A stretch of 64,000 nt of DNA from assembly GCA_947646735.1 (NCBI GenBank), contig CANTFK010000006.1, positions 1 through 64,000 of the forward strand, read 5' to 3'. Below, in pieces: positions 1 to 64,000 of the stretch. The stretch is from Peronospora farinosa. Lineage: Eukaryota; Oomycota; Peronosporomycetes; Peronosporales; Peronosporaceae. The first letter of the stretch is position 1. Every line of letters begins with the position of its first letter. The notes under the pieces are model-generated. The model saw only the letters and a list, made by a program, of their open reading frames with translations. It did no database searches and was not told the origin of the DNA. The position numbers and the translations under genes are program-made.

Positions 1-437
1 CGAGGTCTTCAATTCGTCGGGACGCTTCACATCCGCAGGGACAACCTGATAGCGGACTCCATACTGTTTGTCGGCAGTCAAGTTCTTCGATTCGAACTTG
101 ACCTCCATCGACTGGAGCGCTTGAAAGTAGTTGGAGGTGGCGATGCCATTCAAGGGCTGCGTGGACTGCTTCACCAACATGTTGGAGAAGTACGATCGCG
201 TTGCGGCCACGTTTCTTCTTGTTGGACGCATCGATGAAGCCATCGCTGGCTCCGGTGTTCAACAACAGCTTCGGCTTGGCTGTAGCTTTCGGACTCCCCG
301 GGGGAGTGATCTTGCCGTTGGATCCGTTGAACGTCGAGATCGAGAGCGCATCCGAGTTGGCTTTCCTTGAAGCTTGGTGAGCTGATTGGCAGCGGGTGGC
401 TTGCCATGCTGAGCTCCTTTCTGGAGCTGACCTTCCC

Positions 438-654
<217 letters not shown>

Positions 655-714
655 CGCGTCCCCGACTGCCCTCTGCAGGCGAGGTTTGTTTGGGCATCTG
701 GCTTGGGCTTCGGT

Positions 715-740
715 GCATTCGCATTCGCATTCGCATTCGC
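715..740. repeat. Short GCATTC microsatellite
   Basis: Four tandem copies of the hexamer GCATTC lie inside the decayed retroelement ORF. On the minus strand they encode an alternating Glu-Cys run. Confidence 0.8.
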
Positions 741-1935
741 AGCTTGCGCGTACGTCTTCGGTTGTTGGTATTGCTGGTGTTGTTGCTGCTGCTGGCGATC
801 TGGCTCGACGCAGGCTCAGGTGGCGGAAAGACGCTATCTTGCGTGCCCAGATCGATTCCGTGGTGCGAGCGATAGCCAAATGGCATTCGCTCTGAGCTGA
901 ACGGCGCATTTTTCCCGTGAGCAGGATGAAGCTTGTTGTCGAAGACCAGCTGATCACACACACAGTTGTTGATGATCAAAGCTGGAGGGCACGATCTCGA
1001 CAGGAAGTACACCCGCCATGTCGCAGACGTGACTCCAGTCGGCATGTTCACTTCACGGAAGGTGTCGTATACCGGCTTGCATCCAAGAAGGAACAGTCGG
1101 TGCAGGATCATATCCGTATCCATGTCGCAGTCTACATTGGAAATATCCAAGTAGTACTTGTCGCCAAGGATGTCGAACTCCTTGAAGGTGAACACACCGC
1201 CAAGGATATTCACCTTGGTGCGCTCCAAGCGCACACAGGCTCTTTCGACTTGACCTTGACGCGCAAGTTGCCTCCCGGCATCTTGGAAATCTGGCCAATC
1301 TCGAATTGCTTGTACAGCTCTTCGAGCTCACTGTTTCCATGATCCGGACCGGCAAGCGACGCCAGTATCTTGTGGACGGAAGTCTTCGCAAGCGCTCTAC
1401 CAGTCTCGATCACCATGTCAAACTTGGCTCTCGGTAGCTGATAGGGACGCGCTTGTTCCATTCTTGAAGCGATGAGCGACCAGTTCCGCTGACCAGCAGC
1501 ATACTGGCGCTCAATCGCCTCGATGTCCACAGCAAGAGGCTTCGGGGTCTCGACGCGCTTGCGGGCGCTTGGATCACAGCGCTCGGTGCGTCGGAGGTGT
1601 TCTGCTGCCGGAGGCCCAGCTCGGCCATGGTCGGACGTGTGTCTTCGGCTGGCGCTTCTACAGTACCTCCTTCCACCATGACGACATCCCCATCGTCTCC
1701 AGTGGTGGTGTCAGGCGGATTCTCCGGTTAAAGTACCACCTGGGTCGGTCGCTTCATCCAGTCCTGGAAGTCCCTCCGAAGATGGGTTGAAGCTGGAATT
1801 TTCTCCAGTTTCAGAAATCACTTCCCAAATGTTTGCAAGTTGAACTTTGCAGTTGGGGTGGGTTCGGAACCGGATCCCAATTTTGGTCGACTTGCACTTG
1901 CACTTAAGGCCCAATAATAAACCAATAATAAATTT

Positions 1936-4900
1936 TACCCGTAAAACGAGGATCACGATCAGAAACAATTGCCACTGGCAAGCCATGTTGGCGAAACACA
2001 CGATCGATAAACAGCTCCGCTGTACCCACCCATCGATCGAATACGGCACAGCCGCTAAGTGAGCCATCTTGCTCAAGCGGTCAACAAAGACCACAATACC
2101 TGTATTGCCATGCGAATCGTTCGGTAGGCCAAATACAAAGTCCATACGAATGGACTCCCAGGACCCAGTGGGAATAGGCAAACTAGCCAGCGGCGCTGCC
2201 GAATGGGGCGAGGGTTTTGCTCGTTGACATGTTACACGTACGCATATATGTGCTCACCCATTTATACAATTTGGGCCACCAATAACTTTGGCATACTGCC
2301 CCATAGGTCTTTTCACGACCCAATTGACCACCGATGGCGGTGTCATGTACCTCATAGAGGATACGATACTTCAGTTCTTCGTCATGAGTAACCACAATAC
2401 GCGGAGGATCCGCCACATCCGTACGAAACTACAACAGCCCCTGATCGATAGAATATTTATGAAGGCTCGCACGTAATCGTGCCGACAATTTGATGTCCGA
2501 GTCTTTAAACTCATCACTGCCAAGAGCATGTAGCAACGCATACAGTGATCATCTTTAGCATACGCCGATCGAATGATATCACTCATAGAAGACGAAAACG
2601 TCGTAACATGAGCAAGCTCATAGTCAGGTCTGCGTGACAACGCATCAGCCAGAGCATTTTGCTTGCTCGGCTTATATTTCACCTCAAAATTATATTCGGC
2701 AAAGAATTACAGCCATCTGGCCATTCTCTGCGAGAGATGCGGCGACTGAGTCGCAGTGAGTAAAGACGCATGATCGGTATAGATCACAAAAGGCTTTGAG
2801 CCCAGCAGATGAACTCTGAATTTGACCAGAGCATACTTCATCGCAAGTAGCTCTTTGTCATGAAATGGATAGTTCTTTTCGGCAGCTTTCAGTTGGCGAG
2901 ATTCAAAAGCGATTACACGCTCACGGCCTTCATTATCTTGTAACAGAGCACTGCCAATGGCAAAATCCGATGCGTCACAGACGACACTAAACGGTCGATC
3001 AGGGTCTGGCAAAGCCAAAATAGGAGCATGTAGAAGGCTCGCCTTCACCGCTTGAAAAGCATCTTCGTGTTCGGCATGCCAACACCATTCCACATCCTTT
3101 TTAAGGAGATTGGATAGCGGCCGATCCATATCGTCGTAATTCTCGCTGTACTTATATAAGTAATTGGCAAGACCAAACCATTTACGCAAGTCCTTCTGAG
3201 ACTGTGGAACAGGCCAATCGACTATGGCTTTGACCTTGGCGGGATCCGCTCTTAGGCCCCGTTTTTCAATGAAGCACCCTAGAAAGGGAATTTATTCGGC
3301 CCAAAAGATGCACTTAGCTGCATTAGCATATAGCTTATTAGTGCGCATGCACTCGAGCACAGCTCGTAAATGAACAATATGGTTCTCGGTATCCGACCGC
3401 TCATGTTCAGCTCGACTATGGACAAAAATGTCATCAAAGTACGTCTGCGCATAACTTCGATGGGGTCGAAACAATTGCGTCACCAAACGGTTAACGTAGC
3501 CGGAGCATTAGATAGCTCCTGGGGCATCACAAACCACTCCCAAAGCATATCGTTCGGAGTACTAAAAGCAGTAAGCGGAATATCGCTAGCTCGCATGAGC
3601 AATTGGTAATAACCATCGACTAAGTCGAGCGCACTGTACATGGTACAACCGACCATACTGTTCTGAAGAACATCCTTTGTAGGTATTGGCGTATGTGCAG
3701 GTATAGTGGCTGCATTGAGCTTATTATAAGCATGAACGATACGCCATTTACCATTCGGTTTCTTAGCACAGAAAGTGGGTGTCGAGTGCGGAGATTTGCT
3801 CTCGCGCACCATACCGCTGCGTGCTTTGCACGAAAGAACTCGTTAATGACGTCACACTGTTCTTTGGGTAAAGGCCACTGCCGTGTTACGCAGTATTTGG
3901 TTCCGGGAACCAAGTCAATCTCATGACGTACACCCCTATCAGAAGGTAGAACCGACGGTGGATCGTGACACACCACGTCCTGAAATTCCTTAACTAAAGG
4001 ATAGTAGGGATCTGAAGGGTTCTTCAGAATAGATGCTCCACTACGTGCACTTATGGCCGCCTTTGTATCTTCAAAGACTGTCTCATCGACAAGCGAGGAT
4101 GAGTTCAGCTCGAGGTTAGGTCGAATGACCACCATATCGGATAGAGCACCAGCCTTCAAGGCTTGATGAAATTCATCCACAGACATTTCGTCTAGCTCTA
4201 AGAGAGCATTTCATGATGGGAGTGACTCAAGGTCAACCTCACCATCTACATCACCTGTCACTCCGTTCACCAGGGTGTACAACTGGTCAATAACATTACT
4301 ACGTGATAAAATAGACGCTTTGCGTCTCGCAGCCGCCATCTGTCGCCGCTTCCGCCTCATTGATGAGACCGTACCATTAAAAGTAGTTGGAATACCATAA
4401 TCTCCAAGTCAACAGATCTTTTGACCATAACCTGCCCTATGCGAGGGCCGATGTCAATATTGACATCCAGTGGGTCACTAGTGCCAGTGACTTCACTAAC
4501 AAGGTCATCAACCTTCACTTGCTCTATACGCGAGACGATGCCATTACCGACATCCAGTGAGTCACCAGTGCCAGTGACTTCACTAACAAGGTCATCAACC
4601 TTCACTTGCTCTATACGCGAGCCGATGCCATTACCGACATCCAGTGAGTCACCAGTACCAGTGACTTCACTAACAAGGTCATCAACCTTCACTTGCTCTA
4701 TACAAGAGCCGATGTCATTAACGACATCCAGTGAATCGCATTTACAGCCAATATCACTAACAAGGTCATCGACCTTCACTTGCTCTATACGAGAGCCGAT
4801 GTCGTTACCGACATCCAGTTTCTCAATATTACTATGAGTATCACTCAACGGAGTACGTGCCGTTCCACTAGGTGTCACTGAGCTCTGCTCGACACGATTA

Positions 4901-6330
4901 TTGTTGACATTGGATTTTATCAACACAGACACTCCAGTGTCCAGCACACTTACCGACTCAGCTAATGGCTCGCGCCAATAGCACTTTTGTTTCCTAGCAA
5001 AGGTGGGTTCATGACTCTCCAAAGCTTCGCTAGGAACATTGCGCGTTGCGGCTAAAATTTTAGATCTTCAATCGATCCACGGCTCATGGCGTTCCAGCCA
5101 GGCCATACCAAGAATGAGATGATATCTCGAGTCCAAATCTAGGACAAGACAGCGTTCAACGCTATTAAAGTCTAAGAACCTCACACCTAAGTTCAACGGA
5201 ACTTTAGGAACGGTGACACGTACACCGGTCGCGAGACGCACGGTTATACTGTCACCCTCTTGCGCTTCGAGCGCCTCAGCATACAGCTGACTCCCTTCGA
5301 GGGAACGACGTCGGACATAATTACCTGACGCCCCTGAGTCAATTAGAATTGATCATGGTTTCTCAAAGCCTCTAACGGTTGCCGACACAACCAACAAGCC
5401 TGGCTTGTAATCTTGTTCTATGGGAGCATCCAAAGAACCACCTGGGACTAAGCCCTGTTCCCCTCTACCTCCTTGAGGTTCAACAGAGCTTAGTTCTTTC
5501 CCACTAGGGCGCCCCGCGCCTACTGGGAGTTAACGTTTTCCCCTGCGGTGATCGCCTTTTGGCTAGGAGCAGGGTTTTGGCTCTGCCGATTTGAACGTTG
5601 CTTTCGCAACGGACAGCTAGGGCGGAGATGCCTAGTGCTTCCGCACATGTAACATCTACGGATGTTACCTTGCTGCTCAGCTTCTTCAGCTTGACTGAGG
5701 TCCATGGGTTCCGCCCTGTTAGAGGCATTTGAATTATACCATCGAAGACCATAGCGAGCAGATTTATATCACCAATAATTAATTCTCTTTGACCACGACC
5801 AATAGGAATTAGACTATTTAAGTTGAACTCAGCGTTAAACGCTATGCTTACTTCCTCTTTGAAAGTCGAAGGCTGGACACGGAAAACATCTGTCCTGGCG
5901 ACCCCAGTACGAAGTCCTTCCATAAAAATGGTTACTCGGACTTCCTCTGCCAGAGGGTCCTGCTGCATAGCAGCAATGAGAGTTCTCAACTCTTGGACAT
6001 AGTCCGACAATTCTTTCTTACCTTGTCGGGTAGCTTAGAAGCGTGAGCGCACACGATAAGCCTGATTAGGCGGTGCAAACACACAAGTTAATTGCTTTTT
6101 AAGCATTTCCCATGTGGGGAATGCGGCATTTACAGAGACATCGCTCGTTAGAGCCCACTCTCTAGCTCTTCCACCGAGCTTCGAAATGGCCAAGCCAACT
6201 CGTTGCTTATCTGATACAAGCATGGCTGCATCCATTGCCATTTCAACTTCTCGGATCCAGAGGAGAAGATTTTCTCCCCCTTCCCCTCAAAGATCTTTAC
6301 GTTCAAAACGAGTGAGCAAGCTTTTGGCTT
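1936..6330 (-). pseudogene. Gag-pol of Gypsy family A copy 1, decayed
   Basis: Minus-strand pieces in order from right to left: gag with the CCHC knuckle [14 protein letters not shown] near 5640; protease region near 5350-5050; a repeat-bearing spacer (4447-4815); reverse transcriptase with [12 protein letters not shown] near 3400; RNase H with [15 protein letters not shown] near 2970; integrase zinc finger near 2300; and integrase core up to FVDRLSKMAHLA near 2080. Frameshifts and stops split it into more than ten ORFs. It aligns closely with the copy at 35771-41325, which shows which changes are mutations. One stop, in the RNase H to integrase linker near 2708, lies close to a different stop in the other copy. 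Confidence 0.88.
4447..4815 (-). repeat. 87-bp in-frame tandem repeat in pol spacer (four units plus partial)
   Basis: Units start at 4447, 4534, 4621, 4708 and 4795, an exact 87-bp period. Each encodes 29 residues of the type [20 protein letters not shown] between protease and reverse transcriptase. The sister copy carries only two units plus a partial (39413 on). Confidence 0.9.
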
Positions 6331-6585
6331 TGAGTCTTTAAAGACTGACCCTCTGTGAGGATGGAGAATTAAAACCACCTCTTTAAGGCGCAACGACTCG
6401 CACTAGATAAATTATCTGCGTTCGTCGGGCCCGATAAAATCGAGGCCCTTTTGGCCCAAGGCCCGGAGGTTTAAAAATCCTTGAGGTCTTTATGCGTTAT
6501 GAGGCAACGCTACTCGGGCAGGTCCATGAACAGGCAGCGTCAGCTGCGCCTACACAGTACATCCCGGTAGCTGTGCCCGATGCAG
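6331..6585 (+). other. Inverted gag 5' segment of Gypsy copy 1
   Basis: Compared with 41096-41356 this segment lies in the opposite orientation, so the gag N-terminus (for example [20 protein letters not shown] from 6492) reads on the plus strand while the rest of gag reads on the minus strand. One junction coincides with the palindrome AGTCTTTAAAGACT (6333-6346), which suggests how the flip occurred. Confidence 0.85.
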
Positions 6586-6602
6586 GTTTAGGATTGACTA
6601 CA

Positions 6603-6614
6603 AGTGCTAACAAG
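6603..6614 (-). other. Primer-binding site of Gypsy copy 1 (one mismatch)
   Basis: The bases next to the LTR read AGTGCTAACAAG on the plus strand. Intact copies have AGTGCTACCAAG, so the tRNA-complementary site has one changed base. Confidence 0.65.
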
Positions 6615-7166
6615 TGTAGCGGAGCTGCACAACACTTTAGCCGGAGGAAGACTTTTTGGCTGAAAGCGTCTTAGTTTTATAGAAGTAAATAGAGTTAAGG
6701 CTAAAAGCCACTTAGTTCTAAGGAACTAATTCAACGACTTAAAGTCACCCTGTTCTAAGGAACGAGGAAAGAGACTTTTAGTCAGTCAAGCAATAAGCTT
6801 AAGGTTCAGAGAACCAACGCACAGAGTGCAAGAACAATCTAGAAGCTTAAAGGTTCAGACAACCAACGCACGAAGTGCACAAGAGAACAAGTCAGAACGA
6901 CTTGCGATGTTAAACTCAAAATGAGAACTGATTTTATTGATGCATTGAGATATTATAAATAGTCCTACTCTAAGTACACTATACTAGATTAATTACTATA
7001 ATAGTAATTATAATATGCAGACTTTGCTATTGGACGACGTATCGTCTAAACATCTGTGTATGATGTACTTAGTACAGCGTTCGATAGGATACGGTATTAC
7101 CGAATACCGTATCTTTAACGCTTATACTTAATACCTATATAAAGAGAAGTATTAAAACACATTAAA

Positions 7167-8773
7167 TCTATCTATATCTTCTATATAATAAAAGAATTGT
7201 GTCCGTCCGTCTGTCCGTCCGTCCGTCCGTAGTGCTCCTTTTTCGCCATTCGGATTGGCTACTTTTGCATAATTCGCTAATTTTGGATTGGCTGATTTTG
7301 CATATTAATACGAGCAGGTCAGTACACGGGCTCAAGTTGCATCAAATAGATGTTTGACACATCAAAGATAACCAACTTATACGGATAACGTATGATGTCA
7401 TGCAATAAATTTGTCGGACATCTATATTTAAAAATAGATAGCATGACTATAATCTATATTTTAAGATCATAACAATAAAATTCCGTTTGTCGTGTAACAC
7501 AATGAAATGAAATTTACGGAACGACGGGAACACGTTCACCTTCATACCCATAGTTTAATTTATATGACTGAATATACAAAAAAAATCTTAAGGCATAATT
7601 TGGTTAATGTGTCCGTCGGAACGACGGGTACATATTGACTTTCGAAACGACAGGTACACATTGACCAGCGTCGGCAGGTAGACCTTGCCTTTCATACTTA
7701 TTGACTTTATATGTAGCGATTACCAGACTCAACCACTCTAATAAGTGGGTACGAAGATAATCTAGCAGATGTTTGCTCACCATGCCCGTCGGAACGACGA
7801 GTGAGCATCCCTATTTTACGATATATGATGGGGCAGGGTACTATCAGCGTAGAATCGCGCCCCTATCCGACGGAACAATGGGCACTACCAAAAGCTGTAC
7901 GCAGGCAAAAAGTTGTATTAAAAGTTGATTGACACACATAAATATAATTACATACGGTCCTTTACACACAATTAAATCTATATATTCGGTACGCACGCTA
8001 CTATCCGTCGGAAGGACGGGTGCACATTGGATCTCATACCCATCACTTTACTTTAATATTGTTAAGTAAAATGTTGGGCTCGCAGGTTAAAAGGTAAACT
8101 TTAGTTTTCATGTCCGTTGGAACGACGAGTACACATTCACCTTTATATCATCAATTTTATGTAGTCAACCAAACTGGTAAAACGATGATGTAAAGGTCAA
8201 TATATTATAAGCGTCGACTATCGCACTATATCCGTCGGAATGACGGGTATACATCCTAGCAAATCGCGGCGTTTAACACGCCAATATATCCTACTTTGCA
8301 CCGTCCGAACGACGGGTGAACACCATAAAAGAGGTGGGTCGATGGAACATGGTGCAATTGTCTATCGATTCACTAGGGTGTAGGTTTCATCTAAAAATAA
8401 ATGACTAGATATTAAAGCGTTTAAGATATTCGTCAGTTTGTACCCGATGGAACGACGGGTTTACATTGGGCTGAATACACATCGACTTTAATACCAATTA
8501 TTTTACCTAATTCAACCTAATATTCTAAGTAGAGTGATAAGCTAGTATACTGTAGGGGTGTCCATCGGAATGACGGGTGAACACCCTTACTTTCGAAACG
8601 ACAGGTATACATTGACCTATATACACCTTACCTTTAGAAATAATTAATTACTTAAGTCAATTTGCGATCAGCGTAAAATTTGTGCGCCTATCGGTCGAAA
8701 CGACGGGAACACCCCTATATATGTATTAATAGCATAAAACCATGTCCGTCGAAACGACGGGTAAATACCCTCG
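7167..8773 (+). mobile_element. Helitron-like non-autonomous element A
   Basis: The 5' end is TC followed by TATATAATAAAAG (best start 7180; an alternative TC lies at 7167), then a GTCCGTCC-rich stretch and GGATTGGCT motifs. The 3' end is a hairpin, CCGTCGAAACGACGGG, 13 nt before a terminal CTCG (8770-8773), close to the CTRR Helitron terminus. The interior is AT-rich, has no long ORF, and contains about ten degenerate copies of the same hairpin. No Rep or helicase is encoded. Helitron assignment is from the termini only. Confidence 0.72.
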
Positions 8774-10259
8774 TCTATATAATAAAAGAATACTGTCCGT
8801 CCGTCCGTTTGTCCGTTTGATCCTTTTCCGGCATTCGGATTGGCTACTTTTGCATTATCGCTAATTTTGGATTGGCTGATATTACATATTTGCCTCATTT
8901 TGCATTGGCAGATTTTGCATTTTTATGTTGATAATTACATGTGCGATCTCCATGTAAGAGTGTCCATATGTCGGCTTCTATCTATAACACTAATATACGA
9001 AACGATTGCCACATACGTGTTCATATTTGATATAAACACATAAAAATTAGATGAAAAACATGCTTTATAATCGTTTAATTTTTGGGCTCAGTGCTTGAAT
9101 AATACACTAGAAAGTTGGCAAAAGCAAGCGTTCTCATCACTTTGTATTGGAGTTAGTTACAATAAGTGATGTGACACATATGTGTTGTATTTGCATTTTG
9201 TATATATTGTTACGTGAGCAGATTCCGTAAAAGAATTTAGTTCATCCCCGGGTGTCCTTATGTCGTGCTTCTATCTAAAAAATGTATATACGAAACGATG
9301 GCACACTTAAATGTTCATATGCATCATTTCATAGTGCAGTATCAAACATAGTTATTTTATAATAGTAGATGAGACACATGCTTTCGATTCGTTAGTCAAA
9401 ACATGGGCTCCGTGCTCATATTTTACACTACAAAGTGGCAAAAGTAAGCGCAGTTAGCACGTTCAAGTGGATGCAGGTACAATAAGCAAATTGAGTCATA
9501 TGTAATGCATCATACTTATTCATTTACCTGAGTCTTCTACAGTACGAAACGACGGGTTTACATTTACCTTTATACCGATAACTTTACCTTTTGAACCGGA
9601 TATATAGAAGTAGAATGATGTGTACGAAGATCAAAATACAGACTTCGCTTATTGTGTCCGTCGGAACGACAGGTAATCAACAGAATATTCAAAAGTAAAT
9701 TAATAGTTTAATGTACCGACCTTCATTAACTTATATACTAATCAGCTTACGTAAAGCAACCTAATATTTTAAGGAAAGTGACAAATACAAATACTGTCAG
9801 CGTAGAATTTTTGCACCTATCCGTCGGAGCGACGAGTCAACACCTACGTAAAGCAACCTGATATTCTGAGGAAAGTGATAAATTTAAATACTGGCAGCGT
9901 AGAATTTTTGCACCTATCCATCGAAACGACGGGTGAACACCATTACTTATTTGCATCAACGTAAGCACATTTCTATCATTGTTATTTCAATTAGGAATTT
10001 TTATGTGGTCTAGCAATCTATTTCGTCGGACATCCATCTATAGAAATGGGTATCATGACCGAAATTTGTAAAGTAAAATCTAGGTAATAACTCCGTCCAT
10101 CATGCTATAACAAGAAACAGAAAATTCACGGAACGCGTGTACACATTAAGCTTCATACCCATCACTTTATAGAGTCATCCTGAATATTCTAAATAATAGG
10201 TAATGGCTACGAACATTTACATGCACCATGTCCGTCGGAACAACGGATGAACACCCTGG
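8774..10259 (+). mobile_element. Helitron-like non-autonomous element B, head to tail with A
   Basis: It starts TCTATATAATAAAAG at 8774 exactly where element A ends, and repeats the same 5' motif series (GTCCGTCC, GGATTGGCTACTTTTGCAT, GGATTGGCTGAT). It ends with hairpin CCGTCGGAACAACGG and a terminal CTGG (10256-10259), followed directly by LTR sequence starting with T. The body again carries dispersed hairpins. Two repeats of a longer module, CAGCGTAGAATTTTTGCACC, lie near 9806 and 9895. Confidence 0.75.
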
Positions 10260-10329
10260 TATGCAATAAAGAAAACTTTAACCGTAAACTTTCGGATAGA
10301 TGTAACAACCGTCGTGTAATCCCGTTACA

Positions 10330-10945
10330 AAATATATACTTGGCTCTATTTCCTAAGGCACCCATGCGCAAGAGAACACTTCGACTGGTCCATCATCTGT
10401 TCTTAGCTCATCTTGTCGCTCTTCCTGACCGTTTTGCGTCGACCATACCCGCCATTACCATGTCCAGCGCTCTTATCCTGTAACCATTTTTGCCTTTGAC
10501 TTACTTGTTAGAGCCGACTCTAACCTAACCACATCATTTTAATATCCGACGAGAATGTCAAGGGTACCTGTAAGCCTCCAATGTCAAAGTTTGAAGCTCC
10601 GTGAACTTGGATGATGGGGAGTGAGCAGCATATAAAACAGAGCTGACTAAAACATCCATACGGCATTCACATGGTCCAGTATGTTGATAGTAAAGTTACG
10701 TCAATACGATAAAGTACAGGTTGATCTTATAGAGGTGAATAGTCGAGATGATGAAATTTGAAATAAGAAGACTCGATTGACATATACTGATACACCTGAA
10801 GATATAGTGTTGATTGATTTTAAGTTTTACTTGTAATTAACATAACGGAAACAACACCGTCGCAATAATTATTGATCGAAACCTTCTTCAAAGAAGCGAA
10901 TTCCGTAAATAATCCAGAGAACCAAGAAGTCGAGTTGATAGCAAA
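10330..10945. other. Intergenic, upstream of RING-H2 gene
   Basis: No ORF of note. It presumably holds the promoter of the downstream gene. No clear oomycete initiator was identified. Confidence 0.5.
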
Positions 10946-11929
10946 ATGCCCAGCAACGAAGAGAATGTCGCACTCCATGCATCGAACCCCAACATCATTA
11001 GTACAAGTGCATTACCATCTCCATCTAGAGCACGTCTGCTCGCAACTGCTGGTTTTGGCAATGGTCCTACTGCCTCTAATGAAGCACATACCGGCCGACT
11101 GAATGTGTTCCATAGGGTTCAAGAAGCTTGTGAAGCTCGTAATTCGCCTCTATATATAGGGGCAATCTCGTTGGTTAATTTACCACAGATTATTGCTGCT
11201 GCTGTCATTTTAGCGTCATCATGGCAAAATGAGACGTTGTGCTTCCGGATTCAAGTGTGGGTTTTACTTCACACGATCCACTTAGCACTCACTTTGCTTC
11301 TCGCATGGATACTTTACTATTTAGATCTCGCACGCAGTATCAATGCGATTCGTCTTCGAGAGCAGTACATGACTATCTTGAGTCGAGTCAAGTTCGGACT
11401 TGATCTGGCTGGTACCTCTTCGTTCCTAGTGGGAAATAAGTTGGTCTTCAGTGACAGTGCTCGTTGTAATGACGGGTCTGCAATGTACCAATTGGCATTA
11501 TGGATGGTCATCATTTCCTATGCCAAGCTTTTTCTGCCGTGTTTGCTGCTACTGGCGTTACTGCCGTTTCTCTACTTCTGTTTGCCTTGTGTCATTCGTC
11601 TTCTCAGCAGACTGCAGGACCTCATGAGAAGAGAAGTATTAACCCAAGAGGTGGGAACTGTACTTGTTTATTTTGCTTTTATTTCATACTGACGTTTTGT
11701 TTTTTACTTGATGTAGCTCATCGACCAGTTAGAGACCAAGACGTACACGAGTAACATGTTCCCGCCCGAAGATGCATGCTGCTGTATTTGCCTGGATACT
11801 TACAAAGCTTCACAGTCCTTGCGTGTGCTACCGTGCGCGCACCATTTTCACAAAGAATGCGTGGGCAAATGGCTTCTAGTGAATTCGACGTGCCCAACCT
11901 GCCGCAAATCCATGTTTGCGCAGGTTTAG
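10946..11929 (+). CDS. RING-H2 E3 ubiquitin ligase, multi-pass membrane
   Basis: Two exons (10946-11650 and 11717-11929) joined by a 66-bp GT-AG intron give a 305-residue protein. Without splicing the frame stops at 11692 and misses the RING. Residues 69-90, 105-127 and 184-220 are hydrophobic and predict three or four membrane segments. The C-terminal exon holds a complete C3H2C3 RING-H2: Cys257, Cys260, Cys275, His277, His280, Cys283, Cys294, Cys297. Conserved zinc ligands and spacing indicate ubiquitin-protein ligase activity with an E2 partner, probably at an endomembrane. The region before the last hydrophobic stretch resembles plant membrane RING proteins of the At4g11680 type, a weak family-level impression. 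The substrate is unknown. The gene appears intact between two transposon clusters. Confidence 0.88.
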
Positions 11930-12671
11930 GCGGTCTCATGGCAACAAGCGAGGAAGACATGCTGCAGCGTGTGTAATGACGAAGACTTTTTACCGCCGCT
12001 AGATATTCTCAGCTAATTGGTTAATGATTATGTAGACTTTTGATTACACGGTGACTGATGTAAGCTTCTACTTGCCAAAATAGCCCATTTTAAAAGATTT
12101 TGGCGTCATTTACAAAGCAATGAGATGCCAGTTCGTCATCGCCATAGCGTGCTTGCATTAACGCAATTGATGTACGTAGCAGGTACTCACCAGATTTTAA
12201 TCAGTGTAGGTCTTTTGGGGCAGATATTACAACGACCACAGCACAGTCCGAAATATCGTATTCCTACCACCTTCTTTTGCATATGTTAAGACCAACGTCA
12301 TTTTGCGTCTTATTAAAGCCATGACCATTGAGGAGAAATCCTACAACAGCGCCTCGGCAACAGCCTATTGATCTCGATCTACCCAAATATTGAAAATATG
12401 ATGAGAACGTTGCTGTTTAATTAAAAAAATTAGAAAATGCTATCGATGACTTTACGTCAAAGCAAAGCCTTCAAAAGCAATATCACAAATACTAATTAAT
12501 TTTAATAAAATAATTATTAAATTCAAGCCACTAATGCTTTGGTTTTATAGTCTTAGCAAAGAATTAAAAAAAAACTTTTTAGAGACGTAAACTTATTATG
12601 TGGTCGTAAACTAGACCATACTGTATGAATCAAGGAAGCACAAGGCCTGCAACTAATCTATTATTAATATA
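11930..12671. other. Intergenic, AT-rich
   Basis: Downstream flank of the RING-H2 gene. It becomes strongly AT-rich after 12400. No gene or structured RNA was recognised. Confidence 0.5.
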
Positions 12672-12841
12672 CTAGGGTGCTTACCCGTTGTTTTGACGGT
12701 GCGAACAGTAACATATATACTGTAGGAATTTTTAGAAAACGCAGCGAGCTAATAGGGTGTTCATTCGTCTTTCCGACGGGTATGGTGCGCAAAGTTTACG
12801 CTGATAAAATATTAATCATCATTTAAATTATAAAAAATAGC
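12672..12841 (-). mobile_element. Helitron-like 3'-end remnant, minus strand
   Basis: On the minus strand the sequence ends CACCCTAG followed by T at 12672, preceded by a CCGTC...ACGG hairpin. A second hairpin (CCCGTCGGAAAGACG) lies near 12770. These match the 3' ends of the elements at 7180-10259. No 5' end was found, so this is a fragment abutting the copia LTR. Confidence 0.6.
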
Positions 12842-13264
12842 TGTAGGAAAGTTGCGATTTGGAACTTTGTTGCACTTGTGTGCGAAGAGGTAGAAGTAGA
12901 AGTGAATATATAAAATGTTATCTTCGTTCGCTAACACTGCAATATAACATGCACTGCGACTTGACCATAATATGATTGCGTCCGTCTCTCCTCTTATCTT
13001 ATGAGCCGTCGCCATGTCGCCCAACAGGTCATGTCGCTGCCTCTTCCCGCCACCTGCTCCGCACCGTCTAATCAAAACACCTGTTACGGCGTCTGTCACA
13101 GTCGTCGCCTTGTCTCACCATCTGTCACCGTCGTCACCTCTCCTTACCATCTGTCAAGTCGCTTGTGGACTCGACCAATCAAATGTTACTGTCACATGGC
13201 ATAGCAGTTGAACCTGCAACACAACAATGACTGACAAGACGTTTGTAAACAGGCATATCTAACA
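12842..13264 (-). repeat. 3' LTR of copia-like element
   Basis: On the minus strand, a purine run GAGGAGGAG (13265-13273) is followed immediately by TGTTAGATATGCC, the start of an LTR. It ends TTTCCTACA at 12842, giving TG...CA ends and 423 bp. The right-hand partner LTR is missing, so the left boundary rests on the TG/CA rule only. Confidence 0.72.
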
Positions 13265-15193
13265 CTCCTCCTCGGTTTCAGCCTGAGTGGTCTTCAAACC
13301 GAAAATTTTACGTAGCTCTTCCATTCTTGGCGCCGGCAATGACTTCGCCAAAATGTCTGCTATCATGGCTTGGGACTTGACAAACCTTGTGGCCGCGATC
13401 CCATCTTTCGCGTAGTTGCTGATGAACTTAAACCTGATGTCCACTTGCTTAGCGCTTGACGTGCTCTTCTCCGACTCGATCTGTTTGATAGCCGCTTGGT
13501 TGTCCATCCACATTGGCATCGGCTTGATCACGTTCAACTACAATTCGTGTATAGTGCCTTCATCCCCAGTGGTTCGCGTCCGGCTTGAGACGCCGCGATA
13601 AACTCTGCCTCCATGGTGCTCAGCGACACACCAGACTACTTCTTGCACGACCAAAAAACAACAGAGCCATCCATTGTCAGAACATAACCAGATACAGACT
13701 TCCGGTCAGACATATCCGCCCCAAAGTCCGCGTCGCTCCAGCTTTTAATACGCATGTCCTTGGATGCCGATCCGTCACCGCCCAGATGTAGCTTCAGATC
13801 CTTCGACATCTTTAAGTAGCGCATGATCCCTTTGGCAGTCTTCCAATCCTTGACCGTCGGCTTGTGTGTTTGTCTCGTTGCTTTGTGCACCGCAAAACAA
13901 ATGTCTGGCCGTGTGCACCTTGCGATGCATAGTAGACTTCCCACCATCGACTGAAAAGACTTCACGCTTGGGTCGTTCTTTGCACTCCCTTTTGGCAGAA
14001 AGTCTTGAGCATCCTCATCCTCGAGATTGCATTCGTCGCCTATCGGAGTCCTCACTCCGTTCGCCGAGTCCAGTCCGAACTCCTTCAACACCAACTCGAT
14101 CGTCACTTGTTGGTCCAGAATGTACCCCTTGGACTCGTCCAGTTTGATGCGAAGTTCCAAAATCTTGTTCACCACGCCCAGATGCTTGATTGACAGACAC
14201 GCCATGTCCGTGAAGAAGTTGTCCACTGCGCTTGACTTAGTCCCTGTGACGAGCAGATCGTCGACGTAGACTCCGACCACCGTGCATGTATTTCCTTTGT
14301 ACTTGAAGTACACGTCGTTGATTGTCGAAACCCGCTCTGTTGCAGCTTCAAATTCAATAATTTGCTCCAGAGTCTTCCAGCCTGCTTGAGTCCGTACAGC
14401 GATTTCTTTAACAGCAGCGTTAAGTCGTTCGTCGATCTTGATTCCAGACCCTTGAGCTTTTCTCCGTCCAAGGTCACACCTCTAAGCACCTTCATGTAGA
14501 TGTCCAGGTGCTCCTCCTTTTCTGCTTTGACGTAAGCATTCGGCACATCACCGTGTCGAGTTGGTACCTTCCAGCGTCTTGATAGCATCAGGATCATTTT
14601 CACCGTTCTTAAGTCCATCACCGCTGCCAAAGTAAATTTGTAGTCGACTCCAAAAACTTGTTCGTTTTCGCAGACGACCAGACGAGCCTTAAATCGCTCT
14701 ATGTCCCCGTTCGCATCCGTCTTGGTCTTGTACACCCACTTGTTGTGGAGCACGTGCGCATTCTTGGGTGGTGCAACGACCGTCCAGACATCGTTCGCCT
14801 GCAACGCGTCCCCGTCTTTGGTCATGGCGATCTTCCACTCTTGTTTATGCTTGCTATTGATCGCTTCTTCGTAGTGCTTGGGGTCTTGTGCTAAAACAGC
14901 ATTGACGACGTCCCTAAATCCAGATGTATCTTCGCTTGATACCTCTTCAATTTTCCTTCTGTTCGTTGATCTTGTACCATGGCGCTCCCTCGTCCATTCG
15001 AGCTTGCGATGCTTCACAGTACGTTGCTTGACGCGACATTGTATCTGAGTGTTCGGTTGATGTCAACTCCTCCTGACGGCAAATTTTATCTTGATCCGAT
15101 ATAAGGTGATTATCGGTTGTCAACGATTCAATATTTTGAATATGTTGAGTCACCAAGACCACCTTGTCCTTAGAGATGTAATCTTTGTCATGC
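13265..15193 (-). pseudogene. Ty1/copia pol remnant (reverse transcriptase and RNase H)
   Basis: Minus-strand fragments run from reverse transcriptase N-terminal sequence (NKWVYKTKTDANGDIERFKARLV near 14720) through the catalytic YVDDLLVTG near 14260, the connection region PDICFAVHKATRQT near 13890, and a terminal RNase H block with ADFGADMSDRKSVSGY near 13700 and MWMDNQAAIKQIESEK near 13500. At least two frameshifts (near 14300 and 13580) break the frame. Gag, protease, integrase and the 5' LTR are absent. The right boundary at 15193 abuts the conserved 5' flank of a CRN gene. It cannot encode functional polyprotein. Confidence 0.88.
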
Positions 15194-15460
15194 TAAACAT
15201 TTTTATAAAGCATTTATTATGTACATTATTTTTATAACGCTAAATTCTTCTACCTGACGTATGCTCGCAATATTTATTCGCGCTCGTTGTCGTTTTTCTT
15301 ATCACTATCTTCACCGCCAAAAGAAACTGCGGCGTACGAACAGATTGAGCACGAGAGAATTTTGACGTTAATGAACCCGATGAATAGAAACGAAAAAAGG
15401 TCAATCGACCTAGTCACCGCAGACCTTCTCTTCATTCTTTTCATACGAGAAATCGATCAG
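15194..15460 (+). repeat. CRN 5' flanking module, copy 1
   Basis: Starts TGCTAAACATTTTTATAAAG and is closely similar to 32149-32410, including the shared blocks CTCGTTGTCGTT and GATTGAGCACGAGAGAATT. Here it sits directly upstream of a CRN start codon. It likely contains the promoter and 5' UTR of that gene. Confidence 0.78.
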
Positions 15461-15493
15461 TTTTATCTCTATCATTCACAAAAAAGGTTATCA

Positions 15494-15874
15494 ATGGTGA
15501 GGCTATTATATGCATTCGTCGGTGAAGCAGGATGTGTGTACAGGGTTAACATCCGAACCAGCCAGTCATTTAATGACTTGAAGTGCAAAATTAAAGAGGA
15601 GAACCCTCTTCAGGTCACGTGCAACGCGGCTGACCTACGGCTCTTCCTGGCGAAGAGAGGCAACGCGTGGGTGACAGCTCATCGAGGAGTGAATGACACC
15701 AGTGACCTGATGCCGCTATATGTTGTAAATGCGCCACTTAGCTTTTTTGGCTTGTCAGGAAGAGCCATGCGGACCAATGTTACGACGGAAGATGCTAACG
15801 ATAGAAGCACCCATATGCACGTCCTGGTAGTGGTCCCCAGTGACCCAACATTATTGAGGTTAAAGCGTGCGTAG
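15494..15874 (+). pseudogene. Crinkler (CRN) effector, N-terminal domain only
   Basis: The frame starting at ATG 15494 encodes a typical CRN N-terminal translocation domain: MVRLLYAFVG start, LFLAK motif at residues 50-54 (15641-15655), and a HVLVVVP-type boundary at residues 109-115. It then stops at residue 127, with none of the usual C-terminal effector domain. An optional 79-bp GT-AG intron (15859-15937) would add 26 residues ending at 16020, still without a recognisable domain. CRN proteins are host-directed effectors of oomycetes, and the LFLAK region is linked to delivery. No classical signal peptide is evident, as often in CRNs. The absence of a C-terminal domain suggests a truncated relic or a donor N-terminus for recombination. 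Confidence 0.82.
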
Positions 15875-16368
15875 CATCCACCGTTTCCTATTTTTTTGAA
15901 AGTGACTGCTAATTTCTTACATTTGTTACTGATACAGAACAAAGAGAATGGGTAGTCAACGCAAAGTGTTACGTTGTTTATGTAATATTTGGACTAAGCA
16001 TCCTGGCTATAGCCTTTAAAGAAAACCCAATTGAAGAAAAAGCTTGTTGGGGGACTTATGGCCAATCTATCACGCGTGGGCTATTGCTGTCAACATGATG
16101 CTTTTAGTAGTTATACAGAAACTGTTGCCGACGTTAAATCATACTATGATGACAAAATTGAAATGCTCGAGTCAACAAGTGCAAACAGACTCATTCAAAC
16201 AGACAAGTCAATAGCAGCAACCGCCAGGCAATAAGCGTCAGTGCAGCAAAAAAATGTATCGCAAAACAAAAAGACAAATGGTACTACTTTTCCCATTCGA
16301 TAAACAGATTGATTTAAAGCATGTTCAGTCGTCCTCTGCAAAGATATGATGCGCAGTGTTGTAGCTGG

Positions 16369-16969
16369 TATAGACGGGCACTTCTTCGAAGTTGCCTCAT
16401 GCTACTAGCACACAAGCGAGGAAGCGGTTAGACCGTCTTACCTTCGCGTGCGAGGGTGGTTGGGAGGTTGGTCGACTGCTTACGCAGTCGTACCACCAGT
16501 TGCCTCTCGCTTAAGCGAGAGTGCAACGAGCTTCTTAACACTTAGAACACCGACGTCACGCAGAAGTCTTTCAACTTCTCGTGCGTGGTGTTTCTGTTTA
16601 ACCAAATTCAAGACTATGCTATATTTATTTAATTATAACTAAATATATACTTAACTACTGATTGGAAAATATATATATATATATGTATATATAAATCGGA
16701 TACGCGACTCTTTAGAAGCGTATCCTGTCGCATGATCTGAAATCTAGATATAAGATTGCGAATGACGTCCTTCTGAGACGTCGCGATGCCTAGCTTCAAC
16801 TAGCTTCATCCCTTCTTATGTGAATCCATCAATGGATATCACATTCACGAGGGTGGACCACATTTGTGTATCGCACCCAAGTGACAGGTCAAAAGTAATC
16901 ATGGATACTTTTAGACCAAACATTAAGTGTGTTACTTAATGTTTACGTGTAACTAGATACCCTGTTACA
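16369..16969 (-). repeat. 3' LTR of Gypsy family B
   Basis: Plus-strand ends are TATAGACGGGC and CCTGTTACA. On the minus strand it begins TGTAACAGGG. An inverted repeat GGATACGC/GCGTATCC lies near 16698-16728. Compared with the other LTR it lacks about 10 bp near 16410. Confidence 0.9.
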
Positions 16970-16979
16970 CCATCCCCCG
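16970..16979 (-). other. Polypurine tract of Gypsy family B
   Basis: The minus strand reads CGGGGGATGG immediately before the LTR start TGTAACAGGG, the expected place for plus-strand priming. Confidence 0.7.
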
Positions 16980-17075
16980 TTTTAGAACGATTTTTACATT
17001 TTGTAAAACATCGCCTAAGAGACAGAGAGACTGGCGAGCCATTATAAACGTGCCGCTTTAGTCTGCTCAATTCTC

Positions 17076-18521
17076 ATGCCACCGAAACGTGGTAAGGCTG
17101 ATGGATCGCCTGCAAAGGCACCCAAGCAGTCCAGCATTAAGCGCACGCGCCGCGATTTATCGCAGCCGTCGCAAAGTGCTTCAGGCACTGAGGTAAATCT
17201 TCCATCTCACTATAATGTGGATGAAAATCCATCTCTCATTGTAGATTACAATGAGACCACACCACTACTATCACCCCAAAGTGGCGATGAGCATAGTGCA
17301 TTGATGGGACATATGTCCCCATCGTGTGAGGCACCCGTCCTTGAGGAAGCATCTATGCTTCCTACAAGCGAAGGAAAACCCCCGTCGTCTGCGCCTACGA
17401 GCGCAGCGACAAAGACTAAGCGCGCTACTTCGAAAGGAGTAGTCGCGACTCAGTCAGATGTAACTTCTCAGGCTGATGTCTTGACAATCCATAATGGAGA
17501 GTCAGACTCAGGTGAGTGTGAGCTTAAAGCTCCACCAAGTACACCTTCGGCCTCACTAGCCCGCCGTCGCGAGGGCGGATACGCGAGTGGTGGCTTGCCA
17601 CCAATGCCACCTCCATCTGAGTGGATGCACTCGGATAGGTCTAGCGCATCGCTTTTACAGCGTGCCACTATAGACGCTCATAAATTCTATAGCGTCTTTC
17701 CTTTGTGGAAAAAGCAGGGCAAAGCACTTGGTCGTGCTTTCCCAATTCCAGTCGTGCTGCGTTCTAACGAAACAGCCGACGACTATGAAGCTAAACTTCG
17801 GCGCCGTGTTACCTTGCATGAAGATGCAACGAAACAGCGGTCGCAGCGGATCAGCTTCGCCACGAAGCGTGCGCATGAAATTATGGGCGGTAAACGACCC
17901 CCAATAAATTCTCGCCACGCTTCTTCTGCTATTCCTTCCGGACCTAGCAGAAAGACGACAGCTGGTGCTGCTTCACATAAGCAGCCACCAGCCCAGGCAC
18001 GTCGACGCGCAAAGCGTCCACAGGCTCCCACGAGTCAAAGCTCGTTGGGTAACCCTTTCACTGGACAAGGATTTGGAGCTTTCGCTTCACAAACCGGTGG
18101 GCCAACAGCCTTCCAACAAGGAAGCACGTATTCCCTTCCGTGTTCACCTACACAGGTAGCGCCCGATAGGAGTGGCGATTACGCTCACCTAATCGCGGCT
18201 GCCTACCCTGCTGCTGTTCAGTCGCAGGCTGAGTCCGCTGCGCTGAAGAGGCAGGTGACAGATCTCGAGAGTCAAGTCTCGCGACTGACCTCGAATCTGC
18301 GCGATGTGAGGGCGAGGGACCGTCAGGGGTATGACCGCCTGAAGCTTCGGTTGGACATCTTAGAGCGACTGGTGATGAGAGACCCGCGTCAAGCGCGGAG
18401 TCCTCCTCGATCACCGAGTCCTCTATTGCCTCGTTCATACACAGGGAGCCTCTCGGCTTCCTCGTCGCCTGATCGGTCGCGACGCTCGACTCACAGTCGG
18501 CGTCACCATCGGTCTCGTTAG
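17076..18521 (+). CDS. Antisense ORF of Gypsy family B (481 aa, unknown function)
   Basis: An uninterrupted 481-codon ORF starts at ATG 17076, 106 bp inside the 3' LTR, and runs opposite to gag-pol, overlapping the 3' part of pol by at least 370 bp. No known domain is recognised. Features seen: a very basic N-terminus (MPPKRGKADGSPAKAPK and IKRTRR), Ser/Thr/Pro-rich low-complexity stretches to about residue 185, a denser Lys/Arg-rich middle (residues about 200-280), a polar linker, a predicted coiled coil near residues 385-430 with repeats such as LKRQVTDLESQVSRL, and a Ser/Arg-rich tail. The basic motifs suggest nuclear or nucleic-acid association (inference). It remains fully open although the polyprotein on the other strand is destroyed. 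It could be an accessory retrotransposon gene or a captured host sequence. Confidence 0.7.
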   Translation: MPPKRGKADGSPAKAPKQSSIKRTRRDLSQPSQSASGTEVNLPSHYNVDENPSLIVDYNETTPLLSPQSGDEHSALMGHMSPSCEAPVLEEASMLPTSEGKPPSSAPTSAATKTKRATSKGVVATQSDVTSQADVLTIHNGESDSGECELKAPPSTPSASLARRREGGYASGGLPPMPPPSEWMHSDRSSASLLQRATIDAHKFYSVFPLWKKQGKALGRAFPIPVVLRSNETADDYEAKLRRRVTLHEDATKQRSQRISFATKRAHEIMGGKRPPINSRHASSAIPSGPSRKTTAGAASHKQPPAQARRRAKRPQAPTSQSSLGNPFTGQGFGAFASQTGGPTAFQQGSTYSLPCSPTQVAPDRSGDYAHLIAAAYPAAVQSQAESAALKRQVTDLESQVSRLTSNLRDVRARDRQGYDRLKLRLDILERLVMRDPRQARSPPRSPSPLLPRSYTGSLSASSSPDRSRRSTHSRRHHRSR

Positions 18522-21500
18522 ACCGATGTGGATATGTGATCTCTTCTGGATCAACATACCGTTTCAGACGACCCACGTAAAATACGGGGTGCGTCTTCAT
18601 ATACGGTGGGAGAGTGAGCCCATAATTTTAGGCCTTCAACTTCTTCAACCACTGTAAAGGGCCCAATGAACCGGGGCAATAGCTTAGTAGTACCACCAGG
18701 TAGTACAGAAATTGCATGTTTAGGTAGGGTAGCAGTACTTAATAGCACTTTGTCCCCCACACTAAAGTGTTCGTTGTTTTTGCGACCATGCTGGTCTGCA
18801 TATTGTTTTTGCTTGTCCTGTGCGCTTGCCATCGCGCCACGGACTTCACGTGTGATGGCTAATCGCTCATTCACAAAGCGCTGAGCTTCGCTCACGCTTT
18901 TAGCATCCAGCTCGCCGATGACGCCTCCAAGAGGTCGTTCATGGGTCGACGCTGAAAATCATTAATATTAAATCAAAATTTGAGCTTTTACTTCAACTCT
19001 TCTTTCTAGTTTACACGATAAATGATTTTTCTAAAAAGTGTTCCTGGATAACTTTTAACTTTATTTGTTTCAAAAAACTCGGCAAAATGGCTTTGTAACT
19101 TCGGGATAAAAAAGTACCTAATTGATTTGTAACCTCTAAATTTTCTAATTAAAATAATAAAAGAATAGCTACTAAATGAAATTATACATCAAAAACTTTT
19201 CTAGCATCATCATAAGGATTATATCCACACTCATAAGCAGTTAACTTTTCTAAATCATCTATTGAATATATTTTTAAAAAAATAACTTTTTATTTTTTAA
19301 TTATTCCAAAATACCCGAAAACATTTTTAATGATGGCTTTCTTAATTTTATTTGCTAATAATAAAATTAATAAAATAGTTGTGAAAAAAATTCAGGAATA
19401 ACAATTTCAAAATTTTGATTAAAATTTTCATTAAAAATAATGAAAATTTAAATAGATAATAATAAACTTAACACTATAGTGTCATCATCAAGGAGCACTG
19501 ACATTTCTTGCCGTGCCTCCTCGGTGACACCTATAGGTGTCGTGACCACTGCTAAATTAGCAGTGTCACTAGTGCAACCTTGGCACTTTTTGGCATTCGC
19601 ACCGAGCGAAGTGAGGGGCCCTCCCTCACTAAGACTCGGGCTGCGTACAAACGAGACTGGCGTTCGAGGATGACGCAGTCCGTTAATGTAAAACGGTGTT
19701 TCACCCTTACTGGCACAAACACTGTTGTTAATAGCAAACTCCACGAATGACAACTGCTTGCTTCATTCTTTGGGAGTCGCTACTGTACGCAACACATCCG
19801 CCACAACTCGATTGGCACGTTCTGTTTGGCCATCAGTTTGGCGGTTGACATGTGGAGCTTGCTTCCCAGCAGCTCAAACACATGTCGCCAAAAAATCGAC
19901 GTAAAACGCGGATCCCGGTCCGATACTATGGATTCGGGCATCCCGTGTAGTCGATACACGTGATCCAGAAACAAGAGGGCAGCCTCTTTTTCTGAGATCT
20001 TGGTGCTACATGGTGCCAAATGCACCATCTTGCTCAGTCGGTCTACAAAGACAACGAGCTCCGTCATGCCTTTATGGTCAGGCGATAAGCCAAACATGAA
20101 GTCCAAACTGACCGACTTCCAACATTCAGTTGGAATCGGCAGTGGCTTCAGTGGTGCACTGTTTGAAGGTGCAGGCTTTATGCGCTGACACTATTCGCAA
20201 GAGCGAATATAGTTGGCCACCCACCGATATAGGTGGGGCCACCAAAATTCCTCTGACAATCGTAAGAATGTCTTTTCACGGCCCAGATGCCCACTAGATG
20301 GCGCATCATGGCACTCGTGAAGTATCATCAGCATGAAATCTGTATCATGAGGGACATAGATTCTCAAGGGATCACAGGGTGACAGTTGATGCCATAACAG
20401 GCCATCACTGTAACTAAAGCGATTTAGTTTCGCTTTGAGGTGCAACGGAAGGGTAACCTTTCGTCCACCATAATGATCCAACAGCAGGCGACAATGTTCG
20501 TCCTGACTGTAACACTCCTTGATATCGGAGGCCATTGAGCTCGTCACATGGAAGGCCTTCATGGATGCAAATGTTGACGACTCACCTTGTGCTTTCGCAT
20601 GAAACACACTTTCCTGGTGTCTTGCCTCGAAGTCTGGTCTGCGCGATAACGCGTCAGCCAAGACATTCGACTTACCCGGCTTATATTCAACTTTATAATT
20701 AAATTCAGATTAGAATGTTAGCCATCTTGCCATTCTCGGCGAGAGGTGCGGTGAATTTATAGCGGTCCGCAGTGATGCGTGATCCGTATAAACCACAAAA
20801 GGTTCGGTGCCCAAGAGATGCACCCGAAACTTAACAAGAACATACTTAATCGAAAGTAGCTCCTTGTCATGCACAGGGTAATTCAGCTCGGCAGCTTTCA
20901 AAAGCCGAGACTGATACGAAATGACACGGTCAACGCCGCTGTCATCCTTCTGCATGAGCGCGCTACCGATTGCAAATTGCTTGCATCGCAGACGACACTA
21001 AAGGGCTTATCCGCGTCTGGCAATGCCAAGACCGGTGCCTCTACAAGAGATTGCTTCACTGACGTGAACGCAGCTACTTGCTCCTTCGATTAAGTTCATT
21101 CTGCATCCTTTTTCAAAAGGTCAGACAATGGCTTGGTCTGCTCGGCATAATTCTTGCTGTACTTATGCAAGTAATTAGCTAGCCCAAGGAATTGGCGCAG
21201 ATCCTTCACATGTCGTGGGACTGGCCATTCCTTTACAGCCTTTACCTTTTCTGGGTCTGCTCGTACACCATGTGCACCTACGATGCAGCCCAGCACCGGT
21301 ATCTCGGGGACCCCTATTACGCACTTTTGCAAGTTCACGTATAATTGGGCGTCACCCAGAGTCTGCAACACAGCGTCTAAATGACGCTCTGCGACTCTAT
21401 CGCGCTCAGACCGTCTTCCGCCCTACTATGCACGAATATATCTTCAAAGTAATGGGGCGCGTAGGCACGGTGCTGACGCATCACGTGAGCCACCACTCGG

Positions 21501-24355
21501 TTGAATGTGGCCGGAGCATTTTTCAACCCTTGTGGCATCACAAGCCACTCCCACAGCATACCGCTTGGGGTGCTTACTGCCGTTTTGGCTACATCGGTAT
21601 CTCTCATGAGAACCTGATAGTAGCCATCCTTCAGATCCAACGCGGAAAAGATAGTTGACTTTCCCATGGAATTCAACAAAAAATCTTTCCGCGGGATCGG
21701 CGTTTGAGCCAGGATGGTGGCCGTGTTCAGCTTATTATAAGCATGAACCACGCGCCATCCACCCGTGGCTTTTCGCACACAGAAGGTCGGGCTGCAGTGA
21801 GGCGACTTGCTCTCACGTACATGTCCCGCCTTGGCTCGCTTGTCGAAGAACTCATCGATGTAATCGACTTGTTCCTTCGGCAACGGCCATTGCCTGGTCA
21901 CACAATACTTGGTGCCAGGCTCCAGGTCAATTTCGTGCCTGATGCCCCTATCGGCCGGTAGGCGGCTCGGCACTTCTGCTGGAAACACATCACGATGTTT
22001 CCACAGAACATCATAGAACGGGCTGTCCTTCAAGGCATCCCAGCCTTGAGCAGCGAACCGTTTCTTTTTGTCGGTCTCCAAGACGCTCTCATCCATTGTG
22101 GATGAAGAGCAACAGTCCACCACGTTCTCTTCTGGAACTGGTGCGACTATCTCGTGGATCTTTCCTTCCTTTAGTTCGGACAGGAACAGATCCCACGTCA
22201 TCTCCGAGAGATTTACTATCTCCTCGGCAGATGCCAAGACAAGTTGGAGCACCTCAACTGAGGATGCCTCCGGCATTTTGTCTTCGACGGCCTCGAACAA
22301 CACGTTCGTAGGTCCGTCCTCTTGAACCGAGACTGATCCAAAGGTCCCTCGTTTCCACGTGCCCTTGATCGTCTTTATACGTCTGGTGCTCGTTCTTCGA
22401 GTCACCACGACCTTTGACCTGGAAGAAGGTGTCGTTGCTATCTCAGCTAACGCACTTCTTCCAACCGCACCAGGCTCTTGGCTCTGTGCCGGTTCTTGTG
22501 GCACTTGACTTGCTGTCAGCCCACCATCAACTGCCACAGGCTCTCGGCTCTGTGCAGGACCATTGTACGCATGACTATCTGTCATCGCCCCATTCACTAC
22601 ACCAGTCTTTCGACCTGGGTAGGAATATGTGTCACCTGGCTTTCCTCCAGTGCACTCCCAACTACACCACTCCTTTCGAGCTGGGTAGTTCCTGGTGTCG
22701 ATTGACATACCGTCATCGCCCCCTCGACTGTGTTGGACACAGCATCAGCCACATAAGCCTCTCGCAAAAGCACATCCTTTCCGGTGTCTTGCGTAGAGAT
22801 AGCGACTGTGCGTGTACACCAGTCTATCCATTGTTGGTGTTTAGCCAACCAAGGCATGCCTAGGATGAGGTCATACGGACTCTCCATACCTAGCACTGTG
22901 AACTTCTCTTTACAGGAGAAGTCACTGAAACTGAAGGCGAGTTCAACTTGAAACTTTTTCCGATTGAACGAGCGCGCCGTTCGCTAAACGAACGATCGCC
23001 TCTTCTCGCTTGCCATCCTGGCAAAGCGACTCATAACTCGCCGGTCTCTTTTTCAGAGCCGCGAGTTTCACAAAGTTTTGTGATGCACCCAAATCCACGA
23101 GAAGGGTCATCACTTGGTCATAGCCTCGTACTCGAGCGCTATAGACCAAAAGGATTGAGGTACGACCTTTCGGAACCTCAGGGACTATGCTACCCATTTG
23201 TTCGATCACTCTGAACTTAGGGGTAGCTTCAGAGTCCGCCACAGTAGGGCATACCGCCCCTACTGCGCTCCCGCATTTCCCGACCCATCTTGGGCAGGTG
23301 CTGAACCCGTGCGTCGTGCACGCTGGTTCTTCGCACCTCCCTTCGGGTTGGGAGACCTTTTGCTGGCTGCCTTAGCACCAGCAGCTACTTTGGCATAGCA
23401 GCGAGCCATCATATGGCCTCGCTTGCCGCACTTGTAGCAGATCACATCTGCATTGCCTAATTCCATAGGAGTGGCATCAAACTACTCGGACGACGGCCTG
23501 TAATAGGCTGTCGCCGAGGCGCTGTTGTAGGATTGCTCCTCAACTAAGACAATATGAATTGCCTCTTCCATCGTCGCTGGCATTTTTTTAAAAAGTGCCT
23601 GACGCGATGGGCCGTGCCGTAGTCCGTAATGAACGTGGCTACCTTGATACGCTCTGGTATCGGTTCCCCATTAATGGACGCCGACAGCGAACGCATCTCC
23701 TGCACAAATTCTTGCAGAGAGAGTTTCGCCTGTCGTGCTTCAAAGAAGCGCGCCATAAGCAACACTTCGTTGTTATGCGGCTGATACATGGCGCGAATCT
23801 TTGTTTAGAGATCGCCCATGATGGAAATGCATCAGCATTTGCCATCAGCGCAGAGTATGCCCACTCTGACGCTTTGCCACGCAAATTGGACATGGCATAC
23901 GACACCATTCTGGTGTCGTCTTCGATGAGTTGTGCCACTCCACATTGCTCAACTGCTAATAGCCGGTGAACATTTGTGTGAGGGCTAGTCCCATCGAATT
24001 TCGGAGGGTCCATCCGAACGGTCCTCGGTTGAACAGGCCGGGCAGAGAGCGTCTCAACAGTTCTGTTGAGCGCCTCATTACGTGCTTGCTCAAGCCTAAG
24101 CTCATCCTGAGTCTTAGTGATGGACTCATCGGTGGCTTGGCTGTTTACCTCGGACGCGTTTCTACGCTGTCCGAGCACAAAAGCCTCGAATTGCTCCAAC
24201 TGAGCAACATGTTGCTCAGGAGGACAATGCAAGAGATTGACCAGGGCTTGTTCACCAAGTCCCTGCGCCATATGCTCTGCCAGCTCCCTATGATGTTGGG
24301 AGAGGTGAGGGAAGTCACTCCAGTCCATATTAAGGACCATCTTAACCACACGCAC
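18148..24355 (-). pseudogene. Gag-pol of Gypsy family B, broken
   Basis: Minus-strand order from right: gag from about 24355 (MNLRGKASEWAYSALMANAD type core appears near 23850 as YAMSNLRGKASEWAYSAL); CCHC knuckle CYKCGKRGHMMARC near 23430; protease with VDLGASQNFV near 23100 (the usual Asp-Ser/Thr-Gly is Asp-Leu-Gly here) and LILGMPWLAKHQQWIDW near 22850; a long RT ORF at 21377-22708 with [11 protein letters not shown] and YFEDIFVHSR; RNase H near 20990-20710; integrase H2C2 finger near 20300; DDE core near 20090-19780; integrase C-terminal region at 18551-18895 ending THPVFYVGRLKRY near 18590. Frames change at least six times and the integrase is interrupted at 18957-19468. It is not functional. 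Confidence 0.88.
18957..19468 (-). other. nad3: Nuclear mitochondrial DNA insert (NUMT) with nad3 fragment
   Basis: About 510 bp of extremely AT-rich DNA interrupts the Gypsy integrase. Read on the minus strand near 19260-19170 it encodes LEKLTAYECGYN followed by PYDDARKVFDV, the signature of mitochondrial NADH dehydrogenase subunit 3, then FHLVAIL with stop codons where arginine and aspartate codons are expected. Near 19455-19400 a second stretch, NQNFEIVIPEFF, looks like the N-terminus of a nad2-type subunit. Frames are short and decayed, so it is a transferred, non-functional copy. The nad3 call is firm from the YECG..P motif; the nad2 call is tentative. Confidence 0.8.
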
Positions 24356-24386
24356 GCTCAGAGAGACGGGTCGTGGGAAAGATAAC

Positions 24387-24398
24387 TAGTGCTACCAA
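24387..24398 (-). other. Primer-binding site of Gypsy family B
   Basis: AGTGCTACCAAG (plus strand) directly abuts the 5' LTR. The minus strand TGGTAGCACT complements a tRNA 3' end AGUGCUACCA, compatible with initiator tRNA-Met, whose eukaryotic 3' end is GCUACCA. The same 12 bases occur in family A. Confidence 0.7.
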
Positions 24399-24995
24399 GT
24401 TTAGACGGGCACTTCTACGAAGTTGCCTCGTGCTACTTGCACACACCTTCAGCACAAGCGAGGAAGCGGTTAGACCGTCTTACCTTCGCGTGCGAGGGTG
24501 GTTGGGAGGTTGGTCGACTGCTTAAGCAGTCGTACCACCAGTTGCCTCTCGCTTAAGCGAGAGTGCAACGAATTTCTAAATACTTAGAACACCGACGCCA
24601 CGTAGAAGCTTTTCAGCTTCTCGTGCGTGGTGCTTCGGTGTTTAGCAAATTCAAGACTCAGCTATATTTAATGAATTATAACTAAATATATACTTAACTA
24701 CTGATTGGTTATATATATATATCGGATACGCGACTCTTTAGAAGCGTATCCTGTCGCATGATCTTAAATCTAGATTTAAGATCGCAACTGACGTCCTTCT
24801 GAGACGTCGTGATGCCTAGCTTCAACTAGCTTCATCCCTTCTTATGTGAATCCATCAATGGATATCACATTCACGAGGGTGGATCATATTTGTGTATCGC
24901 ACCCAAGTGACAGGTCAAAAGTAATCATGGATACTTTTAGACCAAACATTAAGTATATTACTTAATGTTTACGTGTAACTAGATGCCCTGTTACA
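24399..24995 (-). repeat. 5' LTR of Gypsy family B
   Basis: Starts TTTAGACGGGC and ends CCCTGTTACA on the plus strand. It is followed by the target duplication GCTGG. It aligns over its length with 16369-16969. Confidence 0.92.
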
Positions 24996-25000
24996 GCTGG

Positions 25001-25535
25001 AAAAACATGTAGCGGAGACCTGGATGCTACTAAAGGAGTGACAATTCCGCAACGCTGCGTCATTATTTTTAGCGAAATACTCCCTTATTCATGGTAGCCG
25101 CTTTACGGGGAATATATTATCGCTGGTTCTCAGCTATTCCTGCTGGAGCTTCATTTTGATGTGATTCTGCAGTAGCCAGTCCGGCGTTGTAAGATAAGAA
25201 GACTAGTGGAGATCAGTTAGCTGAGGCCCAAAACCTTTTGTTTTCGTTTGGCTGGCTAGAGGACTCTAAGGATGCTTCATGTCGTTTAATAGAAGATGAA
25301 TTCCTACGATTGTTTTGGCTCATGGTGTGCATGTATAAACGATGTAGGGAACCTCAGATGGCTCAATACTACTTCACTAAATGCAGATGACCAAAGCAAC
25401 AATTGCACCTTTTAAGTTGATTTAAGGAACCAAAAAGCTGATAGTAAAATTACATTAAGAATCTTGGATGAAAAATATCAGGATTACGCTATTCCGACGT
25501 GTGTGCTAAAGCTCGAAATTTAAATCTGGGGAAGA
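25001..25535. other. Intergenic, no gene recognised
   Basis: This sequence was contiguous with 16239-16368 before the Gypsy insertion. No clear ORF or RNA gene is seen. Confidence 0.4.
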
Positions 25536-26400
25536 CCTCGATCATGTTGCGTCGGTTTTGTTGGGCGCTTCTTCCCCTGTAAGCAAGTGCTACGGATGAC
25601 AGACTTTCTGAACGAGAGTAAAGTTGACGAGGTTGAACACTCGGTGTGTGGTAAAAGCACTAGGTTCTTTGAAATGGTGCTACATTCACTTGGACAGAGT
25701 TAAAAAAAAGTCGGACGAAGACACGACCTTTTTCTTGTTAACGGCTCTTTACTGTATAATTGATTATCTTGGTGGCTTGGCTGTAAAGAATAACCTTACT
25801 TCCAGACAACACTCAAATGCTTTTGCCGCATTGAAATTTTTTGCCAGCCCGGCTCACGAAAAACAGTCGGAACATTTTACAAACCCTGACCACAGGTTGA
25901 TACTGCGGGGTTTGTGCGTGGAATGCTTACAGCCATTTATATGCTTTGCTTTAATTCTCCAAACAATGTTCTATCGATGATACGTGTTGTGTTGGAAGCT
26001 GATAACAAAGGCACCCCTGAATTATGTGATGGTGGTGACAGCTCGCAGTGAATGGTCGAGTTTGATACCATGGCTCGACTATTATACGTTATTCGATCCC
26101 TGCCTGGTGAGGAGTACCGAAGTTGTCGACATAAATGCCTCATGCAGCTTAAATAAAACGTATTCGTCGTGATCGATCGAGACTTCTGCGACCACGGCGA
26201 CACTGCTCTGTCATACTCGCTGCCGAAACGGTCTGCTCTAATGGCATTGTGCAGCATCTTGATGCAAGAGGAAGAAGAGATTGTAGCGCAGTGTGATGGC
26301 AAGACACCATGACAGCTATTTGGCAATGAGGATCGTCTTATTCTAGAAGTTGCATGCAAGTAGTTCTCTACCGGACCCGAGTACACTGCCGACTCATTTG
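25536..26400 (+). pseudogene. Unrecognised decayed coding-like block 1
   Basis: Plus-strand frames chain together with occasional stops: DDRLSERESKVDEVEHS near 25595; an ORF at 25624-25980 with TTFFLLTALYCIIDYLGGLA; then MIRVVLEADNKGTPELC near 25980; and MVEFDTMARLLYVIRSLPG near 26052. The Leu-rich helical character looks like an alpha-helical repeat protein, but no family is recognised. At least three frame breaks make it a pseudogene unless undetected introns exist. A similar coding-like block on the same strand lies beyond the RNase H relic (28485-29930), so both may be parts of one split gene. Confidence 0.35.
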
Positions 26401-26693
26401 ATCGAGTTGAGAAATCTTCTTCACCACAGACTTGGGAAACATGCTATCTGCAGTTTGACGTACTTTTCTGACACTGGTTCTGCTACCGGATCACGCAAGA
26501 TCTTCTTTTTTTAAAAGCAAGTACGGTGTTATAGCAAGTATTAGAAAAAGGCAAGCATTTGGGTTGAAGATAATCTTTTCAAAGAAAACGGGTGCGGAGA
26601 GTTAGAGAGAGAGAAGGTGAGGTGTATTTGAGTACGCGTACGACCCATTATATCCTGTCGACAGGTAATAGAGTTACCGTGCCCGACTCAAAG

Positions 26694-28430
26694 TTAAGTA
26701 CTAGGTACAACTAGTCCGCGGACAGCCGAGCGCCGTCGCGCAAAGTCTTGTCTCGAGATGATTAGGTTCCGTGGCGTCATCGCGTGTCCCTGGGATTCGT
26801 GGTGTTCGGCTTGAGAGACCTCCATCCAGTGGTTGACATCATGGTCCAGGAATGCCGAAGCCTCCATGACAATACCTTCCCCTGCAGAAGCGTGCACTTG
26901 TATAGAGGCTCCAGTGTCCATGGCGATATTCGCCATTCGATCCGCCATTTTGTTATTTGAGCGATAGTGATGTCCCCAGCTGGAGACACCGATATTGTCA
27001 GCAATTGATCTTGCCTCTCGGAATAGCAGCGCCAGGTGTGGCTTGCGTGGAGGATGGTGCGTCCGTAGTTGCGAAAGCACGAGCGCCACGACATGCAGAG
27101 GTGAGTAGCCGCTAGCCTTCGCTTGTCGAAGCCCGTGAACGAGCCCCCAGTATTCAGCTACATTGTTAGTGGTATTTGCAGAACCGTAGGCCATGCTCGA
27201 TACCCACATGACGCATGCTGCGTGCGTCTGAATGTGAAGTTGGACAATGACGGATCCTGCTCCGCCCGGTCCAGGATTTCCTCTCGACCCCCCGTCGAAG
27301 AAAAGCAGGTAGAAAATCCCAGATAAATTTTTCACGCTGTAGCGATCGCAAGGGAGGTGGATTGTCAAAGCCGATGAGGGTATCAGCAAGCGCCGACAGA
27401 ACTTGTGCAAATAGAAGTCCGTCTACCTCCATGTCCGGCTGGTATGTTGAACTTCGAAACCGAGTAATCGCTCGTCGAAATTGTGTTCTGGCTCGTGCGT
27501 TGAGTACTTCTTGTGACAAAGTGAGTCTTCCAAGCGGCGGAGACGCTCAGTCCAGATGGAATGTAGTGTCGTTGAATGAGAAAACGCCAGAGCTCACGTG
27601 CTTCTGTAAAAACCGCGTCCTTCGCTCGAAACAAATTTACGCCGAAATCGATAGCGTTTTTTATGGCATCCCATGCAGAACTCGAAATACTCGGAAGGTC
27701 CATGCGAAACACCCAGAAGTGAAGGTCCGCCTTCTTTTTAATCGCCTAGCTTTCGCCATCGTTCAAGTAGATAATCCCAATGGCGCCGGGCACTAGGGCA
27801 ATTCCAAAATATATGACTAGCCATGGCCGGTAAGGATGTTGAACACGCTGAATAGGGGTAAGATAGATCTTGGCTAGCCCAGTTCCAGAGCGGAAAGCTG
27901 TTACTTTATAAACGATGCAGCGTCTGCGCGTTGGTCTGGAAGGAAATCCGTATTTTGCGGATGTCTCTCCACTCGATCAGAGATGTACCTGATGCAATAA
28001 CTTGGAAGTCCTGCTTCTCCACTCGGTCGTCGCAAATACGTTTGCCTTCATCCCTTCGCTTGCGGAAAACGATCTGTTTGAGTTTTTGTCGTTGCGGCCT
28101 CCATCGTCGACGACCAGCCCATAGGTGTACAACACGCGTAAGCGTTGGATGCGCACCAAAGTGCAAAGATGTTCCACTGTCCAGACCCGCGGCGGTATCG
28201 CAAGCAGCCATAGATGAGACTGTAGCCACCCCACCCGCCATACCAGTGTCGAATTGTGATATCGATGTACCATCTCGGTCGATGAGCCAATTATGATATT
28301 GGTGAACCTTAGTCGAGTACGCAATCAATGACCCCAATTCAACCGGCCCGTATACGAGTGCTAGAAAATTGTATAGAAGGGCAAGGCAAAAAGTCCCATA
28401 ATGCCGACGCTTCGCCATAGAGTGAGTAGC
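26694..28430 (-). pseudogene. RNase H-domain retroelement relic
   Basis: The ORF at 26694-27410 carries a type I RNase H fold: FFDGGSRGNPGPGGAGSVIV (first Asp), TNNVAEYWGLVHGLRQA (Glu), and NKMADRMANIAMD (last Asp). The segment LHVVALVLSQ shows no Gly-Asp-Ser where the third catalytic Asp is normally found, so activity is unlikely. To the right, further minus-strand coding-like sequence (27383-28430, for example RAKDAVFTEARELWRFLIQR) continues with frame changes. RNase H domains of this kind commonly end oomycete non-LTR retroelements; that origin is inferred because no reverse transcriptase is present. A host RNase H gene is less likely given the decay. Confidence 0.6.
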
Positions 28431-28484
28431 CATGTCACGCGGGTGCGAAGAGTTATGAAGAAGCTGATAAGGAAGAGGGTGTGA

Positions 28485-29930
28485 AAGAAGGTAAGTTCCT
28501 CTTCAGAGATAGGCTTGCCAATGCTATCGCTGTTTATACGACGTGCAAAATTATGCCGGGATGCCAAGAATACAAAACAGGGACCACCTTTGCTTCATTC
28601 CAAGATAATAAACTATCTACTAGACATGAGGATGCAATGCGGTCGAAATGCTTTGCCATGACGATATACTTTTGGCCACATAGGCGAAAAACAATCGCCA
28701 AAAGAAAGGACGTCTCCAGTTTTTTTACGCAGTCTGCGATGCTCTGTCAGACTCCAGTATTTCTGCTCTCTCTGTACAATCGGCTGCTGTTTCTTCTTTA
28801 TCCAAAGCGTACTTGGCTCCAACTGCAGGAAAGAGTTGCATTGCCGTTGCAATTTGATGCTAATGACACGACGACAGAATCACCTAATAAAGTTTGCCTG
28901 GGTCATTTGTGGTATTTGATGGGTGCAAACTACGTTCTTGGGCGAGCAAAACGGCGAGGGAACCAGGTGGAGCTAATGGAATTGGAGCAGCATGTTTGAG
29001 AGCGAGTGCAGTTCTTGATGAAAGATGTCTTGTACTATCATCTCTATCGAGTTGACTCCTGGGGGCGCTTGGGAAAGACAATGAAGGAATTATATCACGC
29101 TGCTATAGATGCGCTTGCTGCTGAGCTCAAACGGAAGCTCAGAGTTTGAGCGTTTCAGTGGTTTACAACCAGATACTTGCCATGGGCCCCGAGTGTTCAC
29201 GGGAAGTACAAGTTCAAAGTAATCTTGACGTGTTTTCATTCCGAAATGTCGTTTTGGAGTGGAGCTTGTTCAAGAAAATGAAAGAGTGTCAAGGTAAAAG
29301 TGTCGATGAAAACAATGTGGGTTGCAAGGCCTCGAAGCTGAAGGGTGGTAACGATGAAACGGTAGGCAACGATGCTACGCTTAGTAGCCAAGCTTCCATC
29401 GAAGAGTATGCCAGTATGTATATTGCTCAAGTAATCGAGTTTACTCGACGATGCTTCGATATGGCTGCACGATTGGCCGAAGAGGTTGTTAAGAAATGCA
29501 ATTTGAAACGACAAGGTAAGCGTGACAACGCTGATAAAGATGTCGACAAGAAATAAATACTTTAGACAAAAAGCTGACTGATTTACAGAACAAGACTATT
29601 GAGTGCAAACGAAGAGTGTGGCTTGTTGTTTTGCATGAGTTTAGTTCGATAAAGAAGACAAACCTTGCTCTGATTTCGCACGAGGTGTACTCGCGTTTAA
29701 TAATAATTACGCTAACATACTTCCGAAGCAAGTTTTGAGTCCAAGGAAGATGCTCATGAAGCTCACTTTCGTCTGCAAGACATGATTGGCAAAACTCTGA
29801 GGAAAAGGCAATGGTGTGAACTTTGTAAAAACGAACAATGTGATTCATAGGCGCTATCATCGGCAAAAGAAATTGCTGTCGGCGCTGCGCTTGTTTTGTC
29901 GTCATGAAGAGAAGAAAGAAGCAGACGGTG
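28485..29930 (+). pseudogene. Unrecognised decayed coding-like block 2
   Basis: Plus-strand frames chain: 28481-28999 (172 codons, no ATG start); RVQFLMKDVLYYHLYRVDSW near 28990-29149; an ORF at 29146-29556 ending in a lysine/aspartate-rich tail; then ECKRRVWLVVLHEFSSIKKT near 29600-29700. Breaks occur at each junction. No domain is recognised. It may be the 3' part of the gene seen at 25536-26400, now separated by the RNase H relic, or an intron-containing gene I cannot resolve. Confidence 0.35.
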
Positions 29931-30020
29931 GATGATGCAAGGCTTAAGTTTTTAAGTCGCCCTTAAGTAACTGCAAGTACCCGGTCTTAGTCTGGGTCCT
30001 CTGCAGACGCTATTGGCCGC

Positions 30021-30488
30021 GTAGTGCCTGCTCGAACAGTACAGCATTGTCTGCATCCTGTGCTTCTTCTGTAGCTTGCTGCTGCGCCAATCTGTTGTCT
30101 CTGACATACGTCCAACGCCACCCAGTTATTATAACTTTAGCTAGCAGCTTTAGAATGCCCCCAATTGATTAATTTAGTAATGAGAGCTAGCTATTCACAA
30201 TAGATGAACATGTCATCTTAGACCTCGTTTTGCATTGAGCCAATTTGATTCGCGGTAGTGCCTGCTCGAACAGTACAGCATTGTCTGCATCCTGTGCTTC
30301 TTCTGTAGCTTGCTGCTGCGCCAATCTGTTGTCTCTGACATACGTCCAACGCCACCCAGTTATTATAACTTTAGCTAGCAGCTTTAGAATGCCCCCAATT
30401 GATTAATTTAGTAATGAGAGCTAGCTATTCACAATAGATGAACATGTCATCTTAGACCTCGTTTTGCATTGAGCCATTTTGATTCGCG
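30021..30488. repeat. 234-bp tandem duplication
   Basis: Positions 30021-30254 and 30255-30488 are identical apart from one base near the end (GAGCCAATTTG versus GAGCCATTTTG). There is no ORF inside. The near identity indicates a recent event or an assembly duplication. Confidence 0.93.
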
Positions 30489-30539
30489 GTCGTATTCTTG
30501 GGCTTGATACTGATCACACGCTTGCCAACAGATTGTGGT

Positions 30540-31760
30540 GGTATCCCTTTTCGAATCGGTCGCGTGGGTTCGTGCGCACCATAAAAACGAAGCTACCTGT
30601 GACACACACCACAATCAGAATCTTGTAGATGCTGTCGATGTACGCGTCCTCGGGTGTGGCACCGTTCTTAATAGCCGCAGTGTACTTGGCTTAAGATCAG
30701 TCCGCCCACCACGCCACCAAGCGACCACGCTCACAAGATCGGAAAAGACATCGAACATGTCTGTCAGGAAGCACGGGATCGTGCCTAAACCGCCACCATA
30801 CGACAACGTCAACTGGAATACGAGGACCGTTAAGACTGTGTAGCTCTCATTTCGGATTAGCGTATGATAGCAATGATAACGATCTGTGAGACCACTCCGT
30901 AGAGAAAGAGGCATTTACGCACGAATGCATGTTCAACGTTGAATACGCGTTTGATTACTAGTTGCCCAACAAAGCTGAATAGACCGTTAATGTACGATGT
31001 AGATGTTTTGTACACGCAGTAGATGTTTAGGGCGGCCGTCTTGTCGAAGAGCGTGGTGAACGTAGCGGAGATCTTGGACAGCACGATGAGCCTGTAGAGC
31101 TGGTTGCCAAAGAACATGATACACATAAAAACGAAGTCAACGACGTCATTGACTGAATGAGAGTCATTTTCTTCACCTGGGCCTTACTGTCGTTTGCGCT
31201 CGGGTCCTTCTCCTCGCGAACGGCCAGGTTCGCGACTGACTCGTACCCGCGCGAAGACCTAATACTCACGTTCTCGCCACACTCCTGCGTCTTGTGAACG
31301 ATTTCACCATGTATATTTAGTCCACCCAAAGAGTGCGAGTTGCGCAGCTGTACATAATTTGATTCTCATGACACATCCAATGACGATGGGCAGGTCGGGC
31401 ACGCTAGTCAAAGCGATGATAGGGAGGTACGCCTTGGCCCACACGACCGACCCAACACCAAAGCACTCCCAGCAAAGCCAAAATAGCTCCGCGGTATTGG
31501 AAACCACTTCTGCAGGGCCGACACGGGCGAAGCGTAGCATGTGTCGTTTTTCTAAAGCTGCAAAATAGCCCGTAGCTAATAAAGAGACCGACGATGAATC
31601 GCATCAACCATGAGGAGATCGCACCGATGCAATGTGGCATCAACAAAACTTGCTACCAAGAGGTGCCAGCGCTTAAACTTGGCCCACGGCAGGTCATGTA
31701 CTTGCCAGGTGCAGACGGTGAGCAGATATATTTCGGCTGCGTCTTGCTTTGCAGATCACT
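30540..31760 (-). pseudogene. OFA-type major facilitator transporter pseudogene
   Basis: Minus-strand fragments match the two intact transporters at 42138-43832 and 44399-46054 in order: FKRWHLLVASF and CIGAISSWL (N-terminal helices, near 31680-31620), GVGSVVWAKAYLP near 31440, GGLNIHGEIVH near 31320, MCIMFFGNQLYRLIVLSK near 31110, YINGLFSFVGQL near 30980, LSYGGGLGTIPCFLTDMF near 30790, then SLGGVVGG near 30710. Frames change at nearly every junction and pieces of helices are missing. It is a dead third paralogue, in inverse orientation to the intact pair. Confidence 0.85.
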
Positions 31761-31779
31761 GCGTGTCGATACTGCTTAA

Positions 31780-32148
31780 TGCTGAATCAGTAATCCTTTG
31801 GCTTTGTCGCTGCAGGACTTGGCAGAAAGCGTTACTTCTTGAAAGGACGGGTTGGTCACCTTGACAAATAGGAAGGTGATGTGATGGTAGAAAAAATGGG
31901 CAACGATATCCAGTGAGCAATGAGAGTGTATGAACAATTTTCCACCAACTTTGGACATATACAGCGATCTTCTTGCCTTCACACTAGACTTTGGCTGTGA
32001 AAGCTCGATCAGTTTTGTGTATCACAAAGCATGTGATGCCACGAACGAGAGACACAAAATTTAAGATCGAGAGCAGCTGATATGCTGATTAGACTTTGGG
32101 GATGCCATAGTCGAGAAGAGCGTCCTACAAAGTTACGAATTCTGATAC
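31780..32148. other. Intergenic, nothing recognised
   Basis: No supported gene between the transporter pseudogene and the CRN flank module. Confidence 0.4.
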
Positions 32149-32410
32149 ATGCTAAACATTTTTTTATAGCAGTTATTATGTACTTTTTTCGTGTTTATAA
32201 CGCTAGATTCTTCTACATAACGTGTGCTCGCAATCTGTATTCGCGCTCGTTGTCGTTCTCCTCATCGCCATCTTTACCGTTAAAAGAGACTGCGGTGTAC
32301 GAAGAGATTGAGCACGAGAGAATTCTAATGTTAGAGAACCGAAACAAAAAAGAGGTGTTTCGAGCAGACCTTCTATTCATTCTAATCACCGCTAGAGAGA
32401 TCTTAATATG
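32149..32410 (+). repeat. CRN 5' flanking module, copy 2, without its gene
   Basis: Closely similar to 15194-15460 from TGCTAAACATTTTTTTATAG onward, including the small ORF that in copy 1 leads in frame into the CRN start. Similarity ends before the CRN coding region, which is absent here. Confidence 0.75.
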
Positions 32411-32587
32411 CCGATTGGTCTATAAGAAAAGAATCACATTACTCACTAAAAATATTAATGCAGGGCCTCAAATCTTTAAAGGTGAGTGACTATTAGATCT
32501 GTGAAAACGTAATTAGCTACATCCCTTTTTACAATTTTCTTCAAAAAAACGAGAAATCTTCTCATCTTGGTCTTTATCGTTGAGTCT

Positions 32588-33202
32588 TCACTTCCTTAGA
32601 TCGCCTGGATAATCATGATATAGAAGATATGGAAGATATGCTTCGGCCCCTTCTTCATCAGTGATCGTCTTGACATAACCATATGAGAAACGTTCCTTAC
32701 TCAAATAGCGGAAAAACATATGCCGATAAGCCTTATATGTTGCCCCCCCCATTTTGTTGATTTCCATTATTAAGTTTTCGTGTGTTTCGTAAAATTGGAG
32801 TAGGTAAGCAATGAATTTTCCATCCGTATCAATATCTGCTATCTCTTTCAGTTTCTCGATTTTTTTATCGTCTTGTACCATTTTAGCCAAACCATTATGC
32901 TCCTTTAGATATTCCACAAAATCCTCTCTAAATGGGAAAGTGTCAACCGCAACAAAATTATGTATGCTCGATGAAGCCTCTTCAATAGACAAGGTGTCAT
33001 CCGCAATTGAATTCTTTGTGCTCGATGAAGCCTCTTCAATGGACAAGGTGTCATCCGCAATTAAATTTTTTGTGCTCGATGAAGCCCCTCCCAACAACTT
33101 CCCCAAATTTAAACCCCTTTCTTCGCCATCGCCATCAATTACAGCGTTGGTGCTGACGATGGCGACTGCCGTAGCAAGCAGTACGGTGCAATAGAGACGC
33201 AT
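32588..33202 (-). CDS. Secreted effector candidate (RXLR-like, EER without RXLR)
   Basis: ATG 33202 gives 204 residues. Residues 1-20 (MRLYCTVLLATAVAIVSTNA) form a clear signal peptide of the RXLR-effector style. The segment following contains GDGEER at residues 24-29, resembling the dEER element, but no RXLR precedes it. Residues 40-93 consist of three 18-residue repeats of the type ASSSTKNxIADDTLSIEE, the last degenerate. The C-terminal 110 residues are charged and helical (LKEIADIDTDGKFIAYLLQF, YRHMFFRYLSKERF) and may be a WY-type or other effector fold; this is unproven. A consensus core promoter lies 27-41 bp upstream. The role would be secretion during host infection. An upstream in-frame GTG at 33220 is not needed. 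Confidence 0.68.
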   Translation of the reverse strand: MRLYCTVLLATAVAIVSTNAVIDGDGEERGLNLGKLLGGASSSTKNLIADDTLSIEEASSSTKNSIADDTLSIEEASSSIHNFVAVDTFPFREDFVEYLKEHNGLAKMVQDDKKIEKLKEIADIDTDGKFIAYLLQFYETHENLIMEINKMGGATYKAYRHMFFRYLSKERFSYGYVKTITDEEGAEAYLPYLLYHDYPGDLRK

Positions 33203-33228
33203 CTGGTAGAGCTTGTGCACTTGTGGAT

Positions 33229-33243
33229 GAAAGTGAAATGAGC
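33229..33243 (-). promoter_or_regulatory. Oomycete Inr/FPR-like core promoter
   Basis: The minus strand reads GCTCATTTCACTTTC, matching the oomycete initiator plus flanking-region consensus GCTCATTYYNCAWTTT at nearly all positions. It sits just upstream of the effector start codon and predicts a short 5' UTR. Confidence 0.7.
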
Positions 33244-34160
33244 ACTAATCAACGAATAGGATTGAGTCATTCCCCTTCACAACCTTGAAGAAGTAGTAAA
33301 GAGCCAGCCACCTGCAGAATTGTCGATCGTTGATAAAAGACGCGGCTATACTAAGCGCAAGAAGCCAATTTTCGTTGTTATATTGTCGTAAGAAAGGCCT
33401 TTTATCTTTATACGAGAGGCATCGCAGGTAGATGAGAGATTTACCAAGGTATAGTACTAGGAGGCAATAGTGGCTGTCGCATAGCTTATGGTGTCGGACC
33501 GCATTAGCTGATCACCAACATAGACTCGGTCGTGATGTCTTCAACTATAACCAAATATGTCTTCATGTGAGAGACATAATGCCTGCTCAAATGACTTGTA
33601 TCAAACCTTCGCAGCAACGAGTATTATTATAGGATGTTCGCGATGGTACCGTCAACTCGACATCACCAAAACAGCGACAAGAAAGAAATTCATACAAAGT
33701 CTACGACTCCATCAATGTTGTCTTGTCTTGTCGCTGTTTTGCCATAGAGTTCACAGAGCAGACTCGTCAATATTGATGGCCGAGAAGGATTCAGGAAAGT
33801 CCACTAGCACAGGTGTAATGTTGAAGCCTAGTGGTTGCGACATCGCTAGACGTGCTGTCCGTCTCTTTTGGCAAACGTAGGCTAAACAGAGTAAGCGATA
33901 CATTCTGCTGTAAAAATGGCCGGAGAACTAGAAAAAGAAGAGTGAAAATTCGATACGTTTCAATGGTAGTAGTGGGCTTCAAATCATGCCGACGTGGCTC
34001 AGTTGCAACAGCATACAAAACCACAATATTTGCACACCTGTTCGTCCCAACCTTGACAGGGTATGCGTTCTATCAGCACTCAAAACCCGAAATCATATCG
34101 CTTTTTGTCTCATGTTAAAATTCGGCAGCTAACAGTCTTTAGTAATTCCAAAAAGAGACT
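33244..34160. other. Intergenic with a 14-bp inverted repeat
   Basis: No supported gene; small ORFs on both strands lack recognisable domains. AAAACAGCGACAAG (33668-33681) and its complement (33727-33740) could form a stem with a 45-nt loop. Confidence 0.4.
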
Positions 34161-34165
34161 GCATT
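34161..34165. repeat. Target-site duplication GCATT (left)
   Basis: GCATT precedes the left LTR and is repeated at 42015-42019 directly after the right LTR. It proves a single intact insertion event. Confidence 0.9.
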
Positions 34166-34803
34166 TGTAGCGGAGCTGCACAGCTCTTTAGCCAGAGGAA
34201 GACTTTCGGCTGGAAGCCTCTTAGTTCTATAGAAGTAAATATAGTTAAGGCTAAAAGCCACTTAGTTCTAAGGAACTAATTAAACGACTGAAAGTAACCC
34301 TGTTCTAAGGAACTAGGAGAGAGACTTTAGTCAGTCAAGCAATAAGCTTAAGGTTCAGAGAACCAACGCACAGGGTGCAAGAACAAGCTAGAAGCTTAGA
34401 GGTTCAGAGAACCAACGCACGAAGTGCACAAGAGAACAAGTCAGAACGACTTGTGATCTTAAACTCAAAAGGAGAACTGATTTTATTTATGCTTTAAGAT
34501 TTTATGAATAGTCCCACTCTAAGTACCCTCACTAGATTAATTACTATAATAGTAGTTATTATATGCAGACTTTGCTATTGGACGACGTATCGTCTAAACA
34601 TCTGTGTATGATGTACTTAGTACAGCGTTATCGATTATCGAATCCTATCCGATAGGATACGGTATTACCGAATACCGTATCTTTAACGCTTATACTTAAT
34701 ACCTCTCTAAAGAGAACAATCCTAATGCATTATATGCAATAAAAGGAAACTTCAACCGTAAACTTTTGGAATGATGTTACAAGCGTCGTGTAACCCCGTT
34801 ACA
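34166..34803 (-). repeat. 3' LTR of Gypsy family A
   Basis: TGTAGCGGAG...CCCGTTACA on the plus strand. It is nearly identical to the right LTR except for the last ~60 bp (34735-34790), where it resembles the copy at 10260-10329 instead. Confidence 0.93.
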
Positions 34804-34812
34804 CCCTCCCCC
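34804..34812 (-). other. Polypurine tract of Gypsy family A
   Basis: The minus strand reads GGGGGAGGG directly before the LTR start TGTAACGGGG. Confidence 0.8.
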
Positions 34813-34902
34813 ACCAGACTGACGTTCCCATAGAATGTCACTCGACATTTTTCCTCTTAGAGGTAGTGCTTTAGCGAACGCTTAAAACCTCACGGTTTGT
34901 TC

Positions 34903-36198
34903 ATGGCACACAACATGACGCCTCCCGGCAGCGAGTCACAGACTCTTAGGGACCTCATTGGGGACGACCTTGAAGAAGCGGTTGATTACGAAAGTGACAC
35001 CGTCTTTGTGGGACCCGATGGGTCCCCTTTAGCCACCCTCACGGGTGAAGATGACACTCGTCATGCACCGAATCCGTTCCCTGAACGTGGTGCAGCAGAT
35101 GCGCTAACAGCGTTACGTGACCCGCCTGAGGTATCATCAACGGTAACGGTTACCAATCCACTCGACGAGCAGCAACAGCGGTCCATCGACCAAGAGGAAG
35201 GCGCCAAGCGCCGAACGAAGAACATGACGCGGCTGAAGGATCACCGACAGTACAGGTTCAAGCCACCTACGGTGGAAGAACGCCTAAAGGAAGCATCTGG
35301 GCATTCCCTTTCTGGTTGGACCATTGGTCCTGAGGCCATTTCGCCTGAAGATGTTGCCACACGCACGGCACTTCGACAACGATATCTGGAGCCCCATATC
35401 ACTACTCAAAGCCAATACTTGGCACGCCTTAATAGGCAAGTGCGCGGTGCGCCAGTTCCTCCGATGAAGGGTGTTCCCATCCTTCTGTTCGCGGGGGAAA
35501 CCGAGGACGAAGAAGACACGGCTTTCAGCCGCTGGGCGCATTATGCGCGACGTTTAAGCAGCATGTGGTCCCTACGGGCAAGCGCCGATGTGGCAGATAT
35601 CCGACTTGAGCGGAAGATGCGTTATGATTACGCTAAATTGAAGGCCCGGGGAAAATTGAAATCCCAACGAACGCATTATGCGCCTGCTGCCCAGCAGCCC
35701 AATGTTTTGGCTACCCCTGTAGCCGCGAGTTCACGACAGCCCGAGGCCGCTAACCCGCCTACCCTCACCATTACTGGTGAGAAGCGTCAGCGCCAACAGG
35801 CAGACCCTGCGCACGACGCTCAAAAACGTCCACGGCGTATGGGCAGTCCTGCCGAAGGGGAGTCTCAAACTCCCATGAATTCCATGATTCGGGATAACCC
35901 CGCCATTTCACCAGATACTGGTTTTGACCATGGCGGCGACGCTTCTGCAGTAGACGTTCCACATGGAACTGCAGGTTCCCCTGAGCATCGAGCAAAGGAG
36001 GAGGAGGCCGGTGTATCGGCACAAGCTCATGCGGAGCTTGTTCAGGAGGTACGGTCCCTTCGTGAGGAGAGGCAGACGATGAACTCCCGGCTTGCGTCCC
36101 TGGAAGAGAGTCGGACCCGAATGCAGGGTCAGCTTGACATGTTGGCGCAGATGCTTCGTCCCGCGACAATGCCAATGGGCTCGGCGCGAGCGCCTTAA
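34903..36198 (+). CDS. Antisense ORF of Gypsy family A (431 aa, unknown function)
   Basis: From ATG 34903, 99 bp inside the 3' LTR, an open frame of 431 codons runs opposite to pol and overlaps its last 428 bp, including the chromodomain codons. No known domain is recognised. Seen: an acidic N-terminal third (DLIGDDLEEAVDYESDTVF), a basic Arg/Lys stretch (AKRRTKNMTRLKDHRQYRF, residues about 108-127), a Trp-containing central segment (TAFSRWAHYARRLSSMWSL, about 210-228) followed by Lys/Arg-rich sequence, a bipartite-like basic cluster KRQRQQ...KRPRR (about 297-317), and a C-terminal coiled coil (LVQEVRSLREERQTMNSRLA, about 383-425). Its position and layout parallel the ORF at 17076-18521 in family B, although sequences differ. 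Possible roles are accessory, regulatory or nucleic-acid binding; none is shown. Confidence 0.75.
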   Translation: MAHNMTPPGSESQTLRDLIGDDLEEAVDYESDTVFVGPDGSPLATLTGEDDTRHAPNPFPERGAADALTALRDPPEVSSTVTVTNPLDEQQQRSIDQEEGAKRRTKNMTRLKDHRQYRFKPPTVEERLKEASGHSLSGWTIGPEAISPEDVATRTALRQRYLEPHITTQSQYLARLNRQVRGAPVPPMKGVPILLFAGETEDEEDTAFSRWAHYARRLSSMWSLRASADVADIRLERKMRYDYAKLKARGKLKSQRTHYAPAAQQPNVLATPVAASSRQPEAANPPTLTITGEKRQRQQADPAHDAQKRPRRMGSPAEGESQTPMNSMIRDNPAISPDTGFDHGGDASAVDVPHGTAGSPEHRAKEEEAGVSAQAHAELVQEVRSLREERQTMNSRLASLEESRTRMQGQLDMLAQMLRPATMPMGSARAP

Positions 36199-37519
36199 TG
36201 TTTACTTGGGACGGATCCCGATAAGGTTTCAACATGGCGACATAGAACACGGGATGTGTACGCAATTTGCGCGGCAAGTTAAGCGTATACGCTGTGCCTT
36301 TCTTGGCAATGACCTTAAAGGGTCCGATAAATCGTGGGCGCAACTTCGTCTTAAAGACAGCGGATACTACATTGGTAGGTAGATTTTTAGCATTTAATAA
36401 TAATTGGTCTCCGACCTCATAATCATTAATACAACCTCTGCCTTTCGCATCTGCATATTCCTTTTGTTTATCTTGACTATCAGCCATTGCATCTTGCACA
36501 TGTCGTAAGACATTCAGTCGCGTTGCGAGAAACGCATTTTCCTGTTTCTTAACAGTATTAGGGCTGACATCAGCAAGCCGATCGGCAACCTCTCCCCCAC
36601 CAAGCCCTGAACCACTCGGTGGTAGCGTTAACGGAACGCGTGGGTGTGGGTGTGTAAGACCATTCACATATAACGGAGTGTAGCCGGTAGAGGCGTGCAC
36701 GGAGTTATTGAAGGCAAACTCAACTACAGGGAGCATAGCGCTCCAACGCTTAAGCGTTTCAGCACAAACGCTGCGTAGGATATCTTCAACAACGCGATTT
36801 ACGCGTTCAGTTTGATCATCGGTCTGCGGATGATCCGCCGTGGACATGTCCAAACGGGTGCCCAGCACCTGGAAGACGGACTTCCAAAATTTACTCGTAA
36901 AACGAGGATCACGATCAGAAACAATTGCCACTGGCAAGCCATGTTGGCGAAACACCCGATCGATAACCAGCTCCGCTGTACCCACACCATCGATCGAATC
37001 TGGCACAGCCGCTAAGTGAGCCATCTTGCTCAAACGGTCAACAAAGACCACAATACCTGTATTGCCATGCGAATCTTTCGGTAGGCCAAATACAAAGTCC
37101 ATACTAATGGACTCCCAGCACCCAGTGGGAATAGGCAAACTAGCCAGTGGTGCTGCCGAATGGGGCGAGGGTTTCACCCGCTGACACATTTCACACGTAC
37201 GCACATATGTGCTCACCCATTTGTATAATTTGGGCCACCAATAACTTTGGCATACTGCCCCATAGGTCTTTTCACGACCCAAATGACCACCGATGGCGGT
37301 GTCATGTACCTCATAGAGGATACGATGTTTCAGGTCCTCGTCATGAGGAACTACAATACGCGGAGGATCCGCTACATCTGTACGATAGTACAACAGCCCC
37401 TCATCGATAGAATATCGATGGAGGCTTGCACGCAATCGTGCCGACAATTTAATGTCCGAGTCTTTAAACTCCTCACTGCCAAGAGCATGTAGCAACGCTA
37501 TACAGTGATCATCTTTAGC
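35771..37519 (-). CDS. Pol 3' part: integrase with chromodomain (family A)
   Basis: The open frame after a nonsense codon at 37520-37522 encodes the integrase. It has an H2C2 zinc finger (HDTAIGGHLGREKTYG to CEMCQRVK, near 37300), a catalytic core with Asp in MDFVFGLPKD and Asp in IVSDRDPRFTSKFW, and Glu in QTERVNRVVEDILRS. A GPF/Y-like segment RFIGPFKVIAKKGTAYTL lies near 36310 and a C-terminal chromodomain YLVKWRGYPESWNSWEF near 35870. The chromodomain places it among chromoviruses, which target integration to marked chromatin. The last 428 bp also encode the C-terminus of the opposite-strand ORF. The frame probably belonged to one polyprotein with the reverse transcriptase before the stops arose. 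Confidence 0.9.
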   Translation of the reverse strand, partial: AKDDHCIALLHALGSEEFKDSDIKLSARLRASLHRYSIDEGLLYYRTDVADPPRIVVPHDEDLKHRILYEVHDTAIGGHLGREKTYGAVCQSYWWPKLYKWVSTYVRTCEMCQRVKPSPHSAAPLASLPIPTGCWESISMDFVFGLPKDSHGNTGIVVFVDRLSKMAHLAAVPDSIDGVGTAELVIDRVFRQHGLPVAIVSDRDPRFTSKFWKSVFQVLGTRLDMSTADHPQTDDQTERVNRVVEDILRSVCAETLKRWSAMLPVVEFAFNNSVHASTGYTPLYVNGLTHPHPRVPLTLPPSGSGLGGGEVADRLADVSPNTVKKQENAFLATRLNVLRHVQDAMADSQDKQKEYADAKGRGCINDYEVGDQLLLNAKNLPTNVVSAVFKTKLRPRFIGPFKVIAKKGTAYTLNLPRKLRTHPVFYVAMLKPYRDPSQVNIKALAPSPLALSRDEASAPTCQADPAFGSDSLPGTQAGSSSSASPHEGTVPPEQAPHELVPIHRPPPPLLDAQGNLQFHVERLLQKRRRHGQNQYLVKWRGYPESWNSWEFETPLRQDCPYAVDVFERRAQGLPVGADASHQ

Positions 37520-37672
37520 CTACGCCGTCCGAATGAGATCGATGATCGAAGACGACAACGTCGTAACATGATCAAGCTCATAGTCAGGTCTGCGTGACAA
37601 CGCATCAGCCAAAGCGTTTTGCTTGCCAGGCTTATACTTCACCACGAAGTTATATTTGGCAAAGAATAAAAG

Positions 37673-40306
37673 CTAGAGGGCCATTCTCTGCGAGAGATGC
37701 GGCGACTGAGTCGCAGTGCGTAACGACGCATGATCGGTATAGATCACAAAAGGCTTTGAGCCCAGCAGATGAACTCTGAATTTGACCAGGGCATACTTCA
37801 TCGCAAGTAGCTCTTTGTCGTGAACTGGATAGTTCTTTTCTGCAGCTTTCAGCTGGCGGAATTCAAAAGCGATTACACGCTCACGGCCTTCATCATCTGA
37901 TTGTAACAGAGCACTGCCAATGGCAAAATCCGATGCGTCACAGACGACGCTAAACGGTCGGTCAGGGTCTGGCAAAGCCAAAATAGGAGCATGTAGAAGG
38001 CTTGCCTTCACTGCTTGAAAAGCATTTTCGTGTTCGGCATGCCAACACCATTCCACATCCTTTTTAAGGAGATTGGATAACGGCCGAGCCATATCAGCGT
38101 AATTTTCGCTATACTTGTGTAAGTAATTGGCAAGGCCAAGCCATTTACACAAGTCCTTCTGAGACTGTGGAACAGGCCAATCGACTATGGCTTTGACTTT
38201 GGCGGGATCCGCTCGTAGTCCTCGCTTCCCAATGAAGCACCCTAGAAAGGGAATTTCTTCGGCCCCGAAGATGCACTTAGAGGCATTAGCATATAACTTA
38301 TTAGTGCGCATGCACTCGAGCACTGCTCGTAAATGAACAATATGGTTCTCAATATCTGACCGACCATGTTCAGCTCGGCTATGGACAAAAATGTCATCAA
38401 AATACGTCTGTGCATAACTTCGATGGGGTCGAAACAATTGCGTCACCAAACGGTTAAACGTAGCCGGAGCATTAGATAGCCCTTGGGGCATCACTAACCA
38501 CTCCCAGAGCATACCGCTCGGAGTACTAACAGCAGTAAGCGGAATATCACTAGCTCGCATGAGCAATTGGTAATAACCATCGACTAAGTCGAGCGCACTG
38601 TACATGGTACAACCGACCATATTGTTCTGAAGAACATCCTTTCTAGGTACTGGCGTCTGTGCAGGTATAGTGGCCGCATTGAGCTTATTATAAGCATGAA
38701 CAATACGCCATTTACCATTTGGTTTCTTAACACAGAAAGTGGGTGTCGAGTGCGGAGATTTACTTTCACGCACCATGCCCGCCGCGTGCTTTGCACGAAA
38801 GAACTCGTCAATGACGTCACACTGTTCTTTGGGTAAAGGCCACTGCCGTGTTACACAGTATTTGGTTCCGGGAACCAAGTCAATTTCATGACGTACGCCC
38901 CTATCAGGTGGTAGAACCGACGGTGGATCGTGACACACCACGTCCTGGAATTCTTTTACCAAAGGATAGTAGGGATCTGAAGGGTCCTTTAGAATAGATG
39001 CCCCACTACGTGCACTTAGTGCCGCTTTGGTATCTTCAAGGACTGTCTCATCGACAAGCGAGGATGAGTTCAGCTCGAGGTTAGGTCGAATGACCACCAT
39101 ATCGGACAGAGCACCTGCCTTCAAGGCCTGATGAAATTCATCCACAGACATTTCGCCTAGCTCTAAAAGAGCATTTAATGATGGGAGGGCCTCAAGGTCA
39201 ACCTCACCATCTACATCACCTGTCACTCCGTTGACCAGGGTGTACAACTGGTCACTGACATTATTATGCGATAAAACAGACGCTTTGCGTCTCGCAGCCG
39301 CCATCTGGCGACGCTGCCGTCTCATTGACGAGACCGTACTCTTCAAAGTACTTGGGATATTATCATCCCCAAGGTCAGCAGACCCCTTGTCATTTACCTG
39401 CCCTATGCGAGGGCCGATGTCATTACCGACACCCAGTGGGTCACTAGTACCAGTGACTTCACTAACAAGGTCATTGACCTTCACTCGCTCTATACGAGAG
39501 CCGATGTCATTACCGACACCCAGTGGGTCACTAGTACCAGTGACTTCACTAACAAGGTCATTGACCTTCACTCGCTCTATACGAGAGCCGATGTCATTAC
39601 CGACATCCAGTAAATCGCATTTACAGCCAATATCACTAACAGTATCACTTAACGGAGTACGTGCCGTTCCACTAAGTGTCATTGAGCTCTGCTCGACACT
39701 ATTATTGTTGACATCGGAGTTTATCAACTCAGACACTCCAATGTCCAGCACATTAACTGAATCAGTTAATGGCTCGCGCCAATAGCACTTTTGTTTTCTA
39801 GCGAAGGTGGGTTCATGACTCTCCAAAGCTTCGCTAGGAACATTGCGCGTTGCACCTAAAGTTTTGGATCTCCAATCGATCCACGGCTCATGGCGTTCCA
39901 GCCAGGCCATACCGAGAATGAGATCATATCTCGAGTCCAAATCTAGGACAAGACAGCGTTCAACGCTATTGAAATCTAAAAATTTCACACCTAAGTTCAA
40001 CGGAACTTTAGGAACGGTGACACGTACACCAGTCGCGAGACGTACGGTTATACTGTCACCCTCTTGCGCTTCCAGCGCCTCAGCATACAGCTGACTCCCC
40101 TCAAGGGAGCGACGTCGGACATAATTCCCTGACGCCCCTGAGTCAATTAAAATTGACCAGGGTTTCTCAAAACCCTTAACGGTTGCCGACACAACCAACA
40201 AGCCTGGCTTGTAATTTTGTTCTATGGGAGCATCCACAGAACCACCTGGGGCTAAGCCCTGTTTACCTTTACCTCCTAAAGATTCAACAGAACTTAGTTC
40301 TTTCCC
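37673..40306 (-). CDS. Pol 5' part: protease, reverse transcriptase, RNase H (family A)
   Basis: The open frame extends upstream of the first in-frame methionine (40237) toward the gag stop. It contains an aspartic protease ([11 protein letters not shown] near 40150, [15 protein letters not shown] near 39900), a spacer with 29-residue repeats, and reverse transcriptase ([19 protein letters not shown] near 38700; catalytic [13 protein letters not shown] near 38390). The RNase H has [18 protein letters not shown] near 37950 and [11 protein letters not shown] near 37730. It ends at a TAG (37673) where the other copy has a different mutation at the same linker. The frame is -1 relative to gag. 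It provides replication enzymes; with the nonsense codons it would lack integrase. Confidence 0.9.
39413..39605 (-). repeat. 87-bp in-frame tandem repeat in pol spacer (two units plus partial)
   Basis: Units begin at 39413, 39500 and 39587. They are the same repeat as at 4447-4815 but with two fewer units. Confidence 0.9.
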
Positions 40307-40323
40307 AGTAGGGCGCCCCGCGC

Positions 40324-41325
40324 CTACTGGGAGTTGACATTTTCCCCTGCGGTGCTCGCCTTTTGGCTAGGAGCAGGGCTTCGGCTTTGCCGATTTGAAC
40401 GTTGCTTTCGCAACGGACAGCTAGGGCGGAGATGCCTAGTGCTTCCGCACATGTAACATCTACGGATGCTACCTTGCTGCTCAGCAGCTTGAAGCTCAGC
40501 TTCTTCAGCATGGCTGAGGTCCATGGGTTCCGCCCTATTAGAGGTATTTGATTGATACCAGGGCAGACCATATCGAGCAGATTTAAAATTGAATTCAGCG
40601 TTAAATGCTACGCTTACTGCCTCCTCAAAAGTTGAAGGCTGGACACGGAAAACTTCCGTCCTGGCGACCCCAGTGCGAAGTCCCTCCATAAAAATGGTTA
40701 CTCGGACTTCCTCTGCCAGTGGGTCCTGCTGCATAGCAGCAATGAGAGTTCTCAACTCTTGGACATAGTCCGACAATTCTTTCTTACCTTGTCGGGTAGC
40801 TAGGAAGCGTGAGCGCACACGATAAGCCTGATTAGGCGGTGCAAACACACAAGTTAATTGCTTTTTAAGCATCTCCCATGTGGGAAATGCAGCATTTACA
40901 GAGACACCGCTCGTTAGAGCCCACTCTCTAGCTCTTCCACCGAGCTTAGAAATGGCCAAGCCAACTCGTTGCTTATCGGATGCAAGCATGGCGGCATCCA
41001 TTTCCATTTCAACTTCTCGGATCCAGAGGAGAAGGTTCTCTCCCTCCTTCCCCTCGAAGGTCTTGACACTTAAAACAAGTGGACGAGCCTTTGGCTCTGC
41101 ATCGGTCACAGGTACCGGAATGTACTGTATAGGCGCGGCTGACGCTGCCTGGTCATGGACCTGCCCGAGGAGCGTTGCCTCATAACGCATAAAGGCCTCA
41201 AGACGAGCATTTAGAACCTCGGGGCCTTGGGCCAAAAGGGCCTCGATTTGATCAGGTCCGACGAACGCAGATAGTTTATCTAAGGCGAGTCGTTGTGCCT
41301 CAGAGAGGTGATTTTGATTCTCCAT
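40324..41325 (-). CDS. Gag of Gypsy family A
   Basis: ATG 41325 gives 333 residues (an in-frame GTG at 41331 is ignored). The central part is a retrotransposon gag/capsid region ([38 protein letters not shown]) and the C-terminus has one CCHC zinc knuckle, [14 protein letters not shown]. It forms the particle and binds RNA. The stop TAG after AGENVNSQ is conserved in the decayed copy at 5520, and pol lies in the -1 frame after a short overlap. Confidence 0.9.
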
Positions 41326-41373
41326 TCTCACAGAGGGTCAGTCTTTAAAGACTCAGGTGTAGGATTGACTACA

Positions 41374-41385
41374 AGTGCTACCAAG
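41374..41385 (-). other. Primer-binding site of Gypsy family A
   Basis: AGTGCTACCAAG on the plus strand abuts the 5' LTR, identical to family B. Consistent with priming by initiator tRNA-Met (inference from GCUACCA). Confidence 0.7.
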
Positions 41386-42014
41386 TGTAGCGGAGCTGCA
41401 CAGCTCTTTAGCCAGAGGAAGACTTTCGGCTGGAAGCCTCTTAGTTCTATAGAAGTAAATAGAGTTAAGGCTAAAAGCCACTTAGTTCTAAGGAACTAAT
41501 TAAACGACTGAAAGTAACCCTGTTCTAAGGAACTAGGAGAGAGACTTTTAGTCAGTCAAGCAATAAGCTTAAGGTTCAGAGAACCAACGCACAGGGTGCA
41601 AGAACAAGCTAGAAGCTTAGAGGTTCAGAGAACCAACGCACGAAGTGCACAAGAGAACAAGTCAGAACGACTTGTGATCTTAAACTCAAAAGGAGAACTG
41701 ATTTTATTTATGCTTTAAGATTTTATGAATAGTCCCACTCTAAGTACCCTCACTAGATTAATTACTATAATAGTAGTTATTATATGCAGACTTTGCTATT
41801 GGACGACGTATCGTCTAAACATCTGTGTATGATGTACTTAGTACAGCGTTATCGATTATCGAATCCTATCCGATAGGATACGGTATTACCGAATACCGTA
41901 TCTTTAACGCTTATACTTAATACCTCTCTAAAGAGAACAATCCTAATGCATTATATGCAATACAAGGGGAGTTTAACCGTAAACTCCCGGAAACCGTCGT
42001 GTAACCCCGTTACA
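41386..42014 (-). repeat. 5' LTR of Gypsy family A
   Basis: TGTAGCGGAG to CCCGTTACA. It includes nested palindromes (41863-41879 and 41878-41901, arms ATACGGTATT/AATACCGTAT) and, only in this LTR, a perfect hairpin GGGAGTTTA/TAAACTCCC near 41970. Confidence 0.93.
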
Positions 42015-42019
42015 GCATT
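42015..42019. repeat. Target-site duplication GCATT (right)
   Basis: Matches 34161-34165. Confidence 0.9.
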
Positions 42020-42069
42020 GCTACACACACAAAAGCACAAACTTCGATTCGCACCACTTCAGTCTCTTA

Positions 42070-42086
42070 ACTCACTCTTCAAATCG
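42070..42086 (+). promoter_or_regulatory. Possible Inr/FPR of transporter 1
   Basis: ACTCACTCTTCAAATCG resembles the oomycete initiator followed by a CAAATC flanking element. It lies between the LTR and the start codon, about 55-65 bp upstream of ATG 42138. Confidence 0.45.
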
Positions 42087-42137
42087 TTTGATGCCTGTTA
42101 AGCTGTGACCTTCTTACAAGTTTCTCAATCTTTCATT

Positions 42138-43832
42138 ATGGCTATTGAAGACCCTATCACACACGACAACTTAAATCAAAAAAAGACGTTTCTGAGAAGT
42201 ACACAAGACATGATTACTGGTCATTGGACGGTCCCGCCTAAGCACCGGACAGTCGAACAAGATGCGGCTGAAGAGTGGCTTATCACGTGCTACCTCGGCA
42301 ACAACCGGTACTTTTCGCTGCCGTTTCTGCGTTTCACGAGGTGGTATCTCTTCTTCGCCAGCTTTCTGGTGCAATTCTGCATTGGCTCGCTTTACTCGTG
42401 GTCTGTATTCAACAAACCCATTGATTTGCATGTTTACGGTAACGAGAAGGCTGGTCGTGCAGTTGACGCCTTTTACATATCGGTCGGTGTTTTCGGTACA
42501 ACCACAGCAATTATGGGTCCGTGGATCGAACGCCGTGGACCCCGTGCTGGGGTGGTCCTTGGTACTTCATCCTTCCTCATTGGCAATATAATCGTAGGTA
42601 TTGGCGTGTACTACAAGGCGATTGCAGCCATTTACATTGGTTACGGCATTTTCTGTGGCTTTGGCATGGGTCTCTGCTACATTTCTCCCGTGTCGACGTT
42701 GCAGAAATGGTTTCCGGACTACCGTGGCACTGCTGCCGGCTTTGCAGTGGGTGGGTATGGAGCCGGATCGGTCGTGTGGGCCAAGGTCTATCTTCCGTGC
42801 ATTGATGCGATTGGTTTGTCGTCAACATTCATTCTCATCGGTTGCGTGATGGCTTTTGCCATGTACATGTCTGCTCTCGTATTACGCTCACCTCCCTTCG
42901 GTTTCGTGGTGAGTGGACTCAATATCCATGGAGAAGAAGTCGACAAAGCTGATGAAGCCATGCCCCTTGGCGATAAAGTCAGTCCTCACGAGTACGAGTC
43001 CATCCCGATGACGACCAAACAAGGTGTCCAAAAGACTGTGGATTTTACCCCCGCTACGGAAACGTTGATTCGCAATCTCACGCTAATTGATGCCATCAAG
43101 ACGCCAGACTTCGTGTGCATGTACATTATGTTTTTTGGAAATCAGCTCTACGGTCTCATCGTGCTGTCTAAGCTCTCCAGTATGTGCACCGATATATTTG
43201 ACAAGTCTGCCAATCAAGCTTCGGACATCGTATCTATCAACGGTGTATTCAACTGCTGCGGTCGCTTGGTGTTTCCGCTCCTGTCCGACGTCTTCGTGCG
43301 GAAAATCAAAATGGAACACGCTTTCGCGCGTAAATGCTTGTATTTTTACGCGCTAGCGTCGCAGGCAGTTATCCTCGGCACAATCCCGATTATTATGCGC
43401 AACAACAACTATTCTGCATTTGTGGCTGAAGTGTTCATCCTGACAGCAAGCTACGGTGGTGGGTTTGGTACAATTCCGGTTTTTTTAACCGACATGTTCG
43501 GCGCCTTTAATATCGGTGCTATGCATGGATTGATCCTGACGGCGTGGTCGATCGGTGGTGTTGTGGGAGGTATCACGTTTAACAACACGTACAGTGACCA
43601 GATCGCGGACGGTTGGGACATCCGTGAAGCGTATATCTACAGTGTTCGCCGTATATTGGTCATTGTGATCGTTGGCTTCATGCTTCTCTTTTTAGTACGT
43701 ACCAAAGGCGCCGATCGGTTTGCTCCAGGCTACCGCCTTAGCATCTTTGGAAGACGCGTTATCAACATCAAAGGTAAACAGGAGATAATGAAGGAGGAGC
43801 CGCTCATGATGCAGCGTAGTAACCCGACTTAA
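42138..43832 (+). CDS. Major facilitator transporter, OFA-like, copy 1
   Basis: ATG 42138 gives a 564-residue, intronless polytopic membrane protein; the longer frame upstream begins with GTG. About 12 hydrophobic segments are seen, with an N-terminal cytosolic stretch and a long central loop (residues about 265-320). Motifs typical of the oxalate:formate antiporter-like branch are present: FCIGSLYSWSVFNKP in helix 1, GPWIERRGPRAGVVLG between helices 2 and 3, GFGMGLCYISPVSTLQKWFP in helix 4-5, and SYGGGFGTIPVFLTDMFG in a late helix. The substrate is unknown; carboxylates are a guess from the family. It is about two-thirds identical by eye to the next gene, a tandem duplicate. A Gypsy LTR lies immediately upstream. 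Confidence 0.88.
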   Translation: MAIEDPITHDNLNQKKTFLRSTQDMITGHWTVPPKHRTVEQDAAEEWLITCYLGNNRYFSLPFLRFTRWYLFFASFLVQFCIGSLYSWSVFNKPIDLHVYGNEKAGRAVDAFYISVGVFGTTTAIMGPWIERRGPRAGVVLGTSSFLIGNIIVGIGVYYKAIAAIYIGYGIFCGFGMGLCYISPVSTLQKWFPDYRGTAAGFAVGGYGAGSVVWAKVYLPCIDAIGLSSTFILIGCVMAFAMYMSALVLRSPPFGFVVSGLNIHGEEVDKADEAMPLGDKVSPHEYESIPMTTKQGVQKTVDFTPATETLIRNLTLIDAIKTPDFVCMYIMFFGNQLYGLIVLSKLSSMCTDIFDKSANQASDIVSINGVFNCCGRLVFPLLSDVFVRKIKMEHAFARKCLYFYALASQAVILGTIPIIMRNNNYSAFVAEVFILTASYGGGFGTIPVFLTDMFGAFNIGAMHGLILTAWSIGGVVGGITFNNTYSDQIADGWDIREAYIYSVRRILVIVIVGFMLLFLVRTKGADRFAPGYRLSIFGRRVINIKGKQEIMKEEPLMMQRSNPT

Positions 43833-44284
43833 TGGCTGATCGAGTGATGATAAAAGAGCAATGTACGTATTCCTAGTGTAGATCATGCATCAGGAATTAT
43901 TTGGGCGAACTTGAATTTACACGTTTGGTTTGTAAGTCATAAGCTTGAAAGCCATACACTGCTACAGGTTACTCGAAGAGGAGCAGGTAAAACTAGAACC
44001 CAGCTGCTATAGTTAAAGGACACGAACCATATATACATGCACAGTATTCATTGGCAATGTGAAAGATAGACCTCAATGTAGATTGTTGTCATCATTCCGA
44101 CAATTCCACAAGATTAAGCTTTACTTTGAAGTAGGTGCACTAGGAGGATCTGACGAAGAATCGCCTTTGTTCTGGTCGGGTCTCTGATCTTTTTTTTCAC
44201 TTTCTGGATTCAGCGTTCGCATGGAGCTTGCCATCTGGTTGTTGTAAACTGTTGAGTGTAAGGTACCAAGACATTTAGCATTCT
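43833..44284. other. Intergenic between tandem transporters
   Basis: No ORF or repeat recognised. It holds the 3' end of transporter 1 and the promoter of transporter 2. Confidence 0.5.
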
Positions 44285-44292
44285 TCATTTCA
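44285..44292 (+). promoter_or_regulatory. Oomycete initiator-like element of transporter 2
   Basis: TCATTTCA matches the TCATTTSY-type initiator. Its location supports ATG 44399 rather than the first in-frame codon at 44300 as start. Confidence 0.5.
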
Positions 44293-44398
44293 CGAGCTCT
44301 TGATTAAGGTCCTTGTCGTTTACGGAAAACAAGGGTCATATAGCCCTACTGTTCTAAAGCCATTTATCGTCATTCATATAACGTCCACGACAGATGAG

Positions 44399-46054
44399 AT
44401 GAAGAAATCCTATGTTCAAAACATTCAAGCGAAAATCGCAAAACACTGGACAATGCCTATGAATTCTTGCTCACCGGAGCAGTATGATGCCGAAGAATGG
44501 CTTTTTACCTTTTACCTGGGAAATGATCGTTATTACTCGTCGCACTGCCTTCGTTTTTCGCGATGGTATCTCTTCATCGCGAGTTTTCTGGTGCAGTTCT
44601 GCATCGGTTCACTCTATTCCTGGTCAGTTTTCAATAAGCCCATCGATAATCATGTCTACAATGACGCGAAGGCTGGCAATGCTGTGAATGCGTTTTACAT
44701 TGCAGTAGGCATTTTCGGCACAACGACAGCTATCATGGGTCCCTGGATCGAACGCAACGGCCCGCGCAACGGTGTTGTGCTGGGTACGTCGTCATTTCTC
44801 ATGGGTCACGGAGTTGTGGCCATCGGCGTTGCGTACAAGGCTATTGCTGCAGTGTACGTCGGTTATGGTCTGTTTTGCGGATTCGGCATGGGTCTTTGCT
44901 ACATCGCTCCGATATCAGCGTTGCAAAAGTGGTTTCCAGATTATCGTGGCACAGCGGCAGGCTTTGCTGTTGCAGGGTATGGCGCCGGAGCTGTTGTATG
45001 GGCAAAAGTCTATCGACCATGCATTGAAACTGTTGGAGTTTCGTCGACTTTCTTAGTTGTTGGCGGTGTAATGGCTAGCACGATGTACTTGTGCGCTATT
45101 GTGCTGCGCACGCCTCACCTCGACTTTACCGTTGGTGGACTTAACATTCATGGCGAAGTGGTAGACGACCATGGGACGGCGACAGACACTGTGGAGCTAA
45201 AAGGGTGCTACGAGTCTGCTGGATCCGACAATGATATTGATTTTATCATTAGTACAAATGCCCAGGTGCGCAAGCTGTCGTTGATCGACGCTTTCAGGAC
45301 ACCAGACTTCATATGCATGTACCTTATGTTCTTTGCGAATCAGATCTACGGGCTGGTCGTGCTATCCAAACTTTCCAACATGTGCACCGACATCTTTGGT
45401 CGAACAGGCGATGAAGCGGCTAACATCGTGTCGATAAATGGCGTGTTTAACTGCTTCGGTCGACTTTTCTTCTCCCTGGCATCGGATGTCGTTGCTCGTT
45501 ATTGCAATATCGAGCACTCGTTTGCGCGCAAGTGCGTATTTTATACGACCTTGGTCCTGCAGCTTGTCATTGTAGGCACAACGCCAATGTTGATTCGGAA
45601 CAATCAGTACACGGCTTTCGTGGCGGAGATTTTTATTCTTACAACTAGCTATGGTGGGGGCTTCGGCACAATCCCGGCCTTCCTCACGGATATGTTTGGC
45701 GCCTTTAACATAGGTGCAACGCATGGACTAATTCTGACGGCATGGTCATTTGGGGGCGTTGTTGGTGGCATCAGTTTCAACAACCTTTACAGCAGCAAGA
45801 TCGAAGCCGGAGTCTCTACCAGTGAGGCTTACATCTCGACTGCAAACGACATTTTCATTATCATTCTGGTAGGCTTGGTACTGTTGTTTTTTGTCCGCAC
45901 GAACCCGATGGATCGATTTGAGCCTGGCTACCACTTCAGCATCTACGGCAGACGAATTATCAACATCAAAGCCAAAGAAAAGCTTCCGAAAGAAGATTTA
46001 TTACCTTCAGAACATCTGAAAAACGATTCTAGTTTTGTACTTGCAGAAGAATGA
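44399..46054 (+). CDS. Major facilitator transporter, OFA-like, copy 2
   Basis: From ATG 44399 the protein has 551 residues, no introns and about 12 membrane segments. It shares with copy 1 the blocks FCIGSLYSWSVFNKPID, GPWIERNGPRNGVVLG, GFGMGLCYIAPISALQKWFP, FARKCVF and TSYGGGFGTIPAFLTDMFG, and the C-terminal RTNPMDRFEPGYHFSIYGRR. The in-frame extension 44300-44398 begins with a non-ATG codon and lies at the predicted transcription start, so it is excluded. Function is transport across the plasma or another membrane; the substrate is not determinable. Together with copy 1 and the pseudogene at 30540-31760 it shows local expansion of the family. Confidence 0.88.
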   Translation: MKKSYVQNIQAKIAKHWTMPMNSCSPEQYDAEEWLFTFYLGNDRYYSSHCLRFSRWYLFIASFLVQFCIGSLYSWSVFNKPIDNHVYNDAKAGNAVNAFYIAVGIFGTTTAIMGPWIERNGPRNGVVLGTSSFLMGHGVVAIGVAYKAIAAVYVGYGLFCGFGMGLCYIAPISALQKWFPDYRGTAAGFAVAGYGAGAVVWAKVYRPCIETVGVSSTFLVVGGVMASTMYLCAIVLRTPHLDFTVGGLNIHGEVVDDHGTATDTVELKGCYESAGSDNDIDFIISTNAQVRKLSLIDAFRTPDFICMYLMFFANQIYGLVVLSKLSNMCTDIFGRTGDEAANIVSINGVFNCFGRLFFSLASDVVARYCNIEHSFARKCVFYTTLVLQLVIVGTTPMLIRNNQYTAFVAEIFILTTSYGGGFGTIPAFLTDMFGAFNIGATHGLILTAWSFGGVVGGISFNNLYSSKIEAGVSTSEAYISTANDIFIIILVGLVLLFFVRTNPMDRFEPGYHFSIYGRRIINIKAKEKLPKEDLLPSEHLKNDSSFVLAEE

Positions 46055-46299
46055 TGCCTCTCTTCCTATTAGAAAACAAAATAGTTTTACAAATAAAGAT
46101 GGCGCTAGAATGAATTGCAACGGACCGATCCCTCGTTTCTACCTGACAGGTATGAACGCATAATATGTGGAAGATAATCTATCCTTCAGCTGCAGCAAGT
46201 CGAGAACGACTTCACCAAAGTGTACGAAAAAGAAGGTTTTACAACAACTCGATGATGGTCATTTGCATCTTAAGGTCGAGCGAGGGCTTGTTGATGCCA

Positions 46300-49200
46300 T
46301 TAAATGTAGTGCGGTGCATGGTGACTACATAGCCAACGCGTTCGACTTAACGTTGACGAAGTCTCATAAGCCATGTTAAAACGGCGTAATGCAGCCCAAC
46401 TGCCGCATTCAGTGCGAGACGCCAGGTCTTCATCACTAACAAAAGCATCGAGCAAGTTTCGGATATATTCTCGTTTGTCCTTACTGAATAAAAGACGGGC
46501 GAGTTTCTCAAGCACTTTTTGAGCTTTTCTCGGGTCTCGAGCATTCAATTGTTGCTCCATCGGTGCAAGCTCGACTTCGTTCACGGGGTTCACAGTGGCT
46601 AGCTCCATGTGTTCGAGTGCGCGATAAAATGTTCGAAGCTGGTGCCATGGGTGAGGGCTAGCAAGTTCACATGCTTTACCAGCTTTTGACCCGTTACACA
46701 CAATTGCGCGAGCCTCGAGGAAAAGCATCGTTTCTCGCACAAGCGGCATCACAAGCGGCAGCAAAGAAGCCGATACGCTTACACCAAACTTTGTCATAGT
46801 AGCGACACTGCACGACACGGCAGTGTTCAATTCATACGACTCGCACATAAAAACAAGTGGGAAACGCAGTTCGTCTGCTTGTTGTTGTTGTAGATGCTTG
46901 AGTTGGGAAACCCATTGCTCTACTGAGTAGCTGGTACGCTGTGTCAAATCAAGCTTCAACTCCACTGGAGGCAAAAAGAGACACAAACTCGGTGGTAGTG
47001 GCTCAGGAGCTACGTCGAGCAGCTCAAGGACCTTTTCTGGTATGGTGTCGGAAGAGTGGTCCCTACCGCTAGCTTCGCGCTCAGGTTCACCTAAAGATCG
47101 TATGTCATTCGACCAGTAGGACGTGACCAAGTCCTCGTCTTTCATACTTGCAGGAGAGCTACGAGACGCTTTCATTGAAAGTGGCCGTGGCACCCTGCGT
47201 CTATTTGGCTGGAAAAGATTGTGTTTTAAAATTGAGTCAATGGAAGGTCTGGATGTCCCATTGCGCTGCAAGCACTGGTGCAGAGTGTCTTTCAGGTCAT
47301 CGTTCTGCACAAACCGAGCAATCGATCGTCTAAAAAAGCAAGGGCGTGATGCTTTTCCGTCGAAGTCTGATGCGTTTAGGCGTCGGAAGACATCTCGCGG
47401 TGTCGTGCAGCCTTCAAACTCTTCCAGTTGTTGACCCGAGACGTACATCTTTAGAATTATTACTCCGAGACTCCAGACATCCAACGAAGGAGCAGCACGG
47501 CAGCTTGATGTTTCTTTCAGTGCAAATGAAGCAAATTCAGGAGCCACGTACTCGGCTTCACGAACTCCAAGAACAGTTGCATTTGGACACGGAATAGTGT
47601 GTCCAGCTCTTGAGGCGTGCTCAAGACCCCAGAGCTTCAAACGTCCATAAGGCGAGCATGCTACAAGGCTGTCTGTGTGTAAAGCACCATGAACAAGTCC
47701 TCGGATGTGGAGAGCGCGGACTGCCGTTAGCACACAAGAGATCTGCTCAGGTGACGGCTCACCAGAGGCAGCCATCTCAGCACTTAGCCTAATGCAGCTC
47801 GGCATTTCCAGCACCAGGATGCAGCAGTTTATTTTTGCAACGTTTGGCTTGAGCTTGGAATATTGGCCGACTAGTTCGTATTCGAGAGCGGTATCGTGAA
47901 TACGTGGGGCAAAGCCTCGCGTGGAGTCGCCCTGTTGCAAGCACGAAAGCGCATAACTTTCTCGCTCTGCCATATGTGCATCATTGTCGACAAATATCTT
48001 GAGTGTAAGCTTGGAGGGTGGAACTGATACGGAGTTTGGTTTTCCGCCACAGCTATCAAGTTGACAGTCGATGAAGAATGCAAGTGGTGTTTCCTTGACT
48101 TTTGTGCCTGGGCTGAACGAGTACTCGCAAGTATTAACAGTGAGTAGTGTGTAAGAAGAAATGTCGTTGGCACTGGGTTTCGCTTCAAGTAGCGTCTTGA
48201 GTGCCAATCGAAGCCTTTTTCGGTTTGCGAGACGCGTTTGAGCTGGTGTCGTAATAACAGTGCTCTTAGCGCCGAGCAGCTCGAGTGAGTGATTGTTGCT
48301 GCCGTTTACGCAACTGGATGTTTCTTTTTTCGAGTTGGCCGGCGAGATTTTGATGGGGCAAATGACATTGACGTAGCTAGCTGATGTTAACATACTTTTT
48401 GACGGCTGCGTTGGTTCGACATGTGCATCAGCGAGCGGGATGTCCAGCATCACGCAAGAATCTCGGTCATGTGCATCATAGTAGTGGCTATCCCCAGACG
48501 ACAGCCGCTTGCGAGAGAGTTCACTATCGGCAGTTGTAGAGTTGCCTAATGACTCGGATCGATCTCGTGACATCTTGCTAAATGGGTGAGGCAAGCAAAG
48601 AACTGCGTCCGATTCCCGATCTTGCATGTTTCTGCGCTTTCGTTTGACGTAGGATAGCACGAAAACCAAAATCAGCATGGTGGACATCACAACGGCTACG
48701 ATAGTGGCCAGTACTGTACTCTTGTTTATGCCAATGCGAGTAGCTGTAATACTTTCATTGCTTTTCGATGATGAGTTTGGCAGAACACTAAGAGACTTCA
48801 TTCTCGCAGATCCAACGATGGATTTCCGCTTTTCTTGACTGGACAAGGCCAAGTTCGCGAAAACAGCACTTTCAGCTTTTAGTACCTCGTCACTTTTCCA
48901 AGTCTGCAATTGCTTTGCATGAGCAGTAGTTTCTGCTGAAAAGTTTAATTGGTCATTGCCTCGTAGGTCGATGGTTGATACACTGCTTGGCATAGCGTAC
49001 AGAGATGCCGGGACTTCATTCAGATTGTTAAGACGTAAATCGCTGGTGGTAAAAATGGATGGGTTAGCTGGCCGAGTACAAGAGAATATATTAATGGCTT
49101 ATCAAATGAAACTTACATAAAAGAGAGCGCAGAGTCGCCAAGGAGAGAGCCATCCGTGAACGTGATTGAAAAGTTACTGAGGCCACAATCAATAATCGAT

Positions 49201-49829
49201 CTGGAAACAATCAATTTACGAGATGAGAATGGTAACTTCATGCAGCGGTGAAGTCAAAGATAACGTACATTTGCTGGATGGAAGACGGAAGCAATAGGTA
49301 AAGGTTACTGTCAGCTAGAGGAATAGCTTCCAAATGCCTAGTAAACAGAAATAGATAAACCATATAACATAGTCAAGTTCGACCACAGCTACCACACAAA
49401 TACTGTGAGCGTCTTTACTTACAATATTTGGAGGGAGGAGAGCTCGGCAAAAGCCGTAGGCACGATGCTTAATGGGATGGTTGGTTTGAATCCTAGAGCA
49501 GCCGACAAGGAAAACCTCGTGATTGACGAAGATTCGAGGGCATCAACTTTCGAGAAAGTTGACGAGAGGTTGATGTTGGATGCGGAAGCTGTAACGTATG
49601 GGTCACTGTTTACGAAGTAGTCCTGCACCAGTGATGGATCGAACGAGGCCGACGAGGCGGGGACTGTTTCTTCAGTAATGCAGCTTACGACCCACTTTGA
49701 CGATGCCTGTGAACTGAGTGCTACGCTTTTGCAGGCGAGCGTGCTTGATGAAGCCGAAGTTTGTGCACTGACAATTGTGCTCTGAATCGCCAACAGGGTT
49801 GCAGACAACAGCGCAAATTGGATTCGCAT
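46300..49829 (-). CDS. LRR receptor-like pseudokinase
   Basis: Four exons (49829-49423, 49337-49269, 49200-49117, 49042-46300) with GT-AG introns and matching phases give 1,100 residues. Residues 1-22 form a signal peptide. Leucine-rich segments follow, spread over the small exons (LSSLQILHLEAIPLADSN, IDLRLNNLNEVPASLYAMP). A membrane helix is at about 295-318, followed by KRKRR. A protein-kinase-like domain occupies about 470-770. It keeps a Lys in LTLKIFV (about 535), APE (687-689) and DVWSLG (708-713). The catalytic loop is VHGALHTDSLV instead of HRDxKxxN, and the DFG position reads WGLE. Both catalytic aspartates are lost, so phosphotransfer is unlikely. About 300 further residues of unknown type end the protein. 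Likely a surface receptor or scaffold. Confidence 0.85.
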
Positions 49830-50602
49830 CGAAGCCCACCAGCAGCAGTGATCAGGAGTAAGTTTTGACTCCTAGACAAAGCGTACGCAGTGTGAACGAA
49901 GTAGTGCAGAGGACCCAGCAGGAAGTAAGATGATATTGAGATGAAACAGCTTAGTGGGCGCTGAGCTTGTAAACCTCATATCTAGATACCAACCACACTC
50001 GAGGGGTCACGCAGACCGGCCGAAACTTGACCATCTGCAGTTCCTTCCGTTTTAACGGCTGACGGCTTGTAATTATATAGCAGCTTTTACACCCCTTTAA
50101 TTGATCACGGTAGGTGTTCCCTTGCGCGCTTTTCGTTGCGTGGTGCAGCAAGTGACATCTAAGCACAAAAGACGAGTGGAAATCATAAACAACGAGCTTT
50201 CTGCAACAACTGGTGAGATGCACGGGTGCCATGAGCACGATAAACTATGAAGCGATTGCCGCTTACACATGCGTACCTCTTGAACCAACAGTTCGAAACC
50301 GATTTGATCCGACGTTTCGTGCGCAATGTTTGGTGCGACCGTATTGGATATCGCTCAACTTTTGCTGGACGTGGCGTTCTGAGGTATCGTCGGCTCACTC
50401 CTGTCACATGCACTCGCATTCGCATAGCAGTGTAGCACAAGTGGCTGATAGCAAGCTTACAGGATTGTATTGAGCCTGAATAGTTCGCGTTTGCGTTGTC
50501 ATCTGCATCATTTTTGCCCCCTAGCTGTCTCGCAATTCAGCTATAGCCTAGTAGTTTCTGACATACTATCGAGGTCAAGTACGCAAAACACCTGAAGCTG
50601 AC
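49830..50602. other. Intergenic, upstream of the receptor pseudokinase
   Basis: No supported gene; overlapping small ORFs on both strands lack conserved features. It holds the promoter of the receptor gene on the minus strand and the 3' flank of the GDH-like gene. Confidence 0.5.
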
Positions 50603-52308
50603 TTACACCACACCTTGGCGGAACATGGCAGAAGCCACGCTCATAAAAGCCGTGATGTTAGCGCCCATGTGAAGATCACCGCTGGCGTTGAACTCCTCCG
50701 CAGAAGCTGCCACGCGGTCGTGCAGCTTGTACATGTATTCTGTACAGACACATATACATACATATAGGGTTATAACTTTCCAATCTTCGCGCCTAAAAAA
50801 CGTCGTACCTTTAACGATCTTGTCCAGCTCGGTGTCGGAAAGTTGCGTGGACGCTCCGAGATTTTTCGTGATCAGTGCAAAGGAGGCGCCGTTAGCAGCC
50901 TTGTTGGGACCGAAGGCCAGACCGTGCTGCTTGATAAGACGGACGGCATCGTCCGTGCAGGGGAAGTTGGCGCCTTCAAAAATACCCTTGCATCCGTTCT
51001 TCACAAGCAGACGCACGGTATCGGCATCCACATCGTTTTGGATTGCGCACGGGAAGGCATAGTCACAGGGCGTCTCCCACAAACAACCTTCCTCACTCGG
51101 GTGATAATTGGCCGTAGTGGACGACATGATGTAGGCGCCAAGACGTGCGTTACGCTCTTTTTTTATACGCATAAGCTCTGCCAAACTCTTCGTTGTCAAT
51201 CCCTGCTCCTCAATCACGTAGCCAAAGTTGTCGCTTATTCCAATCGGGATAGCGCCCAAGTCCAGCAGCTTCTTCGCCACGTTAAGCGCCACAGTGCCAC
51301 TGCCCGAGATAAGGCAACGCTTTCCCTTAAAGGTCTCACCACGCAGCTCGAGAATACGGTTAGCAAAGTGCGCTATACCATAGCCCGTTACCTGCGGATA
51401 GTGGTAAGCACCTCCACTCAGAATGCCTTCAGTACCTCCAGGGTGCATCTGACGCAGACGTTTGTACTGCCCAAACATGTACCCGATCTCCTGAGGTCCG
51501 ACACCAACACCTGACGTTGGCACATCAGTGTGTGGACCAATATAGTTGGCAAGCTCAGTCATGTATGACTGGCAAAAGCGCATGATTTCTGACTCGCTCT
51601 TATCCATCGGGTTGAAATCCGAGCCACCGTGCGCACCACCATAAGAACCAGCTAAGGCGTTGCGAAAAATGGTCTCAAAGCCCAAAAACTTGGCAATACC
51701 GTGAGTAGTCTCCGGATGAAAGCGTAATCCACCCATATAGGGACCCAGAGCACTCGAAAATTGCACTCGAAAGCCACGATTCACGCGACTGCTGCCTTCG
51801 TCATCGATCCATGGAACACGAAATTGGATTACACGCTCCGGCTCCATGAGCGTCTTCATAACCCACGCATACTTGGGATACCGATCAAAAACAGGGACAA
51901 CGGAATTTACAAAGTTTTGCACGGCTTGCACATACTCTTCCTATACAAATCGGTTGCTAATGGTTAATAGCTTATTGAAAAGACAAGATAAAGAGCTACA
52001 TTTGGAGCTATGAGGGGGTTTCGTACTTGATTGGGATCACGACGAGTTACTTCATCCATGAGCATATCTGCAGCCTCCTGACCATTTCGAAACCGCTTGT
52101 CGCCTCCACGACGAAATAGCGGCTTATTTTTCCAGTGTTTTTTACCGTGTGTTGTACCATGGACATCCGACATGAGCGATGAGCCGGCGCGTGTATACAA
52201 GGGCGCCATGTAGGGCTGAGAGCGGCGGGCGAAAGATGTCAACATGACGAGGAACTGCGTCGTTGTCTGGATATTCGTGATTGACTGGCACCACGGAAGA
52301 CTCAGCAT
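50603..52308 (-). CDS. Glutamate dehydrogenase-like protein lacking catalytic residues
   Basis: Three exons (52308-52027, 51940-50809, 50739-50603) give 516 residues. The first ~75 residues are basic and Ser/Thr-rich, compatible with a mitochondrial presequence (ATG 52245 is an alternative start). The rest aligns with hexameric bacterial/fungal-type glutamate dehydrogenase throughout: GLRFHP, KFLGFE, GGSDFNP, RFCQSYMTEL, EIGYMFGQYKRL, TGYG, a dinucleotide-binding GSGTVA, and EGANFPCT. Key residues by Clostridium symbiosum numbering are replaced: K89 to Met163, K113 to Arg187, K125 to His198, D165 to Gly238, and the S380 region reads NGASFALI. Glutamate oxidation is therefore not expected. The reading frame and splice sites are intact, which suggests a retained non-catalytic role. 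The second intron is 69 bp, in frame and stop-free. Confidence 0.88.
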
Positions 52309-52633
52309 TAAATCATGGTTTTAAAAGTGTATATATTTATACAGGTTATATGTTGCTGTGGACAGCTAGAATCTCTTACTTGCTCGCAATTCTAACGATT
52401 ACCACAGGGAATAAAAGGTAACATTATTACATTTTTAAAAAAAAATAAAATGATAAGAAAAAGAAAGCAATTTTTCAGAAAAGTGCATTTTATTGTTACC
52501 AATGGAAGCGTCAAATGCTTTTTCAACATGTATGAGGAGTACTACGTACTGCCTCGACTCTTGTTATCGACTCTATTCGCGTCCAGAAAGTTTTGCAAAA
52601 CATGGTTCACTTCAGCGGTTGAAGTCCAGTCGC
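52309..52633. other. Intergenic, AT-rich
   Basis: Promoter side of the GDH-like gene and 3' flank of the mucin-like gene. No further feature seen. Confidence 0.5.
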
Positions 52634-53224
52634 TTACAAGAAATAAGTGACAACAACGGCAGTCATAGCAGCAACGCTACCAGCTGCCACCGAAGCGGCA
52701 CCAGACTTTTCATCATCCTTTGGCTTATCATCTTTCGGTCCAGCGCTGGAAGGCGTAGAAGTGTCCGTCGACGAAGGTGTTCCCGGCTGGCTTCCGCCCG
52801 TGTCCGTGCTGGTCATGGGAGAGTCCGTTGCAGGGGAAGCCGGAGTCTCAGTCTCAGTCGTGTCAGACGGCTTCGATCCGGCGTTCATTTCCATACCAGG
52901 AGCCTTGGCATCATCAGAAGGGGTAGAGGTGGGTGGGGTGGAAGGGGATTCGCCCGACGCGCCAGACGCCGTCTTCTTGTCATCATCAGTAGACGGCGTT
53001 TCACCGCCAGCAGGGGTCTCGGCACCAGAAGAAGGGGTGCTGTCTGAAGCGGCAGCTGGCGAACCAGCGCTTGCTGGCGAACCGGCAGAAGCTGGTGAAC
53101 CAGCAGTAGCTGGCGTAGCAGGGGACCCGGCCATTGCAGGCGCACCAGCGGTAGCGGACGCTTCCTGTCCGGCAGCGGCGGCAATGACGAGAGCAGCAGT
53201 AGCGAGGAAACCGAAGACCTTCAT
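52634..53224 (-). CDS. Secreted mucin-like Ser/Thr/Ala/Pro-rich protein, probable GPI anchor
   Basis: ATG 53224 gives 196 residues. Residues 1-19 (MKVFGFLATAALVIAAAAG) form a signal peptide. Then come near-perfect repeats of the GSPASA type (residues about 29-58), and a long low-complexity Ser/Thr/Pro/Gly region with acidic-lysine patches (STDDDKKTASG, GPKDDKPKDDEKSG), expected to be heavily O-glycosylated. The end is SGAASVAAGSVAAMTAVVVTYFL, a small-residue site followed by a hydrophobic tail, as in GPI-anchor signals. No cysteine framework or enzyme domain is present. Likely a cell-wall or surface protein. A strong Inr/FPR promoter lies 57 bp upstream. The long ORF on the opposite strand (52647-53285) is a compositional shadow. 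Confidence 0.75.
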   Translation of the reverse strand: MKVFGFLATAALVIAAAAGQEASATAGAPAMAGSPATPATAGSPASAGSPASAGSPAAASDSTPSSGAETPAGGETPSTDDDKKTASGASGESPSTPPTSTPSDDAKAPGMEMNAGSKPSDTTETETPASPATDSPMTSTDTGGSQPGTPSSTDTSTPSSAGPKDDKPKDDEKSGAASVAAGSVAAMTAVVVTYFL

Positions 53225-53280
53225 GATACTTCTAGTAGAGATAGAGTTGTGGAGTAGTAGTAAGCTGCTTGGCAGTTGCT

Positions 53281-53299
53281 GGTAAATGTGAGAATGAAG
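53281..53299 (-). promoter_or_regulatory. Oomycete Inr/FPR core promoter of mucin-like gene
   Basis: The minus strand reads CTTCATTCTCACATTTACC, matching TCATTYYNCAWTTTNY almost perfectly. It supports the start at 53224 over the upstream in-frame codon at 53338. Confidence 0.8.
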
Positions 53300-54334
53300 A
53301 GATGCTGGCAGGACGCTCGGAAGCCGCTTTCTAGCCAAAGCCCTAAGTTACTTCCTTTTCCAGCGTTGCGATTGACAACAAGCGGACGTCGTCCTCGGGA
53401 AAGGCAGAGAAGATCGCCCGATTCGGATGGTTGTCGCGTCGCAAACTGATGCGACGCACCTCATCAGATGCTATAGTGAACTCAAGTCTAAATAAAGGAC
53501 ATCTTGTCCTACATAGAGCATAGCTAGCATCGGGTTGTGTCTAACTGGTTTTTTTTGTTCAACATGGCGCTCTATCATCCGGTATACGTGTAGACATTTC
53601 TCATTACGATGACGGAGAGAGCTTACCGACTTGATTCAAGCGTCTTATCGAGTTAAAGCACCAACGCATGGAACTTAGGGACAGGGGAGTGGTCTGGTAC
53701 GCAGCTGCTCCAAAATTTGCTGTCGCCCCTTTGCCACAGATGGACAAGAAAGACCTAATCGCGAGATGATTTGTGGTCGCATACTTCCCACCGGCTGGTA
53801 GAAAAAAGCCCCATGCATTTTCAAGAGTCTTATTTGAAATCGTGGCGACCGAGAGCCTGTCTGCGTCAATCTGAGCCGGCGCCAGATGATGCTTGTCGCT
53901 TTCGTGCCACGCGTTCTTCTCGAGCAAACAACTTGAATAAAGTATAGTAGTATTGGCCCATCTGTCACAAACAAAATATGACCCAAGTGTGGAATAGGTG
54001 AAATGATGATCTTGCAATTTGACGTCAAGCCACATGTATCAGCAACAGCTTGCACTGTCTAAACCCTGTCGTGCAATGCTGGCCTCATATTTATGAATAG
54101 GCTTTTCCCTTCGTAGAACTTCTTATCGCGTTGCAAACGGATCTTTGTACCCAAAAAAGCAAGACTAAATGTAGCCAGCAATCATAGAGACGGAGACAAT
54201 TGCACTGAACATAGTGGGTGTGAGTGATTATCAGAAGCTTACTGAATAACGCTTAATGCTAAAATTAGGAAAATGTCTCGCACCAATGGGATTGTCTTGT
54301 TGTATGGTATGTGCTTGCGTGCGTATCCCTCTGA
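53300..54334. other. Intergenic; one unassigned minus-strand ORF
   Basis: A 143-codon minus-strand ORF (53604-54035, containing ENAWGFFLPAGGKYATTN) is the only notable frame. It has no recognised domain and I do not call it a gene. Confidence 0.4.
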
Positions 54335-54829
54335 TCATAGCGTCGCAGCAAATCCGAGCAGGCCTGCAAGGGTCCAAGTTCCGATTGCAGTAGCTAGCAT
54401 AGAGGCGCTTGAGGTTTTAGACGAATTCGACGAGTTTGACTCCGAGTCCATGTTTCTCTTGGGTTTCTTTGTCACGGGAGACTCGAGATCACTAGCGTTG
54501 GCAGAGCTGCTGCCACTGTCACTGTCGGTCATTGGAGAAGGATTGGTTGCCAACACTTGACCCGGGGCTTCTGTTACCGGCGTAGAAGGTGGGACTGGAG
54601 CAGCTGGATCAACTCCATTAGGTGCAGCTGGATCAACTGCATTAGGTGCAGCTGGATTAACTCCATTTGAAGCAGCCGTATCCGGAGGTGTGGTACTTGG
54701 TGGATTGGTATTTGGGTTAGTATTATCAGTCATCATGCTACCTTCTTGTCCTCCACCTGTAGTGTCTTGAGCCGTAGCAATGGCAAGAGCACATGCTAAT
54801 AAAGCAGCAATTATGCTAGATTTTTTCAT
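54335..54829 (-). CDS. Secreted Asn/Pro/Ser-rich protein, probable GPI anchor
   Basis: ATG 54829 gives 164 residues. Residues 1-20 (MKKSSIIAALLACALAIATA) are a signal peptide. The mature region is rich in Asn, Thr, Pro and Ser, with repeats of the type NGVDPAAP (residues about 55-78) and a lysine pair region VTKKPKRN. The tail SSASMLATAIGTWTLAGLLGFAATL has GPI-signal character. Several Asn-X-Ser/Thr sites suggest glycosylation. The plan is the same as in the protein at 52634-53224, in the same orientation 1.1 kb away, so both may be surface proteins of a small cluster. No enzyme domain is visible. Confidence 0.72.
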   Translation of the reverse strand: MKKSSIIAALLACALAIATAQDTTGGGQEGSMMTDNTNPNTNPPSTTPPDTAASNGVNPAAPNAVDPAAPNGVDPAAPVPPSTPVTEAPGQVLATNPSPMTDSDSGSSSANASDLESPVTKKPKRNMDSESNSSNSSKTSSASMLATAIGTWTLAGLLGFAATL

Positions 54830-55770
54830 TCTGATTGAAGCGAGTAGTGAAGAATGGCAGGTAAATGCAGATATGTGATCTGCATATTGCCAAGAAAATG
54901 AGTTCTCGACTGGTTAGAACTACATGAAGCGACTTGGACTTGATTGAAAGCTAGGACAAACGCACTCAGCCAGTTCACTTCAATCTCTCTAAACTTTGAT
55001 GGATTTTGATCTCCATTAAGAGATATGAGCTCGTTTGAATGGAAAAGATCGAGTCTTCCTATAAGTCGACTTACGATGCACATGTCTGTGCTGAAAGATG
55101 CTAACTAACAAGCGAAGTTTCGAGCTGAAAAGCGACGAGTACTGAATAGTTTTTGTTGGATTTTGATAGTGGTGAGAACCTCCTGCATGTGATGCATTAA
55201 AACGTGACGATATCTTGGTGCGACGGAATGTCAGAAAGACTTGAATAAACTTCGGTAAGGCTTCACTGTTTAATAAGAGTAGCTTAGAGTAGCAAAGTAT
55301 CCACGCCATTGTGCTATCGTGTCGTTTGCACCGCAAACCATTGTGGTGACGTCGATGACGATGAACAAGGCGTTAAAAGCAACTTAGAAGCAAGAAAGTC
55401 CTGCTCGAGTTCTATTCACTCTCCAATTTCCAAAGTCACCTTCCACCTTTGCTCAACTAGTCGATCACGTCTGCGGTTGTAACCAACCTTTGTTAGCAAA
55501 CACGGTCATAATCTGCGACAACCTGTAAAATGATACTTGGCTTGCCTTGATGCGACTCTGACAATCACACCTACGAGAACTCTTTGTATCTGAAATGCGC
55601 CTAGTGCAAAAGCTCTTGGAAGGTCAAAAAGAGACGTAAGCATTGTCATTTTCACGGATGCGAACTTATCACCAAAATCTTGCGATTTCCCACTTACCAG
55701 AGTTTTCATGCACTGGCATGATAAATTCCGCCACCGATGACCCTGTATTTTGCGGCGTTGGCGGAGCCAA
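54830..55770. other. Intergenic, nothing recognised
   Basis: Small ORFs on the minus strand without features. CCATTCTTCACTACTC on the minus strand near 54855-54870 is a weak initiator candidate for the gene starting at 54829. Confidence 0.4.
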
Positions 55771-57480
55771 TTCATAGTCTTTAGTCTCAGCCGATTTCAA
55801 ACAATGAAGACGATATTATGGAAAGTTTTGACGAAGATGGATCGATTGTAGTGCCAAGTCCTGGACATCATGAAGAGGATTTCAAGCGTTTTGTAATGCT
55901 GGAGCATTGTATAATCTAGATTGCTTGGGGTCGATGGGTGAGTACGTGGAGATATTTGCACCAGCACTGAAAGAAGATATCATTACAACGATCATCACTT
56001 TCCTACATAGCAAGAATCCTGCCGTGCTATCCCATACAATGACACTGACGTCACATTTTCTTGCCCACAAGAAGTTCTCTTTCTCACTTGTTGAGGCAGG
56101 AGGAGCAGATTTGCTGCTCACTGTATTTAGACTGCAGCAGGCAGCTGGTCAAGTGGGTTTACTAGACCGAAGCTCGTCGATGTGTCTTCATGGATTCGCT
56201 TCTTCATTGGCAGTCATTGAACGACTTGTTGTGGTGAACGCAGATAATATGTTATCGGCAGCATTTGCACTACTTTCTAGCCCCAATGACCGTGCAAGGC
56301 AGAATGCTGTGGTCTTCTTCAGTCTTACCCTGGGTTCAAGGCAATTCTTGACTACTTTGAAAAGCACAACGGCTTGTACACTGTGCTCAGTATTATTCGG
56401 GTTGGCAACCATCCAAAGTCCTCGGCACAAAGGCAACTTGCACAAGATGCGTGTTTGTGTTTGCGTCAATATGTACGCATGCAGATGGCCTTGGTGACGC
56501 ATCGGCTCAGGAGAAAGCTGGCTCAGTTGAACCATCCATCGAACAGAGTGTCCAACGCCGTGCCTGCGTTAACGGCGGCGACTGCAGCATCGCGTATCCC
56601 AGCACGAGTCCCAAAAATTACGTGGTCAAAAGCAATTGATCTCGACGACAAAACTCACGATGCAAATATGGTATTTTACGAAAAGTATCGTTTCAGTGCT
56701 ACCAGTGGCAACTCCAGCAACTCGTGGTCTGCAGCTACTGGTCCAGGCGATGGGATGTGGCCTCCAGCGGCAAAGTTGAGTCATTTGCGAGGTATTCTCG
56801 TGCTTCTAGAGGTTGTAGCTATGATGTGCTTAGTGATGCACAGCACGGACCCTGATGCAAACTCCACCACTATTCGGATATGGACTGCAGAACGCGCACA
56901 GTTCTGCTTGGACTCGCTTCGGGTGTTGACGCTCGTGGTTCCATCTTTGGCTATCGAAGTGTGCTCAACAGAAGTATTGCTCGATGGAGGAAGCGCGTTA
57001 AAACAGCTAGGAATGACCATCCTGCTGGACATTGCGATGAGCAACAATCCTAGAGACTCTGAGCTGGTACGCGATGCGCTACGAGTGTTTTGCAACTGCG
57101 TATCACCACCTCACCACGAAGATTGTTGGCAGCATCCTTACAAGGACATTCGGCAGTATACCCTGACAGCTCGAAGTATGCGAACGAAGAAAGATGATCA
57201 GTTGCAGCGGTCAAGCTTTGACACAGTAGATCAGGCATCGAGCACAATTACGCCCAACAACTGCTCAAACTGCTGTCCTAAGGCTAAGGACGATAAAATG
57301 CTGAGACCTGTACGAAAGTTGGCGCGTGAGCGGAATGCAATTAAAGTATGTGTGTACCTGCTTCGTTACAAGCGCTCTGTTCAAAACGCAGATGCTATTC
57401 GATTATTGTCAACTCGTGCTCTGTCAGGACTATCTCGCGATCGCAGGAGGCATTCATGTTTACTTCACGTAAACCATTGA
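55771..57480 (+). pseudogene. DCAF1 (VprBP)-like pseudogene, N-terminal armadillo/LisH region
   Basis: The plus-strand sequence resembles DCAF1, the substrate receptor of CRL4 ubiquitin ligases, across its helical-repeat half: LGSMGEYVEIFAPALKED, HFLAHKKFSFSLVEAGGADL, RQNAVVFFSLTLGSRQF, CLRQYVRMQMALVTHRLRRK, and VCVYLLRYKRSVQNADAIRL followed by ALSGLSRD. The frame breaks near 55900 (after MLEHCII) and again near 56350, where a single missing base separates GSRQFL from YFEKHNGLYTVLSII. After the GLSRD block the homology ends at a stop (57480), so the LisH end and WD40 propeller that bind DDB1 are missing. Non-functional copy; a complete gene is presumably elsewhere. Confidence 0.75.
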
Positions 57481-58318
57481 GCTTTATTAACACCCCGTTG
57501 ACTTTAGAAAGAAGAGTGCTTTCGAGTTGGCGATCGCTAATTATTTGTGTACAATCGGCCCGATTAGAAACACTGCAAGTCGCTGTATGAGCGAGCGTAC
57601 TTGACAAGCTTGGCCGCTTTCAATGAGGCATTATAAGTGCGCGCTATACCATAACAAATCAGTGCTTATCACAACTGTGAATGTTCTTGTGACAAGATGA
57701 AAGATACTGCACGTGCGATCGGTGACTTCGATCATGTCACGCAACGCAGCCTCGTTCCCATTTGTTTATCTTTGTTTTTCCTGTGACCAGCTCATGAGGT
57801 GCAGAAAGCACTGTAGGATTTTACAAAAGCACTCGCTGTTTTTTGCATAATTGCGGCTAATGCCATCTTGATATGCGTTGAGTTGAGGAGGCTGTGCACA
57901 TTACAGCTCCGCAGGCTTTTTGCTTGAGTCACGTAATGTCGCTGCCGAGTACCTATACGGCACTCACCATAGAAAATCACCGAGTCTACCTTCATGCAAC
58001 GATGCATCGCTTCTTAAGAACCATAGTGGATTGTATCCAGATAGTAGCGCTAAATCCTTGGAACTCGTATTCACGTTACAACCGCGCACATTGACAGCAA
58101 GGAGGCAACGTAGACACCAGACCACTTACAAGCACCTTAGATGATAAGGTACCGATTACATTTTGGTTGACTTGCCTTTACATTGCTCATGAATATTCCA
58201 ATATTAAGCAATAGCTTCTACAGTCTCGCTGCCAAATTTTTGTATTGATCATACAGGGAGAGCGAGCCAAGCGTTCTACCCTATACATTCATTCGATGCT
58301 GCATAGGGTCTAACGCAC
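57481..58318. other. Intergenic, nothing recognised
   Basis: Lies between the DCAF1 pseudogene and the 3' end of COQ5. Only short ORFs without features. Confidence 0.5.
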
Positions 58319-59404
<1,086 letters not shown>

Positions 59405-60032
59405 GAGCAGAACCTGAGGTTTGAAGCGTGTGGGTCAGCGAATGTGGTGTACGCATTTACACACGTCGCAGATATCTACAAATGAAAAAACTACAAAAGT
59501 AGCCAGTATGTCTTTTTACAGGTTGTTGAAAACAAGGTCCTTCCTTAAGTAAGTACGCCCGATTATCCTGCCAGTTGCGTCAAATTTTCCTTGCGATATT
59601 GTCTAAAATGCGCTGCTATGGTCACCAAAATGTAGCCATTATATATACAATCTCTGCCTTCCTTCATCGACCACTACCGCTGCATTCCAGCCTAATGACA
59701 CCAACAATTGAATTTGCGCTGCCAAGTAAAACACTGTCATAATAGTAATTGGCTTATCACGTTGCTAAAAAGTCATCTGGATACTTCTTATTGACTAAAC
59801 AAAAGTCTTGGCATGTTCCACTCAAATGGTTTCTGACTCATAATTTCCTATTGCAAAAAGCAAAAGAGGCGCTGCGTCATATGCTGCAGCTTGAGTCGTA
59901 ACCGGCAACGCGTACACTGAGTCTTCTTTCTTGCATTGTGCTCCTCTTTGTTGTCTCGATGCAGCCACAAAGCATTTGTCGAGCTTAGTATTATCCGTAC
60001 TTTTACCGGAAAAAGTAGCTACCAAAGTGGCG
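59405..60032. other. Intergenic, nothing recognised
   Basis: Upstream of COQ5. A short minus-strand ORF (59822-60025) has no recognisable features. Confidence 0.4.
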
Positions 60033-60263
60033 TTAATCTATGCCGAGTCTCTTCAAATAGGCATCGTTATGCATCAGTGACGCATTGTGTATAATAAAAG
60101 CCGTGGATACTAAGTCTACAAGCGTCATTTGCTGCGGAAGAGAGCGCATCAATCTCTTTGCCAACGTCTTGTCGATACTAAAGACGTTTACGATAGCGTC
60201 ATATATTTGCTCTGGTGTTAAGACCTTGCCATTTCGAATGCCAGACACGAACTCCGATGATTA
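60033..60263 (-). other. Unassigned coding-like minus-strand fragment
   Basis: An open frame of about 75 codons without an ATG start reads SSEFVSGIRNGKVLTPEQIY and later HNASLMHNDAYLKRLGID before a stop. Composition looks protein-like and helical. It might be a last exon or a gene remnant. No family recognised. Confidence 0.3.
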
Positions 60264-61336
60264 GCTGCAGTCTTCTCTGGCAGATCTTAGAGGGTCCAAC
60301 GGATCTGCAAGGCAAGTTTTAATCATCTGGGGTGAAGCCGTGAATCACGCTCGATGCCTCATTAGCGCTATGATGACCGAAAAGATGCGTGCTCAGACAG
60401 CCTCGACCCGACAAGCAACCAGAATTGGTATTGTATGGAGCTCTTAGGGAAGGTCGGACCAACATAAACATCATTGTGAACGACATATGCAAGTTCAGCG
60501 CAGACGTCAAAACGATCGAATGACGAAGAAGTAAATACATTGAGTTGCCGCCTACTTTTCTCTCCGAGCTTCCATGCTCACTTAAAGTGCAATGATTTGT
60601 GCTTACGTATTGTCGTTAAGTACTTAAGGTGATAGATGCGCCTTGGCGCCGCTGGCAAAACGGGTGACATGTACGTGATTGATCGTCCGTATACGTAGAT
60701 AGAGCTGTCCTTTCGGCTACCAGACCCGAGTGTAAACATCAAAGAAGTCAAATGAACACTCGATAAGAACGCATTTGTCGTGTTGTGCTTGTGCTAACAA
60801 CTGCTGTGCACCATCACGTTGCCACAATGACGCAGTGTGTGGTGATTCTCGCAGGCGGTGCCAATTTACGCGGTGATAATGATCTAAAAGTGTGTGTTGC
60901 GCTGCTGGTAAAATGTTAATGAACTGTGAGCTCTTGCTTCCCCGTGACTTGTATACACCGCAGAACCGTACGTTGCTACTACTAGGTAGTAATCTCAGCT
61001 GACTTGAGGTAATGCTAATGTATGCAAGCGGTCTGCAACGGAATCATGTACGTTTGCTACCTCAGTACGAAGGAAACGCGTATCTTTACCGCCACGCGAA
61101 ACACACCAAACTCTTATTGCTTCTGCTGGGTGGATCAGCTTCACCAGTAAACGATTCGCCATCGTGTACTTTATACGCATCCAGCCACAGTGCATGAAAG
61201 GCGAGATTATCTTACGGCTCCATGGATTTATTTACTCAGAAAGGAAGAAAAACAAACGATCCGCGCTGCAACACACTCGTCTACCGCGTCAATGGATCCG
61301 TCCTCCTCACGATGATACTCGCTGACCCGAATCTCA
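60264..61336. other. Intergenic, nothing recognised
   Basis: Short ORFs only; no structured RNA recognised. Confidence 0.4.
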
Positions 61337-62281
61337 CTATAATGCTGCATCCAAGTATGTAAGCTGCACAATCTCGCGCATATTCGACCGACCGTCGCGC
61401 TCTTCCCATACCGTTTCAGCTCGAAAAACCCCGTCCGCTTGCACAAGACCGACGAAATGCTGCACACTGCCATTCGTCCCAAAGTAGTACTTCTTGGCAG
61501 CAACCAACGCCCGAGCGTTTGATGCACGACGCAAATGCCGCTTGATTGTCTACAAAACACACACACAAACATGAGTCTATTGGTCGAGCTAGGAACCCCA
61601 TTGAGGTCACCTCACCTGGTACAGCTCCACTGCCACAGCTTCCGTGTAGATGGTCTCAGCCGTCAAGATAAGATCAAACTGCATCTGCTCGTGTGTTTGC
61701 TGCTCCACTTCCTCCATGTATCGAGACATGCTACTCCACGCTCCCGCATAGAAATCGGCTTTCTTGAACAACTGCTTGTCCACATTCCGCAGCACATTGG
61801 GACACGTCGTAAGTTCAAGTACCTCCTTATTATAGTCACTAAACGTGACTCTCTCTGCTCCTCGTAATAATGCGTGAATGCCTGGTAAACCATGACCACA
61901 ACCCAATTCCAATACTGTCGTAGCCATTGGAGTGTCCTCCATCTCTACAAATTTGACAAGATCCAACGCGCATTCCCAGAGCTTGAAACCGCCTTCGTAC
62001 ACATTCGTCTGGACGTCTGACGTGATCAAGATCGAACTGATGACGCCTGTGCGTGTCACAAAATTTGCGTCCGTCGTGTTGACGATCTGAAACGTTTGAG
62101 TTCCTACGTGGACGGGAGAGAAGGCCATAGACGTGGCATTTGGATGATAAATAAATCTTTCACCGTTACGTAAACGTTTCGAGGGGATGGAGGGGGTAGA
62201 TAGGGTTGTAGATATTGATGACGTTGTCGTCGTCGTCGTCGTCGAGTCATCCTCCAGTGCAAAATTAAACGAAAAAGTCAT
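61337..62281 (-). CDS. METTL18/Hpm1-like protein-histidine N-methyltransferase
   Basis: Two exons (62281-61616 and 61549-61337) with a 66-bp GT-AG intron encode 292 residues from ATG 62281. The N-terminus has a Thr/Ser run. The family features are VYEGGFKLWECALDLVKFVE, SAM-binding motif VLELGCGHGLPGIHALLRGA, FSDYNKEVLELTTCPNV, FDLILTAETIY, and in exon 2 AKKYYFGTNGSVQHFVGLV. This arrangement is that of METTL18/yeast Hpm1, which methylates a histidine of ribosomal protein uL3. The exact substrate here is inferred. Without splicing the frame ends six bases after the donor. An intact gene. Confidence 0.88.
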
Positions 62282-62380
62282 GACGAACAATGGCTGACGG
62301 ATGGACGAAATGGTTCATTAAAAAACCTCAATGTTTACTTATGTAAGCTCAAGTGTAAACAACGATAAAGAGAAACGTTG

Positions 62381-64000
62381 TTACGACTGATTAAAAATAG
62401 GCAAAGGACCCATTTCCATCACGACTACCAATTTCTTCTCATGTCCTGCAATTGGTTGGAAAATCCAATCAACACGACCATTTTGGCAGCTAATCTTGAC
62501 ACAGCCAATACTTTTGTCTTCCCAGTTCAAACGAATGTCCGTCATCTTCATACAAAACACCAAAACAAGCGCCCACTTCTCCTTCCACGCAGAATTCAAC
62601 CCTAAAATGATCTCTTTCATCATTCCGATGTGCAACTTCTGGTCCCAATGCTTGCTTACGCAAAGAAAAGGTAGCATCCCATCTTCGTTCTCCATGTTTA
62701 GCACGTACACGTTCTTATTCGTAGCTCGAATCAAGTGACCAAAGTTGCATCCACGATCACGCGTCTCGACAATAAATCGTGGCCACGTCGCATTGGGTGG
62801 AGCCAAAAAAGGAATCATCGTGTCTGGCAATGCTGTCAGATTGCTATACCCGGCAACTAACTCGGTGACACCAACACTTTTACGTGTGTCGCTCATGATC
62901 ATTTTCATCCACTTGAACTCGTTTTGAAACTCACCCAGCAGCCCATAAAAAAAGTCTTTGAACGGAATGCCTCGCACCCCATTTCTTCGCGATGCACAGA
63001 AAATCGCTTGAGCGAGCATATTCTCGAACGTTATAAAATCGCTGCTCAGAGCGTGTCTGTTATCCTGAGTTATGTGTTTCTTTCCTTTCGAGAACATACG
63101 CATGGCTGAATACTTATACTTATAATGATTGGCGTCGCCCAGACTATCTTTTCCACCAACCACCGCGAGATAGAGCAGAACGTCCTCCTCGACTTTCGGA
63201 AAACGACAACGTGGTTCCCAGTGTACACCATCAACGTTCAACTTACCTTCTAAAAGCATCACATCAATATGCTGGTCTTCCACTAAGTTTGCAAAGTGCA
63301 CATGCATACATTGCGTCCCCACCACACCGGCAAATTTCCTCTTTTTCGGCCGTGGCTCGGGCACGGTGCTACCGGCAATGCGAGATTCATGGTCAACGTT
63401 CGTGTACGCTGTCGCCATTAGGTGGGCATCCTTTCCATCTTTTCTATACATGAAACCTTTTCCATTGTATGTACTGTTGCCAACGTAGTCAAATGCATTA
63501 TTCAGCAAATCGCACAGGTTGACACTCTCACCCTTCATCGCAAATTCCGCCACTTTGTCCACGAAATACTTGTCAAATCTCCCCCGCGAATTTACCACAA
63601 TGTCCATGAGGAAAGGATACTGTTCTTTCATTCGTATCCAAGCAGCCTGTTTCTCTTCGTTCACCAAATCCATAGGCTGATACGGTGGCAAACGAGCAAA
63701 AAGCGTCATCCACTTTTCCGTTTTATAATGGCTAGCCAGTTTAGTAATATTGGCATCGGTGCCCATTACAATCACGACCAAACCACACGCACGAAAGACG
63801 TTACGCTGAAACGCCACCTTGTTCCTACCTCCATACAATTCCGACATTTCATCTAGAATGAAAAATGGCACCGCATTCTTTCCCATTCTTTTACGAGCTG
63901 CAACGACAGAGTTACGACTACACTTCTCCACATAAAGCGATGTTTCTTCCTCAAAGCAAATCATTTGTGCGGGTCGATTGTTTTTCGAGTTGCAGTGCTC
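62381..64000 (-). CDS. CRN-type effector C-terminal region (partial at window edge)
   Basis: An open minus-strand frame enters from the right edge and stops at 62381, at least 540 residues. Near the right end FFILDEMSELYGG looks like a Walker B strand, followed by NVFRACGLVVIVMGTDANI, a sensor-like strand, both typical of the P-loop NTPase region in CRN/RHS-type effectors. The Walker A would lie outside the window. Downstream is a basic cluster EPRPKKRKFAG (near 63350), a candidate nuclear localisation signal, and a C-terminal ~350-residue part with no motif I can name with confidence, possibly a nuclease-like domain. CRN assignment rests on family resemblance; the LFLAK N-terminus is not visible here. 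No frameshift was seen. Confidence 0.65.
   Translation of the reverse strand, partial: EHCNSKNNRPAQMICFEEETSLYVEKCSRNSVVAARKRMGKNAVPFFILDEMSELYGGRNKVAFQRNVFRACGLVVIVMGTDANITKLASHYKTEKWMTLFARLPPYQPMDLVNEEKQAAWIRMKEQYPFLMDIVVNSRGRFDKYFVDKVAEFAMKGESVNLCDLLNNAFDYVGNSTYNGKGFMYRKDGKDAHLMATAYTNVDHESRIAGSTVPEPRPKKRKFAGVVGTQCMHVHFANLVEDQHIDVMLLEGKLNVDGVHWEPRCRFPKVEEDVLLYLAVVGGKDSLGDANHYKYKYSAMRMFSKGKKHITQDNRHALSSDFITFENMLAQAIFCASRRNGVRGIPFKDFFYGLLGEFQNEFKWMKMIMSDTRKSVGVTELVAGYSNLTALPDTMIPFLAPPNATWPRFIVETRDRGCNFGHLIRATNKNVYVLNMENEDGMLPFLCVSKHWDQKLHIGMMKEIILGLNSAWKEKWALVLVFCMKMTDIRLNWEDKSIGCVKISCQNGRVDWIFQPIAGHEKKLVVVMEMGPLPIFNQS

What the first reader, a model, noticed from the sequence alone, without database searches (positions are those of the whole stretch)
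34903..36198. Long ORF on the strand opposite to gag-pol in a near-intact Gypsy chromovirus
A 431-codon ORF starts 99 bp inside the 3' LTR and is antisense to pol, overlapping its last 428 bp including the chromodomain codons, so both strands are coding there. The protein has basic patches and a C-terminal coiled coil but no known domain. Extra antisense genes exist in a few plant LTR elements, but I know of none described for oomycete chromoviruses.
Basis: partly seen in the sequence, partly recalled or inferred. Interest (0 to 1): 0.78.

Follow-up and report, generated by a model that had tools for sequence, protein, structure and literature searches.

The report
Conserved antisense gene in oomycete retrotransposons
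A jumping gene of a downy-mildew relative carries a hidden, evolutionarily maintained extra gene written backwards over the end of its main gene, and the same arrangement seems to recur in related water moulds, so it very probably makes a real accessory protein whose job is not yet known.

Summary
The antisense ORF is real and under selection. It is on the + strand. The conserved start is ATG 34915 (66 of 70 copies; upstream ATG 34903 is private to this copy), giving 427 aa and ending at 36198. It begins 111 bp inside the 3' LTR edge of a 7.85-kb Ty3/Gypsy element with a chromodomain, 5-bp target duplication and 98.8% identical LTRs. Its last 428 bp lie opposite the pol C-terminus and chromodomain. 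In 70 genomic copies, variants shared by 5 or more copies show an N/S ratio 0.18 of neutral in the ORF-only part, like pol (0.17); private variants are neutral (1.02). The other five frames are full of stops. Homologous proteins exist in Peronospora, Hyaloperonospora, Albugo and Phytophthora. A codon-compatibility test shows that ORF and pol proteins from other oomycetes fit one DNA read on both strands in the same phase (up to 156/158 residues; control scores at most 21). The chromodomain faces a disordered ORF stretch, and the ORF coiled coil faces a pol linker. I found no known domain or fold. Most likely it is an antisense accessory regulatory protein, analogous to plant antisense aORFs and retroviral HBZ but without detected sequence relation. 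Expression and function are untested.

The parts
34915..36198 (+). Antisense accessory gene, 427 aa (conserved start ATG 34915; the private upstream ATG 34903 would give 431)
34915..35151 (+). Codons 1-79: acidic, predicted disordered N-terminus (net charge -13)
35152..35664 (+). Codons 80-250: confidently predicted core (10-residue means of pLDDT 76-94 from residue 81); highest mean pairwise identity (0.56) among eight homologous proteins
35665..36018 (+). Codons 251-368: mostly predicted disordered linker with basic patches KRQR (290) and KRPRR (304); its second part lies opposite the chromodomain
36019..36156 (+). Codons 369-414: single long helix, coiled-coil-like, opposite the pol linker
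35771..36198 (.). Overlap in which both strands code; ORF codon position 1 pairs with pol position 1, 2 with 3, 3 with 2
35813..35968 (-). Chromodomain codons of pol (residues 510-561 of the integrase part)
35771..37519 (-). Pol, integrase part: H2C2, rve core, SH3-like, chromodomain
37673..40366 (-). Pol, protease / reverse transcriptase / RNase H part; separated from the integrase part by two in-frame stops in this copy
40324..41337 (-). Gag frame, with a CCHC-type knuckle near its end (motif read by eye), overlapping the pol frame
34166..34803 (-). 3' LTR (638 bp)
41386..42014 (-). 5' LTR (629 bp)
34161..34165 (.). Target-site duplication GCATT (partner at 42015-42019)
34804..34815 (-). Polypurine tract next to the 3' LTR (reads CCCTCCCCCACC on +)
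   Evidence: read by eye
34838..34854 (+). Candidate antisense core promoter (INR+FPR-like), 77 bp before ATG 34915; weak evidence

Best explanation
Shown: the ORF is a real, selectively maintained protein-coding gene of a chromodomain-bearing Ty3/Gypsy family. It lies antisense between pol and the 3' LTR and overlaps the chromodomain end of pol. The same sense/antisense overlap is inferred, from protein pairs, in other oomycete genera. Inferred: it is transcribed from its own antisense promoter at or beside the 3' LTR and makes a self-associating nuclear protein. That protein would have an acidic N-terminus, a compact core that binds a partner or nucleic acid, basic patches, and a C-terminal coiled coil for oligomerisation. 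It would regulate the element's own activity (transcription, RNA fate or post-integration state), as proposed for plant antisense aORFs (PMC7264820) and as I recall for retroviral HBZ.
For: Selection: N/S ratio relative to neutral in the ORF-only part is 1.02 for private variants, 0.60 for those in 2-4 copies and 0.18 for those in 5 or more (25 N: 54 S, no stops; Fisher p=3e-11), the same course as pol (1.05, 0.60, 0.17). The same DNA scored in the sham phase gives 4.0. Frame: 0.39 stops per copy against 7.3-18.0 in the other five frames. Overlap: pol lies opposite in 69 of 69 other copies fetched. For variants in 5 or more copies the ORF frame in the overlap is more constrained than a sham ORF phase in pol-only DNA (p=5e-4), clearest at the coiled coil (p=3e-5). 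Other species: 61 proteins at E<=1 among the 7996 candidates scored; those with a named source are all oomycetes. Mirror test: P0004/P0066 156 of 158 residues, P0015/P0068 156 of 158, P0007/P0070 154 of 155, P0055/P0081 163 of 168; scores 153-158 against at most 14, 11 and 21 in three control sets of 64. Albugo pair 66 of 83, score 49, 60 shuffles at most 11. Architecture: core, helix; charge, basic patches. Promoter-like site.
Against: No transcript, peptide, localisation or binding data were available. The core matches no solved structure, so no biochemical activity is indicated, and 'nuclear' rests only on short basic patches. The promoter-like site has one INR mismatch, and only 23 of 70 copies fit the loosened INR+FPR pattern. 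In the overlap the ORF ratio is 0.87 for variants in 5 or more copies, not below 1 on its own, and 2.31 for those in 2-4 copies, five of them stops; 17 of 70 copies have a stop there. Opposite the chromodomain the ORF frame is no more constrained than the sham (p=0.62). One search ranked copies by protein score, which favours intact frames: two of 40 copies found by DNA (C7, C267) are missing from it. Of the first 42 pol rows, 34 have an ORF row opposite; C7 has the region at DNA level and seven are unresolved. The Phytophthora pair of the mirror test is short (23 of 26, score 20), no better than the worst control (21), though above its own shuffles (at most 11).
Confidence: 0.5

Rival explanations
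1. Same conserved gene, but the protein acts in particle assembly or in the pre-integration complex: it binds gag, RNA or integrase and helps nuclear entry or target choice rather than regulating expression.
For: Maintained as strongly as pol, as expected of a core transposition factor; basic patches and a helix that could oligomerise; it appears to have stayed over the integrase chromodomain across genera.
Against: Profile comparison with the element's gag gives nothing (probability 0.3%). Antisense placement means it is not made from the genomic RNA that supplies gag-pol, so its supply would have to be coordinated separately.
Confidence: 0.25
2. Same conserved gene, but the protein counters host silencing (RNA interference or heterochromatin), like a viral suppressor.
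For: Most small RNAs in P. infestans data sets came from LTR retrotransposons (passages of PMC3522703). An antisense transcript would itself feed dsRNA, so a self-protection protein is plausible. No enzymatic fold matched.
Against: No direct evidence; no Pfam family above its cut-off for the window protein, and no library of suppressors was searched.
Confidence: 0.17
3. The antisense transcript matters, not the protein: it is a regulatory RNA and the open frame is a by-product.
For: Antisense non-coding RNAs are known in retrotransposons such as micropia (PMC7264820).
Against: Codon-level purifying selection, no stop among variants shared by 5 or more copies and amino-acid conservation across genera point to a protein.
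Confidence: 0.03
4. Artefact: the frame is open by chance or because pol constrains the other strand.
For: The overlap frame is partly shaped by pol (opposite the chromodomain, 14 N: 2 S in the ORF frame, no better than the sham phase, p=0.62).
Against: Two thirds of the ORF lies outside pol and is the most strongly selected part. ORF phase in pol-only DNA has 7.9 stops per 426 nt; 1000 shuffles reach at most 290 codons.
Confidence: 0.01

Closest known systems
Antisense additional ORFs between pol and 3' LTR (aORF-3R) of plant Gypsy elements: maize Grande gene23, rice RIRE2, Silene Retand ORF4, bean PvRetro13
   Same: Antisense to gag-pol, next to the 3' LTR, in most copies, conserved about as well as other element proteins; Grande's has its own promoter and a nuclear product (PMC7264820, parts 1 and 2 of 3 read; PMC11963269, passages).
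   Different: Different host kingdom; no TRP28 (PF04195) or SMC match. Here the gene overlaps the chromodomain end of pol; the word 'overlap' does not occur in PMC11963269, and the parts of PMC7264820 that I read describe none overlapping pol.
Boty of Botrytis cinerea / Sclerotinia (fungal element with an antisense ORF)
   Different: Sequence not compared here; PMC7264820 gives its function as unknown.
HBZ / APH-2 of HTLV-1/2
   Same: Antisense gene; HTLV has an antisense promoter inside the 3' LTR (PMC7264820) and HBZ is nuclear (PMC11963269 passages). The comparison of layout (acidic N-terminus, basic patches, C-terminal zipper) uses HBZ features that I recall.
   Different: No bZIP family found; the sequences were not compared directly.
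Oomycete Chronos LTR elements (PMC5348765)
   Same: Oomycete LTR elements with a chromodomain (passages).
   Different: Chronos has an extra RNase H, none of which was found here. That paper's main text has no occurrence of 'antisense', 'additional ORF' or 'extra ORF'.
Sola1-1 of Ectocarpus (brown alga)
   Same: Transposon accessory gene on the opposite strand in another stramenopile (PMC12477816, passages).
   Different: A transposase-carrying DNA element; the gene encodes a protein with ParB-like and methyltransferase domains.

Membership tests
Antisense aORF-3R class | Coding region antisense to gag-pol between pol and 3' LTR | tested here: met
   it also runs 428 bp into pol
Antisense aORF-3R class | Present in most copies of the family | tested here: met
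   pol opposite in 69 of 69 fetched ORF copies other than the window's; ORF row opposite in 34 of the first 42 rows (pol matches over 1-574), one more by DNA, 7 unresolved; the other 37 rows were not tallied
Antisense aORF-3R class | Conservation comparable to other element proteins | tested here: met
   0.18 against 0.17 for pol
Antisense aORF-3R class | Own antisense promoter and transcript | tested here: inconclusive
   only a promoter-like site; no RNA data
Antisense aORF-3R class | Nuclear product | not testable with these tools
   basic patches only
Retand type aORF | TRP28 domain PF04195 | tested here: not met
   not among the 23 families matched at E<=1 by 31 members
HBZ / APH-2 | bZIP domain | tested here: not met
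   no bZIP family among the 23 matched at E<=1 by 31 members; one weak leucine-zipper family, Lzipper-MIP1, E=0.25 in one member
Chromovirus (Ty3/Gypsy) | Chromodomain at the C-terminus of integrase | tested here: met
   PF00385 E=3.5e-12, residues 510-561
Chromovirus (Ty3/Gypsy) | RT in the chromovirus clade | not tested
   no RT tree was built
Chronos | Additional RNase H | tested here: inconclusive
   only RT_RNaseH and RT_RNaseH_2 at one place; the stretch between the two pol pieces was not scanned
Env-like third gene | Sense orientation to pol | tested here: not met
   gene is antisense

The most novel reading that the evidence does not exclude
Oomycete chromodomain retrotransposons have carried an HBZ-like antisense regulator since before Albugo and the downy mildews separated. 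The regulator and the element's chromatin-targeting domain share one stretch of DNA, with folded parts alternating between the strands. The antisense protein controls the element, and neither gene can be lost or recombined without breaking the other.
Probability: 0.25. Interest if true: 0.8.

Novelty: new variant of a known kind. Interest (0 to 1): 0.62.

Why it matters
Antisense accessory genes of LTR elements are a small, poorly understood class described mainly in plants. This adds a case in oomycetes with a protein family for which I found no known domain. It also has a feature that I saw in none of the sources read: a long overlap with the integrase chromodomain that appears to persist across genera. 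Both frames are testable in the overlap, so it is a natural experiment in double-coding eukaryotic DNA. Relatives now sit in databases as 'uncharacterized', 'unnamed' or 'hypothetical' proteins of downy mildews, Albugo and Phytophthora, so recognising them as element genes would also clean up annotation of plant-pathogen genomes.

Full report
On the + strand an open frame runs to a stop at 36196-36198, with ATGs at 34903 and 34915. The element around it lies on the - strand: 5' LTR 41386-42014, gag 41337-40324, pol 40366-37673 and 37519-35771, polypurine tract beside the 3' LTR, 3' LTR 34166-34803, and target duplication GCATT on both sides. The LTRs are 98.8% identical over 600 aligned positions, so the insertion is probably recent. 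Pol has an H2C2 finger, rve core, SH3-like domain and chromodomain. This copy is not fully intact: two in-frame stops separate the RNase H part from the integrase part, and L002-L008, the seven other copies printed, do not have them.

Copies. A six-frame protein search of the own genome gave 100 matches from 97 scored of 656 candidates. The upstream ATG 34903 is in the window copy only (ACG in the other 69), while ATG 34915 is kept in 66 of 70. The conserved gene is therefore 427 codons, matching the P. effusa protein P0001. Outside the overlap this frame has 0.39 stops per copy and 50 of 70 copies have none; the other five frames have 7.3-18.0. In the overlap it has 0.34 per copy and 53 of 70 have none. 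ranks by protein score and so favours intact frames. A DNA search, which scored 40 of 278 candidates, gave 40 copies; 38 of them appear, and 24 of the 40 have a full-length frame without stops there. Starting from pol instead, 34 of the first 42 rows have an ORF row opposite, one more has the region by DNA, and seven are unresolved.

Selection. I sorted variants by how many of the 70 copies share them, using the window copy as background. Private variants show neutral N/S (1.02 of expectation), as expected for dead copies. Variants in 5 or more copies, which mostly arose in active lineages, show 0.18 (25 N, 0 stops, 54 S). The contrast has Fisher p=3e-11 within one set of copies, so choosing copies by protein score does not readily explain it. 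Pol-only DNA behaves the same way (1.05 to 0.17). As a sham, the pol phase in ORF-only DNA gives 4.0 and the ORF phase in pol-only DNA gives 4.6. In the overlap, variants in 5 or more copies give 0.46 for pol and 0.87 for the ORF. The ORF value is not below 1, but it is well below the 4.6 that pol constraint alone gives in that phase (p=5e-4). Against this, variants in 2-4 copies give 2.31 for the ORF in the overlap, five of them stops. A first run with another background and 62 copies gave the same picture.

Division of the overlap. Opposite the chromodomain, variants in 5 or more copies are 2 N: 14 S in pol and 14 N: 2 S in the ORF. Opposite the ORF coiled coil they are 21 N: 6 S in pol and 15 N: 12 S in the ORF (p=8e-5 between the two parts for pol, 0.045 for the ORF; ORF at the coiled coil against the sham phase p=3e-5). 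Among eight ORF and eight pol proteins (28 comparisons each), mean identity opposite the chromodomain is 0.83 (pol) and 0.54 (ORF); at the coiled coil it is 0.31 (pol) and 0.46 (ORF). So each folded part sits opposite a loosely constrained part of the other protein. In the chromodomain stretch the ORF frame shows no constraint beyond the sham (p=0.62), and its conservation there may be a shadow of pol.

Other species. A protein search returned 61 relatives at E<=1 from the 7996 candidates it scored; those with a named source are all oomycetes (Peronospora effusa, P. matthiolae, P. destructor, Hyaloperonospora arabidopsidis and H. brassicae, Albugo laibachii, Phytophthora palmivora), and others come from unnamed contigs. 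A pol search returned 23 relatives. Without their DNA I asked whether an ORF protein and a pol protein can be read from one DNA on opposite strands in the window's phase. The window pair scores 140 of 140 in that phase and 5-6 in the other two. I ran 552 pairs: 23 ORF proteins (the window's and 22 of 61 relatives) by 24 pol proteins. Their median score is 45, and 526 score 12 or more. The best are 156 of 158 residues (P0004/P0066 and P0015/P0068, the latter pol from Hyaloperonospora brassicae), 154 of 155 (P0007/P0070) and 163 of 168 (P0055/P0081). Controls of 64 pairs each have medians 9, 7 and 5 and maxima 14 (shuffled), 11 and 21 (other phases), so single scores of 12-21 carry no weight. 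H. brassicae ORF with H. brassicae pol gives 128 of 153, and A. laibachii ORF with A. candida pol 66 of 83. P. palmivora ORF with P. idaei pol gives only 23 of 26 (score 20), because the ORF protein ends early; this one is suggestive at best. Shuffles for the six pairs reach at most 13. The arrangement is thus probably older than the split of Albugo from downy mildews, unless elements moved between hosts.

Protein. AlphaFold2 on 31 sequences gives a confident core (codons 80-250) and a C-terminal helix (369-414), the rest mostly disordered; the core alone gives mean pLDDT 82.9. No domain, PDB sequence or fold match of weight was found. The N-terminus is acidic and basic patches KRQR and KRPRR lie at 290 and 304.

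Expression. The 111 bp between LTR and start hold an INR+FPR-like site at 34838-34854 on the + strand. The published motifs are YCAYTYY and MWTTTNC, with start sites 32-144 nt before the ATG (PMC3599244, passages). The site has one INR mismatch; the 64-kb window has 2 such hits against 0.61 expected, and its FPR half varies among copies (23 of 70 fit a loosened pattern). I looked for it after reading the sequence, so I count it as a hint only.

Interpretation and novelty. The class (antisense accessory ORF between pol and 3' LTR) is known in plants and Botrytis (PMC7264820; PMC11963269). This gene shares the class's layout, copy frequency and selection level, but neither a TRP28 domain nor a bZIP was found. 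New here, as far as my searches reach, are the host group, the protein family and the overlap with the chromodomain that recurs across genera. That it is a conserved protein-coding gene I hold at about 0.97; that it is a nuclear regulator of the element at about 0.5, with a particle or integration role and an anti-silencing role as the live rivals.

Noticed in passing
39387-39647 (- strand, inside pol between protease and RT): Three tandem 87-bp repeats in frame (29 residues each) in the pol linker, the second and third copies 91% and 70% identical to the first; possible length variation between copies.
   Followed up: no
40324-40366: Gag and pol open frames overlap by 43 bp in different phases, suggesting a frameshift between gag and pol.
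   Followed up: no
32588-33220 (- strand): 210-aa ORF with a hydrophobic N-terminus (by eye) and three 54-bp repeats at 32920-33081; looks like a secreted protein of unknown function.
   Followed up: no
42102-43832 and 44279-46054 (+ strand): Two neighbouring, similar membrane-transporter-like ORFs (major-facilitator type by eye); probably a tandem duplicate pair beside the element.
   Followed up: no
30021-30488: Perfect tandem duplication of 234 bp.
   Followed up: no
L071 (G000:C58:176320-176915): Divergent relative (52% identical over 187 residues) with the antisense ORF open (440 aa) while the pol frame opposite has stop codons and a degraded chromodomain.
   Followed up: partly
G000:C55:311027, C273:337450, C183:581031, C243:127643, C215:97678, C189:201541, C52:69046: Pol copies matching over the full query but with no ORF row; they may lack or have broken the antisense gene.
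   Followed up: no
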